This document shows positions 1 through 63,480 of a stretch of 63,480 bases of DNA, piece by piece. Under the pieces are notes generated by a model. It searched no databases and was not told the origin of the DNA. It saw only the letters and a program-made list of their open reading frames with translations. The position numbers were made by a program, and so were the translations under genes. The number at the start of each line of letters is the position of its first letter. Positions within the stretch are counted from its first letter, which is position 1. The stretch comes from Candidatus Kryptoniota bacterium (lineage in GTDB: Bacteria; Bacteroidota; Ignavibacteria; Kryptoniales; Kryptoniaceae). Where the stretch lies: contig CALJEK010000034.1 in NCBI GenBank assembly GCA_938074445.1, positions 1 to 63,480 of the forward strand. The letters run 5' to 3'.

Positions 1-95
1 ATCTTTTTCTTTGCCTCGGCAAGGCTATCAGCGGAGACAATCCCCTGAACAGGTCGCCCCGTTAGCGTCACTCCCTCAAAGCGATAATCAGGCAA
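1..95 (-). CDS. Type II secretion/type IV pilus inner-membrane protein F (GspF/PilC), N-terminal fragment
   Basis: The gene is cut by the window edge; only about 31 residues are present, read on the minus strand from a TTG start at 95-93. They read PDYRFEGVTLTGRPVQGIV followed by SADSLAEAKKK, the usual GspF/PilC opening: aromatic residues, then a Gly-containing turn and an A-x-S/D-x-x-E-A helix. A strong ribosome binding site (aggaggtga on the minus strand, 110-102) lies 6 nt before the TTG and decides the start. GspF/PilC is the polytopic inner-membrane platform that works with the assembly ATPase. It lies downstream of a pilin-like gene on the same strand, which fits a pilus or pseudopilus locus. 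Recognition rests on a short fragment, so confidence is moderate. Confidence 0.6.
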   Translation of the reverse strand, partial: MPDYRFEGVTLTGRPVQGIVSADSLAEAKKK

Positions 96-133
96 TTTGA
101 ATCACCTCCTCAAAATAAATTGAAAAACACAAC

Positions 134-154
134 GGGGATGCGTTAAGCATCCCC
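134..154 (-). terminator. Hairpin between pilin gene and gspF (terminator or attenuator)
   Basis: An 8-bp perfect stem (ggggatgc / gcatcccc) with a GTTAA loop lies 11 nt past the pilin stop. On the minus strand it is followed by gttgtgttttt, a weak T-run. It sits between two genes of one apparent operon, so partial termination giving more pilin than platform mRNA is my inference. Confidence 0.65.
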
Positions 155-165
155 ATATTCATTAA

Positions 166-600
166 TTATTGAGGCTGCTGGAAACTGCCACCAGGAAATC
201 CATCAGCTCCTATACTTGGTGCAGTACCGTGTCTAATTATAGACCTATCAGGGGTTACACTGTCTACTGCAGCGACAAACCCAGCGCCAACCTTCTCCTT
301 GCCAAGGGCATGAATGACAACCAAAGTATCACTTACAAATGCAATCCTATAGCTTCCATTAGCATTACCAGTATCAAACGGACTCAGAGTAAAGCCAACA
401 AAGCTATTTCCACCACCACCAAGCTCAACCGGTGTTCTGTAATATCTCTGCGCCTTTGAAGCAAGATTTGCAAGATCACTTGCTATTGCGCTTCTATTGG
501 CGTCAACTGCACTGCTTTTGAACATTGAAATACCAACAGCAATTGCAATTCCAACTATGATGACGCCAAGGACGATGAGTAAAAGTTGCTGTTGACCCAT
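166..600 (-). CDS. Pilin-like secreted protein with very short leader
   Basis: A 144-residue protein beginning MGQQQLLLIVLGVIIVG, with one N-terminal hydrophobic helix (about residues 6-26) followed by a small soluble domain rich in Gly, Ser and Asn. This is the shape of a type IV pilin or pseudopilin. If cleaved by prepilin peptidase after Gly2, the leader is only two residues and position +5 is Leu, not the usual Glu. The C-terminal domain matches no family I can name. A good ribosome binding site (gggaggt) precedes the ATG. The gspF/pilC-like gene downstream supports a role in a pilus or type II-like apparatus. An upstream promoter at 677-707 implies a leader of about 70 nt. Function as a filament subunit is inference. 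Confidence 0.65.
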   Translation of the reverse strand: MGQQQLLLIVLGVIIVGIAIAVGISMFKSSAVDANRSAIASDLANLASKAQRYYRTPVELGGGGNSFVGFTLSPFDTGNANGSYRIAFVSDTLVVIHALGKEKVGAGFVAAVDSVTPDRSIIRHGTAPSIGADGFPGGSFQQPQ

Positions 601-676
601 AGTTAATTACCTCCCAAATTTAATTTTAGTTTTGATTTTGTTTGGACAAAATGTTTAATAAAGAACCGTTCTAACC

Positions 677-707
677 CAAAGATAACTTTATATTTTGTAA
701 AAGTCAA
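677..707 (-). promoter_or_regulatory. Predicted promoter of the pilin-like gene
   Basis: On the minus strand TTG (707-705, within TTGACT) is separated by exactly 20 nt from TATCTTTG (684-677), a perfect TAnnTTTG. The predicted start of transcription is near 670. No credible gene is seen elsewhere in 601-866. A small hairpin (635-641 pairing with 646-652) lies in the predicted leader. Confidence 0.6.
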
Positions 708-866
708 GTTTCTTCGCTCACACTTGCACATAAAGCAAAAATTTTCGTGCCACAAATCACAACTCAAAAATTGATTAAAAATCAAAGACAAATACCAATT
801 ACAAATTTACCTTTTTACACGTGCCGTTGGCATTTTTACAAATACCTGCTGTTACACTTTATTACA

Positions 867-1307
867 CTAAAACGGCTTAAAGACAGCAAGAAAAACGATC
901 ACAACGAACACAACGAGATTTATATACGAATAAACCTTGATTACCTTATTTATACTCGAAAGCTCTTCCGACGAGGTCTTTCCAGTCTCTAAGATATTTT
1001 CCCGTTTTGAAACATATTTTATTCCAACAAAAATTCCAGACACAACAAACCATAGAAACAAAATAAGTTTAACAATTAACCATTTTGGAACGCCACCAAT
1101 TGATATCCAGTTGTAAAGCCCAGTAATTATAGCCAGAACCCCACCATTGCGAGCAAGCTCCGAAAATTTCAGCGATAATCTATGCAAACCGAGATTGTTA
1201 CCTTTCCTCAATGCTGATTCAACTATTGGAAAGCCGAAAGCGGAAACTGCTATAAGCATACCTGATAAAATGTGAAGGAAGAAGGAAATTTTTTGAAGAA
1301 GATACAT
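867..1307 (-). CDS. Small integral membrane protein, possibly DUF2269-like
   Basis: A 146-residue protein with four predicted membrane helices, at about residues 8-28, 53-70, 77-97 and 126-144. The layout (a His in helix 1, a conserved-looking Gly/Ala-rich second helix, a basic stretch before the last helix) resembles DUF2269/CopD-like membrane proteins, but I see no catalytic motif and this is a weak resemblance. It is the last gene of the seven-gene minus-strand run that begins at 8975, 20 nt after the TPR gene. Function unknown. Confidence 0.6.
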   Translation of the reverse strand: MYLLQKISFFLHILSGMLIAVSAFGFPIVESALRKGNNLGLHRLSLKFSELARNGGVLAIITGLYNWISIGGVPKWLIVKLILFLWFVVSGIFVGIKYVSKRENILETGKTSSEELSSINKVIKVYSYINLVVFVVIVFLAVFKPF

Positions 1308-1327
1308 ATTGAACCAACAATGTGTTT

Positions 1328-2026
1328 TTACTCCGTCACCTCTTTCAAAGATGCGATGTAAATTTCGACATCACGAATCTTTGCGAAATTTGGATAATCT
1401 TTTTTTATTCTCTCGTATAATCTGAGCGCCCTTTCTCTTTCGCCAGCGAGTTTATAATTTCTCGCAGCATTGTAAAGGTACTCTGGAACGAGTATATTTT
1501 CTCTAAATCTCTGTGCTGCTTTTTCGAAGTACTCCCCCGCTTCCTTGTATTTTCCTCTCATCTCATAGACAGATGCTATCCCTGCAAGGGAAGCAGAGAA
1601 AAGGAGTTTATCATTACCATCATATTTTTTGAAATACTTTAAAGCGTTATCATAATCACCAAGCATAAAGTAAGCACTTGCAAGATAATAAGTTGCTATT
1701 TCTCCTGCGTTCGTTCCTCCGTAATTTTCAACGATGTATTTTAAACCCTGTATATTTCTCTGCGGAATACCATCAACCGCGGTTTTGTAATCACCATTGT
1801 CATAATAACTTATGATTTTAGAAAAAAGTGCTTCTGCCCTCTCATTTTCAGCCTTAACATTATTTCTGTAAATAATGACCCCAGCAACTATAATGATTAT
1901 ACCCGTTAAAATATAGCCTAAAATTTTTCTGTTTTTCTCAACGAACTCACGGGCTTTATAATATGTCACCACGAGTTTATCCTCTTTCAGCTCCTGCTTT
2001 TTTATTTTCTTTCGTGGCTTTAACAT
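1328..2026 (-). CDS. Membrane-anchored TPR protein (YfgM/TPR_21-like)
   Basis: A 232-residue protein with a basic N-terminal cytoplasmic stretch, one membrane helix at about residues 36-54 (GYILTGIIIIVAGVIIY) and then tetratricopeptide-like helices to the C-terminus (repeats around 95-130, 140-170 and 178-215, with A-x-Y-x-L-A and Y-x-x-A signatures). This single-pass topology with periplasmic TPRs is that of the YfgM family, which assists SecYEG and BamB-linked envelope protein folding in enterobacteria. The family assignment is by architecture only. It lies 70 nt after the comB-like gene on the same strand. Confidence 0.7.
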   Translation of the reverse strand: MLKPRKKIKKQELKEDKLVVTYYKAREFVEKNRKILGYILTGIIIIVAGVIIYRNNVKAENERAEALFSKIISYYDNGDYKTAVDGIPQRNIQGLKYIVENYGGTNAGEIATYYLASAYFMLGDYDNALKYFKKYDGNDKLLFSASLAGIASVYEMRGKYKEAGEYFEKAAQRFRENILVPEYLYNAARNYKLAGERERALRLYERIKKDYPNFAKIRDVEIYIASLKEVTE

Positions 2027-2096
2027 GATGAAATGTTTTTGTGTTTTTGTAAATTTTACTCAAATATGCAAAATTTTGAAGGATTAACCAAATTTT

Positions 2097-2828
2097 TCAC
2101 AGGGCTTTTATTACACCATCAGAATAAACCGGCAAAATTGGAATTGAATCCACAGATGAAGCAACTTTTAAATCCTCTTCAAAACCAAGGCTAATTAAAA
2201 ATTTGCCATGTTCACTTTCTTTCAACATCTTCAACAAGTCTTTTCTGTATGACTTATAGAGTTTTAAAGCAGCAACCGCCGAATCGCTTAAGTTAACACT
2301 CTTTTTGGATTTACCTTTTGTGAGCAAGAAAGTAATCATCCCACCACATACCGCATCCTCAATGCAAAAACGGTTCAACTTACCCGAACAGAGGATCAAA
2401 ATATCATTACTGTCCTTTTCGTTGACAAACCTTACAGCCTCAGATATGTTCACAAATCCAACTACCAATGAATATTTGGCATATTTTGTTTTTGTTATCG
2501 CAATTGAACCATTCGTGCTTGCATAAATTAAAGTTTTCCCTTTAACCTTTTCCTCGGTGTATTCAAACGGTGAGTTACCAAGATGAAAGCCATCGATTAT
2601 TTCTCCACCTCTTTCCCCACACAAAAGAAATGCGCCTTCCTCAAGCGTCGAAGCATATTTAACTGCACTTTCAACAGATGCCACTGGAATTATAACCCTT
2701 GCCCCATTTTTTAATGCGGTTGCAATTGTTGTAGAAGCCCTTAAAACATCAACTATCAAAACCGTTTTATTTTGCAAGCTTATTTCATCTTGAACTTGCA
2801 AGGGTGTAAAAAATATATCAATATTCAT
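2097..2828 (-). CDS. comB: 2-phosphosulfolactate phosphatase family protein (ComB-like)
   Basis: A 243-residue protein of the ComB family, which hydrolyses 2-phosphosulfolactate to sulfolactate in coenzyme M biosynthesis. Family signatures visible are V-D-V-L-R-A-S-T-T near residue 28, C-G-E-R-G-G near 70, G-N-S-P near 83, STNGS near 102 and C-I-E-D-A-V-C-G-G near 154. I chose the ATG at 2828, giving MNIDIFFTP, because an upstream in-frame start at 2870 would add a non-conserved stretch overlapping gcvT. Many bacteria without coenzyme M carry this family, so the true substrate here is uncertain. It follows gcvT by 19 nt. Confidence 0.85.
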   Translation of the reverse strand: MNIDIFFTPLQVQDEISLQNKTVLIVDVLRASTTIATALKNGARVIIPVASVESAVKYASTLEEGAFLLCGERGGEIIDGFHLGNSPFEYTEEKVKGKTLIYASTNGSIAITKTKYAKYSLVVGFVNISEAVRFVNEKDSNDILILCSGKLNRFCIEDAVCGGMITFLLTKGKSKKSVNLSDSAVAALKLYKSYRKDLLKMLKESEHGKFLISLGFEEDLKVASSVDSIPILPVYSDGVIKAL

Positions 2829-2847
2829 CTTCAACCCAAATTTTATT

Positions 2848-3939
2848 TTACCTCGCCCTGTTTGGGACAAATGGAAGGTTTACAATCACAGCTGTTAACT
2901 CTTTCCCGCGAGCATTGATCGATATCCTCTCGCCTGGGTTCGAAAATTTAATATCAACATATCCCATCCCTATCCCCTTTTCAAGAATTGGTGAGAAAGT
3001 CCCGCTCGTAACATAACCAATTTTATTGCCGTCCTTAAAGATCTCATATCCATGTCTTGGCGGAATTTTATCATCAACTATATAACCAACAAGTTTTCTC
3101 TTAAGCCCTTCATTTTTAACTCGAAGCAAACTATCTCGACCGATGAAATAACCCTTATCTAATTTTACAATCCAATCAAGTCCAGCTTCAAATGGATTCG
3201 TACTTTGGTCGATGTCATTCCCATAAAGCATATAACCCATCTCAGTTCTAAGTGTATCCCGTGCCCCAAGTCCAGCAGGTCCTATATTAAACTCTTTACC
3301 CGCTTCCATCACTGCATTCCATACCTTTTTGCAAAGTTGTGGGTCAGCTTCAAAATAAAGCTCAAATCCAAGCTCACCCGTATATCCAGTCCTTGAAATT
3401 ATCATATCAACGTCCGCAAGTTTCCCTTTAACAAAATGGTAATACTTAATCTGACTTAAATCGACATCTGTTAATTTCTGCAAAGTTAAAAGAGACTTCG
3501 GACCTTGAACAGCAAGCAAAGCAATTTCATCACTTATGTTTTCAAGATTAACATCACCATCAAGATGTTTCTTCATCCATTCAAAGTCTTTCTCTATGTT
3601 CGCAGCATTTACAACAACCATATATGAATCGCCAAGATTATAAATCAAAAGGTCATCCACTATTCCGCCATCTTCATAACACATTGCTGAATATTGTGCT
3701 CTCCCAGAGGTAAGCTTTGAGACATCATTAACTGTCAATTTCTGAAGAAAATTTAAAGCATCTTTTCCGCTCACTTTAAATTCTCCCATATGAGATACAT
3801 CGAAAACGCCGACGGATTCGCGCACTCGCTTATGTTCGGCTATTATGCCGTCATATTGAATTGGCATCTCATAGCCTGCAAAAGGTGCTATTTTTGCGCC
3901 AAGTTCTAAATGAACTTCGTAAAATGGGGTGCGTTTCAT
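2848..3939 (-). CDS. gcvT: Aminomethyltransferase, glycine cleavage T protein
   Basis: A full-length 363-residue GcvT. It transfers the aminomethyl carbon from lipoylated H protein to tetrahydrofolate, releasing ammonia and methylene-THF. The N-terminus has GAKIAPFAGYEMPIQYDG and H-x-x-V-R-E-x-V-G-V-F-D-V-S-H-M-G-E; later come the folate-binding segment SRTGYTGELGFELY (about residue 182), the G-A-R-D-T-L-R-T-E motif (about 230) and the C-terminal barrel with VGYI and YVTSG-x-x-S-P. The other glycine cleavage genes are not in this window. It sits between the aldolase gene (18 nt upstream) and the ComB-like gene, in the run of genes headed by the radical SAM gene. Confidence 0.95.
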   Translation of the reverse strand: MKRTPFYEVHLELGAKIAPFAGYEMPIQYDGIIAEHKRVRESVGVFDVSHMGEFKVSGKDALNFLQKLTVNDVSKLTSGRAQYSAMCYEDGGIVDDLLIYNLGDSYMVVVNAANIEKDFEWMKKHLDGDVNLENISDEIALLAVQGPKSLLTLQKLTDVDLSQIKYYHFVKGKLADVDMIISRTGYTGELGFELYFEADPQLCKKVWNAVMEAGKEFNIGPAGLGARDTLRTEMGYMLYGNDIDQSTNPFEAGLDWIVKLDKGYFIGRDSLLRVKNEGLKRKLVGYIVDDKIPPRHGYEIFKDGNKIGYVTSGTFSPILEKGIGMGYVDIKFSNPGERISINARGKELTAVIVNLPFVPNRAR

Positions 3940-3957
3940 AAATTTGCTCTCCTCATT

Positions 3958-4632
3958 TTATTTAACTTTTTCAAATTTTTTCTCAAGCTCTGTTTGCGCT
4001 TTTCTCCAGTCTTCAAGAAATCTCTCAAGCCCAATATCGGTAAGCGGGTGCTTTATCATCTGCTCAAGAACTTTAAACGGAACAGTGACAACATCCGCAC
4101 CTATCAAACCAGCCTCAACGACATGCATCGGATGCCTCACACTTGCAACAAGGACCTTCGTCTCAAAGTTATAATTCTTGTAAATTTGAACGATTTGTCT
4201 AACAAGATTCATCCCATCGCTTGATATATCATCAAGGCGACCAATAAATGGGCTTATGTAGTAAGCCCCAGCTTTTGCAGCAAGGATTGCTTGGGAAGGT
4301 GAGAAGCAAAGTGTGACATTTGTCCTTATCCCCTCTGATTTTAAAAATTTAACAGCTTTTAAACCATCCCTTATCAATGGAATTTTGATAACAATGTTAT
4401 CAGCAAGCTTTGCCAAATCTCTTGCTTCTTTGACCATACCTTCAAAGTCAGTTGATATAACTTCAGCGCTAACATCACCGTCAACGATAGAGCATATCTC
4501 TTGAATAAGCTCTTTAAAATCTCTTCTTTCCTTTGCAACCAAGCTTGGATTCGTTGTGACGCCATCAAGTATCCCCCAGCTCACGGCTTCCCTTATTTCC
4601 TCTAAATTTGCCGTATCAAGAAAGATTTTCAT
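3958..4632 (-). CDS. fsa: Transaldolase / fructose-6-phosphate aldolase family protein
   Basis: A 224-residue short transaldolase (TalC/FSA subfamily). It starts [13 protein letters not shown], continues [13 protein letters not shown], and has the Schiff-base lysine in NIVIKIPLI (about residue 87), [15 protein letters not shown] and ASVRHPMHV. Such enzymes transfer dihydroxyacetone units in the pentose phosphate pathway or act as reversible fructose-6-phosphate aldolases; the two activities cannot be told apart with certainty from sequence. The start lies 1 nt after the RNase G stop codon, so the two are probably translationally coupled. Confidence 0.9.
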
Positions 4633-4633
4633 T

Positions 4634-6310
4634 TTAAAGTTCCTCTTTTTTATTTTGATTTTCCTTTTGCATAATTATATGCCCAACGCTTGGCTCTGAA
4701 AATTCTTTCCCAGTTTTAGCAGAGATAACTTTAAATTCCTCCACCGAAAGAGTTGGATCAGGTTCAATCTTGATCCAAACAAAGTATTTGACCATAAGTT
4801 TTAAAATCTTAAACTTGCCCTTTAGGCTCGACTTTACATAGTTTGCAACTGTCGGATGTAATTTTAAAATAACCTTTCTTTCGTTTGAAATTGCCCTGAA
4901 CTTAGCAAACCATCTTTCTATTCTCCTAAAGATCAAATTTCTAAGAAAAATTGTTCCAGTCCCTGCACAAGTTGGGCACGGCTCACTAAATTTTTCAAAC
5001 ACGCTCGGTCTCACCCTTTGCCTTGTAATTTGAACCAGCCCAAATTCAGTCATCGGTAAAACGGTAACCTTAGCCCTATCTTTTTTGAACTCCTTGCGAA
5101 GTTCATCAAATAAACGCTTTTTACTTTTTTCATCTTCCATATCAATGAAATCAACAACAATCAATCCACCTATGTCCCTCAATCTCAATTGCCTCACGAT
5201 TTCTTTCGCAGCGTCAAGATTAATTCTCAACGAAACTTGTTCCTGATTTTGCCTCGGAGCGTATCTGCCTGTATTCACGTCGATAACTGTCATCGCCTCC
5301 GTTTGCTCAATCAAGATATAAGCTCCACCTCTAAGGTAAACTTTCCGCCCAAGTGAATTTTCAATTTCTCTATTTATCCCATACTTTTCAAAAATATCTT
5401 CCGTTTCATCAAGTTCAATTTTGTCGACTATGTCAGGTGCTGCCCATCTTGCGTATGCGATAATTTCGCGAAAGAGAGACTTTGAATCGACAACAACTTT
5501 TTCAACATCTTTGGTCAAAAGATCGCGCATCACGGTTGATGTAATGCTGATATCCTTGTAGAGCAAAGCAGGTGGAGTTTCATTAGGAAGCATTTTTTCT
5601 ATCTTTTCCCATGTTGCTATCAATTGCTCAAGCTCACCCCGCAATGTCTTGGTATCCTTTCCTTCAGCTGCAGTTCTAACTATGACGCCGTATCCATTGG
5701 GAAGAAGAGCTTTGATTATATTTCTTAATCTTCTTCTCTCCTTTTGATTTAAAATCTTTCTCGATATCCCAATTTTATTCTCCATAAACGGCATTAAAAC
5801 AAGAAATCGACCCGGCAAAGTTATTCGCGTTGTAACTCGCGCCCCTTTTCTACCAAGCGGTTCCTTTATTACTTGAACAAGAATTGCTTGTCCTTTTTTA
5901 AGAAGGTGAGATTTACTTGGCGCGTATGTTTCCGCAGTTTTCGAGCGTTGGGTCGTTGAAACCGGTTGTAACAACTTTAATTCTCCTTCATCAACTGATT
6001 CCTTCACTGTCTCAGCGCCAACCTCAGGAACTTCATCAATGCTTGTATCATCCCCGAGAAGGTCTGCATATTCTTCAATTGACGTCTTATCGATATCAGC
6101 AAAATGAAGAAACGCATCTTGCTTATGCCCGATATTTATAAACGCTGCCTTTATCCCAGGCAAAACCCTCGCAACTTTGCCAAGATAAATATCCCCGACC
6201 ATTCTTTCTTGCTCTGGATTCTCAAAGAACATCTCCGCAAGTTGACCATCTTCAAGAACTGCTATACGCGTTTCTTTCTTTTTCGTGCTGATATAAATTT
6301 CCTTCCTCAT
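4634..6310 (-). CDS. rng: Ribonuclease G/E family endoribonuclease
   Basis: A 558-residue RNase E/G catalytic protein: N-terminal S1-like domain (about 35-175), DNase I-like catalytic domain with VIDVNTGR and VVDFIDMED carrying the two metal-binding aspartates, and the zinc-link C-P-T-C-x-G-T-G near residue 450. It processes rRNA precursors and degrades mRNA. There is no long C-terminal scaffold, so it resembles RNase G more than RNase E. Between the first strands of the S1 domain and its last part there is an acidic, low-complexity insertion of about 65 residues (about 75-140). Its start overlaps the end of the radical SAM gene by 59 nt out of frame. A radical SAM TIGR03960/TIGR03936 gene beside rng is a familiar arrangement. 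Confidence 0.95.
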
Positions 6311-8975
6311 AACAAAAAACCCCTATTTTGTTTTCTCCAACATTATCTTCGATTGGGTCAATAATCACACCATTTTCCCAAATAAATTGACCCGTTCTTT
6401 CAACTCTTAATTCTTTGATTTCATTTTCATTTAAACCCAAAATAACTTTGAGAATTGAATCAACTCTCGGCATAACACCGTTTTCATCTCGAACGATTTG
6501 CAATTTAAAACCATCATCTTCAACATAAACCCCAGCGATATACTTGCGAACATTGATAGTTTTTACCTTCCCGTCTTGAGAAATTTTATAGATTAAAACT
6601 TCGTCCTTAGAAAGTAAAGAGTCAATCTGAGTTCGAAGGTTTTCAGCTACGTAATAAACTTTGTATTCAAAAAGATTGATTTGTTTATCAAGCGATTTTT
6701 TTTGTTTGGGTATCGCTTTTATATTGATAATGCGCATCCCATTAGGTAGATTAGAGGCAAGTCGTTCTTTAATCTCGCTTGGGTCAAGAAATTCTTCAAG
6801 CTCGAAATCAAGAAATTCACATAAACTTGAATATCCAATTGGAAGCGGTGCTGAAAATGAAAATTTTGGATGCGGATGAAACCCTTGAGTGTATGCAACT
6901 TTTAAATTAGCTTTTCTAAAGATACGGTCGAAAAGACGGATCAAATCAAGGTGCGAAATATATCTTAAATCCCCTTCCTTCGTATATTTCATCCTGTAGA
7001 CAAAAGTTTGAACTTTAACATTCTTCTTATGATGTTCTTTATCAACCCAAACGGCTTCCTCACCGATATTTAACACTTCGCCACCTTGTGCGCTCTTCAC
7101 ATCCTTGTCAATTTGTTCCCTTATTAACATTTTTATCGTTTTAAAATCGCAAGCCCCACAGGCATGGCATATATTTTCAGGTCTGCAATCAGATATCATC
7201 GCCTCTTGATAAGCTTTTTGTCTGTCCCTCCATAAAAACTTTTTCAAGACACCCATAAAAATATGATCCCATGGAAAAACCTCATCTTTACCATACTCGC
7301 GAATATAATCTTCAATTTTCAAACCATTTTCGCTCAAGGCTTCAACCCACAGATCAAAGTTCATTTTGTCAGTCCATGCGTCAAACTTTGCACCTTTCTT
7401 CCATGCTAAATAAATTACGTTGGACATTCTTCTATCACCCCGCCCGAGAATAGTCTCAAGCGTTGTCACCCTTGGATCTCTGATGTCAAGTTTTATATTC
7501 CTGTACCTATTTTTTGACTTTAGATATCTTGTTTTATCAAGGAGTTCTTCAATTGAATTTTGCCTCTCCCATTGAAATGGAGTATGTGCCTTGGGTGAGA
7601 ATGGCGAAACGGAAACATGAACCTCCATATTATAGATTCTTTTCCTTTGAGCAATCTTCACAACATTTTCAGAAATTCTTAAGATTCCATCAAGGTCTTC
7701 ATAAGTTTCCGTTGGAAGTCCCATCATAAAATAAAGTTTCACAAGACGCCAGCCATAGTCAATAGCTATTTCAATGGCACGATAAAAATCCTCTTCAGAG
7801 CTTTGTTTATTTATCACCCTACGTAATCTTTCAGTTCCAGCCTCAGGAGCAAATGTAAGACCACTTGAGCCACCTTCGCGAGAAAATTTCGCGATTCCTC
7901 TTGTATATGTTTGTGGGCGAAGCGATGGAAAACTTGGCGAAACTTTTTTATCGGCAATAAGTTCATAATTTCTGCTCATAAGCTCGGGCAATAGAGAATA
8001 ATCCGATGTTGAAAGGGAAATAAGGGACATCGCCTCATAGCCAGTATTTTCAATCACAGTTTTCGCTTCGTTGATCAAATCATCAACCGATCTTTCTCGC
8101 ACAGGTCTATAAATCATCCCCGCGTTACAAAATCTACAACCTTGTGTACATCCTCTCATTATCTCAAGTTGAAATCTATCGTGAACAATTTCAACTAAGG
8201 GAACCACTGGCTTATCAGGGTAATATTCACGCTTCAACTCTGGAAGAACGCTTCGCTTAATTGGGAGAGGAAGGTCATCAAAAAGTTTTTTCATCCCTTT
8301 CAATTTCCCCTCTTCATAAACTGGCTCATAAAATTGAGGAACATAGACGCCTTGTAAAGTCCTCGCAGATTCTAATAAAATTTCTTCTCTTTTTTTCCCT
8401 TCTTTCTTCATCCTGCGAACGATTTCAAGAAACGCTGGTAAGAGCTCTTCCCCATCTCCGAGCAAAAAAGCATCTATAAAGGCAGACATCGGCTCTGGGT
8501 TACAAGCGACCGGACCGCCAGCAATAACTATTGGGTCTTCTTCAGATCTATCTTTTGAAAAGATTGGGATTCCACCAAGTTCAAGCATATTCAAAATGTT
8601 TGTATAATGAAGTTCGTATTGTAAAGTAAAACCAACGATATCAAAAAATTTTAGAGGTCTTTTGGTTTCAAGCGAATATAAAGGGATTTTCTCTCTTCGC
8701 ATTATCTCCTCGGCATCCACCCAAGGAGCGTAAACTCGTTCAGCGCTTGCCCAAGGTATTTTATTTACAACGTTGTACAGAATTTTAAACCCAAGGTACG
8801 ACATCCCTATGTCATAAATATCAGGAAAGCAAAGGGCAATTCTAATCTGTGCCTCTGGCTTAATGACGATATTAAACTCATTACCTATGTATCTACCGGG
8901 CTTTTCAACAAATGGTAGTAGTTTGCTTTCAACATCTGATTTAATTTTAAACAATCTATCCTCAAGCTCTGTCAT
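6252..8975 (-). CDS. B12-binding-like radical SAM protein fused to DUF2344 domain (TIGR03960 + TIGR03936)
   Basis: A 907-residue fusion. Residues about 30-220 form a cobalamin-binding-like fold (PDIYDIGMSYLG, GGIPIFSKDR, IAGGPVACNPEP). Residues about 250-560 form the radical SAM barrel with the 4Fe-4S motif C-T-Q-G-C-R-F-C. A Cys cluster around 625-635 (C-x-x-C-G-A-C-D) follows, and the C-terminal DUF2344 domain (about 670-890) has KEGDLRYISHLDL and A-Y-T-Q-G-F-H-P-H-P. The exact reaction is unestablished; genomic association with RNase E/G suggests an RNA- or ribosome-related role, an inference. It heads the run of seven minus-strand genes and has a predicted promoter at 9016-9046. Confidence 0.9.
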   Translation of the reverse strand: MTELEDRLFKIKSDVESKLLPFVEKPGRYIGNEFNIVIKPEAQIRIALCFPDIYDIGMSYLGFKILYNVVNKIPWASAERVYAPWVDAEEIMRREKIPLYSLETKRPLKFFDIVGFTLQYELHYTNILNMLELGGIPIFSKDRSEEDPIVIAGGPVACNPEPMSAFIDAFLLGDGEELLPAFLEIVRRMKKEGKKREEILLESARTLQGVYVPQFYEPVYEEGKLKGMKKLFDDLPLPIKRSVLPELKREYYPDKPVVPLVEIVHDRFQLEIMRGCTQGCRFCNAGMIYRPVRERSVDDLINEAKTVIENTGYEAMSLISLSTSDYSLLPELMSRNYELIADKKVSPSFPSLRPQTYTRGIAKFSREGGSSGLTFAPEAGTERLRRVINKQSSEEDFYRAIEIAIDYGWRLVKLYFMMGLPTETYEDLDGILRISENVVKIAQRKRIYNMEVHVSVSPFSPKAHTPFQWERQNSIEELLDKTRYLKSKNRYRNIKLDIRDPRVTTLETILGRGDRRMSNVIYLAWKKGAKFDAWTDKMNFDLWVEALSENGLKIEDYIREYGKDEVFPWDHIFMGVLKKFLWRDRQKAYQEAMISDCRPENICHACGACDFKTIKMLIREQIDKDVKSAQGGEVLNIGEEAVWVDKEHHKKNVKVQTFVYRMKYTKEGDLRYISHLDLIRLFDRIFRKANLKVAYTQGFHPHPKFSFSAPLPIGYSSLCEFLDFELEEFLDPSEIKERLASNLPNGMRIINIKAIPKQKKSLDKQINLFEYKVYYVAENLRTQIDSLLSKDEVLIYKISQDGKVKTINVRKYIAGVYVEDDGFKLQIVRDENGVMPRVDSILKVILGLNENEIKELRVERTGQFIWENGVIIDPIEDNVGENKIGVFCYEEGNLYQHEKERNAYSSS

Positions 8976-9015
8976 ATTCTTCAGGTTTTTTATTCCTGTT
9001 CCCTTACTTTACATT

Positions 9016-9046
9016 CAAAAATACGAAAAAATCCCAAGTATTGCAA
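9016..9046 (-). promoter_or_regulatory. Predicted promoter of the radical SAM-rng-gcvT gene run
   Basis: Minus strand: TTG (9046-9044), 20-nt spacer, TATTTTTG (9023-9016), a perfect TAnnTTTG. Transcription would start near 9009, giving a leader of about 34 nt to the ATG at 8975. It lies between the divergent radical SAM and murA genes. Confidence 0.6.
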
Positions 9047-9112
9047 AATTTTGTTTTTGGATTTATTTTTCTGAACTTTGAGGCAGAAAGCAAAAAATTA
9101 AAGAAGGTAAAA

Positions 9113-10375
9113 ATGGAAAAATTTGTAATTATCGGAGGTCAAAAACTTTCCGGAACGGTTGAAATCAGCGGAGCTAAAAACTCGGTTCTTGCTTTAATGC
9201 CAGCAACAATTCTTGCACCTGGGACTTACAAAATTTATAACACTCCCGACCTCAGGGATGTAAAAACGATGAGCCAAGTTCTTATGGAAATGGGGGCTAA
9301 TATTAAATTTGAAAATCATGTTTTAACAATCAATACGGAAAATGTATCAAAATTTGAAGCTCCTTACGAGCTCGTGAAAAAAATGAGGGCATCAATTTAT
9401 GTCCTTGGTCCGCTCGTTGGAAGATTTGGTTATGCCCGTGTTTCCTTGCCGGGTGGATGTGCATGGGGTCCAAGACCCGTTGACCTGCACATTGAGGGAC
9501 TTAGAAAACTTGGCGCTGAAATCGAACTTGATGCTGGTTATATCGTTGCAAGGGCTAAACAATTAAAAGGGACAAAAATACATTTTGATAAGCCAAGCGT
9601 TGGTGCGACGGGAAACATTATGATGGCGTCGGTGCTCGCAAAGGGAACAACTGTGATTGAAAACGCTGCAAAGGAACCTGAAATTGTCCAACTTGGTGAG
9701 TTTTTAATCTCAATGGGTGCAAAAATAAGCGGTCTTGGAACAGATAAAATTGAAATTGAAGGTGTAGATACGCTTCACCCTGCGGATATTGTAACTATAC
9801 CTGATAGAATTGAAGCTGGAACTTTTCTTGTCGCTGGGGCGATAACCGGCGGAAGGATTAAGATTGAAAAATGTAACCCTTTACATTTTGAGGCGGTCCT
9901 CTTTAAACTTGAAGATGCTGGATGCCATCTAAATATTGGAGCAGACTTCGTCGAAATTGAAGCCCCGAGTGAAATTAAACCAGTTGATGTCACAACCGCT
10001 GTGTATCCAGGATTTCCTACTGATATGCAGGCGCAGTGGATTGCGCTTATGTCAATTGCAAATGGAACATCGATTATAACAGAGACAATTTTTTATGACA
10101 GATTTAAGCATGTTCCAGAGCTTGTTCGTCTTGGAGCGGATATTGAAGTAAACGAAAACGTGGCGATTGTAAGGGGTGTCAAAAAACTTAAAGGGACAAA
10201 GGTAATGTCAACTGATTTGAGGGCAAGTGCATCGCTAATTTTAGCTGGGCTTATCGCTGAGGGACGAACCGAGGTTCTAAGGATTTATCATATAGACAGG
10301 GGATACGAACATATTGAGAAAAAACTTCAACAGCTCGGGGCTCAAATATGGAGGGAAAAAACCGACGAATTCTGA
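9113..10375 (+). CDS. murA: UDP-N-acetylglucosamine 1-carboxyvinyltransferase
   Basis: A 420-residue MurA, which transfers enolpyruvate from PEP to UDP-GlcNAc, the first committed step of peptidoglycan synthesis. Visible motifs: SGAKNSVLALMPATILA near residue 20, KKMRASIYVLGPL near 90, LPGGCAWGPRPVDLH near 113 with the PEP-reactive cysteine present (so a fosfomycin-type target site), and FPTDMQAQWIALM near 303. I chose ATG 9113 (MEKFVIIGG), preceded by gaaggt; longer in-frame starts add a non-conserved tail. It is transcribed divergently from the radical SAM gene; a possible promoter (TTG at 9051, GAACTTTG at 9073-9080) is one base off the window consensus. Confidence 0.97.
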   Translation: MEKFVIIGGQKLSGTVEISGAKNSVLALMPATILAPGTYKIYNTPDLRDVKTMSQVLMEMGANIKFENHVLTINTENVSKFEAPYELVKKMRASIYVLGPLVGRFGYARVSLPGGCAWGPRPVDLHIEGLRKLGAEIELDAGYIVARAKQLKGTKIHFDKPSVGATGNIMMASVLAKGTTVIENAAKEPEIVQLGEFLISMGAKISGLGTDKIEIEGVDTLHPADIVTIPDRIEAGTFLVAGAITGGRIKIEKCNPLHFEAVLFKLEDAGCHLNIGADFVEIEAPSEIKPVDVTTAVYPGFPTDMQAQWIALMSIANGTSIITETIFYDRFKHVPELVRLGADIEVNENVAIVRGVKKLKGTKVMSTDLRASASLILAGLIAEGRTEVLRIYHIDRGYEHIEKKLQQLGAQIWREKTDEF

Positions 10376-10376
10376 A

Positions 10377-10401
10377 GGAACCTTATCAAATTTAATCCGT
10401 C
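10377..10401 (+). promoter_or_regulatory. Predicted ECF-type autoregulatory promoter
   Basis: GGAAC (10377-10381) followed after 16 nt by CGTC (10398-10401), the layout of many ECF sigma promoters (GGAAC, N16-17, CGT). It ends 13 nt before the ATG of the ECF sigma gene, so the leader would be only about 5-7 nt. Autoregulation is inferred from position. Confidence 0.6.
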
Positions 10402-10414
10402 ATAATTTTGGAAT

Positions 10415-10996
10415 ATGAAAGAAAAATTTGAGACACTTGACGAAGTTGAGATCATACAGCTGGCAAAAGATGGCGATGAAAAAGCATTTGAGTTCATAGT
10501 TAAAAAGTATCAAAATAGAGTTGCAAACTTAATTTTTAAGATAATTGGTGACGCAAGCATTGTCGAAGATTTAACTCAAGAGGTGTTTTTAAGGATGATC
10601 GAATCATTGAAAGAATATAGATTTGGCTCTGCCCTTTATACATGGATTTACAGGATCACGGTTAACATTTGTATTGACGAAATCAGAAGAAGGAAACGTT
10701 TAAGAGCTTATTCCCTATCAGATGTACTAAGCCAAAATCCAAAGGCAGAGCCATCACACTCACATGTCGAAAAAACGGTTGAACAAAGAGAGATGAGAGA
10801 AATAATTGAGGAAGCAATTTCAAAGCTTCCGCCTGAGTATAAAACGGCTCTAATTCTGCGCGAATTTGAAGATTTACCTTATGATGAAATAGCAAAAATT
10901 CTCAAAACCAGAATTGGGACCGTGAAATCAAGAATTTTCAGAGCAAGAAAACTTCTCGCTGAACATTTAAAAGAATATAAGGACCTGCTAAAATGA
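10415..10996 (+). CDS. ECF-family RNA polymerase sigma factor
   Basis: A 193-residue group IV sigma-70 factor. Region 2 (about 28-95) has F-E-F-I-V-K-K-Y-Q-N-R, EDLTQEVFLRM and Y-T-W-I-Y-R-I-T-V-N; a short linker follows; region 4 (about 130-185) has LPPEYKTALILREFEDLPYDEIA and GTVKSRIFRARKLL. It directs core polymerase to a small stress regulon. Its stop codon overlaps the anti-sigma start by 4 nt and it is preceded by an ECF-type promoter motif, so the operon probably controls itself. The downstream genes (anti-sigma, Spy-like, efflux adaptor) point to envelope or metal/toxic-compound stress. Confidence 0.95.
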   Translation: MKEKFETLDEVEIIQLAKDGDEKAFEFIVKKYQNRVANLIFKIIGDASIVEDLTQEVFLRMIESLKEYRFGSALYTWIYRITVNICIDEIRRRKRLRAYSLSDVLSQNPKAEPSHSHVEKTVEQREMREIIEEAISKLPPEYKTALILREFEDLPYDEIAKILKTRIGTVKSRIFRARKLLAEHLKEYKDLLK

Positions 10997-11445
10997 GACA
11001 CGCTAAAATACAAAAGCTCGTCTCCGAGTATATTGATGGCGAATTGAAAAATAATATTGAATTGATTGAAAGGCACATAAAAACTTGCGATGAATGCAAG
11101 CAACTTGTTAAAGTTCATTATCTTGTCAACGAAACCTTAAAGGAAAATACTATTGAGGTTTCGCCATATCTATCAACAAGAATACAGGCAATATTTAAAG
11201 AACAGAAATCGCAGCAAAATCTATGGGATTATATAATTGGCTTCTCTCGGGAGCTCGTCATAGCCTTAATTTTAATCTTTCTCGTTCTAACAAGCATTAG
11301 GTTGATTTCAAAAGAGACATCGGTTAAAATTGATGAGGCAATTTTAAATGAGATGCCCTCAGTTCAAAAAGTTATTTCAACCGGTGGTGATCTAACAAAA
11401 GATGATGTTCTTGAACTAACTCTATCAAATGGAGAGAAAAAATGA
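10993..11445 (+). CDS. Membrane-bound anti-sigma factor with zinc-finger domain
   Basis: A 150-residue protein with an N-terminal anti-sigma (ZAS) domain: SEYIDGEL, then H-I-K-T-C-D-E-C near residue 32, the H-x3-C-x2-C zinc motif. One membrane helix follows at about 88-108 (LVIALILIFLVLTSIRLI), with a periplasmic tail of about 40 residues. It is expected to hold the ECF sigma factor at the membrane until a periplasmic signal arrives. Its start overlaps the sigma gene by 4 nt and its end overlaps the next gene by 4 nt. Confidence 0.9.
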   Translation: MRHAKIQKLVSEYIDGELKNNIELIERHIKTCDECKQLVKVHYLVNETLKENTIEVSPYLSTRIQAIFKEQKSQQNLWDYIIGFSRELVIALILIFLVLTSIRLISKETSVKIDEAILNEMPSVQKVISTGGDLTKDDVLELTLSNGEKK

Positions 11446-11813
11446 GCAGTAAAACTAAAGCAGCGATACTCATTATCGGGTGTATTATAATTGGTTTTAT
11501 CCTTGGGATTTTGTTGGATAGGTTATTTCTTTTGAAGCACCATCCACCGCGAAAGCCCGGTTTAAAAGAATACAGAAAAGAAATCATCGAAAGGTTAAAG
11601 TTAAATCAAACACAGCAAATTCAGCTCGATTCAATTCTGAGTTGGTCCCAAAGGGAATTTAAAAATTTGAGCAGAGAATTTCGCCCGAAATATGATTCCT
11701 TAAAAAATGCGCTCCGAGATTCAATTAAAACTATTTTAAATCCAGAGCAAATCAAAAAGTTTGAGGAAATGATAAAAGAAACAGAAAAAATGAACGGAGG
11801 CAAACCGAAATGA
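11442..11813 (+). CDS. Spy/CpxP-like periplasmic protein with N-terminal membrane anchor
   Basis: A 123-residue protein: one N-terminal membrane helix (about 7-27), then a helical, charged periplasmic part. It carries L-K-L-N-Q-T-Q-Q near residue 52 and L-N-P-E-Q near 100, resembling the LTxxQ repeats of Spy/CpxP and the periplasmic metal-sensor (CnrX-like) families. Placement between an anti-sigma factor and an efflux adaptor fits a periplasmic sensor or chaperone that modulates the anti-sigma factor. No metal-binding His/Met cluster is obvious except H-H near residue 33. Overlaps both neighbours by 4 nt. Confidence 0.7.
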   Translation: MSSKTKAAILIIGCIIIGFILGILLDRLFLLKHHPPRKPGLKEYRKEIIERLKLNQTQQIQLDSILSWSQREFKNLSREFRPKYDSLKNALRDSIKTILNPEQIKKFEEMIKETEKMNGGKPK

Positions 11814-13111
11814 AACGAAGAACAATTAGCATTCTTATAATTGCTGTTATTTTAATTGCTGCTGGACTTACGGTAGCTTTTTACCTTAATAATAAAAAAT
11901 CTGGGACGCTTTCACTTAAAACATCAAAAGTCGACGTTGGAGATATTGAGGTATATGTGACAACTACTGGCACATTAAATCCTGTCACACTTGTCCAAGT
12001 TGGCACGCAAGTATCCGGGACAATTGCCAAGATATATGTTGATTTTAACGACATTGTAAAAAAGGGTCAAGTGATAGCTCAAATTGACTCAACTTTTCTC
12101 TCAGCACAGGTCAGGGATGCTGAAGCCCAAGTTGAAAGAGCAAGGGCTCAAGTAAATCAAGCACAACGAGATTTAAATAGAATAAAAGAGCTTTACTCTA
12201 AAAATCTCGTATCCCAAGCGGATTATGATCAAGCGTTAACAAATTACGAAACCGCTCTCGCGCAACTTAAGTCAGCGGAAGCCCAACTTGAAAGAGCCCG
12301 CGTGAATTTAAAGTATTCAACGATTTACTCCCCAATAGATGGAATTGTGATATCTAGAAATGTCGATGTTGGTCAAACTGTCGCTGCAAGTCTACAAGCA
12401 CCGACACTTTTCACGATAGCAAACGACTTAAGAAAAATGAGAGTTGAAGCAAACGTAGATGAAGCGGATATAGGAAAAGTTAAGCCCGGACAAATTGCAT
12501 TTTTCACCGTTGATGCCTACCCAGAGGAAACTTTTACTGGAAGAGTTTCACAAGTCCGTCTTCAACCGATAAACATCCAAAACGTTATAAATTACACAGT
12601 AATTATAGATGTTGATAACAAAGATTTGAAATTGAAACCGGGTATGACTGCAAATGTCAGGATTTTAATCGAGAAACGTGAGAACGTATTGAGACTTCCA
12701 AATCTCGCATTACGGTTTAGACCAGATCCCACAGATAAGCGTTTTGCAAAGGCAATGGAAGAGATGCAGAAAAGAAGAGAGGAATTTATGAAGAGAAGAC
12801 AGCAAGAAGGCGGACCCGGACTCTCAGCTCAAACCCCACAAGGACAGGGTGGACAAAGATTTGGTGGTTTCCCAGGCGGAGGTTCACCATTTGGTAGAAA
12901 TAGGGCTACAATTTGGGTTCTTGATGAAAACAAAAATCCTAAACCAATTTTCGTAAGAACTGGAATAACTGATGGAAACTATACTGAGATTGTTGCTGGA
13001 AATCTCAAAGAAGGCGATGAGGTAATAACTGGCTATGTTTTCCCAACCGCAGTTAGCAATAATCCGTCGGCATCGCAGCCGTTCCAATTTAGAGGAAGAA
13101 CGCCATTTTAG
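11810..13111 (+). CDS. MacA-like periplasmic adaptor of an efflux pump
   Basis: A 433-residue membrane-fusion protein: N-terminal membrane helix (7-27), lipoyl/barrel-sandwich halves around 50-85 and 165-200 (GTQVSGTIAKIYVDFND; TIYSPIDGIVISRNVDVGQTV), an alpha-helical hairpin between them (about 90-155, repeated A-E-A-Q-x-E-R-A-R) and beta-barrel and membrane-proximal domains (about 210-300 and 360-420). A Gly/Gln/Arg-rich insertion (about 310-360) is unusual. Such adaptors link a MacB-type ABC exporter to a TolC channel. No MacB or TolC gene follows; the operon ends before rpmE. It is coupled by a 4-nt overlap to the Spy-like gene, so its expression probably follows the ECF sigma factor. Confidence 0.85.
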   Translation: MKRRTISILIIAVILIAAGLTVAFYLNNKKSGTLSLKTSKVDVGDIEVYVTTTGTLNPVTLVQVGTQVSGTIAKIYVDFNDIVKKGQVIAQIDSTFLSAQVRDAEAQVERARAQVNQAQRDLNRIKELYSKNLVSQADYDQALTNYETALAQLKSAEAQLERARVNLKYSTIYSPIDGIVISRNVDVGQTVAASLQAPTLFTIANDLRKMRVEANVDEADIGKVKPGQIAFFTVDAYPEETFTGRVSQVRLQPINIQNVINYTVIIDVDNKDLKLKPGMTANVRILIEKRENVLRLPNLALRFRPDPTDKRFAKAMEEMQKRREEFMKRRQQEGGPGLSAQTPQGQGGQRFGGFPGGGSPFGRNRATIWVLDENKNPKPIFVRTGITDGNYTEIVAGNLKEGDEVITGYVFPTAVSNNPSASQPFQFRGRTPF

Positions 13112-13185
13112 CCTTAGATAAAAAGCAAGTAATTTTTGGGGAAAAATTGAAATTTTTGAAATTTTGCTTTCTCCATTCGTTTTTC

Positions 13186-13216
13186 TTGTCTTTAATTCGC
13201 GTTTTGTTTATATTTA
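13186..13216 (+). promoter_or_regulatory. Predicted promoter of rpmE
   Basis: TTG (13186-13188), 20-nt spacer, TATATTTA (13209-13216), one base from TAnnTTTG. Transcription would begin near 13223, about 40 nt before the rpmE ATG. Confidence 0.55.
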
Positions 13217-13262
13217 CAGTGCGAAAATAAAAATAACTCAACATAAAGGAGATAGAGAGAGA

Positions 13263-13487
13263 ATGAAAAAAGGAATTCATCCTCCTTATAAGAAGGCTGT
13301 AATTGCATGTGTCTGTGGAAATACTTTCGAGACAAGGTCAACTGTAGGTGGAGTGATCAAAGTTGAGATTTGTTCAAATTGTCATCCATTTTTTACTGGG
13401 AAACAGAAGTTTGTCGACACTGCAGGTAGAGTTGAACGTTTTATGAAGCGTTATGGAAAAGATTATCAAAAACTTAAAGGCGAATGA
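13263..13487 (+). CDS. rpmE: 50S ribosomal protein L31
   Basis: A 74-residue L31 beginning [22 protein letters not shown]. It is the zinc-binding (C+) form: Cys pair C-V-C near residue 17 and C-S-N-C near 38, followed by [21 protein letters not shown] chose ATG 13263 because aaaggag lies 10-15 nt upstream and the product then matches L31 exactly. It has its own predicted promoter and a strong terminator, so it is monocistronic and separate from the preceding ECF operon. Confidence 0.97.
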
Positions 13488-13512
13488 CCACGAGTCCAAG
13501 TATGAAAATTTT

Positions 13513-13550
13513 AAAAAGGGAAGGTTTCTCGCCTTCCCTTTTTGTTTTTT
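13513..13550 (+). terminator. Rho-independent terminator after rpmE
   Basis: A 12-bp stem (aaaaagggaagg / ccttccctttt + t; 13513-13524 pairing with 13532-13543) with a 7-nt loop, followed by a T-rich tract ending in six T at 13545-13550. Confidence 0.9.
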
Positions 13551-13613
13551 AATAGCAGAATTTCAACCTAAACCAAACTTAAAAATAAAACAAAAACTAA
13601 ATGGAGGAACCAA

Positions 13614-14396
13614 ATGCTTGTAATCGTAAAAGAAGACTATGATGCGATGAGCAAAGAAGCAGCCAAAATTGTGGCTGATAGGATTCGCAGAAAACCAAAT
13701 TTAGTTTTGGGACTTGCAACTGGTAGCACCCCACTTGGGCTTTACAAAGAACTTATAAGGATGCATAAGGAAGAAGGGCTTGATTTTTCAAAGGTTATAA
13801 CTTTCAATCTCGATGAGTATATCGGGCTTCCACCAAGCCACGATCAGAGCTATCATTATTTCATGTGGGAAAACTTTTTTAAACACATCAACATTAACCC
13901 AGCAAATGTGCATATACCCCAAGGAGTATTTGGAGATCTCAAAATAAGCCCATATGAAACCGACCCAAAAGTTGAGGCTTATTGCCAATGGTATGAAGAA
14001 CAAATCAAAAAGTATGGTGGAATTGATTTGCAAATTCTTGGCATAGGCGCAAACGGACACATCGCGTTTAACGAACCCGGTTCATCACTTGGTTCGAGAA
14101 CGAGAATTAAAACATTAACTGAAAAAACAAGGCAAGATAACTCAAGATTTTTCAAAAGCATAGATGAAGTTCCGAAATATGCAATAACCATGGGGATTGG
14201 CACAATTATGGAAGCAAAAGAAGTTATTTTGCTGGCAAGCGGTGAAAATAAAGCAGATGCGGTAAAAGCAGCGGTTGAAGGTCCAATCACAGCTATGTGC
14301 CCAGCCTCAATGTTGCAGATGCACAGGAAAGCAATTATAATTGTCGATAAAAAAGCTGCTTCCAAACTTTCAGCGGAATTCATATATTACGGATAA
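13614..14396 (+). CDS. nagB: Glucosamine-6-phosphate deaminase
   Basis: A 260-residue NagB, which converts glucosamine-6-phosphate to fructose-6-phosphate and ammonia. Motifs: LGLATGSTPLGLYKEL (about 37), T-F-N-L-D-E-Y-I-G-L (about 64, catalytic Asp), SYHYFMWENFF, GIGANGHIAFNEPGSS (about 142, catalytic His) and SRTRIKTLT. The ATG at 13614 is preceded by tggagg. It stands between two hairpins and ahead of a GlmU-like gene, which together suggest amino-sugar supply and recycling for the cell wall. Confidence 0.95.
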   Translation: MLVIVKEDYDAMSKEAAKIVADRIRRKPNLVLGLATGSTPLGLYKELIRMHKEEGLDFSKVITFNLDEYIGLPPSHDQSYHYFMWENFFKHININPANVHIPQGVFGDLKISPYETDPKVEAYCQWYEEQIKKYGGIDLQILGIGANGHIAFNEPGSSLGSRTRIKTLTEKTRQDNSRFFKSIDEVPKYAITMGIGTIMEAKEVILLASGENKADAVKAAVEGPITAMCPASMLQMHRKAIIIVDKKAASKLSAEFIYYG

Positions 14397-14403
14397 ATAA
14401 ATC

Positions 14404-14424
14404 CCCCAGAGCGTCGCTCTGGGG
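14404..14424 (+). terminator. Hairpin after nagB
   Basis: A 9-bp perfect stem (ccccagagc / gctctgggg) with a 3-nt loop, 8 nt after the nagB stop. The following tgtccttaatt is only weakly T-rich, so it may terminate partially or protect the 3' end. Confidence 0.65.
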
Positions 14425-14460
14425 TGTCCTTAATTAAAAAACTAAATTCAAGTTAGAACT

Positions 14461-15723
14461 ATGAACATCTGCATATTTGAAGATGAAAAATACAGAAAAC
14501 TTTTACCGCTTGTTTATTTTAGACCTGTTTACGAACTGAGATGTGGAATTAGTTTATTGATGGATAAAATTATACGGGGTTTTTCCAATCCAACCGTGAT
14601 ACTTCACGCGAGGGATTATTTAACCGATGTTTTGAAGAGAAACTACCCAAATTTTTATGTCAATGAATTTCCAAATGATGTAAAGCAAGTTCTTTTTATC
14701 AACGGGAGGGTTTTAGCAGATTTACACTTTGCTGACAAGTTCAAATATAGCGGTAAGGATGTCGCCTATGTCAATGGTGATGATATTGTTGCATTTTGGG
14801 CTACTGGGGAAAACATTCAAAAATTAAAAGAAAAACTGGGTAAGCCATTTTCAAAGGAGGATTTTGGCGGTTTTGAAAAGGTCGAAGTTAATGTAAAGTT
14901 AATAACCTATCCTTGGGAACTTGTAAACAATAACGGCGAGCAAATTATAATTGACTTTAACATTATAACAGACGGAAAACCTCAAAAGTTAGGCAAGGTT
15001 TATGAAGGTGTTCATCTTTTGAATGAACATTTCATTCATATTGATGAGGGCGCTAAAATAAAACCCGGCGTTGTGCTTGACGCAGAAAATGGACCAATTT
15101 ACATAGGCAAAAATGTAAAAATACTCCCGAACGCAGTAATTGAGGGACCTGCATACATCGGCGACGATAGCCTTATAAAAGTGTCAGCGAAAATTTACGA
15201 GAATACAAGCATAGGTCCAGTTTGCAAAGTTGGTGGCGAAGTTGAAGCATCAATAATTCATTCATATTCAAACAAGCAACATGAAGGATTTATAGGGCAC
15301 TCATATCTTGGGACATGGGTTAACATTGGAGCAGATACGAACAATAGCGATTTGAAAAACGATTACGGAAATGTCAAAGTTTACATTGATGGTGAATTAG
15401 TTGATTCAGGTTCTATGTTTGTTGGCTTAACGATGGGAGATCACTCAAAGAGCGGGATAAATCTTATGTTCAACACTGGAACGGTTGTCGGAGTTAGTTG
15501 TAATATTTATGGGGCTGGTCTACCGCCAAAGTTTGTTCCGTCATTTTCATGGGGTGGCGCTGAAAATGGATTTGTCACATACAAAATCGACAAGGCTATA
15601 GAAGTTGCTAAAAGGGTGATGGCAAGAAGAAAAGTCCAATTTACGGAAATTGATGAAAGGCTTTTTAGAAAAGTTTTTGAACTGACACAAGACGAAAGAG
15701 AAAGGAACGGGGTAAAAGATTAA
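14461..15723 (+). CDS. GlmU-like putative sugar nucleotidyltransferase/acetyltransferase (TIGR03991 type)
   Basis: A 420-residue protein with an N-terminal domain beginning MNICIFEDEKYRKLLPLVYFRPVYELRCGI, typical of the Bacteroidota-type alternative GlmU, and a C-terminal left-handed parallel beta-helix (about 195-385) with hexapeptide-like repeats (GPIYIGKNVKILPNAVIEGPAYIG; GTWVNIGADTNNSDLKNDYG). It is proposed to supply UDP-GlcNAc from glucosamine-1-phosphate in lineages lacking classical GlmU. Neighbouring nagB is consistent with amino-sugar metabolism. The activities are known only by family inference. Confidence 0.85.
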   Translation: MNICIFEDEKYRKLLPLVYFRPVYELRCGISLLMDKIIRGFSNPTVILHARDYLTDVLKRNYPNFYVNEFPNDVKQVLFINGRVLADLHFADKFKYSGKDVAYVNGDDIVAFWATGENIQKLKEKLGKPFSKEDFGGFEKVEVNVKLITYPWELVNNNGEQIIIDFNIITDGKPQKLGKVYEGVHLLNEHFIHIDEGAKIKPGVVLDAENGPIYIGKNVKILPNAVIEGPAYIGDDSLIKVSAKIYENTSIGPVCKVGGEVEASIIHSYSNKQHEGFIGHSYLGTWVNIGADTNNSDLKNDYGNVKVYIDGELVDSGSMFVGLTMGDHSKSGINLMFNTGTVVGVSCNIYGAGLPPKFVPSFSWGGAENGFVTYKIDKAIEVAKRVMARRKVQFTEIDERLFRKVFELTQDERERNGVKD

Positions 15724-15733
15724 CTAATTTATC

Positions 15734-15757
15734 AGCTCCCCGCGCGGGAGCTTTTTT
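15734..15757 (+). terminator. Rho-independent terminator after the GlmU-like gene
   Basis: Stem agctccc / gggagct (15734-15740 with 15746-15752), loop cgcgc, followed by a run of T to 15757. Confidence 0.9.
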
Positions 15758-15834
15758 ATTTTTAATGGGGGGGTTTTTATTTCTACACTCGTTTTGCTAT
15801 ATTATTAAAAACAAACTCAAGAAGTTCGCACGAT

Positions 15835-16695
15835 ATGGAGATAAATACGCTTTTTATAGGTGATATTGTTGGGGAACCGGGCATAAGGATAGTTGAGATG
15901 CTTTTGCCAAATTTCAAAAAGGAATATAAAATAGACCTTTGCATCGCAAATGGTGAAAACTTAGCAGACGGCAAAGGTATAACCCCTGAAACAGCGCAAC
16001 GGCTTTTTAACGCAGGCGTTGATGTCATAACAACAGGAAACCACGTTTGGGATAAATTACAACAGGTTAAAGATTATCTTATAACTGAGCCGAACATTTT
16101 AAGACCTTTGAACTACCCAAAAGGAACTTACGGCAAAGGTTATGTCATTTATAATCTCAAAAATGGCAAAGGGAAAGTTGCAGTAGTAAATTTGCAAGGT
16201 AGAATTTTTCTCTACCCTATTGATTGTCCATTCAGAGCAGCAGAAATGGCGCTTGCTAAAATTTTAAAAGAGACAAAGGTTATAATAGTTGACATGCACG
16301 CTGACGCAACATCTGAAAAAATGGCGATGGGTTGGTATCTTGATGGAAGAGTAAGCGCTGTGATTGGAACGCATACACATATTCCAACCGCGGACGCAAG
16401 AATTCTACCAAATGGAACCGGCTATATAACAGATGTAGGGATGACAGGTCCATATGACTCAGTGATTGGGATGGAAAAGCGAGCATCAATCTTAAGGTTT
16501 CTATATCAAACGCCACATAAATACGAAGTTGCACAAAACGATGTAAAATTCTCTGCGGTGTTTTTGTCCATAGACTCTCAAACTGGAAAAACTTTAAAAA
16601 TTGAAAGTATTATTTACCCAGAGTTCAATAAAACAATTAACGAAGGAGCACTTCAAAATGCCAGCGCAAATAATAAATGGGAAGAAAATTTCTGA
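15835..16695 (+). CDS. ymdB: YmdB-family metallophosphoesterase
   Basis: A 286-residue TIGR00282 protein. Metal-binding motifs are F-I-G-D-I-V-G-E-P-G (near residue 8), N-G-E-N near 41, T-T-G-N-H-V-W-D-K near 66, D-M-H-A-D-A-T-S-E-K near 150 and G-T-H-T-H-I-P-T-A-D near 180. In Bacillus, YmdB hydrolyses 2',3'-cyclic nucleotides and affects biofilm and motility gene expression. The C-terminal 13 codons overlap the folD start out of frame. A TATATT box at 15798-15803 may mark its promoter, but no TTG lies 20 nt upstream. It heads a long plus-strand run of envelope genes. Confidence 0.92.
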   Translation: MEINTLFIGDIVGEPGIRIVEMLLPNFKKEYKIDLCIANGENLADGKGITPETAQRLFNAGVDVITTGNHVWDKLQQVKDYLITEPNILRPLNYPKGTYGKGYVIYNLKNGKGKVAVVNLQGRIFLYPIDCPFRAAEMALAKILKETKVIIVDMHADATSEKMAMGWYLDGRVSAVIGTHTHIPTADARILPNGTGYITDVGMTGPYDSVIGMEKRASILRFLYQTPHKYEVAQNDVKFSAVFLSIDSQTGKTLKIESIIYPEFNKTINEGALQNASANNKWEENF

Positions 16696-17560
16696 GGAAA
16701 TCAAACAAGAAGTGAAACAGCAGGCAGAAGCACTTTATTATGAAACTGGCATAGTCCCGGGGCTTGCTTTTATACTTGTTGGAGATAACCCGGCATCAAA
16801 GGTTTACGTAAAAATGAAGGGAGAAGCATGTAAAGAACTTGGTTTTTATTCCGTAACATTAAAATTACCAGTTGAAACCACTGAAAACGAATTAATTGAA
16901 AAGATTAATACCTTTAACTCTGATCCCAGAATTCACGGAATTCTTGTCCAACTCCCACTTCCCTCACATATAGACGAACAAAAGATTTTGCAAACAATCG
17001 ATCCAATCAAAGATGTTGACGGTTTTCATCCGATAAATGTCGGGAAGCTTGTGATAGGGCTCGATACCTACCTACCTTGCACACCTGCGGGAATTCAGGA
17101 GCTTTTAAAAAGAAGTGGAATTAATCCATCTGGAAAGCATGTTGTTATAGTCGGAAGAAGCAATATCGTTGGCAAACCAATTGCAAACATACTACTTCAA
17201 AAAAAGGAGTGGGCAAACGCAACCGTAACAATATGCCATACTGGAACAAAGGATATTTCCTACTTCACAAAGCAAGCCGATATCCTCATAGCTGCAATGG
17301 GAAAGCCTGAATTCATAAAAGGTGATATGATAAAACCTGGAGCTGTTGTAATTGACGTTGGGGTCAACCGCGTTGAAGACCCAAATTCAGAAAAAGGCTA
17401 TAAACTTGTCGGGGATGTCCACTTTGAATCAGCCTACGAAGTCGCTGGAGCTATAACGCCTGTCCCGGGCGGTGTCGGTCCAATGACAATTGCTATGCTT
17501 ATGAAAAACACATTAAAAGCAGCTTTAAACCAGGTAAAGGCAAAACAATTTTCAAACTAA
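16658..17560 (+). CDS. folD: Bifunctional methylenetetrahydrofolate dehydrogenase/cyclohydrolase
   Basis: A 300-residue FolD, interconverting 5,10-methylene-, methenyl- and 10-formyl-THF. Motifs: INGKKISEEI, GDNPASKVYVKMKGEACKELG (the catalytic Y-x3-K at about residue 52-56), HGILVQLPLPSH, DPIKDVDGFHP, VVIVGRSNIVGKPI (NADP site) and GAITPVPGGVGPMTIAML. I chose ATG 16658 because cgaaggag precedes it and the product starts at the family norm; it overlaps ymdB by 38 nt. It could draw on the methylene-THF made by GcvT elsewhere in this window. Confidence 0.96.
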   Translation: MPAQIINGKKISEEIKQEVKQQAEALYYETGIVPGLAFILVGDNPASKVYVKMKGEACKELGFYSVTLKLPVETTENELIEKINTFNSDPRIHGILVQLPLPSHIDEQKILQTIDPIKDVDGFHPINVGKLVIGLDTYLPCTPAGIQELLKRSGINPSGKHVVIVGRSNIVGKPIANILLQKKEWANATVTICHTGTKDISYFTKQADILIAAMGKPEFIKGDMIKPGAVVIDVGVNRVEDPNSEKGYKLVGDVHFESAYEVAGAITPVPGGVGPMTIAMLMKNTLKAALNQVKAKQFSN

Positions 17561-17562
17561 AT

Positions 17563-18333
17563 TTGTTTGTTCATTTGGAGAAGGCATTTTTTATATCTGA
17601 CGTCCATTTAGGACACGGAGAAAAAGAAGCCAATCGCGCTAAGGAAATAGAACTTGTTCGTTTTCTTGATAATGTCGGTGAAAACTCAAAAAAGCTTTTT
17701 ATTCTTGGTGATTTTTTTGATGTTTGGTTCGAATATAAACTTGCTGTTCCAAAAGGCTTTGCTCGCGTCTTGGGAAAACTTGCTGAGCTTTCAGATAGCG
17801 GAGTTGAAATTTTCTATGTGCTTGGCAATCACGATTTTTGGGTCAGGGATTACTTTGAATCGGAGCTTGGCATAAGGGTTTTTAAAGATGAGTTAAAGAT
17901 TGAAATCAACAGCAAGAAATTTTACATCATCCACGGTGATGGTCTTTCGAAAAATGATGTAGGATACAGGGTCTTAAAAAAAATCTTGCGAAACAAATTA
18001 AACATTGCGCTTTTCTCCTTAATTCATCCGGATTTTGGTCTCTGGCTTGCTGGAGCGTCATCTAAAAAAAGCAGAGAATATTCAACAAATAAGGACTCCA
18101 GCAACGATGAAAAAAACGCAATTGAATTTGCCAGAAAAAAAATCGAAGAAGGATTTGATTACGTTGTGATGGGGCATCTGCATAAGCCAAAAGTTTTGAA
18201 AATTGGGAGCGGTTTTTATATTAACACGGGCGATTGGCTCTGGAATTTTACCTATGGAATTTTTTCAGATGAGTTTGAAATAAAAAAATGGAAATTCGCA
18301 GATGAAAAGGCTCAGAGATTACTTCAAAAGTGA
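17563..18333 (+). CDS. lpxH: LpxH-like UDP-2,3-diacylglucosamine pyrophosphatase family protein
   Basis: A 256-residue calcineurin-like phosphoesterase with all metal motifs: ISDVHLG (near residue 11), LGDFFDVWFEY near 48, YVLGNHDFW near 86, IIHGDGL near 122 and VMGHLHKPKV near 203. LpxH cleaves UDP-2,3-diacylglucosamine to lipid X in lipid A synthesis. The start is a TTG at 17563, 2 nt after folD; no nearby ATG preserves the first metal motif. The end overlaps the PBP gene by 32 nt. Lipid A synthesis is inferred from family membership; other UDP-sugar pyrophosphatases look alike. Confidence 0.8.
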   Translation: MFVHLEKAFFISDVHLGHGEKEANRAKEIELVRFLDNVGENSKKLFILGDFFDVWFEYKLAVPKGFARVLGKLAELSDSGVEIFYVLGNHDFWVRDYFESELGIRVFKDELKIEINSKKFYIIHGDGLSKNDVGYRVLKKILRNKLNIALFSLIHPDFGLWLAGASSKKSREYSTNKDSSNDEKNAIEFARKKIEEGFDYVVMGHLHKPKVLKIGSGFYINTGDWLWNFTYGIFSDEFEIKKWKFADEKAQRLLQK

Positions 18334-20554
18334 AATTGACAAGGAGAGATATTTTAACGACCCCGAATACAGAAAGCAAATTTTACAAAAAGCTAAACTG
18401 CGTGAGAGAGCAAAGATAACAATTTTAATCCTGCTTGCGGTTTTATTCATTGCATATTCCATTTACCTTTTCCTCGGTCTTCCCTCGCTCCAACAGCTTG
18501 AAAACCCAACCCCGGAACTTGCAACGAAGGTTTACTCCTACGACGGTGAACTTCTCGGGCAATTTTATATTAAACAAAGAGCTTACACTCCCATTGACAG
18601 CATCCCACAAAATTTGATCAACGCTTTAATTGCGACGGAGGATAGGAAATTTTATAAGCACTGGGGAATAGATTTTGACAGAGTTTTAAAAGCTATGGTT
18701 AAAAATATCTTAAGTTTCCGAATTCGCGAAGGGGCAAGCACAATAACTCAACAACTTGCGAGGAATCTCTACTTATCCCAAGAACTCTCCCTCACAAGGA
18801 AAATTCGTGAGGCGATAACGGCAATTCAAATCGAGCGAAGCTATACAAAGGAAGAAATTCTTGAAATGTATTTGAATATCGCTTATTTTGGCTTGAACGC
18901 TTATGGGGTTGAATCAGCATCGTTTGTTTATTTTGGGAAGAAACCAAGTGAATTAACACTGGCAGAATGTGCCCTTCTGATTGGAATGTTAAGATCACCA
19001 GCGAGATATAATCCATTTGAATATCCAGATAGAGCTTTGAGGATCCGCGATGTCGTCTTGAAAAATATGCTCATCACAGGCTTCATAACAGAAAATGAAT
19101 ACGAAAAAGCACGAAGGGAACCGCTAAATCTAAATCGTGGGCGTGAATATATCTACTCCGGCATCGCTCCACATTTTCTTGAATATGTCAGGTTTCAACT
19201 TTTGAAAAAAGCGGAAAAATACGGATTTAACATTTACAAGGATGGACTCGTGGTGTATACTACGCTTGACGCAAGAATGCAAAGACACGCGATAAGGGCT
19301 GTGAAAGAACAACTTAACGAACTTCAGAAGGAATTTGATAAAGAATGGAAATGGAAAAGAGAACTTCTGAATTTAATACTTGACAAAGCGATAAAGCAAA
19401 GCCCTCGATACATTGAAGCTGATTCATCCGAAAAAAATAAAGTCTATCTTGAATTGCTTAACGATAAAGCATTTGTTGACTCTGTAAAAAAAGAAGCAAC
19501 ACGAATTCAAGTTGGCTTCGTTGCGATTGAACCACAAACTGGATATATCAAAGCAATGGTTGGAAGCTCTAACTTTGAAATTTTCAAATACGGATTAAAC
19601 CATGCGACACAGATAAAAAGACAACCCGGCTCGGCTTTTAAACCCTTTGTTTACACAGTCGCAATTGACAACGGTTATTCACCAGCATATCAACTTCTAA
19701 ATCAGCCAATTACATTAATAATGGCTAATGGGGAGAAATGGAGCCCTTCAAACTTTGACGGTACTTTCGGTGGCAAAGTCACTTTAAGAGAAGCCCTTAA
19801 AATGTCAATAAATGTCGTCGCAGTAAGAGTTCTACAGGAACTCGCACCGATAAATCAAGTTATTGATTATGCTCACAGGATGGGGATAAAAACGAAACTT
19901 CCACCCTACGAATCAATCGCGCTTGGCACCGCTGAGGTTGTTCCATTAGAAATCACATCAGCCTATGGTGTATTCGCAAATGAGGGTGTTTATGTTGAGC
20001 CAATTGCAATCTTAAGGATTGAAGATAGATTTGGAAATGTAATTGAGGAAGCAAAGCCCGAGAAGAGAGAAGTTATAAGTAGAGAAACTGCATATATCAT
20101 AACAGATATGCTTGAAGACGCGGTTAATTCGGGGACTGGAACCAGAGTAAGGCAGTTTTTCCACCTTCCATGCGCAGGTAAAACTGGGACGACACAGGAT
20201 TTCGCTGACGCTTGGTTTATAGGTTATACCCCAAATCTTGTCGCTGGCGTATGGCTTGGATTTGATGATAGAAGAATTATTTTCGGTGGAACATTTGGGC
20301 AAGGTGGCAGAGCAGCAGCACCGTTGTGGGGAAGATTTATGAAATATGTTTATGAGGACCCTGAAATAAATATGCCGATTCTTGACTTTGAACAGCCTCC
20401 TGATGTTGTATCCGCAACGATATGTGCTGAATCGCAAAAACTTGCAACTCAATACTGCCCGCAAAAAATAACTGATCTTTTCATCAGAAAATATCTACCG
20501 GTAAAACAATGCGACATCCATACATCCGAGCAAAAATCGAGAGTTATGTTTTGA
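18302..20554 (+). CDS. Class A penicillin-binding protein (PBP1A-type)
   Basis: A 750-residue bifunctional peptidoglycan synthase. One membrane helix (about 40-60) is followed by a GT51 glycosyltransferase domain (about 80-255) with ATEDRKFYKHWGID, EGASTITQQLARNLYLS and KEEILEMYLNIAYFG. The transpeptidase domain (about 370-690) has the SxxK motif in QPGSAFKPF, SxN in M-S-I-N-V-V-A and K-T-G in GKTGTTQDFADAW. The C-terminus has a short Cys-containing tail (C-A-E-S-Q, Y-C-P, K-Q-C). It overlaps the LpxH-like gene by 32 nt and shares one base with the TPR gene start (TGATG), so coupling is likely. Confidence 0.95.
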   Translation: MKRLRDYFKSEIDKERYFNDPEYRKQILQKAKLRERAKITILILLAVLFIAYSIYLFLGLPSLQQLENPTPELATKVYSYDGELLGQFYIKQRAYTPIDSIPQNLINALIATEDRKFYKHWGIDFDRVLKAMVKNILSFRIREGASTITQQLARNLYLSQELSLTRKIREAITAIQIERSYTKEEILEMYLNIAYFGLNAYGVESASFVYFGKKPSELTLAECALLIGMLRSPARYNPFEYPDRALRIRDVVLKNMLITGFITENEYEKARREPLNLNRGREYIYSGIAPHFLEYVRFQLLKKAEKYGFNIYKDGLVVYTTLDARMQRHAIRAVKEQLNELQKEFDKEWKWKRELLNLILDKAIKQSPRYIEADSSEKNKVYLELLNDKAFVDSVKKEATRIQVGFVAIEPQTGYIKAMVGSSNFEIFKYGLNHATQIKRQPGSAFKPFVYTVAIDNGYSPAYQLLNQPITLIMANGEKWSPSNFDGTFGGKVTLREALKMSINVVAVRVLQELAPINQVIDYAHRMGIKTKLPPYESIALGTAEVVPLEITSAYGVFANEGVYVEPIAILRIEDRFGNVIEEAKPEKREVISRETAYIITDMLEDAVNSGTGTRVRQFFHLPCAGKTGTTQDFADAWFIGYTPNLVAGVWLGFDDRRIIFGGTFGQGGRAAAPLWGRFMKYVYEDPEINMPILDFEQPPDVVSATICAESQKLATQYCPQKITDLFIRKYLPVKQCDIHTSEQKSRVMF

Positions 20555-22377
20555 TGAAAATAAAAACAATCTGGCTTTCCCTTCTTGTCTTTACAATAAA
20601 TTTCATCTTCGCTCAAACTCAAAACGAATTAAATCTTTTACGACTGGCTCAGTCATTTGAAAAAGCAGGTGAATATGAAAGGGCATTGAAAATTTATGAG
20701 GAACTTTACAATGGCAATCCCAACAACAGAGTTTATCTTGAGGCAATTGTAAGATTAAACACACAAACAAAAAATTATGATCGGGCAATCAAACTTGCTC
20801 AGTTATGGCTCTCGTCCCATCCAGATGACATCGATATGATGGCAAGACTTGGTGATATTAACTTTAAAGCCGGAAACGAAAAAGAAGCAATTGAGATATG
20901 GGATAACATCATCAAAACTTTTAGAAATAATCCCGGCGTTTACAGAATGGTTGCGGATTACCTAATTCAAAACCGCCTGTATGACAAAGCAATTCAATAC
21001 CTTACCACAGCTCAAAAAATCGCTGGAGCTTCGGAGCTTTATTCTTTTGAAATAGCGATGCTATATGAGTTCACGATGAGATTCGATAAAGCAGTTGAAG
21101 AATACATAAAAATTTTGAGAAAAACCCCAAACTTGCTTCCAAGCATTAAATCGCGAATGTCATCATACATAAATAGAGCTGAAGTTTTACAACAAATCCT
21201 TCCAATACTTGAAGTTGAAGCGAAAAAATCAAAATCCGCCATCGGTATACTTGACCTTTACACATGGGTTTTAATTGAAGCCAAAGATTACCAAAAGGCG
21301 CTCGAAATTCAAGATCAGATTGATAAAACTACAAACGCAAATGGTGAGGTGATGTTGAACTTCGGGCGCGATATGTTTAATCAAGGAATTTATCACATAG
21401 CATTGAAAGCTTACACATTAATAATTCAAAATTACCCAAACCCCAAAATTTTGCCCGAAGCGAAGTTTAGAGCAATTCGATCAAACGAAGAATTATTAAG
21501 GCTAAAATTCAACGCCATAGGTGAATATGATACCACATTTTATTCTGAACTAAGAAAACTTGAAAATGATTATGCTAATCTTTCAAGAGAATACGCAGGG
21601 ACGAAGTATGAAGCCGAAGCTTTGTTCCGCATGGGGCTTATAAAACTTGACTTTTACTTTGACCTCGATCAAGCACAAAGATATTTTGAAGAGGTTGAGA
21701 AAAAATTTATTCTCTCACATGGGAAGGACGCCATATTAAAACTTGGTGAGGTCCTTACGTTAAAAGGGGATCTCAATTTAGCAAGGGAGAAATACCTTTA
21801 TTTAATGAAGTTTAAAAATTTCGCCGATACCCTCAAAGTAAAATTTCTACTTGCGCAACTTGATTATTATGAAGGAAACTTTACCTCAGCGGTAAAAACG
21901 CTTGAGGAAATTTCAAAATTCACATCTTCAGATTTTTCAAATGATGCGATTGAATTGCTTTTGAAAATTCAATCAAATCGTTTCCCTTCAGAAGAAAATC
22001 TTAAAAAGATGTCTCTTGCAGAACTAAGAATAAAGCAGAAAAAATTTACCGATGCGCTTTCACTTCTTGAGCACATAATTTCAACATGTTCAAACTGCCC
22101 AATAACCGATGACGCTATCTTCACCGCTTCAAAAATATACCGAACGATAAAAAAATTTGACAAGGCAATTGAATATATAGAACTTCTCCTGAACGAATAT
22201 CCTGAAAGTATTTACGCTGATGACGCGCTTATGGAAAAGGGAGAGATATATCAAAAACTCGGCAAAAATGAGCTGGCAATTGATGCATACATGAAACTTA
22301 TTTCCAAATTTCCGAATTCTATATTTGTGAATGAAGTTAGGAAAAGAATACGAGAACTAAGAGGCGAACTTCAATGA
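20554..22377 (+). CDS. Secreted TPR-repeat protein
   Basis: A 607-residue protein with a Sec signal peptide (MKIKTIWLSLLVFTINFIFAQ) and tetratricopeptide repeats along nearly its whole length (for example Y-E-R-A-L-K-I-Y-E-E-L near 42, D-R-A-I-K-L-A near 77, D-K-A-V-E-E-Y near 182, KFDKAIEYIELLLNEYP near 535 and NELAIDAYMKLISKFP near 575). It is expected in the periplasm or at the outer membrane, as a protein-protein scaffold. The ATG at 20554 shares a base with the PBP stop codon; a longer in-frame start upstream would remove the signal peptide from the N-terminus. Tight linkage to PBP1A suggests cell-wall or envelope assembly, an inference. Confidence 0.85.
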   Translation: MKIKTIWLSLLVFTINFIFAQTQNELNLLRLAQSFEKAGEYERALKIYEELYNGNPNNRVYLEAIVRLNTQTKNYDRAIKLAQLWLSSHPDDIDMMARLGDINFKAGNEKEAIEIWDNIIKTFRNNPGVYRMVADYLIQNRLYDKAIQYLTTAQKIAGASELYSFEIAMLYEFTMRFDKAVEEYIKILRKTPNLLPSIKSRMSSYINRAEVLQQILPILEVEAKKSKSAIGILDLYTWVLIEAKDYQKALEIQDQIDKTTNANGEVMLNFGRDMFNQGIYHIALKAYTLIIQNYPNPKILPEAKFRAIRSNEELLRLKFNAIGEYDTTFYSELRKLENDYANLSREYAGTKYEAEALFRMGLIKLDFYFDLDQAQRYFEEVEKKFILSHGKDAILKLGEVLTLKGDLNLAREKYLYLMKFKNFADTLKVKFLLAQLDYYEGNFTSAVKTLEEISKFTSSDFSNDAIELLLKIQSNRFPSEENLKKMSLAELRIKQKKFTDALSLLEHIISTCSNCPITDDAIFTASKIYRTIKKFDKAIEYIELLLNEYPESIYADDALMEKGEIYQKLGKNELAIDAYMKLISKFPNSIFVNEVRKRIRELRGELQ

Positions 22378-23642
22378 TGAAAAAAATTTTTTTCGTCTTG
22401 CTCGTTTCCCTTTCCCAAACTATGACCCCGCAGAATAAGATTTTAATATATATGGATTTAAATCAAACAGATCATCTAAAAGCATACGGCATAGCCTATT
22501 TCGCGCTAAAACATGGAGTAAATGTCGACTGGCTTTTAAACTATCGCGGTGGTTCTTTTATGATGGATTATCATGATGAGATTGCAAACGAGTGTAGGAT
22601 TCGTGGGGTCGCATTTGACGTAATTTCAAGTTATGATGCGCTTAAGATTTACGCTCAAATTCAAGACGAAAACAGCAATACAGATATCGTGCGCCTCGAA
22701 AAAGCCCCGAAGATTGCGGTTTACGTCCCACCTAACTTTAGACCTTGGGATGATGCTGTAACGCTTGCCCTTGAATACGCTGAAATTCCATATGATAAAA
22801 TTTGGGATGAAGAAATTTTAAATGGAAAAGTTCACGAATACGATTGGCTTCATCTTCACCATGAGGATTTCACAGGACAATATGGGAAATTCTACGCTTC
22901 ATTTGGAAGAACGCAATGGTATATTGAAGAGCAAATGATGTATGAAAGGGAAGCGAAACGACTTGGCTTTAAAAAGGTTTCCGAGCTCAAGAAAGCAGTT
23001 GCGCGTGGGATAAAAGAATATATCGCTTCAGGTGGATTTGTCTTCGCGATGTGTTCCGCAACTGACGCCCTTGATATCGCTCTTTCTGCTGAAAACACAG
23101 ATATATGCGATGTGATGTATGATGGCGATCCCCCAGACCCAGATTGTCAAGAAAAACTTGATTTCTCAAAGACACTCGCCTTTGAAAATTTCAAACTTGA
23201 GATGAACCCATATAGATACGAATATTCCGACATAGACCTACCACCAAGTGATCCACCACCCATACGTGACCCGTCAACCGATTATTTCACACTTTTTGAA
23301 TTTTCCGCTAAATATGACCCCGTCCCAACTATGTTAACTCAAAACCATGTAAATGTAATTAGAAATTTCCTGGGGCAAACGACCTCATTTAATAGAAAAG
23401 TTATAAAAAAATCCGTCGTCATACTCGCTGAAAAAGAAGGCACTGATGAAGTAAAATACATTCACGGCAACTACGGTCGCGGGACATTTACATTTCTCGG
23501 CGGACATGACCCCGAGGATTATCAGCATGCGGTTGGTGACCCTCCAACTGACCTTTCCCTCCACAAAAATTCCCCAGGCTATAGATTAATTCTTAACAAT
23601 GTCTTGTTCCCAGCTGCAAAGAAGAAAAAACTAAAAACTTAA
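22374..23642 (+). CDS. Secreted protein of the family annotated as asparagine synthetase B in Bacteroidota
   Basis: A 422-residue protein with a short N-terminal signal-like segment (MMKKIFFVLLVSLSQTM). Early sequence ILIYMDLNQTDHLKAYGIAY, the WLLNYRGGSFM stretch and the IAVYVPPNFRPWDDAVTLALEYAEIPY segment resemble proteins that databases often label asparagine synthetase B. I see none of the asparagine synthetase hallmarks (N-terminal Cys nucleophile, PP-loop), so that name is probably misleading. A GATase1/flavodoxin-like fold is plausible: G-G-F-V-F-A-M-C-S-A-T near residue 223, and GRGTFTFLGGHDPED near 365 with a possible catalytic His. It overlaps the TPR gene by 4 nt. Function unknown. 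Confidence 0.6.
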   Translation: MMKKIFFVLLVSLSQTMTPQNKILIYMDLNQTDHLKAYGIAYFALKHGVNVDWLLNYRGGSFMMDYHDEIANECRIRGVAFDVISSYDALKIYAQIQDENSNTDIVRLEKAPKIAVYVPPNFRPWDDAVTLALEYAEIPYDKIWDEEILNGKVHEYDWLHLHHEDFTGQYGKFYASFGRTQWYIEEQMMYEREAKRLGFKKVSELKKAVARGIKEYIASGGFVFAMCSATDALDIALSAENTDICDVMYDGDPPDPDCQEKLDFSKTLAFENFKLEMNPYRYEYSDIDLPPSDPPPIRDPSTDYFTLFEFSAKYDPVPTMLTQNHVNVIRNFLGQTTSFNRKVIKKSVVILAEKEGTDEVKYIHGNYGRGTFTFLGGHDPEDYQHAVGDPPTDLSLHKNSPGYRLILNNVLFPAAKKKKLKT

Positions 23643-23647
23643 ATATT

Positions 23648-24544
23648 ATGAAATTTACACGAAGGGAATTTATCAAGAAAGTAGGAGCAACGGTGATTGG
23701 AGCGAGTTTAACTGGATTTGAAAAGACGATCGAAAAAAGAAAACTTGGTAAAACAGGGCTCAATGTGACAATACTCGGGCTTGGATGTGCGCAGATTGGC
23801 TCAATGAGAAATTTTAAACAAGCTGTAAAAATTGTTGAAACAGCCATTGATTTAGGGATAAATTACATTGATACCGCAAGCTCATATGGCGATAGCGAGG
23901 AAAAGGTCGGAGAGGTTATGAAATCAAGAAGGAAAGAAGTTATACTTGCAACAAAAACGCTTCAACGAGATAAAGAATCATCCTGGCGAGAGATCAATAC
24001 GAGCCTTGAGAGATTAAAAACAGACTATGTTGACCTTCTTCAAATTCATTCAGTTAACACAATGTATGAGCTTGATAAAATCACCTCAAAAAACGGTTCC
24101 CTTTACGCTGTCATAAGAGCTAAAGAGGAAGGGCTTTGCAAACATATCGGGATCACAGGGCATAAAAATCCTGAAGTTATAAAAGAAGCATTAAACAGAT
24201 TTGATTTCGAAACAGTTCTTGTCCCGCTAAGTCCGGTTGATAAACTTTTAAATGACTTCGGCGATGTGATCTTCCCAGTGGCTAAAAAGAAAAACACTGG
24301 TATAATTGCAATGAAAGTTTTAGCGGACGGCAGGTATACAAAATTTGTCTCAGAGAGCTTACGTTATGTTTTTTCGCTCCCTATAAGCACTGCAATTGTG
24401 GGAATGCAAAGTCTCGATGAGTTAAAACAGAACATTGAAATCGCTAAAAATTTCGTGCCAATGAGCCAATCGGAGATGCAAAGCTTTATAGAGAAAACAC
24501 AAAAACACACCACAACATCTATACTTTGGTGGAAACGGGGTTAA
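23648..24544 (+). CDS. Aldo/keto reductase with Tat-like N-terminus
   Basis: A 298-residue aldo/keto reductase. The N-terminus (TRREFIKKVGATVIGASL) looks like a twin-arginine signal, so export with a bound cofactor is possible. The catalytic tetrad is visible: Asp in Y-I-D-T-A-S-S-Y-G (residue about 76) with Tyr five residues on, Lys in LATKTLQRD, and His in LLQIHSVN. GITGHKNPEVIKEAL and the C-terminal STAIVGMQSLDEL are family features. It ends the long plus-strand run and its stop overlaps the stop of a small minus-strand ORF. Confidence 0.88.
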   Translation: MKFTRREFIKKVGATVIGASLTGFEKTIEKRKLGKTGLNVTILGLGCAQIGSMRNFKQAVKIVETAIDLGINYIDTASSYGDSEEKVGEVMKSRRKEVILATKTLQRDKESSWREINTSLERLKTDYVDLLQIHSVNTMYELDKITSKNGSLYAVIRAKEEGLCKHIGITGHKNPEVIKEALNRFDFETVLVPLSPVDKLLNDFGDVIFPVAKKKNTGIIAMKVLADGRYTKFVSESLRYVFSLPISTAIVGMQSLDELKQNIEIAKNFVPMSQSEMQSFIEKTQKHTTTSILWWKRG

Positions 24545-24717
24545 TTAGTTTCACCTCTTTGACCACTTGAAAAGAGAGCCGCAATTGAATAAAATGTAGA
24601 AATCCCCATCGAAAAAGCGAACAAAGCAAAGATTTTATTCATTGCGGAAAGATATATTGATACCAGCGTCAAGACCAAAAACATTATGAAGAGACCTATG
24701 TAAAGTTTCCTATACAT
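24541..24717 (-). CDS. Predicted small membrane protein, 58 residues
   Basis: An unbroken minus-strand frame from ATG 24717 to TAA 24541 encodes 58 residues with two hydrophobic helices (about 7-24, LYIGLFIMFLVLTLVSIYL, and 28-50, NKIFALFAFSMGISTFYSI) and a short polar tail (SSGQRGETN). The hydrophobic pattern and positive-inside N-terminus (MYRK) make it credible. Against it: no clear ribosome binding site, and a terminator hairpin lies directly upstream at 24743-24762. It converges with the aldo/keto reductase gene, overlapping by 4 nt. Function unknown. Confidence 0.4.
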   Translation of the reverse strand: MYRKLYIGLFIMFLVLTLVSIYLSAMNKIFALFAFSMGISTFYSIAALFSSGQRGETN

Positions 24718-24742
24718 AACAAGTTAAAGTTTAATTTTAAAT

Positions 24743-24762
24743 GAGCGGGCATTCGCCCGCTC
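24743..24762 (-). terminator. Terminator hairpin after the T9SS cargo gene
   Basis: Perfect 8-bp stem gagcgggc / gcccgctc with ATTC loop, 9 nt past the minus-strand stop at 24772. The AT-rich flank on the minus side lacks a clean T-run. Confidence 0.7.
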
Positions 24763-24771
24763 TGTTAAATA

Positions 24772-26451
24772 TCATTTAATAAGTACCATTTTCTTAACAG
24801 CTGAGTAACCGTCAGCTGTTAGCTTGTAGAAATAAATCCCGCTTGGCAAATTCCCCCCATTAAATTTCACTCTATATGAACCGCTCAAAAGGTATTCATC
24901 AACGAGCTTATCTACCACCTGACCAAGTGAATTATAAACTACTAGCTTAACATTTGAAGATTTAGGCAAGTCAAATTCTATAACCGTCTCAGGATTAAAT
25001 GGGTTTGGATAGTTTTGCTTTAATTCAAATTTCGTTGGGTTTTCTGATATCCTTTCGTAAACTTTAACAAGTCTTGAATAATCCGTATTTTGCGGATCGT
25101 AATTTGTCCAACCAAGATCCCACCTTTGGGTTGAGTCTGGACCGAAAGCACCGACCCAATTTACAGGCGTTAAATCTCGCAGTCTTGGATTTGTAAAGTC
25201 AGCTATGCCAATTAAGGGAGAATTAGGCAATGGAATTGGTGCTGGATTTGTGAGATTGAACGGGTCTACAAGTTTAAGTTCGTTCGCAGTTGAATATATT
25301 TTGTTATTGTATTGTGGATTCAAAAACCAATTCCTTGCATTAAAACCTGAAACATTTGTTTGCACTTGATTTGCGAACTTAATTCCAGCCAACACGACAT
25401 TTCTTATTTGAAGAGTATCATTTTGAGCATCATTAACAACATTTGAACCATCAAGATAAATCCCAACTGGCCAACCTATAAACACACTGTTGTAAATATT
25501 AAGCCTTGTGGAGCGCCTTAAGTGAGCACCTCTTCTATAGTTTGGGTTATAACCCGTGAAAGTTGTATCCGGCATAGGACCAATTAAAGTTATATTGCTG
25601 AAAACTCCGCTTGTCCTTGGCTGATTTGTCGTACCAGTTCCGTCGTTATCAGCTTCAAACCCGTTACTTCCACTTACATCAGCTATATTCGGATCTCTTA
25701 TTGCAAGTGCAAATTGAACTTTACCAGACCAACCAAAATCGGTGTCAAAATCATCATCAAGCGTTCTATAAGCAACAAGATATCTTGCGTTTACATTTCC
25801 ACCGAACCATTCAAATGCATCATCCCCAGAATAACTTACCTGAACATATTCAATCAAAGTTTTTCTACCAACGCCTCCAAGTGTTAAACCATTGATTTCA
25901 TTATCCGGAGTATATGGAACGCCAGGAAATTCAATTCTAACATATCTAAAAACCCCACTGCTATCATCAGGATTGTTCCCACCATAGATTCCATCATCTC
26001 CAAGCCCACCTTCCACAACTGCAGTTCCACCTGGAACATTGATCGGCGCCTCACCCAAAATTAATACTCCACCCCAATCGCCCGCTGCTCTTCTACCAAC
26101 AGGCTGTGCACTTGTGAAAACTATAGGTCTATCTTTCGTCCCATTTGCATATATTTTTCCGCCACGCTTTATGATCAAACTACCCTTTGTTTCCTTATCC
26201 CCATAAATTATCGTCCCGGGTTCAATTGTTAGCGTTGCTCCTCTTTCAACTGTGACAAATCCTTTTAAAAGGTATTGCTTATCTGCAGTAAGTGTCAAAT
26301 TTTGAGTAATTCTTCCTTGAAGAACGACCACATTTGCTGGTGGCTGAGCAAATGAGCCAACCCAGAACAAAAGCAACTGGACCAAGATAAAGACGAGGGA
26401 TTTAATCGAACCGCTTTTGCTTTCACTTAAATATTTTAGTTGGTTTCTCAT
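24772..26451 (-). CDS. T9SS cargo: secreted beta-helix-like protein with C-terminal sorting domain
   Basis: A 559-residue secreted protein. Signal peptide at about 17-36 (LVFILVQLLLFWVGSFAQ). Residues about 40-430 look like a beta-helix surface protein: GRITQNLTLTADKQYLLKG, TIEPGTIIYGDKETKGSLIIKRGGKI, GDWGGVLILGEAPINVPGG, VQVSYSGDDAFEWFGG. The last 90 residues are a T9SS sorting domain: FELKQNYPNPFNPETVIEF, GQVVDKLV, LPSGIYFYKL, ending K-K-M-V-L-I-K. I chose ATG 26451 because caggaggc lies just upstream and the signal peptide is then near the N-terminus; an upstream in-frame start at 26556 lacks this support. It follows the TonB receptor gene by about 130 nt and is probably co-expressed with it. 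PorU/PorV in this window would process its sorting domain. Confidence 0.85.
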   Translation of the reverse strand: MRNQLKYLSESKSGSIKSLVFILVQLLLFWVGSFAQPPANVVVLQGRITQNLTLTADKQYLLKGFVTVERGATLTIEPGTIIYGDKETKGSLIIKRGGKIYANGTKDRPIVFTSAQPVGRRAAGDWGGVLILGEAPINVPGGTAVVEGGLGDDGIYGGNNPDDSSGVFRYVRIEFPGVPYTPDNEINGLTLGGVGRKTLIEYVQVSYSGDDAFEWFGGNVNARYLVAYRTLDDDFDTDFGWSGKVQFALAIRDPNIADVSGSNGFEADNDGTGTTNQPRTSGVFSNITLIGPMPDTTFTGYNPNYRRGAHLRRSTRLNIYNSVFIGWPVGIYLDGSNVVNDAQNDTLQIRNVVLAGIKFANQVQTNVSGFNARNWFLNPQYNNKIYSTANELKLVDPFNLTNPAPIPLPNSPLIGIADFTNPRLRDLTPVNWVGAFGPDSTQRWDLGWTNYDPQNTDYSRLVKVYERISENPTKFELKQNYPNPFNPETVIEFDLPKSSNVKLVVYNSLGQVVDKLVDEYLLSGSYRVKFNGGNLPSGIYFYKLTADGYSAVKKMVLIK

Positions 26452-26584
26452 ATTTGCCTCCTGTTGTTTGTTTTTGTTTGGAATTGAATAAAACTTAGCC
26501 ATATTGTTTTTAGTTTTGTCTGAGTTTTTCACTTGATTTCTCACGCTTGTCTCCAAATTTGTTTTTATTTAAAATCAAAAAGGT

Positions 26585-29284
26585 TCAGAATTTAACAGCG
26601 ACACCCAAAGATATGCTTGCGATCGTTGAAATTTTCTGATATGGAAATCCACCTTGTTTTAGAACAATTGGTCTTGCGGTGACATTTTTCCCAATTAAAC
26701 TCAAATTCAAAATCTTGCTCAACTTATAACCAAGTTTGAAGTCAACTTGATATCTTGCTTGTTCAACTATGTCATCGGTATATTGTGTTGCAACATCAAA
26801 AACCCTTGGACCAGTATAGTTATAGGACAAGCTTATATTAAATCTCGATTCAGGCTTTTCATATATAAGCAAAAGATTTGCAAGATACGGTGCTTGCCCC
26901 TGTAGGTGTCTCCCCTTTCTTGCTATTGTTCCTTCAGTCGCTTCAACATCAACTCTCGATTTGCTGAAGGTCAAGTTGCCAATAAGTTTTATGCCAAATA
27001 TATTTTTCACAAATTCTATCTCGAGCCCCGTAACATCTGCAAACCTTGCGTTCTTAAAAGTTCTCTCCGAACCAAGAGCACTTCCTGAAACAATGACTTT
27101 TTCAATTGGTGAATTTATATGCTTGTGAAATGCTCCAATTGAAATCATATCTTCACCAGTACTGAAAATTTCAAACCTCAAATCATAATTAAAAACCAGT
27201 GCTCGCCTCAGCGATGAATCACCTCTGACGCTTGTTTGAGTGTAAAAATCAAAGTAGGCAAAAGGAGAAATTTCCCTTAATTCAGGTTTGTTAATTGTTT
27301 GGCTATATGAAAGCTTAACATTCACCATATAGGTTGGAGAATATTTAAGCTCGACAGATGGCAAAATATCAAAGTAATTTTTGGCAATCAAAACATCATT
27401 GAAGCCAGCGAAATCCTTTGTGTATATATTTTGATTAACCTTTTCGGCTCTAAAACCAGTAGCAATGTTGAAAATCTGATTCCCAAGTCTAAATGGAACT
27501 TCCAATAATAGGTAACTTGCTAAATTTCTGTCATAAGCTTTGTATCTATTTGTTCCAGCCTTGTATTCATCAAGTGAGAAACCATTCCTGTTGAAATTTT
27601 TAGGGACAAAAATTGAATCGGCAGGTAGGTAATACATCCTCCAATCAGTCACCCCATTTAAATTTACAACGACGCCAATTAGACGAAATGTGAAATTACG
27701 CCTCGTTTCCCAAAAGTCTAAACCTGTTTTAACATTTATGCCAAAGATCGGGAATTTAACACTGGTTCTTAATTCTCTTGCATTATCTTTTAAATCTGAA
27801 GAGAGAATCCCACCATTTTTAAAGTTTGCCTGCGGTCCCAATACTACTGTAAACTTTGCGTCAGGGTCATTCATATCTCTTCCATACACAAGTCGTCTTG
27901 TATCAGGCTCTATGTTTGAGATTGAAGATATTGACCCCTGCCACCTGAAGTTAAAATTGCCGAAATTATTCTCGCCATAAATTTGCCCAAAATAAAGGTT
28001 CCTTTGATTAAATCTTATTGCCATATGAATTTGCTCTGCACCTTGGTCGGTATATTGAAATCCTCTCATTTGCGCAGATTCATCCTCAAACATTCCAACC
28101 ATAAACCCGCGAACTCCGAACACTTGTTTTGAAAATCTATACTTAAGGTCGATCAACCCTGCTAACCTTACTTCTCTTAAAACCCTGTTACCTTCAAATT
28201 CAAATCTTTTTGACCAATCCCCCTCATACTCATAGACTTCAAAATTTCTCTTATGTGATGAACCCTCGTAAACAAGCCCAAATGAATAGTTAAATCCATT
28301 CAAAAGCAATTTCCCAGAGCTCAAAAAACTTGTTCTAAAATTCGGCAGGTTATAAAACGAATTTTTATTCCAAAGATTTTTTATCTCCCTCGCATAAACA
28401 TTTCTTTCCTCAACTGGAACTCTTGTAATATCTTCAGGAAAGTTGGATGGCAAACCATTAATTTGATTTCTCGATGTTCCAAAGAGATTTAACCTGTCCA
28501 TTCCGTAAACGAAGAACTTCTTAAAGGTTGCATCTGGAATTGCAGATATAGATAGATCCCCTGAACTTATCATTGTATCTGAAAATTCAATAGTTTTTAT
28601 ATCAATGAATCCCCCTGAAAAATTTCCGGGTAAATCAGGTGAAAATGTTTTGACGACCCTTATGCTTTGAACCAAACCTGAAGGAATAAGGTCAAATGTA
28701 AAGGCTTTCTTGTCCGGCTCAGGGCTTGGAAGAAACGAACCATTAAGTGTAGCTATATTATATCTTTCTTCAACCCCGCGAACATTTACAAATTTGTTTT
28801 GCTTAACGGAAACGCCAACAATTTTTCCCATAAGATCGGAAGAGGTTGATGCAACCGTCAATTTTATCTGCTCATAACTCAAACCATCGAATATACCCGT
28901 GCTTATCTGCTTGGCTGCAACGAAACTTTTCAAAGATACATTATCCCGCTTCGCAGAACCAACAACTTCAACCTTACCGAGTTCAATTACATCAGGTTGC
29001 AATTTAAAATTAAATTCTGCTCCCCTATCAACGACAACAACAGTGTCAATTGCTTTGTAACCAACATAACTAACCTTAATTCTAATTTTGGATTTATTAA
29101 CATCAATCTTAAACACCCCGTTAAGATCTGTGGTTGCCCCTCTATTTAACTCTGGAATAAAAACATTCGCACCGACCAACGGCTCTCCCGTTGCTAAATC
29201 AGTAACTCTACCAGAGATTTGAAACTGAGCAAATGAGAAGTTAAAGAGTAAAAGATGCAAGACGAGAAGTAAAAATTTGTTCAT
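26585..29284 (-). CDS. TonB-dependent outer-membrane receptor with carboxypeptidase-regulatory-like domain
   Basis: An 899-residue receptor. Signal peptide (MNKFLLLVLHLLLFNFSFAQ), then a CarboxypepD_reg-like domain (FQISGRVTDLATGEPLVGANVFIP, about 21-105), a plug domain (about 115-240, with V-R-G-V-E-E-R-Y-N and GLVQSIRVVKTFSPDLPGNFSGGFIDI) and a long beta-barrel ending IASISLGVAVKF. I chose ATG 29284, preceded by ggaggcg. It imports a substrate across the outer membrane with TonB energy; the ligand cannot be read from sequence. The neighbouring T9SS beta-helix protein is likely its surface partner. A TATACTTG (29346-29339) upstream could be a promoter element but lacks TTG at the usual spacing. 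Confidence 0.92.
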   Translation of the reverse strand: MNKFLLLVLHLLLFNFSFAQFQISGRVTDLATGEPLVGANVFIPELNRGATTDLNGVFKIDVNKSKIRIKVSYVGYKAIDTVVVVDRGAEFNFKLQPDVIELGKVEVVGSAKRDNVSLKSFVAAKQISTGIFDGLSYEQIKLTVASTSSDLMGKIVGVSVKQNKFVNVRGVEERYNIATLNGSFLPSPEPDKKAFTFDLIPSGLVQSIRVVKTFSPDLPGNFSGGFIDIKTIEFSDTMISSGDLSISAIPDATFKKFFVYGMDRLNLFGTSRNQINGLPSNFPEDITRVPVEERNVYAREIKNLWNKNSFYNLPNFRTSFLSSGKLLLNGFNYSFGLVYEGSSHKRNFEVYEYEGDWSKRFEFEGNRVLREVRLAGLIDLKYRFSKQVFGVRGFMVGMFEDESAQMRGFQYTDQGAEQIHMAIRFNQRNLYFGQIYGENNFGNFNFRWQGSISSISNIEPDTRRLVYGRDMNDPDAKFTVVLGPQANFKNGGILSSDLKDNARELRTSVKFPIFGINVKTGLDFWETRRNFTFRLIGVVVNLNGVTDWRMYYLPADSIFVPKNFNRNGFSLDEYKAGTNRYKAYDRNLASYLLLEVPFRLGNQIFNIATGFRAEKVNQNIYTKDFAGFNDVLIAKNYFDILPSVELKYSPTYMVNVKLSYSQTINKPELREISPFAYFDFYTQTSVRGDSSLRRALVFNYDLRFEIFSTGEDMISIGAFHKHINSPIEKVIVSGSALGSERTFKNARFADVTGLEIEFVKNIFGIKLIGNLTFSKSRVDVEATEGTIARKGRHLQGQAPYLANLLLIYEKPESRFNISLSYNYTGPRVFDVATQYTDDIVEQARYQVDFKLGYKLSKILNLSLIGKNVTARPIVLKQGGFPYQKISTIASISLGVAVKF

Positions 29285-29431
29285 AAACGCCTCCAAAGTT
29301 AATTTTTTTCACCACCAAATTAACCCCGATGTTTAAAGCAAGTATAAAGGAAATGTTAAAAAACGATGAAGGAGACCTTTTTAAAGTTCAAAAATATCAA
29401 GAAAACTTAACCGAATTTTAACAATTCAAAT

Positions 29432-30319
29432 TTAAATCTGCTCGGTTAAGTATTCGATTATGGCAGGAGTTATGTCGAGAAGCGATTTTATCTTCTGCGC
29501 GACCTTTTCTTTCCCCTTGCCCCAAATTATGGTTGGAACTTTATTTAGTGTGTGGGTTTTTGTAGAAAGGTCTTCAATATTTCCGTGATCGCTCGTCAGG
29601 ACCACTAAATGTTTATCTAAATCAACATTTGTAAGCAATGACCAAAGAAAACGTTCAATTCTATCAATATACTTCAAAGCCAATTCAAAATCTTGGTTAT
29701 GACCCGCTTCATCTGTGAAGGGAAACTCATACATAACAAAATCATATTCACAAAGCAAATCAGCGATGATTTTGCCCGATTCTTCTGGCATGATAACTTT
29801 TACATCAGGATAAAACTTCCTCAAAAACTCGCCAGTCAAATCAGCTGGCACAGCCTTGCCCTCCTTTAGCTCCTTATCATACCACCTGAATGGAATTTGT
29901 GAAGCCATCACAGCGTAAGTTGTGGCAGAGAGTTTTTCACCACGGATCTCAAAATAATGTTTTGAATAAGCGTTCGCAAAGGTCGCTTTCTTACCAAGTT
30001 TCTTTAACTTTAAAAATATACTTTCAGAAAGAAGAACTTTCCTCAACGTAGGGGTCGGTAACCCATTTATATGTCCTTGCATCATCTCAGCTGCGTTAAC
30101 ACCTGTAAAGATAGCGGTTTGACCTGTGGCACTTTGAGGATAACCAGGAAAGTTTAAGGTTGCGTCCGTCGGAACTATGATGCCACCAAATTCGGCTTTG
30201 AAATTATTCACATCAATAAAAGCGCGAAAAAATTTGGATTTATACCCTGCAAAAGGATTTTTACCCGGGTCATTTTCACCTATCCCAATGCCATCAAAGA
30301 ATAAAAGAGCAACCGACAT
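29432..30319 (-). CDS. Alkaline phosphatase-superfamily metalloenzyme
   Basis: A 295-residue protein of the alkaline phosphatase/phosphoglycerate mutase fold. Metal-site motifs: LLFFDGIGIGENDP at the N-terminus, SATGQTAIFTGVNA near residue 62 (Thr/Ser nucleophile region), FPFTDEAGHNQD near 200 and VLTSDHGNIEDLSTKTHT near 243. These match the phosphopentomutase/iPGM-type core, but the protein is shorter than either, so the substrate is unknown. No signal peptide is seen. Its start lies directly against the stop of the upstream membrane-protein gene. It is the last gene of the surface-protein operon. Confidence 0.7.
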   Translation of the reverse strand: MSVALLFFDGIGIGENDPGKNPFAGYKSKFFRAFIDVNNFKAEFGGIIVPTDATLNFPGYPQSATGQTAIFTGVNAAEMMQGHINGLPTPTLRKVLLSESIFLKLKKLGKKATFANAYSKHYFEIRGEKLSATTYAVMASQIPFRWYDKELKEGKAVPADLTGEFLRKFYPDVKVIMPEESGKIIADLLCEYDFVMYEFPFTDEAGHNQDFELALKYIDRIERFLWSLLTNVDLDKHLVVLTSDHGNIEDLSTKTHTLNKVPTIIWGKGKEKVAQKIKSLLDITPAIIEYLTEQI

Positions 30320-31174
30320 CTAAAACTCAAGTTTTAATTTTACCCTTGCGTTTAAGCCAGTTATCAAATCGTAACTTAATTTTGTCTCTGTTTCTATCCT
30401 GCGATTGTTAAGCATCGCGGTTATCACCGCATCAACAGCGCTCAAAATATGATTTGCAACTAAAATGAAAGCAGAAGCGCTTGCAACAGAATAAAAATCA
30501 TTAGCCTTCCCCCTTTCAAATGAATAAAATTTAAATTTTTGAGTCGGCTTTAACTCTGAAACATCTTCAGGGACGAAATTTCTATCAAAATCATTCCACC
30601 CCGGGGCATACTGATGATATTTTCCTATCAACTCATAGTATTGTTGCTCCCCGTAAAATGGCAAAGTATGTGAGAAACCACCAGCCCTTTGACCGATATA
30701 TCTCTCTGCAGCGTTTAACTCCGACCAATTGAGCCTTTGCCATGGTTTCAAGTTTGGGTCTTGCGTTATACGAATTATCGGAGCATCAGGAGTCCCATAT
30801 TTTGTCATCCACTGATTCATCCACTCCGCATAATCAACGACGCTCCAATTTTCATCGGCATATTGCTTGAACCTTATTGTTTGTTCATCGCCCTTTTTAG
30901 TGTAGGAAAAATAAACAACCCATAAAGCAACTTCAGCGGTGAAAAACAACGCAGATTTAAAATAACTTTTCGTATAAAATTGCCCACCGCCTGGAACCAC
31001 CGCAGATAGCAATCCAGCCTTTAATGGTGAGTATTTATCAAATTTATTTTCCCCACCCTTCGACGAAACTGCAAGCCCAGAAAAATCAAGTCCAACTTGA
31101 CCTGTTGAAAACTTTAACTCCTGAGCCTGAACTATTGATACGAAAGCCAAAATTAAAAAAATTATTTTTTTCAT
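30320..31174 (-). CDS. DUF5683-like envelope protein
   Basis: A 284-residue protein with a signal peptide (MKKIIFLILAFVSIVQAQ), a segment SPLKAGLLSAVVPGGGQFYTKSYFKSALFFTAEVALWVVYFSY (about 48-92) with a membrane helix, and a second helix near 235-255. The P-G-x-G-Q-x-Y-x-K-x-x-x-K-A pattern is typical of DUF5683 and related proteins of Bacteroidota. The rest (Trp/Tyr-rich, 95-220) is unrecognised. It lies 20 nt after the peptidase-propeller-barrel gene on the same strand. Function unknown. Confidence 0.65.
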   Translation of the reverse strand: MKKIIFLILAFVSIVQAQELKFSTGQVGLDFSGLAVSSKGGENKFDKYSPLKAGLLSAVVPGGGQFYTKSYFKSALFFTAEVALWVVYFSYTKKGDEQTIRFKQYADENWSVVDYAEWMNQWMTKYGTPDAPIIRITQDPNLKPWQRLNWSELNAAERYIGQRAGGFSHTLPFYGEQQYYELIGKYHQYAPGWNDFDRNFVPEDVSELKPTQKFKFYSFERGKANDFYSVASASAFILVANHILSAVDAVITAMLNNRRIETETKLSYDLITGLNARVKLKLEF

Positions 31175-31194
31175 CCCATCCCTCCCTGTTTGTT

Positions 31195-34100
31195 TTATTC
31201 AATCGAATCAAATTCAAATATAATGCCAAAATAAAATCTCACATCGTGCCCAAAACTATATCTTACCTTGTTTATAACCTTATCAAATTTATCAAACCCA
31301 TAAGCAACGCTTGCAAATATCTTCATCGGAAAAACATAAAACGAAGTCCCATCAATCCTCAGTTCAAATCCAACATCTTTTTTAAAATCCTTCAATCTTG
31401 TTCCATCATCCCACGCATTCCCAAAGTCAAAAAACACCCCGCCGTAAATCCTTTGAAAACCAAGATTTAAAATCTGAAAGTGGAAATAATCTACTATAGG
31501 AAATCTATAAACCGTTTTCAACACAAAAATCTCGTTTCCACCAAACGAGTAAAAAGAATATCCTCGCATCCCCATCAAGCCACCGGAATAAAAATTAAAG
31601 AACTCATTAACAGGTTTGCCAAGTATACTTCCATATTTCCAAATAAAACCAAGCGTATGATTTTTCAGCGGTAACCCAACATATTCATTCCAATTTAATT
31701 CAAACCTCCAAAAATTAAACTTACTATAAACAGGCACCGCAACCCCATCTTTAAACTCATATTTCCCATCAGGATTTAACTTGTTGAACTCGTAATTTAA
31801 ACGCAGGCTAATTTTTCTGCCGACGGGGTTTATATCGGCGTTACTTTTAGGCTTTATATCTCTAAATGTAAAATTAAAATAAAAGGTGCGACCGATAAAG
31901 TAAACCTCATCAAATGAACGCACAAGCGTCTTCGTTTCAGGAATTGTAAAACTTTTCACCTCAGCAGAATATCGAGAGAATATAAAACCAGTTTTTAAAT
32001 CTAAATTCGGCAACAAAATTTTCCATTTAAAAGAAAGATCAACCTCCGTCAGATGATAAACAGCGTCAACAGATATTAAATTCAAACCAAGTTCAAGAGG
32101 AAATCTCACAACTCGAGTGACATTATACGCTTCAACTGTAAACTTCGGCTTCAGTCCAATTTGATAAAGCAATGGGAATTTATCGTTAAATTCAAACATC
32201 AAAAACAAGTCACGTTCAAATTTTCTATTCACCAGTGCACCTGCAAAAAAACTATATTTCCCAACGACATCGGTTGAATAGGTATAAACCCCCAATTTTA
32301 TTTGATCAATTCCACGGTCATGCCTGTTATAATTATCGAACCGAAAAACAGGGTAAAATGAAAAAGATGTATAGACATTTTTATAGTCTCTAACTTCAAA
32401 CTCGGGGAGTTCCGAATCATCGTAGTCGTCGGAGTGATTTAAAGAAAAACTTGGAACAAAATTGTTTTTGTAAGCGAGCAAATCAACATCGGATTTCCTG
32501 ATCTTTACAAACTGTTCCATATATGCTATTTTAAATCCATCTGAAGTGTAAATTGAATAAACCAGTTTATCCTCATAAACATTGGGCATAAAGGCTCCGC
32601 CGTAAACATTTGTAAGTTGCGAAATCTCCCCCGTTGTGATGTCAAATTCATAAATGTTGAAAATTCCAGTTATATCTGAAGAAAAATAAATTTTTCTACC
32701 GTCTTTAGAAAAGGTCGGATTCCGTTCATCACTTGAAGTAGCCAGAATAGGTTTAAATTCAAATGTTTCTATATCGACGACCCCAATGTCCCGATTATTT
32801 TTCAAAGAGTAATCAAATAAAATTTTTCTTCCATCAGGAGAAAAACAAAGCCCATAAATTTGCTCACCATTTTTAAAGTTTGTCACTTTCTTCATTTGCT
32901 CCTCGGTTGGGCTATATGTGCTATCAAGCCTTATAACCCCAATGTTTGAAGTTCCATCCTTATAAGTTATAAAAGCAAGTGTTCTACCATCTGGAGATAT
33001 AGCAGGATTGTTGGCTCTTAACCCATATGTTAATCTTTTTTCTCTTTTTGAATCGAGGTCATAAACAAAGACATCATACAAACTTTGCCAGTTTTTATTT
33101 CTCCTCGTTTTCTTTGAATAAAAAATCTTCTTCCCATCAGGGGACCAAGCCACCGACGATGAAACGCCATAAACTAAACGTTCCTCTTTGCCACTTTTAA
33201 GATCATACAGATAAATTGCTGATGGGGTGAAATAATCACTACCTTTGTTTGAGATGTAGATTATCTTATCTCCGTCTGGGGAAAATCTTGGATAAAAGTT
33301 TGCAAATCCATCCCTTGCAATTAAACTCCCCTCAACCCTTTCACCTATGGCTTTAATTTGCGCTTCATATTTTTTGCTGATATAATCTTTCCACAACTCG
33401 TAAAGTTCTTTCCCATCAATGCCGAGGGATTTCTTTATCGCCTGATCTATAGTGAGATAAAAAGGTGATTTGAGGTTCCTCGATATCTCTTCAAGCTTCC
33501 CAACACCATAATTTTTTGCTATAAATTCCACAAGTGAAAAACCAGAATTATAAACCGATTCATTCCCCAAGCTTGTCTTTCCAAAAGATGTAAGTTCTTC
33601 CCACGAAAGAAGTTTATTGTCTATAACCTGCATTCTTAATATCATATCCCTGTGCGTATCCCAGTAGTCATAATTTAAATTTGGATGATTAAACTGCGCG
33701 GTTCCCTCCGCAAACCACGCTGGGACATTTACACCAGCAAGTGGATAGGATACAATAACATTCGGGAAACCGTAAAGCACATCCGGTCTGCTTTCCCTTT
33801 CATAGCCAAGCCATTGGAAATAAATAGCTGGAATTAACCTCCCGAACTTCATCGCAACCTGCATTTGAACATTGTGCGTAAACTCATGCGTGACCACATC
33901 CCTTAACCAGTTATGCACCCCGCGAAGCTCGAAGTCAAGCGCGCTCGCCCATATCTCAATCCTGTTATCGTAAAAGTAAGTCACCCCATTTGAATAATCA
34001 TCGTAATCCTTTATAATGATGTTGACCTTTTGATCAATTTTATGCCCATAAAATGAAGTTATAGGCTCATATATCTCTTCAGCAATTTTTGCGACAACTT

Positions 34101-34263
34101 TTGCAGTTCTTTCAGCCCCATCGTGAAAGTGAATTCGAAAATGCTCGGTCTCAATGGTATACCACTTAAGTTCGGGATGAATAAATTCATCATCTTGCGC
34201 CAAAGAAGCAAGGGAAGTTAAAAAAAGCAAAACGAATAAATCTATTTTCAAAAAAATTTTCAT
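31195..34263 (-). CDS. Outer-membrane gluzincin peptidase/beta-propeller/barrel fusion protein
   Basis: A 1022-residue protein with a signal peptide (FVLLFLTSLASLAQ) and three parts. Residues about 30-290 resemble a peptidase MA-like gluzincin: VVTHEFTHNVQMQ holds an intact HExxH and VPAWFAEGTAQFN holds a candidate third-ligand Glu. Residues about 315-590 contain PD40/TolB-like propeller repeats (FSPDGDKIIYISNKG, WSPDGKKIFYSKK, ISPDGRTLAFITY, FSPDGRKILFDYS, FSKDGRKIYFSSD). Residues about 650-1022 are a beta-barrel like bacterial surface antigen proteins, ending YFGIIFEFDSIE. It would sit in the outer membrane with the peptidase on one face. It overlaps the pseudopeptidase gene by 4 nt, which argues for a joint role. 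The natural substrate is unknown. Confidence 0.8.
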   Translation of the reverse strand: MKIFLKIDLFVLLFLTSLASLAQDDEFIHPELKWYTIETEHFRIHFHDGAERTAKVVAKIAEEIYEPITSFYGHKIDQKVNIIIKDYDDYSNGVTYFYDNRIEIWASALDFELRGVHNWLRDVVTHEFTHNVQMQVAMKFGRLIPAIYFQWLGYERESRPDVLYGFPNVIVSYPLAGVNVPAWFAEGTAQFNHPNLNYDYWDTHRDMILRMQVIDNKLLSWEELTSFGKTSLGNESVYNSGFSLVEFIAKNYGVGKLEEISRNLKSPFYLTIDQAIKKSLGIDGKELYELWKDYISKKYEAQIKAIGERVEGSLIARDGFANFYPRFSPDGDKIIYISNKGSDYFTPSAIYLYDLKSGKEERLVYGVSSSVAWSPDGKKIFYSKKTRRNKNWQSLYDVFVYDLDSKREKRLTYGLRANNPAISPDGRTLAFITYKDGTSNIGVIRLDSTYSPTEEQMKKVTNFKNGEQIYGLCFSPDGRKILFDYSLKNNRDIGVVDIETFEFKPILATSSDERNPTFSKDGRKIYFSSDITGIFNIYEFDITTGEISQLTNVYGGAFMPNVYEDKLVYSIYTSDGFKIAYMEQFVKIRKSDVDLLAYKNNFVPSFSLNHSDDYDDSELPEFEVRDYKNVYTSFSFYPVFRFDNYNRHDRGIDQIKLGVYTYSTDVVGKYSFFAGALVNRKFERDLFLMFEFNDKFPLLYQIGLKPKFTVEAYNVTRVVRFPLELGLNLISVDAVYHLTEVDLSFKWKILLPNLDLKTGFIFSRYSAEVKSFTIPETKTLVRSFDEVYFIGRTFYFNFTFRDIKPKSNADINPVGRKISLRLNYEFNKLNPDGKYEFKDGVAVPVYSKFNFWRFELNWNEYVGLPLKNHTLGFIWKYGSILGKPVNEFFNFYSGGLMGMRGYSFYSFGGNEIFVLKTVYRFPIVDYFHFQILNLGFQRIYGGVFFDFGNAWDDGTRLKDFKKDVGFELRIDGTSFYVFPMKIFASVAYGFDKFDKVINKVRYSFGHDVRFYFGIIFEFDSIE

Positions 34264-37193
34264 TTTACAACGGCAATTTTTATTATCTTGACATCGCTTC
34301 TCCCATCAGAGATAGCCTCAACTCTGGCGTAATAAATTCCACTCTGAACGTTCTTCACGTTCCATTTTATGTCCGTATCAAAATTTGCGCTAACATTCGC
34401 ATTTATCTCGTCAACTTTAAACCCGGCAAGATCAAAAATCTTGATGTTAATTTTAGCATCGTAAAATGTTTTAACACGAATATAAGTGATGTCGTCGTAA
34501 ACAGGATTTGGCCAATTATAAACCCCATTTTTATCAAGTATTTCAACAGATGGAGGAAAAACTACATCTTGCGATTTCGATGAATAATTTGAGTGCTTTT
34601 CATCGCGTAGGTAACTTGCCCATAAAACAGCAGCAGGTATCAAACTTGGCTTTATCGTCCACGCGTAAAGATATCCATCATTGCTTGGAACGAAAAGATA
34701 AACAAGGTTGCTCTCATAATAAACAGCTGGAGATGTAACACAAGAGCCACTGATGGACACAGGAAAACCGGGAATAATTCTACCATAAATATCGAAGGCA
34801 TAAACTTGACCGTTATCCGTTCCGACAATTATTTCAGGTAAACTATCGGCGTAAAAATTTACGACGATGGGCGAAGATAGTTTGTTCGCATTTTTAACCT
34901 CTATAGGAAAATTCAAAAGCGCGGAACCGAGATAATTAAAAGCCCAAATTTTATTCCCCAATGTTATGACTATATCCGGAAAACCGTCCAAATTTAAATC
35001 CGCAATCGCTGGCGATGTGAAAACTCTATCAACAGTTTGAATTTTAATTCGCTTGCTCACCCCGGTTAAAGTGTTAAGCACAATCATTTCTCCATTTTCC
35101 CCAATCCCCACAACTATCTCAATCTCACCCCAACCTTTTAAATCAATTCCAGCTGAAGAAACAAAGTCAACATTAAAGCTCCATTCGCTTCTTTCTGTTT
35201 TAATTTTATTTTTTGAGACAGCAACCCACATTGTATCGCTTACAATCAAAGCGATAATCGGCTTATCATCAACTTTAATTTTTTTGTTCAACGTTCCATC
35301 TTTATTTAAAATAACGAGATTCCCAAGACTGTCCCCAAAAACAATTCTATCTTTAAATATTGCCGGCGATGTTGAAACAGAATTTTCACCCTCAAAAACC
35401 CACAGACTATCCACAAATCCATCAAGATTTGTATCCCATGTTTTAAAAGCGTAAATCTTTTTACCATCAACCCCGATGACATCACCTATTCCATCGCCGT
35501 CGATATCTAAGACAGCGCAAGCAAAATCACTTTTTATATTTGAGTAATAACCTTGCTCATTTAATGTCAAACTCGTTCCAGATGGATTAAAAGCAAAAAT
35601 TCCAGAAGATGTATTTAAAATTATTTCATTTTTCGGATCGTTATCTATGCTTGCAACTGTGACAAAAGACCTTTCTGTCACTCCAATTATCCGCTTCGGG
35701 AAAGCAGGCGCTGGGAGAATTAGAGAATCAGAGAAACCAATTTTAAATGTCATAACAGGCGAAGGAGCACTGAAATCATAAATTTTCACATTAAAATTTG
35801 ACAAATTATTTGTTGGATTCCACGGGTAAGCACTTAATGAAAATTCATTCTTATATCCTGGCGCAGAATTCCCCAAAAACCACATATCAAACTCCCATCC
35901 TATTTCATCACCATATATTACCTGTGGACCATCGGCTTCAACAAGTTTAACGCCGAGTCGCTTTACATCATTATTAATTGAATTTGTTTTTAAGTTTTGC
36001 TCAATTACATTCTCATCTATATACCATATCAAAATCCCAGAACCTGGCAAAGCCCAATCGAGCTCGTCAACATCAATCAAAACCCCATACACTGAATCAA
36101 TATCAAAATAATTAAACCCAGTTTCATCCCTCGTAAAAACTCGTTCAATTATTTTCTCCCCAGTTGAATCGCGCCAGTAAAATTTCATTTTGACACCGTC
36201 GCCAAAAGCATCTCTGCTTCTGTTTTCAATCAGAAAATATTCTCTGGCGTTGATAGGTATTTTAAAAATTGCATTATTTCTGTTAAGTTGAAATGCTGAA
36301 ATTGAAACAATTGTATCTTTCAAAGTTTTAACTTCAACGGGTTGACAAATTCCAAGTTTGATTTTCTCCCAAGCTGATGGCGCAGGGGGTAAAATTCCAC
36401 GATATGAAAAGATTCCAGGACCATCCATCAGACCGAACCTGCCAATTCTTGATCTTCCCGTTTTAGTATCAAATAAGTCCGGCAACCCAAGAAAACTTGC
36501 AAAGTTAGATACAACTAATCCATTTAACCCAATCTGGAGCAATCTCTCCCCTGTTATCGTTTGAACATATCTTGACTCCGTCTCGGGCAATATGATTGAG
36601 TTTTTAACTTCAAAATTATCATGGATTCCATTTTTCCTCAAGAATGCTTGAATTGAATCAGCGTTTACAAATAAAGATGGGATATCAAATGGCGTTGGAT
36701 TATATCCATACTCTGCAGCCAAATTTATGTCTCTCCCCACACCTGCGTGAAAAATGATGTAACAATCATATTCTGAAAGCGGATAATTTGTCCTAACAGA
36801 TGAATTTTTAACAGATGTCCAAGTTTCATACACAAGCATTAAGATTCGATCAAGTCCTGAATCTTGAGGTGGTGAATAATATCGCATTTGCTTCGATAGC
36901 GTAAACACGGAATCAATGATTTCGTATTCAATTTCTATCGAAAACCTTGCGAAATAATTTTTAAGAAATTGAAGATGCGCTTCGAAATATTTCTTATCAT
37001 GGGGTGGCGGGTCTATAATTCTTCCAGAGGGAAACTTTAAATCAAACTTTCCATTCCCCGTTGTCAAGGGATCGTCGTCCTCTTGAAATTCAACCATCAC
37101 AGCGATGACTTTATAGCGCGATTGATGGACTTGCGAAAAAAGATTTATAAAGGAAAAGGACAAAATAACTAAAAATAAGCAGATTACCCTCAT
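34260..37193 (-). CDS. T9SS cargo: M6-like peptidase homologue with degenerate active site and FG-GAP-like repeats
   Basis: A 977-residue secreted protein. Signal peptide (MRVICLFLVILSFSFINLFS). Residues about 25-330 align by eye with M6/immune inhibitor A-like peptidases: VIAVMVEFQEDDDP, CYIIFHAGVGRD, and the zinc region, where the family reads H-E-F-G-H-x-L-G-L-P-D-L but this protein reads SNFASFLGLPDLFDT. All three catalytic residues are replaced, so it should be proteolytically inactive. Residues about 490-850 are integrin/FG-GAP-like repeats (DIDGDGIGDVIGVDGKKIYAF, DLNLDGFPDIVITLGNKIWAF). The last 80 residues are a T9SS sorting domain (NWPNPVYDDITYIRV, VQSGIYYARV). It heads the four-gene surface operon downstream of porV. 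Confidence 0.82.
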   Translation of the reverse strand: MRVICLFLVILSFSFINLFSQVHQSRYKVIAVMVEFQEDDDPLTTGNGKFDLKFPSGRIIDPPPHDKKYFEAHLQFLKNYFARFSIEIEYEIIDSVFTLSKQMRYYSPPQDSGLDRILMLVYETWTSVKNSSVRTNYPLSEYDCYIIFHAGVGRDINLAAEYGYNPTPFDIPSLFVNADSIQAFLRKNGIHDNFEVKNSIILPETESRYVQTITGERLLQIGLNGLVVSNFASFLGLPDLFDTKTGRSRIGRFGLMDGPGIFSYRGILPPAPSAWEKIKLGICQPVEVKTLKDTIVSISAFQLNRNNAIFKIPINAREYFLIENRSRDAFGDGVKMKFYWRDSTGEKIIERVFTRDETGFNYFDIDSVYGVLIDVDELDWALPGSGILIWYIDENVIEQNLKTNSINNDVKRLGVKLVEADGPQVIYGDEIGWEFDMWFLGNSAPGYKNEFSLSAYPWNPTNNLSNFNVKIYDFSAPSPVMTFKIGFSDSLILPAPAFPKRIIGVTERSFVTVASIDNDPKNEIILNTSSGIFAFNPSGTSLTLNEQGYYSNIKSDFACAVLDIDGDGIGDVIGVDGKKIYAFKTWDTNLDGFVDSLWVFEGENSVSTSPAIFKDRIVFGDSLGNLVILNKDGTLNKKIKVDDKPIIALIVSDTMWVAVSKNKIKTERSEWSFNVDFVSSAGIDLKGWGEIEIVVGIGENGEMIVLNTLTGVSKRIKIQTVDRVFTSPAIADLNLDGFPDIVITLGNKIWAFNYLGSALLNFPIEVKNANKLSSPIVVNFYADSLPEIIVGTDNGQVYAFDIYGRIIPGFPVSISGSCVTSPAVYYESNLVYLFVPSNDGYLYAWTIKPSLIPAAVLWASYLRDEKHSNYSSKSQDVVFPPSVEILDKNGVYNWPNPVYDDITYIRVKTFYDAKINIKIFDLAGFKVDEINANVSANFDTDIKWNVKNVQSGIYYARVEAISDGRSDVKIIKIAVVK

Positions 37194-37226
37194 CTTATAG
37201 GCTTATATGGCAATTTTTTAGAAAAG

Positions 37227-37243
37227 GGCGGGAAAGCCCCGCC
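37227..37243 (-). terminator. Terminator after porV
   Basis: Stem ggcggg / cccgcc (37227-37232 with 37238-37243), loop of 5; on the minus strand cttttctaaaaaatt follows. It separates porV from the surface operon. Confidence 0.75.
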
Positions 37244-37256
37244 TTGATATAAATTT

Positions 37257-38348
37257 TTACTCCTCACCACCAAAGTTCAACAAAATTGTAAAACGTAAAG
37301 TATTTGCGAGGGGATGATTGGCTTCAAAAGTCGAAATATAGCTGAAATCAACCCCAACTATGCTATATCTCACGCCAGCACCAAATGTTGCAAATTTTCT
37401 ACCCCCTGCTCTTGGGTCCTCGTAAAAATAACCAGCCCTTAAAGCAATAAGCCGTGGACTCCCATACCAATATTCAACTCCAGCACCCACAGTTACCTTT
37501 CTCAAACTTGCTTGCTCACCCCAAGCTGTGATTAATGATTTAGGCAATGGATCGGGTTTGCGGTTTTCGCCCGGATATCTTCTAACAAGAACTCTACCAA
37601 AGTCAATCGTCGTCGTGAGATTGTTGTATTTCGTTTGAATCACATTAAAGGCAAAGCCAACTCTCAAATGAGTCGGGAGCGGGTCCGCCTGTTCTTTATC
37701 AATGTAATGAATCATCGGACCAAGGTTCGAGAGATTTAAACCAGCGCTTATTCTTCTACCAAAAATATATTCCCTAAAAAGTAATCCAATGTCAAAACTA
37801 ATTCCATTTGCAACCCCCCTGCCCTGCTCTTCCGCTGTCCCAAACGGTGCAAGCTGGCTATGTATATATCTGAGATTTACTCCAAACCCAAAACTTTGTG
37901 TTAATTTCATCGCATAAGCAAGTGCAACTGCATATTCAAAAGCTTTAAAAGTCCCAAGGTAAGTGTTGTTTTCATCCCTTCGTTCAAATGAACCGAGGTT
38001 AAAGAAAGTTATATTTGCTCCAAGTGTTGCGTCAATTGAAGCGAGATAATGTTTCGCACTAAGGTATTCATAAGATAAGTCAGAACTAAACTGAGGGAGC
38101 CATTTTGCATGTGTAAAGCTTATTTCTGTTCCCCTTTGAAAGGCAAGTCCAGCAGGGTTCCAAAAGATAGCATTAGCATTGTCAGCAAGTGCAACACCAG
38201 TTTCTCCCATCGCCCCTGCTCTTGAATCTGGTGCGATCAAAAGAAATGGAACCGCTGCATCCCCACCCTGTGAATAAAGCATATTGGAAAAAAGAACGAA
38301 AATTACAAACATATTCAATCCGAGGATTGCTCCTTTCCTCAACAGCAT
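37257..38348 (-). CDS. porV: Type IX secretion system outer-membrane shuttle protein PorV
   Basis: A 363-residue outer-membrane beta-barrel of the FadL-like PorV/PorQ family. Signal peptide (about 12-26), then the diagnostic AVPFLLIAPDSRAGAMGETGVALADNANAIFWNPAGLAF. The rest is a barrel with a C-terminal strand FTILLNFGGEE. In T9SS, PorV carries cargo with sorting domains from the translocon SprA to the PorU sortase. It is 118 nt downstream of porU; a weaker promoter-like pair (TTG 38463-38461, TATATTTA from 38442, spacer 18) lies in that gap, so porV may be transcribed both with porU and alone. Porphyromonas and Flavobacterium also use PorU with PorV. Confidence 0.93.
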   Translation of the reverse strand: MLLRKGAILGLNMFVIFVLFSNMLYSQGGDAAVPFLLIAPDSRAGAMGETGVALADNANAIFWNPAGLAFQRGTEISFTHAKWLPQFSSDLSYEYLSAKHYLASIDATLGANITFFNLGSFERRDENNTYLGTFKAFEYAVALAYAMKLTQSFGFGVNLRYIHSQLAPFGTAEEQGRGVANGISFDIGLLFREYIFGRRISAGLNLSNLGPMIHYIDKEQADPLPTHLRVGFAFNVIQTKYNNLTTTIDFGRVLVRRYPGENRKPDPLPKSLITAWGEQASLRKVTVGAGVEYWYGSPRLIALRAGYFYEDPRAGGRKFATFGAGVRYSIVGVDFSYISTFEANHPLANTLRFTILLNFGGEE

Positions 38349-38466
38349 GATTTTAACCTCCTAATTTTTTGTTTTACACAAATTAAATCAAGCAATAGCG
38401 CTATCCCATACTCGCTTAACTTTTTGGTTTTGATTAAATATAAAAAATTTCCTCAAAAAACAAAGT

Positions 38467-41400
38467 TTATCTCATCACGACCAACCTCCCTAAAGATTCA
38501 GCCCTTTTACCCTCAACAGTTCTAACGATCACCTTATAAATGTAAACCCCATTTGCTATTTCATCACCATCCATATCCTTTCCATCCCATTCAATGGCTA
38601 TGAAGTTTCCAGTTAAACCGTATCTTTCAATTTTATTTATCAATTTCCCGCTTAAAGTATAAATTTTTATCTCCACGTCAACAGGTTCATCTTCAAGGCT
38701 TGCAACTTTTTGGAATGTAAAGTATGTTTTATCAGAAAATGGATTTGGGTAGTTGAAAACATTGTAAATCGCGAAAACCCCCTCATCAACAACTCTAAAT
38801 TCAACTTCACGAACAGAGGAATTATTAAAAACATCCCACGCTTTAACTTTGATCGTGTGCTTTCCTGGTGAAAGTTTTGGAAGTTTATAGATAACCTCAC
38901 CGCGCTTATAATCATCAAGTTTCGTTCGATAAAATTCAGATAGATCAATTCCAGAGGGATTATCATCAAGAAACGCCTCAATTCTATGACCAATTGCTGA
39001 TGTCGATACATTTACGCCATTTTCATCAAAGATTTCAACGATCAAAGTTGGTTCATTCGGGACAATATCCCCACTTCTAAAGTAAGTATTGTTTAAGTAA
39101 ACCTCTATTTCCGGACCTTTCAAATCTCCGACAAAACTTGAATCAATACCATTAATTACAATATTTGTTGTATAACCAACGCCATCAACTTTATCGCCAT
39201 AAAAATAGGCAATTGCCTTTGCCCTTTCGTTTGAAAAGGATATATCCTTTGGAAGAACGAACTGGCTTTTGAATCTACCATTTCTAAGCGAATACATACC
39301 TCTAAACAACAAATTACCCTGATCAATAAAGTTAAATCTCCAACCGAGTTCATCAACAAAGCTTAAATTTCGCTGTGCATCAAAAACAGCTATTTCAACT
39401 GTTCCATCAATATTCAGATCAACAAGATTATTCTTTTGTGCCTTGCCAGAAAAAGTTGTCTTCCCAAGGGCTTTCAAATTAACAACTTGATTCGAAGCGT
39501 TTCCATTTATACTATCAATCGCAGTTGTATACCTTGGAATTAAAAGTCGCATTGCTGGATCAGCAAATAAGATAAATTTTCTATCGTTAAGTGAGGCGTA
39601 GTATTGTTTTACCCTGAACACTGCGTCACCAAGAGGTGAGGTCTTAAATTCATCGTCTCCTTTAAATAACTCATCAAAAAATTTATAATTAAACGCTGCA
39701 TTATCGCTCGAATAAACCAATCTTGCAGATGAAAGCACACCTATAGCCCCACCGTCTTTCAGAGCTAATAGAACCTCAGTTGAACTTTGTGTTTTAGGGT
39801 TATCAAATCTACCAAAATCACATGTAGCTGCTACAACAAAAGGCAATCTTTCTGAATTTCTCAGATTTTGTATCGTATATCCTATTTCAAAAACCCTCTC
39901 GTGCGCCCATACATATGGATTCCCGTGACCTATCCAGTTAACGATGACTGAACCACGATTAATCAAATCAACCAAACTTTTAGCTGCTTCTGGTTTTCTT
40001 CGACCCACCGATGTATAAACGGTTGGATACGCAACAAGATAAAGCTTTCGCTTGTTGATAAAATCAGGTGTATAATAATTGGCTAAGGTTTCGCTTTGAA
40101 TTGTATGTATTGTCCCATCTGTGGCACCGCCCGAGGTTAACCCATCATCAGCAACAAACACAATTGTATTCCGCCACAACCCAAAATCATTGTTATTTTC
40201 ATATTGAATTATCTTGTTAACAATGGTTTCCGCCTCTTCTTGAGTTCGCACCGGCAAGCGACCTATCGCCATATCAACGTAAATATCAGGTGTTAAAAGC
40301 ACGAAGAAATCATCAGATGTATATGTTAATATCTGCTGAAGTCCTTCTTTACTTTCGTAAGCCGGAACCCAGTTCTTATCGGACACTTCAACGTTCCTAT
40401 AATCATAGTCTCCATCTCCAAACAACAAAACATAAAAAGGTTTTTTACTCCATCTATCAAACGCAAACTTTAAAAAGTCTCGTATCGCAACAGGATCAAG
40501 CATTCCACATGAAAATTCGTTATAAATATCTTCAACATCAACCACAATTGTTTTCAAAGAATCTTTCCTCGCCCTATGCTCAGCTAACCTCTTCGCTTGA
40601 CTCATAAAGTCCGAATGTGTAATTATTATCCAATCAGCGCCTTCTGTTCCCCCACGCAAATTTGTATTTCTAACTTTCTCGATTTTTGATACCTTTTTAT
40701 ATCCGTTGCTTCCCACACCGATGAAACGCTTTATCTCACCACCCTGCTGCGATATCTGGAATACAAATTCACCAGCATTTACACTGCCAGAAATTATTTT
40801 GACATCTTCGAAGTTGGTTACGTCAAAAACTTTGACATCATTTGAAGAAAAACCAAAAATTTTATATTCAACAACCCCTGTTGTATCATAGGAATAAAAC
40901 GCTATATAGTCATTAACCGCTTTAAAACTTCTTGGGTAAATTATCTCAAACCAGTCAACATACCCCGCAACAGCTTCCCCGGTCCAGTTAAAATAAAATT
41001 TCAAATTGCTTCTCGAATCTTTGAGTTCACCAGTATAAACAAATTTTTTTGGTCCCGACTTGACAGCATAAAAATCAATCAAAGAGGACAACCCGCCCAA
41101 AGAAACTGTGCCAAGTTGTATCGTCCCGAGCTCAACATCCCCCTCTTTTACCACAAACCAATTCGGACCCCCTGACCTCGAAGCAACTTGTACCCTATAT
41201 TGAATTGGTTTCCCAGGCACAAGCTCATCCAACTTAACCGTATAACTTACCATATTAAATCCCGGTCTTGCTTCAACTGAAGACATAAACCAGTCCCGCC
41301 CCGATTCGGTCAAGTTAATTCTCTGGTCATCTTTAAAGTAGAGCCCGATCGTATATCCCGGCTTAAACGGAGAAGGTTCATTCAAGCTTTGAATCGTTCC

Positions 41401-42519
41401 AATTCTCTTCCCATGAGCCCCACCAAAGGTAAGAAAGTAGTAGTTCACATCGGAATAATCGTGAATGTAGTGCGAAAATTCTTTAAGATTGCGATCGTAA
41501 TTCCATCCACTTGTCCCTCTACCGTAAAAAATTATATAATCCCCCTGATCAAACCTGCCATCATCCTGCCCATAAACATAAATGGCGTTTTCAATTAAAC
41601 CTAACGGTCTTGGTTCCGAGACATTTTCAGGTAACTGAAAACCACCGTTATTAAAAATCTTTATGGTTCTTGGATCAATGTTGTCAGGATTTATTCCAGC
41701 ACTTCTTAAGTCAGCATATGTTATCTTATAAATTCCCTCTTCCGTTATAGGGATTTTATACCACTCACCGCTTGAAAGTTGACTTGTTTCCAACTTTGGC
41801 AAACTTAAACCCTGTATTCTCCAAAACTTTGCGACATCGCGATTGACAAAATTTTGAGCAACCTTTAAATCAAATTTACCAGGATTCGCAAACGGAATTT
41901 CAGCTTGACCGTATTTCAATACAACTCTAACTCGCGTATAAATTCTCGCCTTCCCAATAGCGGGGTTATATTGCACGGGGTAAATTTTTATAGTTGATAC
42001 GATGTAATTTCTAGCTATCCCAACATCTCCAAGTTCAGCAACTCTTTCAGGGATATAAGTATTCTTATTGTAGCTATCGCCAAAAACAAAAACTTTTAGA
42101 TAAGAAATTGTGTCTTCGGTGTTTGCAAATCTTTCAGGGATCAAATACGGAAATGGTTTTAACTTAACATTTTCATACTCAATGTAGGATGACTCTATAA
42201 CATTGATAAAATTTCCACCTGTCGATTTCAAAGCGATCGGAAAAATTCTGACAGGAATTTGAGGTTCGCCTATCTTAGGATTGTCAAATGTAGTGTTAAG
42301 AAATAAAAATGAAAGAAGCAATTCGTTTTGATAATTCGTAGAATCTATCTTGACAAGGTAAGGTTTATACTCGATCACTATTTCATCCCCAGTTTGAGAG
42401 ATGATTTGAAAGTCGGGGATATTTTGAGATAAAACAACTTGAACGAAGAGAAAAACCAAGATAAATAAAAAAGGACAGTTGCCAAGCGAACTTACGTTAA
42501 AGGTTGAAGTTTTTAGCAT
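38467..42519 (-). CDS. porU: Type IX secretion system sortase PorU (C25 family)
   Basis: A 1350-residue surface protease-sortase that removes the C-terminal sorting domain from T9SS cargo. Signal peptide at about 16-31 (FLFILVFLFVQVVLS). An N-terminal beta-rich region (30-600) precedes the gingipain-like C25 domain (about 610-1010): ADWIIITHSDFMSQAKRLAEHR, FYVLLFGDGDYDYRN, the catalytic His in VNWIGHGNPYVWAHE, and the catalytic Cys in VVAATCDFGRFDNP, followed by QSSTEVLLALKDGGAIGVLSSAR. It ends in its own FlgD-like/sorting domain (FNYPNPFSDKTYF, IANGVYIYKV). Both catalytic residues are present. The start codon sits inside a long palindrome and has no clear ribosome binding site; a strong promoter lies at 42624-42652. 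Confidence 0.93.
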   Translation of the reverse strand: MLKTSTFNVSSLGNCPFLFILVFLFVQVVLSQNIPDFQIISQTGDEIVIEYKPYLVKIDSTNYQNELLLSFLFLNTTFDNPKIGEPQIPVRIFPIALKSTGGNFINVIESSYIEYENVKLKPFPYLIPERFANTEDTISYLKVFVFGDSYNKNTYIPERVAELGDVGIARNYIVSTIKIYPVQYNPAIGKARIYTRVRVVLKYGQAEIPFANPGKFDLKVAQNFVNRDVAKFWRIQGLSLPKLETSQLSSGEWYKIPITEEGIYKITYADLRSAGINPDNIDPRTIKIFNNGGFQLPENVSEPRPLGLIENAIYVYGQDDGRFDQGDYIIFYGRGTSGWNYDRNLKEFSHYIHDYSDVNYYFLTFGGAHGKRIGTIQSLNEPSPFKPGYTIGLYFKDDQRINLTESGRDWFMSSVEARPGFNMVSYTVKLDELVPGKPIQYRVQVASRSGGPNWFVVKEGDVELGTIQLGTVSLGGLSSLIDFYAVKSGPKKFVYTGELKDSRSNLKFYFNWTGEAVAGYVDWFEIIYPRSFKAVNDYIAFYSYDTTGVVEYKIFGFSSNDVKVFDVTNFEDVKIISGSVNAGEFVFQISQQGGEIKRFIGVGSNGYKKVSKIEKVRNTNLRGGTEGADWIIITHSDFMSQAKRLAEHRARKDSLKTIVVDVEDIYNEFSCGMLDPVAIRDFLKFAFDRWSKKPFYVLLFGDGDYDYRNVEVSDKNWVPAYESKEGLQQILTYTSDDFFVLLTPDIYVDMAIGRLPVRTQEEAETIVNKIIQYENNNDFGLWRNTIVFVADDGLTSGGATDGTIHTIQSETLANYYTPDFINKRKLYLVAYPTVYTSVGRRKPEAAKSLVDLINRGSVIVNWIGHGNPYVWAHERVFEIGYTIQNLRNSERLPFVVAATCDFGRFDNPKTQSSTEVLLALKDGGAIGVLSSARLVYSSDNAAFNYKFFDELFKGDDEFKTSPLGDAVFRVKQYYASLNDRKFILFADPAMRLLIPRYTTAIDSINGNASNQVVNLKALGKTTFSGKAQKNNLVDLNIDGTVEIAVFDAQRNLSFVDELGWRFNFIDQGNLLFRGMYSLRNGRFKSQFVLPKDISFSNERAKAIAYFYGDKVDGVGYTTNIVINGIDSSFVGDLKGPEIEVYLNNTYFRSGDIVPNEPTLIVEIFDENGVNVSTSAIGHRIEAFLDDNPSGIDLSEFYRTKLDDYKRGEVIYKLPKLSPGKHTIKVKAWDVFNNSSVREVEFRVVDEGVFAIYNVFNYPNPFSDKTYFTFQKVASLEDEPVDVEIKIYTLSGKLINKIERYGLTGNFIAIEWDGKDMDGDEIANGVYIYKVIVRTVEGKRAESLGRLVVMR

Positions 42520-42606
42520 ATCGTAAGCATTCGTTTTTGCTTTAATTTAAGGCACCTAATTCAAAGAGTAAAACCTTTAACGAAGCCGCAATAGGCAACT
42601 GTCCTT
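42471..42606. repeat. 136-bp imperfect palindrome spanning the porU start codon
   Basis: Outer arms: 13 bp perfect (aaggacagttgcc, 42471-42483, with ggcaactgtcctt, 42594-42606). Inner arms: 11 bp perfect (cgttaaaggtt, 42495-42505, with aacctttaacg, 42572-42582). They are separated by 11-nt mismatched blocks of equal length and a central 66-nt loop that holds the porU ATG (42519-42517). It begins about 10 nt after the predicted porU transcription start. No flanking target duplication is visible. Confidence 0.9.
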
Positions 42607-42623
42607 AAATTTGTAACTATCTC

Positions 42624-42652
42624 AATATAATCAACCCAAAATTAAAAGTCAA
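42624..42652 (-). promoter_or_regulatory. Predicted promoter of porU
   Basis: Minus strand TTGACT (42652-42647), 17-nt spacer, TATATT (42629-42624), equal to TTG-N20-TATATTGA. It begins one base past the stop codon of the upstream gene, so porU-porV can be transcribed independently. Predicted start near 42617, with a leader of about 98 nt. Confidence 0.65.
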
Positions 42653-42653
42653 A

Positions 42654-43718
42654 TTAAACTGCGTGAAAACGAATTACAAATTTATTCCCACTTTTAAATT
42701 CCGAAGGTTCAACAACAACGGTTCCTCCATTTATCTCGACGATTCTATGGAATATATTCATTGCGAAAAGATTATAGTCTGGCTTGTGTTCAGAAACAGA
42801 AACAAGGTATGGGTTAAATAACACTTTGGCAACATCAGAAGTTAGTTTCTTCGCTTCGTCGTAGATGGTTATAAATACAAATTTACCGTCACTCCCTGAC
42901 CGTGTAACTTGCCCGATTTGAATCCTCCCACCAAGTGGCATCGCTTCAACTATCGTCTCAAATAAAACTTTAAAACCAATCCCAAGCCATTCTTCATCCC
43001 CCTTAATTAATGCTTCTTTTCCAAAATTAAATTCAAAATCAACCCCAGTGAACTTCTCCTTCATTTCCTCAGCCGTTTTTTTAATCAAAAAATTAACATC
43101 AAAAACCTTCCTCTCAATTTTACGAATTTCAGCGGAGATGTCGTTTAAGTGTGTAGAGTAATCAATAAGTTTAAACCATTTTTTCATCTTATCATAATTT
43201 TCAAGCAAAGGCACCCTAAATTCATCTTTAAGTTCCTCGCTTGATAACATCATTTCAATCACTCCCTTAATAGACGAAAAAATTTCTTTTATCTGATTTA
43301 TAAAAAACCTTTCGGTCATCATTTGCATTTTTTTCGTTTCATTTTCAAGCAAGCGCATCCGCAAAACAGACTTAACTCTGGCGACTAACTCCGTAAATCT
43401 TATCGGCTTGTAAAGATACTCAATAGCACCGAGATTAAAGCCTCGCTCGAGATTTTCTTCATCAACATATTGCCCAGTTAAAATTATTACTGGAATTTCT
43501 TTGGTGATAGGATTTTGCTTAAGCTTAAAAAGCACGGTGAATCCATCCATAACCGGCATGCTTATATCGAGAAGTATCAAGTCAGGTCTTTTCTCTTGGG
43601 CAAGCATTAATCCTACAAGACCATTTTCAGCAGTTATCACATCGTAACCTTCAATTTCAAGTGCGTTTTTTAATGTCTCTCTTAACTCCTTCTCATCGTC
43701 AACCACAAGGATTGTCAT
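42654..43718 (-). CDS. Response-regulator receiver fused to a degenerate histidine-kinase-like module
   Basis: A 354-residue protein. Residues 1-120 are an intact receiver domain: acidic pair Asp7/Asp8, phospho-acceptor Asp51 in LLDISMP, Thr81 and Lys104. Residues about 125-215 align with a DHp domain (NQIKEIFSSIKGVIEMM against HELRTPLTAIKGFIEML), but the phospho-acceptor His is Asn141. Residues about 230-354 resemble the ATP-binding domain, yet the N-box asparagines are Glu (F-E-T-I-V-E-A), the DxGxG box reads YDEAKKL, and the GxGLGL box reads DYNLFAM, although HRIVEINGGTV is kept. It should accept phosphate but not act as a kinase. It follows its partner gene by 9 nt and precedes porU. Confidence 0.85.
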   Translation of the reverse strand: MTILVVDDEKELRETLKNALEIEGYDVITAENGLVGLMLAQEKRPDLILLDISMPVMDGFTVLFKLKQNPITKEIPVIILTGQYVDEENLERGFNLGAIEYLYKPIRFTELVARVKSVLRMRLLENETKKMQMMTERFFINQIKEIFSSIKGVIEMMLSSEELKDEFRVPLLENYDKMKKWFKLIDYSTHLNDISAEIRKIERKVFDVNFLIKKTAEEMKEKFTGVDFEFNFGKEALIKGDEEWLGIGFKVLFETIVEAMPLGGRIQIGQVTRSGSDGKFVFITIYDEAKKLTSDVAKVLFNPYLVSVSEHKPDYNLFAMNIFHRIVEINGGTVVVEPSEFKSGNKFVIRFHAV

Positions 43719-43727
43719 TTTCTCAAC

Positions 43728-44288
43728 CTATTTTGTTTGGGAAGAAACGCTCTGTTCTTGCGTTATCCCCGACCCTACCACCTCTTCCCCGATGACAAGT
43801 TTTTCTTCAAATTCTTTAACCTCCATTAAAAGCTTTTCTATTCTCCTGCAACCCTGCTCGATTGCTCTTATGTCCCTTAATGTTTCATTATCATATGGAA
43901 ACCTTCGCTCTATTCTCGCTGACGCACTCATTATCACCGTTAATGGGTTATAAATTAAATCCCTTAATGAAAAAGTGAAATCCTTTAGAGTTTTCAGCTT
44001 TGCAATTTGTGTTTCATACTGTTTTATTTGCTCCATTCGCAGTTTCTCTTCCCTATGCCTTTGTTCCTGCAAGTTCACAAGTTTAACAAATAAATACGAC
44101 AACCCCCATATCCACAGCAAAGAATCAAAATGAGTAAATATATCAGAAACCGATACTATACCCTCTTTTACCTTTTTGAACAGATCAAGCGTCGTGAAAA
44201 GATAATAAAGATAAATCACCAGCGCTGAGAAAAGAGCAGGGTGCTTCAAAATAAAACCTTCTACAAACTCACGCCATAATTTTTTCAT
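43728..44288 (-). CDS. Two-helix membrane protein with DHp-like domain lacking the phospho-acceptor His
   Basis: A 186-residue protein with two membrane helices (about 18-34 and 56-72), a coiled-coil linker (about 73-103) and a histidine-kinase dimerisation-like helix pair (about 104-168). The motif reads SLRDLIYNPLTVIM; in kinases of this type the equivalent of Asp110 is the phosphorylated His (H-x-x-x-N-P-L-T). No ATP-binding domain follows; the protein ends with a Gly/Ser/Gln tail. A good ribosome binding site (ggaggtttggg) precedes the ATG. With the next gene (receiver plus degenerate kinase) it looks like a split pseudo-sensor pair. Function unknown. Confidence 0.75.
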   Translation of the reverse strand: MKKLWREFVEGFILKHPALFSALVIYLYYLFTTLDLFKKVKEGIVSVSDIFTHFDSLLWIWGLSYLFVKLVNLQEQRHREEKLRMEQIKQYETQIAKLKTLKDFTFSLRDLIYNPLTVIMSASARIERRFPYDNETLRDIRAIEQGCRRIEKLLMEVKEFEEKLVIGEEVVGSGITQEQSVSSQTK

Positions 44289-44610
44289 TTCCCAAACCTC
44301 CTTAGATTTTTTAAAATCAACCGTCGGAAATCATGGCTATAAACCCTTAACTCTAAATCTTTACCGAAAAGTAAGCGTCAAAGCGTAGTCACCTCATCAA
44401 AATTCCGTAAATTCGTCACTTTCCAATTTAATGAATGTCAAAAAGAACGCAAAGTAAATTTAAAAAAAATAGCCTTAATCTTCAACCCCAGATTTAGCTC
44501 TGGAACACTTTTTAATATCTTCCCCTAAACGAACTCTATCATCTTGTTTTTCTTGGATTTAACGGCGATTGAAATTAAATTTTTTAAAAAATTATTGATT
44601 TCGAATCCGA
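44289..44610. other. Divergent intergenic region of 322 bp
   Basis: No gene is seen here. It holds the ribosome binding site of the minus-strand gene, a short hairpin (ccaga/tctgg around 44490-44505) and a plus-strand promoter-like pair close to 44611. I find no clear promoter for the minus-strand gene. Confidence 0.5.
44553..44583 (+). promoter_or_regulatory. Possible promoter of the LolC/E-type gene
   Basis: TTG (44553-44555), 20-nt spacer, TAAATTTT (44576-44583), one base off TAnnTTTG. Predicted start near 44590, about 20 nt before the ATG. The region is AT-rich, so a chance match is possible. Confidence 0.4.
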
Positions 44611-45828
44611 ATGCCATTTGAGCTTTTCATCACAAAAAGATACATAAAATCAACAAAAATTACGGGCTTCATTTCTTTTATCACGCTTATTTCCATCATC
44701 GGAGTAATGCTTGGAACATCTGCATTGATAATTGCACTTTCAATTTCAAATGGCTTTGAAAAGGAATTGAAAGAAAAAGTGATCGGTTTTACATCGCATA
44801 TTCAGGTGTCAAAATTTGATACAAGATATTATGAGAAAGATGATTGGCAAAGCTTCGAAAAAATAAAGACGGTTTCAAACGTAAAGTCGGTTTCTCCCTT
44901 CGCAAGCAGAGAAGCGATGATAAGATCGAGCTACGGGATTGAAGGGATTTACCTTAAGGGAATTCTGCCCGAATATGATTTCTCGATAATAAAACGGAGC
45001 ATAGTTGAAGGAGAGTACAACTTCAGCGAAGATGACGGAATTCCTAAAATAATAATTGGGAAAAAACTCGCAAACAAAATCGGGGTTGAACTTGGCGATA
45101 AAGTTATAGTTTTGGCAATTGACCCAGATAGCCCCAACCTTTCCGTGCCAAAAATAGAACAATTTAAAATTTCTGGTATCTACGAAACGGGAATGGCTGA
45201 GTATGACGATATTTTTGTTTATGTTCATCTTAAACATGCGCAGTATTTATTTGATCTTGGCAATAAAGTGAGCGGTTTTGATGTGATGGTTAAAAATGTT
45301 GATTTTATCGATGAAACAGCCCTTTTAATCCAAGACAAACTCGGCTATCCATATTATGCAAGAACTATGTACCAAATGTATAGAAACCTTTTCGCATGGC
45401 TTGAACTCCAGAAAAAACCTGTCCCGATTGTCCTCGGATTGATTATAATTGTTGCTGTTTTCAATATAGTTGGAACACTTTTAATGATAGTTCTTGAAAA
45501 GACAAAAGAGATTGGGATTTTGAAATCAATGGGAGCTAATTCGAAAAGTATTGTAAAAATTTTCATCTATCAGGGGATGTTTATTGGGGTTGTTGGAACA
45601 ATGCTTGGAAATGCGCTTGCTTACATTTTATGTTTTATCCAATTAAAATATAAACCCCTTGCGCTTCCGGAGGATATCTACTTTATGAGCTCGGTTCCGA
45701 TCTTGCTTCAAGTAGAAATTTTTGCAATTGTGTCGCTTGCCTCGTTAATCTTATGCTTCCTTGCAACGCTAATCCCTTCAATTATAGCCTCTAAAATTCA
45801 ACCGGTGGAGGCGATAAGATTTGCATAA
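44611..45828 (+). CDS. LolC/LolE-family lipoprotein-releasing ABC transporter permease
   Basis: A 405-residue FtsX/MacB-type permease: membrane helix 1 at about 22-45 (FISFITLISIIGVMLGTSALIIALS), a large periplasmic domain (about 48-260, FEKELKEKVIGFTSHIQV, PFASREAMI) and three C-terminal helices (about 272-295, 318-345 and 365-392) with LEKTKEIGILKSMGANSKSI and VEAIRFA at the end. LolC/E proteins extract lipoproteins from the inner membrane with the ATPase LolD. No LolD gene is adjacent. A MacB-like role cannot be excluded, but MacB carries a fused ATPase, absent here. Confidence 0.85.
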   Translation: MPFELFITKRYIKSTKITGFISFITLISIIGVMLGTSALIIALSISNGFEKELKEKVIGFTSHIQVSKFDTRYYEKDDWQSFEKIKTVSNVKSVSPFASREAMIRSSYGIEGIYLKGILPEYDFSIIKRSIVEGEYNFSEDDGIPKIIIGKKLANKIGVELGDKVIVLAIDPDSPNLSVPKIEQFKISGIYETGMAEYDDIFVYVHLKHAQYLFDLGNKVSGFDVMVKNVDFIDETALLIQDKLGYPYYARTMYQMYRNLFAWLELQKKPVPIVLGLIIIVAVFNIVGTLLMIVLEKTKEIGILKSMGANSKSIVKIFIYQGMFIGVVGTMLGNALAYILCFIQLKYKPLALPEDIYFMSSVPILLQVEIFAIVSLASLILCFLATLIPSIIASKIQPVEAIRFA

Positions 45829-45887
45829 AACTTGAAAGTTTCAGTTGAACTGATTAATTTTTCAATAAAATAAACTTACTCCAGCAC

Positions 45888-46218
45888 TTGAAGCAGATAT
45901 TTAAAATAATTTGGGCTCATGAACTATTCAGAATTTTATTTTTGATAACCTTAATAATAATTGTAAGCAACGAATACCTCGCGTCGGTTCTTGCGGACCA
46001 AATTGTTTCGCCCGGAATTATTCAAGTTTTATCGTCGCTATTTAATGAGGATTCAACTACGAAGATATTCCGAATTGAAATTCCACTTTTATAAATCTTG
46101 CGGAATCAAACAAATTTTATATAAAAACATTGCCACTGTTCTCGCAGAAAGACTAAGGAAAGCGAGCAACGACATCTTAAAGTTGACAACGGCATTAACA
46201 TTGGTAATAGGTAGATAA
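45888..46218 (+). pseudogene. Decayed gene, possibly a cyclic-nucleotide-binding-domain protein
   Basis: The 436-nt gap between the permease gene and valS has no intact gene. Frame 3 at 45888-46094 reads HELFRILFLITLIIIVSNEY and ends in a stop; a different frame at 45991-46218 ends YKNIATVLAERLRKASNDIL, which resembles the last helix of cyclic-nucleotide-binding (Crp-like) effector domains. The two pieces would need at least one frameshift. Recognition is weak and the region also holds a promoter-like pair for valS. It may simply be noncoding. Confidence 0.3.
46183..46210 (+). promoter_or_regulatory. Possible promoter upstream of valS
   Basis: TTGACA (46183-46188), 16-nt spacer, TAATAG (46205-46210). 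The -35 box is perfect but the -10 box is weak and the spacer differs from the window norm. The leader would be about 48 nt. Confidence 0.3.
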
Positions 46219-46264
46219 AACTGGGTTAAAATAAATTAAAAATAAAATTTGGCAAATCCTGAAG

Positions 46265-48922
46265 ATGGCGAAACGCGAAATTGCGAAAGCGTACAACCCC
46301 CATGAAGTTGAAGACAAATGGTATGAATACTGGATGAAAAATGGCTATTTTTATGCAAAGGTTAACCCTGAGAAAAAACCTTACACCATTGTGATGCCAC
46401 CGCCTAATATAACTGGAGTGTTAACCCTTGGGCATGTTTTAAACAACACGATACAAGATATCTACATCAGATGGAAAAGAATGCAAGGATATGAGGCGTG
46501 TTGGATTCCAGGAACGGACCATGCTGGAATAGCAACGCAAAATGTCGTGGAAAAAGCCATTGCAAAAGAAGGACTCAAAAGAGAAGACCTTGGGCGGGAA
46601 AAGTTCCTTGAAAGAGTATGGAAGTGGAAAGAAGAATATGGAAGCACAATAATAAGACAGTTAAAAAAACTTGGCGTATCATGCGACTGGAAACGCGAAA
46701 GATTTACAATGGATGAAGGTCTTTCAAATGCTGTTAAAGAGGTCTTCATCCGACTATATGAAAAGGGATTAATTTACAGGGGTAAATATATAGTTAACTG
46801 GTGCCCAAGATGCCATACAGCTTTGGCTGATGATGAAGTTGAATATAAAGAGCAAATTGGAAAACTTTGGTATATAAAATACCCAATTGAAAACTCTGAT
46901 AAATTTATCATAGTTGCAACCACAAGACCTGAAACTATGCTTGGAGATACCGCTGTTGCCGTGAACCCGAAAGATGATAGATACAAACATCTGATTGGCA
47001 AATTTGCCATCTTACCACTTGTTGGAAGGAAACTCCCAATAATCGCAGATGAAATCGTTGACCCTGAATTTGGAACGGGCGCAGTAAAAGTCACACCTGC
47101 TCACGACCCCAACGATTATCTTATGGCCATAAAGCACAAACTTGAATTTGTCGTTGCAATGGACACTTACGCAAAAATGAACGAGAACGTCCCTGAGAAA
47201 TACCAAGGACTCGATAGATATGAAGCAAGAAAAGAAGTTATAAAAGACCTTGAAACCCAGGGTTATCTTGTAAAAGTTGAAGACTACACTCACGCTGTCG
47301 GTAGATGCTACCGCTGTGATACGATAATTGAACCATATCTATCCGATCAGTGGTTTGTCAAAATGAAACCACTTGCTGAAAAAGCGCTTCAGGTGGTGCT
47401 TGATGGAAAAATAAAGTTTTATCCTGAGAGATGGGTTAAAGTCTATGAACACTGGATGAGAAATGTGAGGGACTGGTGTATTTCAAGACAAATTTGGTGG
47501 GGGCATAGAATCCCTGTCTACTACTGTGACGATTGTGGTGAAATAATGGTTGAAAGAGAGAAACCTATGACATGCAAAAAATGTGAGAGCACAAAAATAA
47601 GACAAGATGAGGATGTCCTTGACACATGGTTTAGCTCTTGGCTATGGCCATTTTCAACATTGAACTGGCCAGAGGATAATCCTGATTTAAAATATTTCTA
47701 CCCAACCGATTTGCTTGTAACCGGACCGGATATAATCTTCTTCTGGGTTGCGAGGATGATAATGGCAGGTCTTGAATTCATGGGAGAAATTCCGTTTAAA
47801 GAGGTTTACTTCACAAGTATAATTCGCGATGAGTTTGGGAGAAAAATGTCAAAATCGCTCGGCAATTCTCCCGATCCACTTGATGTAATCCGCGAATATG
47901 GCGCTGATGCTTTAAGATTCACAATTGTATACCTTGCTCCACTTGGGCAAGATATTCTTTTCTCAACAAGGAAATGTGAAATAGGCAGAAACTTCGCAAA
48001 TAAGATCTGGAACGCTGGAAGATTTTTGATTATGAATTCCGATGAAATTGAAATAAAAGACGAATTAAAATTTGAATATCTTGACCTTGCAGATAAATGG
48101 ATATTAAGCGAACTCAATAAAACTATTTCTGAACTAAATTACGCTCTTGAAACCTACAGAATAAACGATGCTGCAAGGCTGATCTACGATTTCCTTTGGC
48201 ATGATTTCTGCGATTGGTATCTTGAGATTATAAAGGAGAGAATTTACGCACCTGAATCTGAAGAAGAAAAGCAAGCGGTGTTGACAAGGGCTATCTATGT
48301 ATTTGAAACAGCACTAAAACTTCTTCACCCATTTATGCCATTTATAACTGAGGAATTGTGGCAAAACCTCCGCGAGAGGGAAAACGGTGAAAGCATAATG
48401 ATTCAATCATTCCCAGTGGCGGATGAAAAATGGATCGATAAAGCGATTTCACAGAATATGAAGTTTGTCCAAGATATAATCGTCGCGATAAGAGCAATTC
48501 GTGGCGAGATGAACATACCTCACACCAAACTTTGTGATGTCGTAATAAATGTTTCAGACGACAATAGAAAGGACTTGCTAAACGATTACATCCAATATTT
48601 AAAGCGACTCGCGAAAGTGAATGATGTCACAGTTGGTTTAGGCATAAAGAGACCTAAATTTTCAGCAACTGCTGTTGTTTCAGGCACTGAGATTTTCGTC
48701 CCTCTTGAAGGTTTAATTAATTTTGAAATTGAACGAAAACGTCTGGAAAAAGAGATAAAAAGATACGAAACAATGCTTGCGGAAACCGAAAAGAAGCTCA
48801 ACGACCAAAACTTTATTAGCCGTGCCCCAGCTGATATAATAGAGCGTGAAAAACAAAAATATGAGAACTTTAAACTTACGCTTGAAAAACTTCGCCAGAA
48901 TTACACATATCTTGTTGAATAA
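46265..48922 (+). CDS. valS: Valyl-tRNA synthetase
   Basis: A full-length 885-residue class I synthetase. Class motifs: the HIGH-type PPPNITGVLTLGHVLN (near residue 45) and GRKMSKSLGN (near 523). CWIPGTDHAGIATQ is typical of ValS. The editing domain lies at about 185-345 (TTRPETMLGDTAVAVNP), a Cys-rich zinc-like segment near 420-442 (C-D-D-C, C-K-K-C), the anticodon-binding helices at about 600-760 and a C-terminal coiled-coil arm (about 820-885, FEIERKRLEKEIKRYETML). It charges tRNA-Val and edits threonine. No T-box or similar leader is seen. Confidence 0.97.
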   Translation: MAKREIAKAYNPHEVEDKWYEYWMKNGYFYAKVNPEKKPYTIVMPPPNITGVLTLGHVLNNTIQDIYIRWKRMQGYEACWIPGTDHAGIATQNVVEKAIAKEGLKREDLGREKFLERVWKWKEEYGSTIIRQLKKLGVSCDWKRERFTMDEGLSNAVKEVFIRLYEKGLIYRGKYIVNWCPRCHTALADDEVEYKEQIGKLWYIKYPIENSDKFIIVATTRPETMLGDTAVAVNPKDDRYKHLIGKFAILPLVGRKLPIIADEIVDPEFGTGAVKVTPAHDPNDYLMAIKHKLEFVVAMDTYAKMNENVPEKYQGLDRYEARKEVIKDLETQGYLVKVEDYTHAVGRCYRCDTIIEPYLSDQWFVKMKPLAEKALQVVLDGKIKFYPERWVKVYEHWMRNVRDWCISRQIWWGHRIPVYYCDDCGEIMVEREKPMTCKKCESTKIRQDEDVLDTWFSSWLWPFSTLNWPEDNPDLKYFYPTDLLVTGPDIIFFWVARMIMAGLEFMGEIPFKEVYFTSIIRDEFGRKMSKSLGNSPDPLDVIREYGADALRFTIVYLAPLGQDILFSTRKCEIGRNFANKIWNAGRFLIMNSDEIEIKDELKFEYLDLADKWILSELNKTISELNYALETYRINDAARLIYDFLWHDFCDWYLEIIKERIYAPESEEEKQAVLTRAIYVFETALKLLHPFMPFITEELWQNLRERENGESIMIQSFPVADEKWIDKAISQNMKFVQDIIVAIRAIRGEMNIPHTKLCDVVINVSDDNRKDLLNDYIQYLKRLAKVNDVTVGLGIKRPKFSATAVVSGTEIFVPLEGLINFEIERKRLEKEIKRYETMLAETEKKLNDQNFISRAPADIIEREKQKYENFKLTLEKLRQNYTYLVE

Positions 48923-48967
48923 TTCATCGATAATTTTTAAATTTTGAAAAATCAACAAGCATTACTT

Positions 48968-49870
48968 ATGGACAGGGAATACCTGGAGAAAATAATTGAG
49001 GAGCTTTTGCTAGAAGTAAAGAAAAGTTATCCTGCCCCTGAAATTCCAGGTGGGGTTTGCGACCCAAGAGAACCTTGTGCAGGATGTGGTTATTGCGTTG
49101 TCCACAAAAAAGAAGCAGTAAAAAACATAGTCGAAAACGGTGCAGAAAGAATAAGCGCAACGCTTGGTGTGACAGAACAGGGTTCAATCGATATGAATAT
49201 CGCTAAAATGATTGACCACACACTTTTAAAACCAGAGGCGACACCTAAAGATATCGAAAAACTTTGCTTTGAAGCAATACAATATCAGTTTGCCAGCGTT
49301 TGCGTTAACCCATGCTATGTTAAACTCGCATCTGAAATTTTAAAAGATAGAAAAGTTAAAGTTTGCGCTGTCATTGGTTTCCCGCTTGGGGCAAATAGAA
49401 CAGAGACAAAAGTTTTTGAAACTGAAAAGGCAATTGAAGATGGGGCTCAAGAGGTTGATATGGTGATGAATATCGGAATGCTTAAAGGAGGCTACTATGA
49501 GTATGTAGAACAAGACATCAGAGCAGTTGTAAATGTAGCCCATAAAAAAGGAGTCCTTGTAAAAGTTATACTTGAAACCGCACTCTTAACTGATGAGGAA
49601 AAAGTTAAAGCTTGCCTCATCGCCAAAAGGGCAAACGCTGACTTCGTTAAAACATCAACTGGGTTCAGTAAAGGCGGAGCAACCGCTGGAGATGTCGCCT
49701 TGATGCGAAGAGTTGTGGGAAGTGCAATGGGAGTTAAAGCAAGCGGAGGAATAAGAACATACGAAGAAGCACTTCAAATGATAAAAAGCGGTGCAGATAG
49801 AATTGGTGCAAGCGCAAGTGTAAGAATAGTAAGCGGAATCAAATCCGAACAATTTTCAACAATATATTAA
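48968..49870 (+). CDS. deoC: Deoxyribose-phosphate aldolase with N-terminal Cys-rich extension
   Basis: A 300-residue DeoC, which cleaves 2-deoxyribose-5-phosphate to acetaldehyde and glyceraldehyde-3-phosphate. The catalytic barrel starts about residue 75 ([22 protein letters not shown]) and has [28 protein letters not shown], the Schiff-base Lys in FVKTSTGF and [13 protein letters not shown]. About 70 extra residues precede it, holding C31, C37, C40 and C43 ([16 protein letters not shown]), a cluster able to bind Zn or Fe-S. I chose ATG 48968; the only earlier in-frame start is a TTG 24 nt upstream and neither has a strong ribosome binding site. It follows valS by 45 nt. Confidence 0.93.
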
Positions 49871-49877
49871 AATTTAT

Positions 49878-50795
49878 ATGAAAAAGCTCGTACTGATTGC
49901 ACTTACTTTAATAATTTCCTGTTCCAGCAGCAAAGTTGAAATCAAAGCAGAAGAGCAAATTTCAACTATCCCCAAAGACACAACCATAGCCCAAAGCGAA
50001 CCCAAAAAACTTTTCTCAAGTCAAATTGATGATTCCACGATTGATTCAGTTGTTATCGTTGGAAGGCGAAAACAGGAAAAAACGACGCCAATAATTGTTA
50101 CCCCAATTATTTTGCCGATCACAGCTTTCCCAATCCAAACACAACCATCCGAGCAAAAATCCGAGATAAAATCCGAGATAAAACCTGCGCCAGAGGTTAA
50201 ATTGCCACCAGAACAACCCAAAGAAACACCAATTGAAGTGAAGGAAAAAAAATCAGAAATTGAACCCCTTAAACCTGAAATAAAATCATCTCCCCCAACA
50301 AAGCCGTCTGAATACTTTATCCAAATAGGCGCTTTCATCACACAAAATTCAGCAAATGAACAGCTCAAAAAATTTAAAACTCTATACCCTGACAAAAATG
50401 CAATGGTAGTTTTTGATTCAACCGTCGGACTTTACAAAGTTCAAATAAATGGAATGAAAGATTCAATAGATTTAATTCAAACCCTTACTATAATTCAAAA
50501 ACAATTTCCCGATGCATTCATAACCTCAAGTCCTACTTCAGCAAGATTAAAATCATCAACAGAACAGCAAACAGCCCCATCAAAGCCTAAAATTAAGATT
50601 CAAATCGGGGCATACTCAAACATATCCAACGCCGAAAAGATAAAAGAATACATTGAATCAAAATTTAAAGTCACAGCGGAAATATCCAAGGTAAATGGTT
50701 TCTTCAAGATTTTTGTATACCTAAATGAGGATGATCTAAATACCTTAAACGAAATCAAATCAGAATTTACCAATGCTTTTGTCGTAAAACAGTAA
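49878..50795 (+). CDS. Lipoprotein with two SPOR domains
   Basis: A 305-residue predicted lipoprotein: MKKLVLIALTLIISCSSS with lipobox I-I-S-C (Cys15). A Pro/Lys/Glu-rich linker (about 70-140, with the repeated K-S-E-I) is followed by two SPOR domains: about 147-220 (YFIQIGAFITQNSANEQLKKF) and about 238-305 (IKIQIGAYSNISNAEKIKEYIE). SPOR domains bind peptidoglycan strands stripped of stem peptides, typically at division sites. It lies 7 nt after deoC and is followed by another SPOR gene. Confidence 0.88.
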   Translation: MKKLVLIALTLIISCSSSKVEIKAEEQISTIPKDTTIAQSEPKKLFSSQIDDSTIDSVVIVGRRKQEKTTPIIVTPIILPITAFPIQTQPSEQKSEIKSEIKPAPEVKLPPEQPKETPIEVKEKKSEIEPLKPEIKSSPPTKPSEYFIQIGAFITQNSANEQLKKFKTLYPDKNAMVVFDSTVGLYKVQINGMKDSIDLIQTLTIIQKQFPDAFITSSPTSARLKSSTEQQTAPSKPKIKIQIGAYSNISNAEKIKEYIESKFKVTAEISKVNGFFKIFVYLNEDDLNTLNEIKSEFTNAFVVKQ

Positions 50796-50820
50796 TTCAA
50801 AATTTTAATTTTTTGACACT

Positions 50821-51237
50821 ATGTTGATTAAAGTCTTGTTTCTGTTTTTCATTTTGAGTGGACTTGCATTTTCCCAGAATATTGATTCCCTTTCACATTA
50901 CGAGAAGCAATTCAACCCCGCATTATACGATATAAAGGATTTAGTTTTTCCAAACTTATCCCCAACAGGAAACGAGGAAACAAGCCTTGGCTTTAGGGTT
51001 CAAGTTCTTGCGACAAATCGTCTCGATAGCGCAAATAACGTTAAAAACCTTATTCAATCTATTTTAAATTCCACAAATTTCCGGTCTCAAAAAGTTTATA
51101 TAATTTACGAACCCCCAAATTACAAGGTTAGGGTTGGGGACTTCGAAAATCTCCAAGAAGCGAGCGTATTGAGGAAATTTTTGATTGAAAACGGCTTTAA
51201 ATATGCGTGGATAGTAAACGACAGGATAAAGAAGTGA
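50821..51237 (+). CDS. Secreted SPOR-domain protein
   Basis: A 138-residue protein with a signal peptide (MLIKVLFLFFILSGLAFSQ) and one C-terminal SPOR domain (about 60-135, LGFRVQVLATNRLDSANNVKNLI, YKVRVGDFENLQEASVLRKFL). It probably binds septal peptidoglycan in the periplasm. It starts 25 nt after the SPOR lipoprotein, so the two are likely partners. Its stop codon abuts the ybeY stop codon on the other strand with no gap. Confidence 0.85.
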   Translation: MLIKVLFLFFILSGLAFSQNIDSLSHYEKQFNPALYDIKDLVFPNLSPTGNEETSLGFRVQVLATNRLDSANNVKNLIQSILNSTNFRSQKVYIIYEPPNYKVRVGDFENLQEASVLRKFLIENGFKYAWIVNDRIKK

Positions 51238-51666
51238 TCAAAAGCCAGCCTTTTTAATGTGATAACTTTCCCTTCTCCTCATCTTTAATTTTTCTCTCGT
51301 TGTTTTGTCATCATATCCCGCAAGATGCAAAATACCATGTGCAACCAAACGGGCAATTTCATTCTTAAATTCGACCTCGTAGAATTTTGACTGTTCAATC
51401 GCCCTATCAACGCTTATGTATATCTCAGCAACCTTATCAATTATAGGGATATCGTCAGAAAGCTCGAATGAAATCACATCAGTTGGGTAATCATGATTTA
51501 AAAATTCTCGATTTATTTTACGTATAGTTTCATCGTCAACAAAAATTACATTAACTTCTGTGTAATTCAACTTTTCTTCGTTAAGAATTTGCTTTACGAG
51601 AGTTTTAAGTTTTTGGGTGGGGAGTTTTGCACTTTTATAGAGGTTGGAGATGTTAATCTTTGCCAC
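51238..51666 (-). CDS. ybeY: Endoribonuclease YbeY
   Basis: A 142-residue YbeY, a metal-dependent RNase for 16S rRNA 3'-end maturation and ribosome quality control. Motifs: NREFLNHDYPTDVISFEL (about 55) and HGILHLAGYDDKTTREKLKMRRRE (about 110). The usual third zinc ligand (H of G-Y-D-H) is Asp here; Bacteroidota YbeY proteins commonly have a D-K at this place. The start is GTG at 51666, 1 nt after the upstream stop codon. Confidence 0.92.
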   Translation of the reverse strand: MAKINISNLYKSAKLPTQKLKTLVKQILNEEKLNYTEVNVIFVDDETIRKINREFLNHDYPTDVISFELSDDIPIIDKVAEIYISVDRAIEQSKFYEVEFKNEIARLVAHGILHLAGYDDKTTREKLKMRRRESYHIKKAGF

Positions 51667-51667
51667 G

Positions 51668-52093
51668 CTATTTTACCTTCGGTTTATTCCCAAATAATAG
51701 TTCACCAAGAGAAAGAGCAATTCCGGGAATCATAACCTCAGGCTCAAGTTTGGTAAAATCGCTCGATAAAATTTTTTTATCAATGTTTGCGTATAAAGAA
51801 CACCCACCATTTACATCAACAATAAGCCCCGATACTTTACCATTATATTCCCCTATAAAAGTAGCTTCACCAAGGAGATCGCTGACGATATAACCAGTGC
51901 AAAAATGAAGCTGAAGGTGGGAATATGGCGTAAACACCGAGACAAGGGTTCCAAACTTTTCGCCAAGTTTTATCTTTGGATGAATCTCAAGGATTGTTTT
52001 TTTAATCTTAAAGCGATATATACCTTTAATTTTTTGTGGTTTAGTTTTCAAAATTTTCCCAACCTTTTTAGCATCTTCTTTTGAAAATCTCAT
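51668..52093 (-). CDS. Conserved-looking hypothetical protein
   Basis: A 141-residue soluble protein from ATG 52093 (MRFSKEDAKKVGKIL). A longer in-frame start at 52153 falls inside the cspA terminator and is rejected; aaggga precedes the chosen ATG. Predicted to be mostly beta (KIKGIYRFKIKKTILEIHPKIKLGEKFGTLVSV) with a C-terminal part EPEVMIPGIALSLGELLFG. Two cysteines (HFCTGY, GGCSLY) lie near residues 63 and 97. I recognise no family. It shares an operon with ybeY, 1 nt apart. Confidence 0.65.
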   Translation of the reverse strand: MRFSKEDAKKVGKILKTKPQKIKGIYRFKIKKTILEIHPKIKLGEKFGTLVSVFTPYSHLQLHFCTGYIVSDLLGEATFIGEYNGKVSGLIVDVNGGCSLYANIDKKILSSDFTKLEPEVMIPGIALSLGELLFGNKPKVK

Positions 52094-52120
52094 GATGAGT
52101 TCCCTTATTAGATTTAAACT

Positions 52121-52167
52121 AAAAAACCCCAATTGCTTGTTCAATCCGAACAAAACAATTGGGGTTT
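52121..52167 (-). terminator. Rho-independent terminator of the cold shock gene
   Basis: Long stem aaaccccaattg / caattggggttt (52124-52135 with 52156-52167), plus an inner stem ttgttc / gaacaa (52137-52142 with 52148-52153). On the minus strand a T6 run follows (52126-52121). It lies about 36 nt after the cold shock gene stop. Confidence 0.92.
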
Positions 52168-52202
52168 AAGATTATGCTTACCTCAATCAGTTATGCCCTG
52201 CC

Positions 52203-52406
52203 TCATACGATAACGACATTAACTGCCTTCGGTCCTTTTGGTCCGTCAACAACTTCAAATTCAACTGTTGTCCCTTCTTCAAGGGTCTTGAAGCGCTTAT
52301 CGGATTTAATTTCAGAGTAATGGACGAAAACCTCGCGCCCATCCTCTGCTTCAATAAATCCGTAGCCCTTCTTGTTGTTGAACCACTTAACTTTACCGCG
52401 TGACAT
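52203..52406 (-). CDS. Cold shock protein (CspA family)
   Basis: A 67-residue single OB-fold cold shock domain: [33 protein letters not shown], with both RNA-binding motifs (RNP1 K-G-Y-G-F-I, RNP2 V-F-V-H-Y). It acts as an RNA chaperone or transcription antiterminator. ATG 52406 is fixed by taggaggtag just upstream; a longer in-frame start would add a non-conserved N-terminus. It is monocistronic, between a strong promoter (52532-52560) and a strong terminator, with a structured leader of about 119 nt. Confidence 0.95.
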
Positions 52407-52456
52407 CTTACTACTACCTCCTAATAAATTTAACTGCTCCAGCAACCACCCATTAC

Positions 52457-52517
52457 GCACTCAGGAACCAAATTTATTTAGGGCGGTCACCTTCGCTATT
52501 TAACTGTTCCTGAGCGC
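52457..52517 (-). promoter_or_regulatory. Leader hairpin of the cold shock mRNA
   Basis: A 12-bp stem (gcgctcaggaac at 52517-52506 with gttcctgagtgc at 52468-52457, minus sense, one G-U pair) closes a loop of 37 nt. It starts about 8 nt after the predicted transcription start and ends about 50 nt before the ATG. A temperature- or protein-responsive role is inference by analogy with cspA leaders. Confidence 0.7.
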
Positions 52518-52531
52518 AAAAAGTTATTCAC

Positions 52532-52560
52532 AATATAACAAATTCATTTGTCAATGTCAA
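52532..52560 (-). promoter_or_regulatory. Predicted promoter of the cold shock gene
   Basis: Minus strand TTGACA (52560-52555), 17-nt spacer, TATATT (52537-52532), equal to TTG-N20-TATATTGT. Predicted start near 52525. It lies just after the DUF2723 gene stop at 52571. Confidence 0.75.
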
Positions 52561-52570
52561 ATTAATAAAA

Positions 52571-55276
52571 TTACTTTTTCTCTTGTTGATTCGCTTCATT
52601 GATTTTCATCTGCAACCTTGAAATTCTATCTTTAATCAGATATTGATATTGCTGTGGATAATAAGCGAGAACTTTGTTCAAAATGTCTATCGCCTTCTGA
52701 TACTCTCCCATCATCTCGTATAAGTTAACAAGTATCACATATGGATTATATTCCCCGTAGATATTCATTGGATCTCGATTTATTTGCTCAAGCGCTATCG
52801 GTTCAATTTCTTTCGCAATTTTCATAAACTTATCCCTTGCACCAACAATCTCATATAATCTTGCAACATCATAACGCAACCTGTAATCCATCGGCAAAAC
52901 ATCATTTGGAATCTTACTTTCCATACGATCGAGAACTTCAACAACTTTTGAAGTGTCCCTGTTATTCTCATAGTAGTAAATTGCAAGCTTCAAAAATGCA
53001 TTTCTATAATTCTGCATAAGATTTCTATCGGTTTCAAAGAAGTGAACCTTTGGGTTATCAAGATTTCTAAACTTAAATCCATAATGTGGCTCACGATAAA
53101 ATCCCTCTGGCTCATTAAACAAACATTGCCTCATTACATCCTCACGAATAAATGTTGGGGAACCCCTTGGATTCTTGAACGGAACCACCCTGTATGCAAG
53201 ACCTTCCATCCTCAAATATTCATCAAGCCCAATAAAATTATCTGGGGAAACAGTGACAGCAAAGTAAATCGGTCTTTCCCATTTGTTGGTCTCAATAATA
53301 TCGCGAACCATAATATCTTGAACTCTTATAGCTTTGATCTCACCAAATTGAATTGTATTCGGCATTATAAATGTTATTTTGCCCTGATTTATAATCGCAG
53401 TGTCTTTAATTCCAAACTTCTCATACACTTCTTTAGGAACAGGTATGCTGACTTCCTTTGGCTCCCACTGGACAAGCCCAAGTCGTCTTATTATGTTATC
53501 GCTCAAACTTATTGGAACCTTTTTCGCTCCATATGGCTCTTCATGCTTTAACTGCAAAATATACCAATCGGTATTAAGCAGGCTCAAATTGACAACCCTA
53601 ACATCCCTCCTCACACCTTCAACAACTTGAAGATACCACAATGGGAATGTATCATTATCACCGTTCGTAAATAAAATAGCGTCCTTTTCACAACTTTGCA
53701 GTAGATTATACGAATAATCCCACGGAACATAATTCCCACTTCTATCGTGATCGTCAAAGTTTTGAATAAACATATTGAAAGGCACGACAAAGATTGAAAC
53801 AACTAAAATCGCAACAGCATAGACCTTTTTAATTCCAGCCTTTATAGCTTCACTGACTAAATCGATCAATCCAGAAACCCCAATTCCAACCCAAATTGCA
53901 AACGCAAAGAATGACCCAACAAATACATAATCTCTTTCTCTTGGCTGTGGCTCTGGCATGTTAAGATAAATCGCAAGCCCAAGCCCTGTAACTATAAACA
54001 AAGCAAGGTAAGATAAGAACATTTTCCAATCTTTTCTATAGTGATAATACAAACCAAAAAGCCCAAAAAACAGAGGAAGAGCGAAATATCTATTTGGGAA
54101 TTCACTTGCTTTCCCCCAGCCACTTTCGGACTTTATAAATGCGACCGGCGCATCTTGAATATCGCCAGCCCGACCAACAAAATTCCACAGGAAATATCTC
54201 AAATACATATGGTTTAACTGATACCTTATAAAGAAATCCCAATCACTGCTGTATTTTTGATAGTTTTCTTGATGCGTTGGCTCTTGACTCCACCTTCTTT
54301 TAAATGGGGATGGCTGTTCACCATACTGCTCACGATTGAGATACTTAACGAATGCAACAAAATTATCCGGAGCATTTTCATTTATCGCAGGTCTATCGTT
54401 TGCCCTTATTATAATCAAAGCATAAGTTGTATAACCAAGAAAAACAAGGAAAACACCCGTTAAAAATGTAAATAAAACCCTTTGCTTGTGTTGATAAGCG
54501 TAATAAATTCCATATGAAACAGCGATCGCAATAATCGCAGGAACCACTGGCATATCATCAAGCATTGATGGTATCCAAAAAATTATAACCTTGTAAATCA
54601 GGAAAAATATTCCAACGGCTATTACACCCATTATTGTAAAACTTTTCAAATCAACGCTTTCCTTGATCCTAAAGTAAATTATCAAGGCAAGCGTAAAAAT
54701 TGTTAATATACTTAACAAATGAACCCCTATTGATAAACCAATTATATACGCAATCAAAAGGATCAACTTGTCACTTTCAATTTTATCCGCCTTCTCAAAC
54801 CATACCATTCCGAGCCATATTGCAAAACTCATCAAGAACAAGCTCGTCGCATAAACTTCAGCTTCCACAGCATTAAACCAAAACGTATCACTGAAAGCCA
54901 AGGTCAAAGCTCCAACAATGGGAGCTCCATAAACGGCAAGTTTATCAATAAATGTTCGTGGTTCAGGTTTCCACCTCAAAATTAATCTAACGGTTATCAG
55001 ATATAAAAATACCACTGTTAATGCGCTAACAAACGCGCTTATAAGGTTCACCCTCTTCCCAATATCTTGAGCTATGGGCAAAAGTGTTGCTATTCTACCA
55101 AGAATTATAAAAAATGGAGCACCTGGTGGATGAGGCACACCAAGAGAATACGACACAGCTATAAATTCACCGCAATCCCAAAAAGGAACGCTTGGTTGAA
55201 CCGTTAAAGCATACACGGCAAATGAAATCAAAAACAAAGCAAAAGCGATAATACGATCAATTTTATACCTGTTCAT
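52571..55276 (-). CDS. DUF2723 membrane protein (putative glycosyltransferase) with C-terminal TPR region
   Basis: A 901-residue polytopic protein. The N-terminal DUF2723 signature AVYALTVQPSVPFWDCGEFIAVSYSLGVPHPPGAPFFII (about 20-58) is followed by about eleven membrane helices up to residue 500, a soluble domain (about 505-730, NGDNDTFPLWYLQVVEG) and TPR-like helices (about 755-890). Its layout resembles the GT-C fold of protein O-mannosyltransferases, where the early loop Asp/Glu is catalytic; D-C-G-E-F is the candidate. The acceptor is unknown; glycosylation of envelope or secreted proteins is a reasonable guess. It overlaps hemW by 4 nt. Confidence 0.85.
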   Translation of the reverse strand: MNRYKIDRIIAFALFLISFAVYALTVQPSVPFWDCGEFIAVSYSLGVPHPPGAPFFIILGRIATLLPIAQDIGKRVNLISAFVSALTVVFLYLITVRLILRWKPEPRTFIDKLAVYGAPIVGALTLAFSDTFWFNAVEAEVYATSLFLMSFAIWLGMVWFEKADKIESDKLILLIAYIIGLSIGVHLLSILTIFTLALIIYFRIKESVDLKSFTIMGVIAVGIFFLIYKVIIFWIPSMLDDMPVVPAIIAIAVSYGIYYAYQHKQRVLFTFLTGVFLVFLGYTTYALIIIRANDRPAINENAPDNFVAFVKYLNREQYGEQPSPFKRRWSQEPTHQENYQKYSSDWDFFIRYQLNHMYLRYFLWNFVGRAGDIQDAPVAFIKSESGWGKASEFPNRYFALPLFFGLFGLYYHYRKDWKMFLSYLALFIVTGLGLAIYLNMPEPQPRERDYVFVGSFFAFAIWVGIGVSGLIDLVSEAIKAGIKKVYAVAILVVSIFVVPFNMFIQNFDDHDRSGNYVPWDYSYNLLQSCEKDAILFTNGDNDTFPLWYLQVVEGVRRDVRVVNLSLLNTDWYILQLKHEEPYGAKKVPISLSDNIIRRLGLVQWEPKEVSIPVPKEVYEKFGIKDTAIINQGKITFIMPNTIQFGEIKAIRVQDIMVRDIIETNKWERPIYFAVTVSPDNFIGLDEYLRMEGLAYRVVPFKNPRGSPTFIREDVMRQCLFNEPEGFYREPHYGFKFRNLDNPKVHFFETDRNLMQNYRNAFLKLAIYYYENNRDTSKVVEVLDRMESKIPNDVLPMDYRLRYDVARLYEIVGARDKFMKIAKEIEPIALEQINRDPMNIYGEYNPYVILVNLYEMMGEYQKAIDILNKVLAYYPQQYQYLIKDRISRLQMKINEANQQEKK

Positions 55277-56430
55277 CTTGAAACATATTTTATTTTTGAA
55301 ATTAAATTAACAGCAATCTCATCGCAAACAGAAAAACCTTTACGGGTCAATCTGACCTTAAAATTATCTATCTCAACAAAGCCAAGTTTTTCAAGTTCAA
55401 TTAATTCCTCTCTAATTTCGCCACCAAGAAAATCAAAACCAAATTTTTCTTTAAACTTCTCTAAATCAACCCCGGTGCTCCGCAAGCCAAGATAAATAAA
55501 CTCCTCAACCATCTTCTCGGCGTCCAAAATTTCAAAATTAGCAATTGGCAACTTATTTAAATCAATCGCTTTTAAATATTTATTTAAGTTCGCTACATTC
55601 CACCATCTTTTATTCAACCAAAAGGAGTGAGCGGATGGACCAAAACCGAGGTAATTTTCGTGTTTCCAATATTTTAAGTTGTGTCTACATTCAAAACCCT
55701 CATAAGCGTAGTTCGAAACCTCATAATGAATATAACCAGCGTCTTCAAGGGTCTCCATCGTTGTCTCATATAACTCAGCTTGTTTGAACTCGTCTGGTAA
55801 TTTAACCTCGCCACTTCTGACAAGTTCGTAAAGTGGAGTTCCACTCTCGACAATCAAATTATACGCTGATATGTGCGGAACATTAAGTTCAATCGCTTTG
55901 TGTAAATTTTCAGCCCAGTCCCTCACATTTTGACCGGGCAACCCGAAAATTAAATCAACGCTTATATTTTCAAACCCAGATTCAAATGCAAATTTAACAC
56001 ACTCAACGGCATCCTTGCTTGTGTGAATTCGACCAAGAAATTTCAAATCTTCATCAAAAAACGATTGAATCCCAAAACTTAAACGATTAATCCCAACTTT
56101 TCTAAACGAAAAAAGTTTTTCTCTGTTAACCGTTCCTGGATTTGCTTCAACTGTTATTTCAACATCTTGAGAAATGCAGAAATTTTTATACAACGAATTT
56201 AAAATCCTTTCAATTTGAGAAACTTCAAGAAGCGATGGGGTCCCACCACCGAAATAAACAGTATCAAAACAGGCTGTTTCAATAAAGTCAGACTCCCTCC
56301 TAAAAATTTCAATCTCTCGTAAAATTGAATTCACAAAAGAGTCAATCCAACCCAAGTCTTCAACAGAGTAAAAATCGCAATAAATACATTTCCTTTCGCA
56401 AAATGGTATGTGAATATAAATTCCGCTCAT
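55273..56430 (-). CDS. hemW: HemW-like radical SAM protein
   Basis: A 385-residue HemW/HemN-like protein. The radical SAM motif is in IPFCERKCIYCDFYS near residue 10; FGGGTPSLL, EANPGTVNREK, GINRLSFGIQSF and DLIFGLPGQ follow, and HNLKYWKHENYLGFGPSAHSFW is typical of HemW. HemW is thought to deliver heme rather than act as a coproporphyrinogen oxidase. I chose ATG 56430: it overlaps the lepB stop by 4 nt (ATGA), and the product then begins MSGIYIHIPFC. A longer start at 56457 would overlap lepB further. It also overlaps the DUF2723 gene by 4 nt. Confidence 0.92.
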   Translation of the reverse strand: MSGIYIHIPFCERKCIYCDFYSVEDLGWIDSFVNSILREIEIFRRESDFIETACFDTVYFGGGTPSLLEVSQIERILNSLYKNFCISQDVEITVEANPGTVNREKLFSFRKVGINRLSFGIQSFFDEDLKFLGRIHTSKDAVECVKFAFESGFENISVDLIFGLPGQNVRDWAENLHKAIELNVPHISAYNLIVESGTPLYELVRSGEVKLPDEFKQAELYETTMETLEDAGYIHYEVSNYAYEGFECRHNLKYWKHENYLGFGPSAHSFWLNKRWWNVANLNKYLKAIDLNKLPIANFEILDAEKMVEEFIYLGLRSTGVDLEKFKEKFGFDFLGGEIREELIELEKLGFVEIDNFKVRLTRKGFSVCDEIAVNLISKIKYVSR

Positions 56431-57320
56431 CTTATTCTTTTGCCTATCCTTTCCCATCTAATTGATTTTATTTTCTCAGGCAGATTTAAAATTGGAATGT
56501 TTGAATTCCACGACCAATAAATAAAACTTGCCTTGCCGATGATGTTATCCACTGGCACAAAACCCCAATATCTGCTATCCAAACTATTATTTCTATTATC
56601 CCCCATCACAAAAACATAATCTCTCTCGAATATATATTTTCTTGCTTCAATACCGTCAATCAAAACCCTATCACCATATTCAACCCTATGCCCTTCTCTT
56701 TCAATTATTATCTTCCATCGCTTTATATTTTCCTCTGTTAACTCTACCTCCATACCTTTAAATGGAACTATAATCGGACCGTAGTTATCCTCGTTAAAAT
56801 CAGAGCCTTCTGGGAAGATATACGGATTTGGGATACCCTTCGGTGTTATAAAGTCATAATTTACCTTTATAGTTGGAGGTTCGGGAAACCTTGAGCCATT
56901 TATATAAACTACTTTATCTTTTATTTGAATAACATCACCGGGGAGCCCAATTATTCTTTTTATGTAGTTGACATTTTCACTTGCTTCAATTTCACTTTTC
57001 TCGCCAGGGAATTTAAAAACTACAATGTCGCCATGTTTGAGCGAGGAAATTAGCGGTAAAATTTTAACTTGAGGTATCTCGATCCTTGTAAAAGGAACGT
57101 ATTTTGGCGTTTTTACGGGAAATCCAACCTTAGAAACTATTATAAAGTCACCAGGCAAAAGCGTATCCTCCATAGAGCCAGAAGGAATTCTAAAGGCTTC
57201 AAAAATAAATGACTTTATAAAAAGTGCAAATATAACCGCTATAAGCAAAGGTCTGAGCCATTTCCTCATTTCTGTTTCTTCTTGAGCCTCGTTCGCAAGT
57301 TGTTCGTAATCTCGATTCAT
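56427..57320 (-). CDS. lepB: Signal peptidase I (second of a tandem pair)
   Basis: A 297-residue signal peptidase with one clear membrane helix (about 23-42). Catalytic Ser in FRIPSGSMEDTLLPGDFIIVSK (about residue 48), catalytic Lys in YIKRIIGLPGD, and the C-terminal box VFVMGDNRNNSLDSRYWG. It cleaves Sec/Tat signal peptides at the periplasmic face. Only about 8 nt separate it from the other lepB; the two share motif order and insertions (P-x-I-F-P-x-G-x-x-F-N-E-D-N-Y-G-P-I), so they come from a tandem duplication. Confidence 0.95.
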   Translation of the reverse strand: MNRDYEQLANEAQEETEMRKWLRPLLIAVIFALFIKSFIFEAFRIPSGSMEDTLLPGDFIIVSKVGFPVKTPKYVPFTRIEIPQVKILPLISSLKHGDIVVFKFPGEKSEIEASENVNYIKRIIGLPGDVIQIKDKVVYINGSRFPEPPTIKVNYDFITPKGIPNPYIFPEGSDFNEDNYGPIIVPFKGMEVELTEENIKRWKIIIEREGHRVEYGDRVLIDGIEARKYIFERDYVFVMGDNRNNSLDSRYWGFVPVDNIIGKASFIYWSWNSNIPILNLPEKIKSIRWERIGKRIR

Positions 57321-57328
57321 TTTCCAAC

Positions 57329-58228
57329 TTATTTAATTATCATGCCAATTCTGTTAAACTTAATTGAAAAAATCTTAGCAAATATGTTATAGATCGGTAT
57401 ATCCGGATTCCACGACCAATAAACAATAATCGGCGCTCCAACAATATATTTATCTGGGACGAAACCCCAGAAACGACTGTCCAAGCTATTATCTCGGTTA
57501 TCCCCCATCATAAAGTAATAATCATGTTCAACGGTATATTCATTCTTTTCAACCCCGTCAATGTAAACTTTTCCATTTTTAATTTCAATTGAGTGTCCCT
57601 CTCTTTTTACAAACGTTTCCCAAGCGTCAAAATTTGAAAGTTCAATTTTTATAACATCCCCTTTTTTGGGAACAACAATCGGACCGTAATTATCTTCATT
57701 AAATGGTGCTCCCTTTGGGAAAATTCTCGGATCAGGTTGATCTTTAGGCAAAATGTAAGGTCTTTCAAACTTAACATATTTTGGATTTGGGAATATCTCA
57801 CCGTTTACATAAACAACTTTGTCGATGATTTGAATTGTATCCCCAGGAACTCCGATACATCTCTTCAAGTAGTAAATCATAGCTGGGTGTCTCACCTCAT
57901 CTCGATAACCCGGAAACTCAAAAACTACCACATCACCACGATTTACCTTCCACAAACTTGGTATCACAATATATGGCAAACGAATCGATGTTAAAGGTAT
58001 GTTTCTCGGCGTTGCAAGGTTGTAGATAAATTTATTAACAAAAAGGAAATCACCAGCCATTACGGTATCTTCCATCGAGGATGTTGGAACCGCAAATGAA
58101 GCAATGACAAAACTATTTAAGACGAGGAAAATTCCAAAAACAACAACAAATTCTTTAACAAAATTATAAATTTTCTCCTTTAGAGTTCGTGGTTTCTTTT
58201 TAGCTTTTGGGTCTTTTTTTTGTGGCAT
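57329..58228 (-). CDS. lepB: Signal peptidase I (first of a tandem pair)
   Basis: A 299-residue signal peptidase. A basic N-terminus (KKDPKAKKKPRTLKEK) precedes the membrane helix (about 30-48). Catalytic Ser in FAVPTSSMEDTVMAGDFLFVNK, catalytic Lys in YLKRCIGVPGD and the box YFMMGDNRDNSLDSRFWG are all present, so both copies look active. It follows lepA by 18 nt, recalling the common lepA-lepB pairing. The two copies differ in the substrate-contact region (SGSMEDTLL against TSSMEDTVM), perhaps giving different signal-peptide preference. Confidence 0.95.
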   Translation of the reverse strand: MPQKKDPKAKKKPRTLKEKIYNFVKEFVVVFGIFLVLNSFVIASFAVPTSSMEDTVMAGDFLFVNKFIYNLATPRNIPLTSIRLPYIVIPSLWKVNRGDVVVFEFPGYRDEVRHPAMIYYLKRCIGVPGDTIQIIDKVVYVNGEIFPNPKYVKFERPYILPKDQPDPRIFPKGAPFNEDNYGPIVVPKKGDVIKIELSNFDAWETFVKREGHSIEIKNGKVYIDGVEKNEYTVEHDYYFMMGDNRDNSLDSRFWGFVPDKYIVGAPIIVYWSWNPDIPIYNIFAKIFSIKFNRIGMIIK

Positions 58229-58246
58229 TTTAAAGAAATTTTTGTT

Positions 58247-60055
58247 TTAATCGTTATCTATCGTGAGGACTGCAAGGAATGCTTCTTGTGGGACCTCAAC
58301 TCTGCCGATTTGTTTCATTCGTTTTTTCCCTTCTTTTTGTTTTTCAAGTAACTTTCGCTTTCTCGTAACATCACCACCGTAACACTTTGCTAAGACATTT
58401 TTTCTCAATGGCTTAATTACATCCCTAGCTATAACCTTGCTCCCAATCGCTGCTTGAATTACAACCTCAAAAAGTTGTCTTGGAATAAGTTCCCTAAGTT
58501 TTGAACATAATTTCCGTCCATAATCGTACGCCTTGCTTCTGTGCACAACAAAGGAAAGGGCATCAACTGGTTCACCGTTCAAAAGTATATCAAGCTTTAC
58601 AAGGTCAGATTCCCTATAGTTGAGAAATTCATAGTCAAACGAAGCATATCCTCGGGAAAGGGATTTTAATTTATCGTAAAAATCAAAAATTATCTCTGAA
58701 AGTGGAAGTTCATACTCAAGGATTGCTCTGTCAGCGGAAACATAGTGCGTTGTTTTATAAATTCCTCTTCTATCTGAACAAAGCTTCATCAAAGAGCCGA
58801 TGTACTCAGATGGGGTTATTATTTGTGCACGCACATAGGGTTCTTCAATATGATCGATCTCTCCGGGGTTGGGCATATCAGTCGGATTGTTTACAAATAT
58901 AACTTCCCCATTCCTTTTCACGACCTTATATACTACGTTTGGGACGGTTGTAACGATGTTAAGAGCAAACTCCCTCTCAAGGCGTTCTTGAACTATTTCC
59001 ATGTGCAGTAGTCCGAGAAATCCACATCTAAACCCATGTCCCAAAGCCGAAGAACTTTCGGGTTCAAAAACAATAGCAGCGTCGTTTAATCTTAATTTTT
59101 CAAGAGCATCTCTCAATTCTTGATAATTTTCAGAATCAGCTGGGAAAAATCCAGCATAAACCATTGGCTTCACCTCACGATATCCCGGGAGAGGTTTCTT
59201 AGCGGGATTATTAGCGAGCGTGATTGTATCTCCCACCCTTGTGTCATGAACATCTTTCACACCGGCGATTAAATATCCCACCATCCCTGTTGTAAGCTTA
59301 CCAGTTCTAATTCTATCAAGTTTTAAAATTCCAACTTCTTCAGCTTCAAAAATTTTTCCATTTGCAAAAAATGTAATTTTATCCCTTTCTTTTAACTCAC
59401 CATCGAAAACTCGCAAGTAAACGATAACACCGCGATAAGAATCATACTTTGAATCAAAAATGAGAGCTCTTAAAGGTTCTTCTGGATTTCCCTTTGGCGG
59501 TGGAATTCTTTCAACAATTGCTTCCAGAAGCTTATCAACCCCATATCCTGTCTTAGCACTTACAAGAATAATTTCATCTTCTTTACAGCCGATCAAATCT
59601 ATGATTTGGGCTTTGACTGTTTCAATCATTGTCTTGGCAGCGGGTAAATCAATTTTATTTATCACGGGGATGATCTCAAGCCCTGCATCAACTGCCATAT
59701 AAAGGTTGCTTATCGTTTGAGCTTCTACGCCTTGAGTTGCGTCAACGACAAGAATTGCACCCTCACTTGCAGCAAGAGCTCTTGAAACTTCATACGAAAA
59801 ATCAACATGCCCAGGTGTGTCAATCAAGTTGAAAATGTATTCATTACCATCATTAGCTACATATCGCATTTGGATTGGGTGTGATTTTATTGTGATCCCG
59901 CGCTCGCGTTCAAGATCCATATTATCAAGCACTTGTTCTACCATTTGTCTTTCGGGGATTGTTCCAGTTTTTTCCAAAAGTCTGTCCGCAAGCGTTGATT
60001 TACCGTGGTCAATATGCGCAATGATGCAAAAGTTTCTTATTCTGTCAACGCTCAT
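58247..60055 (-). CDS. lepA: Elongation factor 4 (LepA)
   Basis: A 602-residue translational GTPase. G1 is [10 protein letters not shown]2 R-G-I-T-I-K-S, G3 DTPGHVDF, G4 NKID and G5 SAKTGYGV. LepA-specific features include [31 protein letters not shown]-type sequence around residue 350 and a C-terminal domain ending with [21 protein letters not shown]. It helps ribosome function and assembly under stress. It heads lepA-lepB-lepB-hemW-DUF2723 and has its own predicted promoter. Confidence 0.97.
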
Positions 60056-60101
60056 TTCTTCTGCACAGATGCCTTTGTTTAAAACACCTTAACTTTTGAA
60101 A

Positions 60102-60130
60102 AATATAAGAACAGGAAGTTTAAAATTCAA
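60102..60130 (-). promoter_or_regulatory. Predicted promoter of the lepA operon
   Basis: Minus strand TTGAAT (60130-60125), 17-nt spacer, TATATT (60107-60102) followed by TT, that is TTG-N20-TATATTTT. Predicted start near 60095, about 40 nt before the lepA ATG. Confidence 0.6.
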
Positions 60131-60152
60131 AAACTATTTAAATCGCATAAAA

Positions 60153-60809
60153 TTATTTCCCCGAAGTTTCACCCGCGATTAAGTTTATCGTCTTGAAATG
60201 AACCTTCGCAATATTTGACAATTCATCCCTACCGAATTTTTTAACGATTTCATTCGCAGTTGAAATCACCTTAGGTGAGACACCTTTAGGTAATTCAATT
60301 TCATATTTCTTGGAGATTTCCTTAAGTTGGGTTATAAACTCAGCCCTCGCCAGTATAGAAGCTGAAGCCACAGCTGGATCAATTTCAGCTTTGTGCTTTT
60401 GGATTAATTCGATCTTCTTTCCTCTTTTCATCAGCGCATTTAAAAGGTATAATTCATCGCCAAAACGGTCTGAAATCGCTCTCTTAACATTTAATTTTTT
60501 CTCTTCAGCCTTTTCAAGAAGATTTTCTATTACTCGCGCATGCCCCCAAGCAAGCAAACGATTAAGGTTCAAATTTTTTGTGAGTTCATTATATCTTTTG
60601 GGTTTAATGACGACAACATCATAGATGCAAGATTTCTTTATCTCGTTAGCAAGTTCAAGAACTCTCTTATCCGACAATTTTTTTGAATCTTTAACTCCCA
60701 ATTTTAAAAGTTCCTCATTCAATGAGTTATTTGATATAACCCCTGCAATTACAAGTGGACCAAAGAAATCACCTTTTCCGGATTCATCAACGCCAATGTA
60801 AAATTCCAT
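60153..60809 (-). CDS. rnhC: Ribonuclease HIII-like enzyme lacking the N-terminal TBP-like domain
   Basis: A 218-residue type 2 RNase H that removes RNA from RNA-DNA hybrids. The N-terminal motif GVDESGKGDFFGPLVIAG is the HIII form; later acidic residues are in VKDSKKLSD (about 38), AISDRFGDELYL (about 110) and AEIDPAVASASILARAEF (about 143). RNase HIII proteins usually carry about 80 more residues, a TBP-like substrate-binding domain; here the catalytic domain starts at residue 5. No in-frame extension is apparent upstream, and a promoter lies only 23 nt away. It is divergent from tRNA-His. Confidence 0.88.
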   Translation of the reverse strand: MEFYIGVDESGKGDFFGPLVIAGVISNNSLNEELLKLGVKDSKKLSDKRVLELANEIKKSCIYDVVVIKPKRYNELTKNLNLNRLLAWGHARVIENLLEKAEEKKLNVKRAISDRFGDELYLLNALMKRGKKIELIQKHKAEIDPAVASASILARAEFITQLKEISKKYEIELPKGVSPKVISTANEIVKKFGRDELSNIAKVHFKTINLIAGETSGK

Positions 60810-60831
60810 AACAGCAGTGAGAAATTTTTTT

Positions 60832-60862
60832 CAAAGTTAAAAAAGTTTTTAAATTTTAACAA
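60832..60862 (-). promoter_or_regulatory. Predicted promoter of rnhC
   Basis: Minus strand TTG (60862-60860), 20-nt spacer, TAACTTTG (60839-60832), a perfect TAnnTTTG. Predicted start near 60825, leader about 16 nt. Confidence 0.55.
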
Positions 60863-60880
60863 CGCAATTGAGCGCAGGAA

Positions 60881-60912
60881 TTTGCAAAACTTGAGAAATT
60901 TTTCTATATTTG
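60881..60912 (+). promoter_or_regulatory. Predicted promoter of the tRNA-His/tRNA-Glu pair
   Basis: TTTG (60881-60884), 20-nt spacer, TATATTTG (60905-60912), a perfect match to the Bacteroidota TTTG and TAnnTTTG elements. It ends 12 nt before the tRNA-His 5' end, so the precursor leader would be only about 5 nt. Confidence 0.7.
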
Positions 60913-60924
60913 TAATGCTTTCAC

Positions 60925-60999
60925 GGTGAGTATAGCTCAACCGGTCAGAGCGCCAGGTTGTGGCCCTGGAGGTTGCGGGTTCGAGTCCCGCTACTCACC
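60925..60999 (+). tRNA. tRNA-His (GTG)
   Basis: Complete cloverleaf. Acceptor GTGAGTA pairs with TACTCAC; the extra 5' G (-1) at 60925 pairs with the discriminator C (60999), the identity feature of tRNA-His. Anticodon stem CCAGG/CCTGG with loop TTGTGGC gives GTG. T-arm GCGGG TTCGAGT CCCGC. CCA is not encoded directly after the discriminator. Confidence 0.98.
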
Positions 61000-61008
61000 C
61001 CCCACAAA

Positions 61009-61081
61009 GCCCCCATCGTCTAGAGGCCTAGGACACAGGCTTTTCAAGCCTGGAACGCGGGTTCGAATCCCGCTGGGGGCG
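61009..61081 (+). tRNA. tRNA-Glu (TTC)
   Basis: Acceptor GCCCCCA pairs with TGGGGGC, discriminator G. Anticodon stem CAGGC/GCCTG with loop TTTTCAA gives TTC. T-arm GCGGG TTCGAAT CCCGC. CCA is not encoded. It follows tRNA-His by 9 nt and ends 3 nt before the convergent ubiE stop. Confidence 0.98.
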
Positions 61082-61084
61082 CTA

Positions 61085-61807
61085 CTATTTATAAGCAATG
61101 TAAAGTGTGACAATACCAAATGTTAACCTCCACATTTCAACCTTCCCAAATCCAACCCCATTTAGAATTTTCACAAAATCTATGCCCTCTGGAAACCTTA
61201 ACACCGACTCCGGCAAATATGTATATGCGTTATCATGCTTTGAGATAATTTTACCAATAATAGGGAGAATTTTACGAAAATAGAAAAGATAAATTTGCTT
61301 CAATGGTGCTTTCGGTAGCGAAAACTCAAGCACGGCAAGTTTACCACCACCTTTTAAAACCCTGTAAATTTCTTTTAGCCCCCTTTCAAGAAAAGAAAAA
61401 TTTCTTACCCCAAAGGCGACAAGGCAAATATCAAATACACCTTCTTTAAATGGCAAATTCTCAACTTCGGCACATAAAAAAGATGAATTAACTACTCCGT
61501 TTTTCATCGCCTTCTCTTTAAAGATTTTAAGCATATTTATGGAAACATCTACACCAGTTATTTTAACCGGGATTTTTCTATAAGCCGAAAGAGAAAAATC
61601 ACCCGTTCCGCAGGCGATATCAACAACCCTCTCAGAGCCAGATAAATTTAACTTGCTAATTGCAAACCTACGCCAATAGATATCAAACCCAAAACTTAAC
61701 AGATGATTAAGAAAATCATATCTTTTTGCGATAGCGTCGAACATTTGCTTTACATATTCTCTCTTTAGTTCACCCTGCGTGATGTAATTTTGATCAAAAG
61801 ATTTCAT
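61085..61807 (-). CDS. ubiE: Demethylmenaquinone methyltransferase (UbiE/MenG)
   Basis: A 240-residue SAM-dependent methyltransferase completing menaquinone (or ubiquinone) synthesis. MFDAIAKRYDFLNHLLSFG near residue 17, SAM motif I VVDIACGTGDFSL near 61, GVDVSINML near 83, and the C-terminal GKLAVLEFSLPK and LPIIGKIISKHDNAYTYLPESVLRFPEG are diagnostic. In this lineage menaquinone is the likely quinone, an inference. A promoter-like pair at 61835-61864 overlaps the T-run of the susD terminator. Confidence 0.94.
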   Translation of the reverse strand: MKSFDQNYITQGELKREYVKQMFDAIAKRYDFLNHLLSFGFDIYWRRFAISKLNLSGSERVVDIACGTGDFSLSAYRKIPVKITGVDVSINMLKIFKEKAMKNGVVNSSFLCAEVENLPFKEGVFDICLVAFGVRNFSFLERGLKEIYRVLKGGGKLAVLEFSLPKAPLKQIYLFYFRKILPIIGKIISKHDNAYTYLPESVLRFPEGIDFVKILNGVGFGKVEMWRLTFGIVTLYIAYK

Positions 61808-61834
61808 TAATGCCAGTTAAGTAAGTTTTTGCAA

Positions 61835-61864
61835 AATATAACAGAACAAAACCATTAAAAACAA
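61835..61864 (-). promoter_or_regulatory. Possible promoter of ubiE
   Basis: Minus strand TTG (61864-61862), 21-nt spacer, TATATT (61840-61835) followed by TTG. The spacer is one longer than in the other promoters. Predicted start near 61828, leader about 20 nt. Confidence 0.45.
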
Positions 61865-61888
61865 AAAAGGCGTGGCTTTCGCCACGCC
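61863..61888 (-). terminator. Rho-independent terminator after susD
   Basis: Stem ggcgtggc / gccacgcc (61869-61876 with 61881-61888), TTTC loop, followed on the minus strand by a T6 run (61868-61863). It ends the SusC/SusD operon. Confidence 0.93.
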
Positions 61889-61919
61889 CTTCTTAATTTT
61901 CCGCATAATTTAAAAAATC

Positions 61920-63125
61920 TTATAAGTTCGGATTCGTATCCTTCTCACGCCTTCCAAGTGGGAAGAAAGCCATTCTACCCTGCAAAAATGGATCATTGAA
62001 TCTTCTCAAATCTTGCAAATACATTCCCTCAAGGAAGAATTCCCTCTTCCTTTCCTCACGAATTAAATTGAGCAAACTTTGAAGATCAGCTACAGTCGTG
62101 TCGCTTAATCCAGCTGCCCGACGGTTTTTGTTGATCTCACTTAACGCAGAAACTATGTTATTCTGCGAATAGAAATATTCAGCTCTTATAAGATTAGCTT
62201 CTTGCCATTTTACAATTGCAATATCCGCTGCACGAGTCGGATACTTCGCTTGCCTCCAGTATGGTCTCCCTGCTGTTGGCTCTTGGACAGGTACTCTGGG
62301 GTCTCCTCTAATCTGATGTCTTGGTCCAACGGCAACTTCGGGTCTATCGTATGCGTAAATATAAACAAGGTTATTCTCTCTATCTGTATTTTCAGAATAA
62401 ACAGCGTCAAATCTAAGTCCGGTAAACAACGCTTCATTTGCTACATCACTATATGCACCGGATAAATCACCCTTATGCAATTTTGCTCTCGCCCTTCCAA
62501 GATAAGCAATGGCTTTAACTTGTGCTGGGGTTAATGTCTGATGTCCATTTCTGAATGTTCTTGCTGAAGGTAAACCATCGGCGATATTGATCACCTCAGT
62601 GAAATGAGCAATAGCCCTATCGTAAATCTGTGGTCTTGGGATCAATGGACCACCATCAATTGGGGAACCATTCCACATATCTGCGAGATGAATCAATGCA
62701 AAACCAGCATAAATGCGTGCCATTGCGTACTCAATCATCTTACGAGCTGAATCTTCACCGACCATTTGCTTTATTCTATTAGATCCATTTTCCGCAACCC
62801 ATCTTGCCCTTTGCAAAAATCCATACCAATTTTCCATAGTTGTATTATTGTCTTGAACATCGCCATCCTGCATCTCTTTAAATGTTGGGAATGAACCTAT
62901 ATGAATAAGTTCATTGCTCAACAATCCAGAGCAAATTATTGTCCATTGATACTGATAAGCAAAATCAGCAGCTATACCTGTAACTATTGCTGGTATAGCC
63001 GTGGCTTGATTTAAATTTTCATCTGTTATCTGGTTTGGATTTTCCACTTGAAGCGATTGCTTGCACCCAACGTAGAGGAGTATGAAAATTATCGGAACAA
63101 TCGCTTTTAAAACTTTCATTTTCAT
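61920..63125 (-). CDS. SusD/RagB-family nutrient-binding outer-membrane lipoprotein
   Basis: A 401-residue lipoprotein (MKMKVLKAIVPIIFILLYVGCKQS, lipobox Y-V-G-C, Cys21). It follows the SusD pattern: N-terminal VENPNQITDENLNQATAIPAIVTG, TPR-like helical body (MIEYAMARIYAGFALIHLADMWNG, LTPAQVKAIAYLGRARAKLHKGD) and the C-terminal LSEINKNRRAAGLSD and EERKREFFLEGMYLQDLRRF. It caps the SusC barrel and captures the nutrient; the ligand cannot be read. A strong ribosome binding site (aaaggaggaag) precedes the ATG. It lies just downstream of the SusC gene with a hairpin between them. Confidence 0.93.
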   Translation of the reverse strand: MKMKVLKAIVPIIFILLYVGCKQSLQVENPNQITDENLNQATAIPAIVTGIAADFAYQYQWTIICSGLLSNELIHIGSFPTFKEMQDGDVQDNNTTMENWYGFLQRARWVAENGSNRIKQMVGEDSARKMIEYAMARIYAGFALIHLADMWNGSPIDGGPLIPRPQIYDRAIAHFTEVINIADGLPSARTFRNGHQTLTPAQVKAIAYLGRARAKLHKGDLSGAYSDVANEALFTGLRFDAVYSENTDRENNLVYIYAYDRPEVAVGPRHQIRGDPRVPVQEPTAGRPYWRQAKYPTRAADIAIVKWQEANLIRAEYFYSQNNIVSALSEINKNRRAAGLSDTTVADLQSLLNLIREERKREFFLEGMYLQDLRRFNDPFLQGRMAFFPLGRREKDTNPNL

Positions 63126-63157
63126 AAAACTTCCTCCTTTAAAATTTGTTTTTAAAA

Positions 63158-63178
63158 GCGGGCGATAAAGACGCCCGC
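63158..63178 (-). terminator. Hairpin between susC and susD (partial terminator)
   Basis: Stem gcgggcg / cgcccgc (63158-63164 with 63172-63178), 7-nt loop; the minus strand continues ttttaaaaac, a short T4 run. It lies 9 nt past the susC stop and may lower susD expression relative to susC. Confidence 0.65.
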
Positions 63179-63186
63179 CTTATCGT

Positions 63187-63480
63187 TTAAAATTCAACAT
63201 TTAGTGTAAAGATATATCTAGTAGCTTGCGGTAAAGTTAGGAAGTCAGAACCTTGGTTAAGGTTTGGACCTGGACCAGCATAGTTAACTTGTGGATCGGG
63301 TCCACCGTACTTTGTCCAAAGCGCTACATTTCTCGCTGAGAATGAAAATGTAACTTTTCTTGAAGCAAATAACCTCGCAAATCTTGTTGGCAAGCTAAAT
63401 GAAACTCCAATCTCGCGCAATCTAACAAAATCTCCTTTTTGAACCCACAAATCATCCGCCCTCCAATCATACTTCATCCA
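63187..63480 (-). CDS. SusC/RagA-family TonB-dependent receptor, C-terminal fragment
   Basis: Only the last 97 residues are in the window; the frame is open past the edge. They end LPQATRYIFTLNVEF, the typical C-terminal strand of SusC-type barrels, preceded by WVQKGDFVRLREIGVSFSLP and FSFSARNVALWTKYGGPDPQVNY, standard SusC features. Together with the SusD gene it forms a nutrient uptake complex at the outer membrane. Confidence 0.9.
   Translation of the reverse strand, partial: WMKYDWRADDLWVQKGDFVRLREIGVSFSLPTRFARLFASRKVTFSFSARNVALWTKYGGPDPQVNYAGPGPNLNQGSDFLTLPQATRYIFTLNVEF

Follow-up and report, generated by a model that had tools for sequence, protein, structure and literature searches.

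A conserved palindrome across the porU start codon of a Kryptoniota bacterium, probably an RNA control element of a type IX secretion sortase gene

In this Candidatus Kryptoniota bacterium, the gene for the type IX secretion system (T9SS) sortase PorU begins within a long palindrome that is predicted to fold as a conserved RNA hairpin reaching into the coding sequence. The structure is conserved across the genus, corresponding strands co-evolve in relatives, and related families carry terminator-like hairpins at the same gene. The palindrome appears to be one version of a more widespread porU leader that recurs, not without variation, in 13 families of the GTDB class whose leaders were read and tested, and it is probably an RNA control element that has not been described before. 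The reading that we favour, with moderate confidence, is that it forms helix P1 of a cis-acting leader, and that closure of P1 would turn porU off, either through termination of transcription or by locking the start region.

The window – the whole stretch of DNA analysed here, 63,480 nucleotides long – carries porU on its reverse strand, followed by porV, which is possibly under the same leader (Table 1). An earlier note on this DNA had described two pairs of perfect inverted-repeat arms, separated by mismatched blocks of 11 nt, with the porU ATG in the central loop; its arm coordinates and arm lengths, and the position of the ATG in a 66-nt loop, are all correct. The 24-bp fold that it derived from them holds for the perfect arms but not for the blocks, which partly pair (GCG with CGC, and (A/G)CUU with AAGU), and folding together with alignment gives a stem of 29 pairs with small bulges on the porU mRNA strand.

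Table 1. Features of the porU locus and its leader, in positions of the window
Feature	Position	Strand	Sequence or description	Basis
Response-regulator gene upstream of porU	ends at 42654	-	ends 47 nt before the outer arm	
Predicted porU promoter	42624..42652	-	TTGACT - 17 nt - TATATT	sigma-70-like
SD-like AAGGA at mRNA 5' end	42602..42606	-	paired in the closed hairpin	sequence
Strand 1, 5' arm of helix P1	42572..42606	-	AAGGACAGTTGCC TATT GCGGCTTCGTTAAAGGTT	fold and conservation
Outer arms	42471..42483 / 42594..42606	-	perfect 13 bp inverted repeat	sequence
Inner arms	42495..42505 / 42572..42582	-	perfect 11 bp inverted repeat	sequence
Loop, 66 nt	42506..42571	-	conserved patches CTTTGA, AAAGC-AAAA, ACGATATGC; holds the porU start codon	
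porU start codon (ATG)	42519..42517	-	inside the loop	
Strand 2, 3' arm of P1	42471..42505	-	porU codons 5-17; codons 7-17 = FNVSSLGNCPF	
T-rich tract	42463..42470	-	TTTTATTT; directly past the outer arm, inside signal-peptide codons	intrinsic-terminator-like
porU	38467..42519	-	type IX secretion sortase, 1350 aa	Peptidase_C25 1.2e-95, Propeptide_C25 1e-17
porV	37257..38348	-	3' of porU on the same strand	PF19572 PorV 6e-34

Folded as mRNA, the strand from 42618 to 42456 has a minimum free energy of -47.8 kcal/mol (z -5.0), and none of 200 dinucleotide shuffles folds as low. The 13-bp outer arms by themselves are not beyond chance, since the window holds a single pair of perfect 13-bp inverted repeats at most 160 nt apart and 40 Markov sequences hold 0.5 on average; what exceeds chance is the complete stem together with its conservation. 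The tract that follows the outer arm is T-rich in all six genomes of the genus that have porU, that of G003 being the shortest, with a run of four.

The comparison within the genus covered seven genomes, six of which have a porU ortholog (G005, 71% complete, gave none), and the leader is present at the orthologous position in all six. The closest named relatives found are Candidatus Chrysopegis kryptomonas JGI-23 and Candidatus Kryptonium thompsonii JGI-4, with porU identities of 74% and 86% (best segment); taxonomy places the latter in the phylum Candidatus Kryptoniota. All 29 stem pairs are standard pairs in the six genomes (174 of 174 cells), with one compensatory change in an outer-arm pair, from A-U to G-C in G006, and a one-sided change to G-U at two further pairs. 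The arms are thus kept as pairs in relatives, which is the check that the earlier note had proposed. Because the stem is nearly invariant within the genus, the shuffle control of covariation is weak there, and 94 of 500 shuffles reach the observed value.

The coding arm offers a second measure of constraint. At codons 7–17, the third positions are identical in 11 of 11 cases in each of the five relatives, against an identity of 0.46–0.62 elsewhere in porU; where the amino acid is invariant, so is the codon, in nine of nine columns of the coding arm compared with 137 of 737 in the whole alignment. The product of the amino-acid-specific rates for the coding arm is about 1e-8, with the columns treated as independent. 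Only two changes occur in these codons, both of which alter the amino acid – one at a bulge, the other being the compensated pair. Third positions frozen in this way indicate that a nucleic-acid structure is kept, beyond the protein alone, and a 5' leader RNA structure conserved beyond coding constraint is what marks a cis-regulatory leader. Insertions and deletions among the genus leaders fall either before the ATG or past the 3' arm, where they come in multiples of three, and this pattern supports the annotated ATG as the start codon.

Transcription is predicted to begin about 10 nt before the outer arm, in agreement with the earlier note, from the position of the TTGACT-N17-TATATT match. 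All six genus leaders have this match in the corresponding position, and its -35 box starts one base past the stop codon that ends the response-regulator gene upstream; it is one of three promoter-like matches in the 601 bases scanned, where 2.1 are expected.

In the wider survey, porU was found in 152 of 159 genomes, and 108 porU loci were used (30 + 18 + 60). Ten of them, without a visible leader, were set aside by eye (L017, L021, L026, L029, L033, L034, L038, L104, L106 and L112), and L203 was too short; the 97 remaining loci were scanned for promoters. Of the 89 with a match, L160, L166, L184 and L191 were left out as wrong automatic calls, giving 85 leaders for analysis. Because loci were chosen after reading – 38 were carried over from the first 48, selected in this way – counts among the 85 leaders are not prevalence estimates. 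The survey of families left out f11, f19, f23 and f24; the leader was not visible in the inspected loci of f3, f5, f8, f9, f15, f16 and f20, nor at single loci of f2 (L033) and f4 (L029 and L166).

The layout common to these leaders begins with a promoter of the form TTGAC-N15/19-TA..T, followed after 10–40 nt by, often, AAGGAG, a few nucleotides later by UAU(A/C/U)G and, about 10 nt further on, by UU(G/C)UUAAAGGUUU or UUUGCUAC; f7 diverges from it most. Strand 1 (UAUAGA..UUGUUAAAGG) is able to pair with a downstream strand 2. The closest family, f2, which belongs to the same taxonomic order, carries GCGAAGGTTCGTTAAAGGTTTAAA .. TAGACCTTTGACGAAC in its leader and has the core TTCGTTAAAGGTTT in common with the genus. 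This core 14-mer occurs in 15 of the 20 f1/f2 genomes searched, and all 16 places are porU leaders; it also matches in 15 genomes of the class outside f1/f2, where a reversed control pattern gives such matches too. A gapped P1 pattern matches in seven of 139 class genomes, once in each and always at a porU leader; five of these places were already in the leader set and two, in G010 and G016, are additional. The G010 leader precedes an apparently broken porU. Outside the class, the motif pair was found at none of 15 loci in nine families, with one lone partial match, in a regular-expression search that may miss divergent forms. The putative homology of leaders beyond f2 is argued from position, promoter and short motifs rather than from one alignment.

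In an automatic test of P1, strand 1 has a downstream partner at the level of at most 1 in 100 shuffles in 42 of the 85 leaders (f1 5/6, f2 6/8, f4 1/2, f6 0/3, f7 4/12, f10 7/15, f12 4/6, f13 1/5, f14 5/10, f17 0/3, f18 4/5, f21 3/6, f22 2/4). The mean energy of the duplex between strand 1 and the downstream region is -18.97 kcal/mol for cognate pairs, -15.7 kcal/mol when strand 1 is matched with regions from elsewhere in its family and -12.73 kcal/mol between families, and none of 5,000 within-family permutations, over the 85 leaders and 13 families, reaches the cognate mean. Exceptions are f1, f6 and f22, where the partners of other family members do at least as well as the cognate one.

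Two families, f10 and f21, share one trait with the palindrome of the window: the partner of strand 1 is formed by the first codons of porU, so that the helix spans the start codon (which is TTG in L146). For this comparison, seeds identified by reading the sequences served to mark off 22 leaders, with L160 and L171 included and L147 (masked) and L198 left out. The pairing of strand 1 with the first codons averages -17.05 kcal/mol in cognate and -10.84 kcal/mol in non-cognate combinations, a difference reached by none of 20,000 permutations, and the cognate partner ranks best or second best of the 22 in 15 of them. Strand 1 and the first codons thus show co-evolution in these 22 leaders, which have the anatomy of the palindrome, realised in other sequences. 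The f10/f21 stems are mostly AU-rich, and the genus stem is longer and richer in GC.

A different module stands at porU in ten other families – f2, f4, f6, f7, f12, f13, f14, f17, f18 and f22 – where a hairpin of -10 kcal/mol or lower followed by a T run is present in 53 of 58 leaders, compared with 16 of 232 shuffles. Nine of the 53 best picks are P1 itself followed by Ts (four in f2, five in f14), and in these a second hairpin is also visible. The terminator-like hairpin lies between promoter and open reading frame; its distance from the start ranges from an overlap to about 100 nt, the latter as judged by eye in some f7 loci, and a core such as CCGAAYGU..ACRUUCGGUUUUUU recurs in several terminator-bearing families. 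In f1, f10 and f21, the hairpin was called in one of 27 leaders, against two of 108 shuffles. The genus leaders yield no terminator at the -10 kcal/mol threshold from the hairpin finder, which excludes so large a loop; what they have is the large-loop P1 followed by the T tract.

In some families, strand 2 has an alternative partner. It pairs with the 5' half of the terminator in four of four f22 leaders and in both f17 leaders tested (0 of 100 shuffles in each case), much more strongly than in non-cognate combinations, and also in single leaders of f18 and f4; in f2 (0/7), f6, f12 and f13, the pairing is no better than in shuffles. This test omitted L018, L162, L165, L157 and L148 (no terminator by regular expression), L153 (no core) and f7. 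With the whole upstream leader as partner, in loci having a terminator by regular expression and with L153 included, one f13 leader passes (L031, 1/3), f17 falls to one of two, and f6 and f12 have none; nor has f2, with 0 of 8 at the level of at most 2 in 100 shuffles, and an antiterminator in f2 was rejected. In f14, it is a segment of the P1 loop, resembling the 3' half of the terminator, that can pair, in seven of ten leaders at no more than 2 in 100 shuffles, which are not independent observations because nine of the ten leaders come from one genus. No alternative pairing partner was found in the genus leader.

On the reading that we favour, the leader would be transcribed from its own promoter, and its 5'-terminal strand 1 would pair in the cell with strand 2 downstream, the closed P1 being the predicted OFF state of porU. 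In most of the related families inspected, closed P1 would leave the terminator-like hairpin free to form; in some, strand 2 or a segment of the P1 loop may pair instead with the 5' half of the terminator, as in anti-termination. In f10, f21 and the genus, where strand 2 lies in the first porU codons and P1 consequently encloses the start codon, closure would lock the start region. The genus stem, being longer, richer in GC and continuous with a T tract, could also terminate an untranslated transcript at that point. A ribosome starting at the ATG in the loop would unzip strand 2, with transcription and translation continuing, and an occupant of strand 1 – a ribosome on the 5' Shine–Dalgarno (SD) sequence, a protein or a small molecule – would turn porU on. 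The translational control of the sortase that the earlier note had proposed is thus supported insofar as an RNA element encloses the start of porU; given the terminator-like hairpin in most related families, however, transcriptional attenuation is as likely.

The SD-like sequence deserves separate comment. The earlier note saw no SD, which is right for the region before the ATG, but AAGGA opens the 5' arm. Among the 85 leaders, 48 have an SD 5-mer within the 20 nt that precede the strand-1 anchor, compared with 9% of shuffles and 4.6% of downstream windows, and 57 have one near the 5' end, irrespective of the anchor pattern; an SD 5-mer precedes eight of the 33 long open reading frames of the window and three of the 22 porU start codons of f10/f21. 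At 4–9 nt after the SD, the 57 leaders show AUA 40, AUU 18, AUC 9 and AUG 0 times; AUG occurs 2 nt after the SD in two f12 leaders (L016 and L102). By eye, an AUG also stands close beside SD-like sequence in L103, L105 and L149. Together, the 5' SD and the AUH codons suggest ribosome binding at strand 1. A mini-ORF starting from the AUH was considered and rejected: in 61 leaders its median length is 7 codons, against 13 in another frame, and most f14 leaders stop after two codons in the AUH frame. That strand 1 acts as a ribosome sensor, in which a 30S subunit on the 5' SD would cover strand 1, open P1 and turn porU on, is a speculative extension that we hold to be doubtful. If it were true, outer-membrane secretion would follow the state of the ribosome pool or the fidelity of initiation, and one sensor strand would work through interchangeable outputs – a terminator, an antiterminator or the gene's own first codons.

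Several other explanations of the palindrome have to be weighed against a switchable leader. That it is a purely translational element, acting on access to the start codon as a thermosensor, as a protein-bound switch or by start-site presentation, as in the earlier note, and playing no part in transcription, we consider unlikely: the start codon is indeed enclosed in the genus and in the 22 f10/f21 leaders, the mostly AU-rich stems of the latter would suit this role, and the terminator finder called just one of 21 f10/f21 leaders, but ten related families have a terminator-like hairpin at porU and the stem of the genus, too, runs into a T tract. The position of the ATG is a misfit for the thermosensor that the earlier note had entertained, as an RNA thermometer holds its SD or AUG in a weak, melting stem; here the AUG lies in the loop and the fold is worth about -48 kcal/mol, and that candidate was dropped. 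A constitutive 5' hairpin – protecting the mRNA or serving as an RNase III processing site, with no regulation – would explain why a long double-stranded stem begins within about 10 nt of the predicted 5' end, yet it is improbable, since stability needs neither a conserved strand 1 sequence, nor the terminator-like hairpin that lies behind it in relatives, nor a strand 2 placed in codons.

Very unlikely, in our view, is a DNA-level site at which a regulator would bind a cruciform or two operator copies in inverted orientation, for which near-identical arms, nearly invariant in the genus, might be expected. The P1 helices of 51 of 84 leaders, those with a partner at no more than 2 in 100 shuffles (L012 was excluded because the automatic partner search had picked another segment), contain 79 interior G-U pairs against two A-C mismatches, an excess which suggests that pairing is kept on the mRNA strand, even if the folding program favours G-U; moreover, the location of strand 2 changes between families, from the 5' UTR in some to codons in others, and its pairing is kept. 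Hardly more credible is a terminator of the upstream response-regulator gene that overlaps the porU start by chance. That gene does end a short distance away on the same strand, and a stem followed by a T tract is what its terminator would look like, but a promoter match lies between the two, and upstream genes vary by family while promoter and leader stay with porU; a tRNA gene, for instance, stands upstream of porU in four f2 loci, and other genes elsewhere, by eye. Finally, the earlier note had offered a small inserted inverted-repeat element as an alternative. The shape is palindromic, as that of a MITE-like element would be, but such an element requires several copies, and searches with the 201-base region, the covariance model and the core 14-mer found no second copy above noise in the same genome; the genus covariance model, too, matches above noise at the genus porU leaders alone. 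A 12-mer, AAGGACNGTTGC, does occur outside the porU leader once or twice per genome in the seven genus genomes; none of eight loci read has a second arm nearby, within the stretch inspected, and these copies were taken as chance rather than as further palindromes. Single-copy, orthologous in all six genomes and with the reading frame kept in each of them, the palindrome is not an inserted repeat, and we regard that explanation as practically negligible.

To our knowledge, little has been reported on RNA-level control of T9SS genes, and a leader that accompanies the sortase gene in 13 families offers a direct way into the question. The leader also provides a natural example of a conserved upstream strand whose partner lies, according to family, in a terminator module of the 5' UTR or in coding codons, so that in the latter RNA structure visibly constrains the signal peptide. 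Among the leaders searched, Rfam 15 gives no match at the gathering score; at relaxed E-values there is one, to a miRNA family (E 0.89), far under that score. Leader-peptide attenuation of the trp/his type works through a 1:2 / 2:3 / 3:4 geometry, which the leaders of f22 and f17 resemble; unlike those systems, the porU leader has no conserved leader peptide at strand 1. The gene infC starts at an AUU codon, and the SD of the porU leader is likewise followed by AUA, AUC or AUU at start-codon distance, but here the gene is a different one and no conserved open reading frame follows.

In the open-licence literature on T9SS, attenuation, structured RNAs and SD/bS21, to the extent that its texts were available, no description of a porU leader RNA was found, and the main texts of two structured-RNA surveys name neither porU nor secretion, Ignavibacter, Melioribacter or Bacteroidetes (PMC11109978, PMC8632094). 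Another study reports that SDs go unrecognised by the ribosomes of Bacteroidia, apart from an SD-dependent exception on rpsU (PMC9976891); it makes no mention of Ignavibacter, Kryptoni or Rhodothermi. The rpsU autoregulation resembles the porU leader in having an SD-like sequence on the regulated mRNA in a phylum that, in the classes studied, is reported largely not to use SDs; it differs in the placement of the SD, which the porU leader has at its 5' end, a long way from the ATG and within or next to strand 1. The attenuators surveyed elsewhere (PMC2965389, whose accessible text mentions neither Ignavibacteria nor Bacteroidetes) share with the porU leader, so far as that text describes them, a promoter, a leader helix and a terminator-like hairpin at the open reading frame, together with pairings that, in some porU families, would be mutually exclusive. 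The porU leader differs from them in standing on a T9SS sortase gene, in having its own sequence and, in the genus and in f10/f21, in placing one of its strands within the codons of the gene itself.

At six porU loci (L015, L019, L031, L096, L097 and L099), the reading frame upstream of the sortase gene continues without a stop codon across the terminator-like hairpin of the leader – an example from the family f12 translates as IYIGLPSVY..NSRFFVM – and the true porU start may lie further upstream, or the hairpin may be read through by the ribosome. At some f12 loci, the loop of the closing helix P1 contains both a Shine–Dalgarno-like (SD) sequence and an ATG.

In the genome G010 (contig C55, locus L227), an apparent broken porU remnant lies behind an intact leader, and porU seems to have been lost with its leader retained, unless the contig is misassembled. 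Duplicated porU genes are found in four genomes, arranged in tandem in G141, G061 and G016; in G016, one copy (L033) has no recognisable leader, and the adjacent copy has one. A second, larger C25-like ORF of about 1600 amino acids in the genome G000 has counterparts in each of the seven genus genomes analysed and in many relatives within the class. In the window, a response-regulator gene encoded on porU's strand precedes the predicted porU promoter, which starts one base past that gene's stop codon.

Coordinates of porU-associated features and C25-like genes
Feature	Genome	Contig	Position
Predicted porU promoter	window		42652-42624
Response-regulator gene	window		42654-43718
Second C25-like ORF	G000	C17	39692-43930
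Duplicated porU	G141	C4	103355-111784
Duplicated porU	G061	C140	8678-16875
Duplicated porU	G016	C51	
Duplicated porU	G017	C13 and C31	

L035, L168, L172, L175 and other leaders of the family f14 carry in the P1 loop a sequence, AATTTCGGTTTT, that nearly copies the terminator's 3' half and could serve as a pairing partner for the terminator's 5' half. In f10 (L152, L151, L110 and L161), inspection by eye suggests that, at the far end of P1, a TTTCCTTTTT-like segment among the codons for the signal peptide could be the pairing partner of the 5' SD sequence; the window's counterpart of this pairing is AAGGA with TCCTT.
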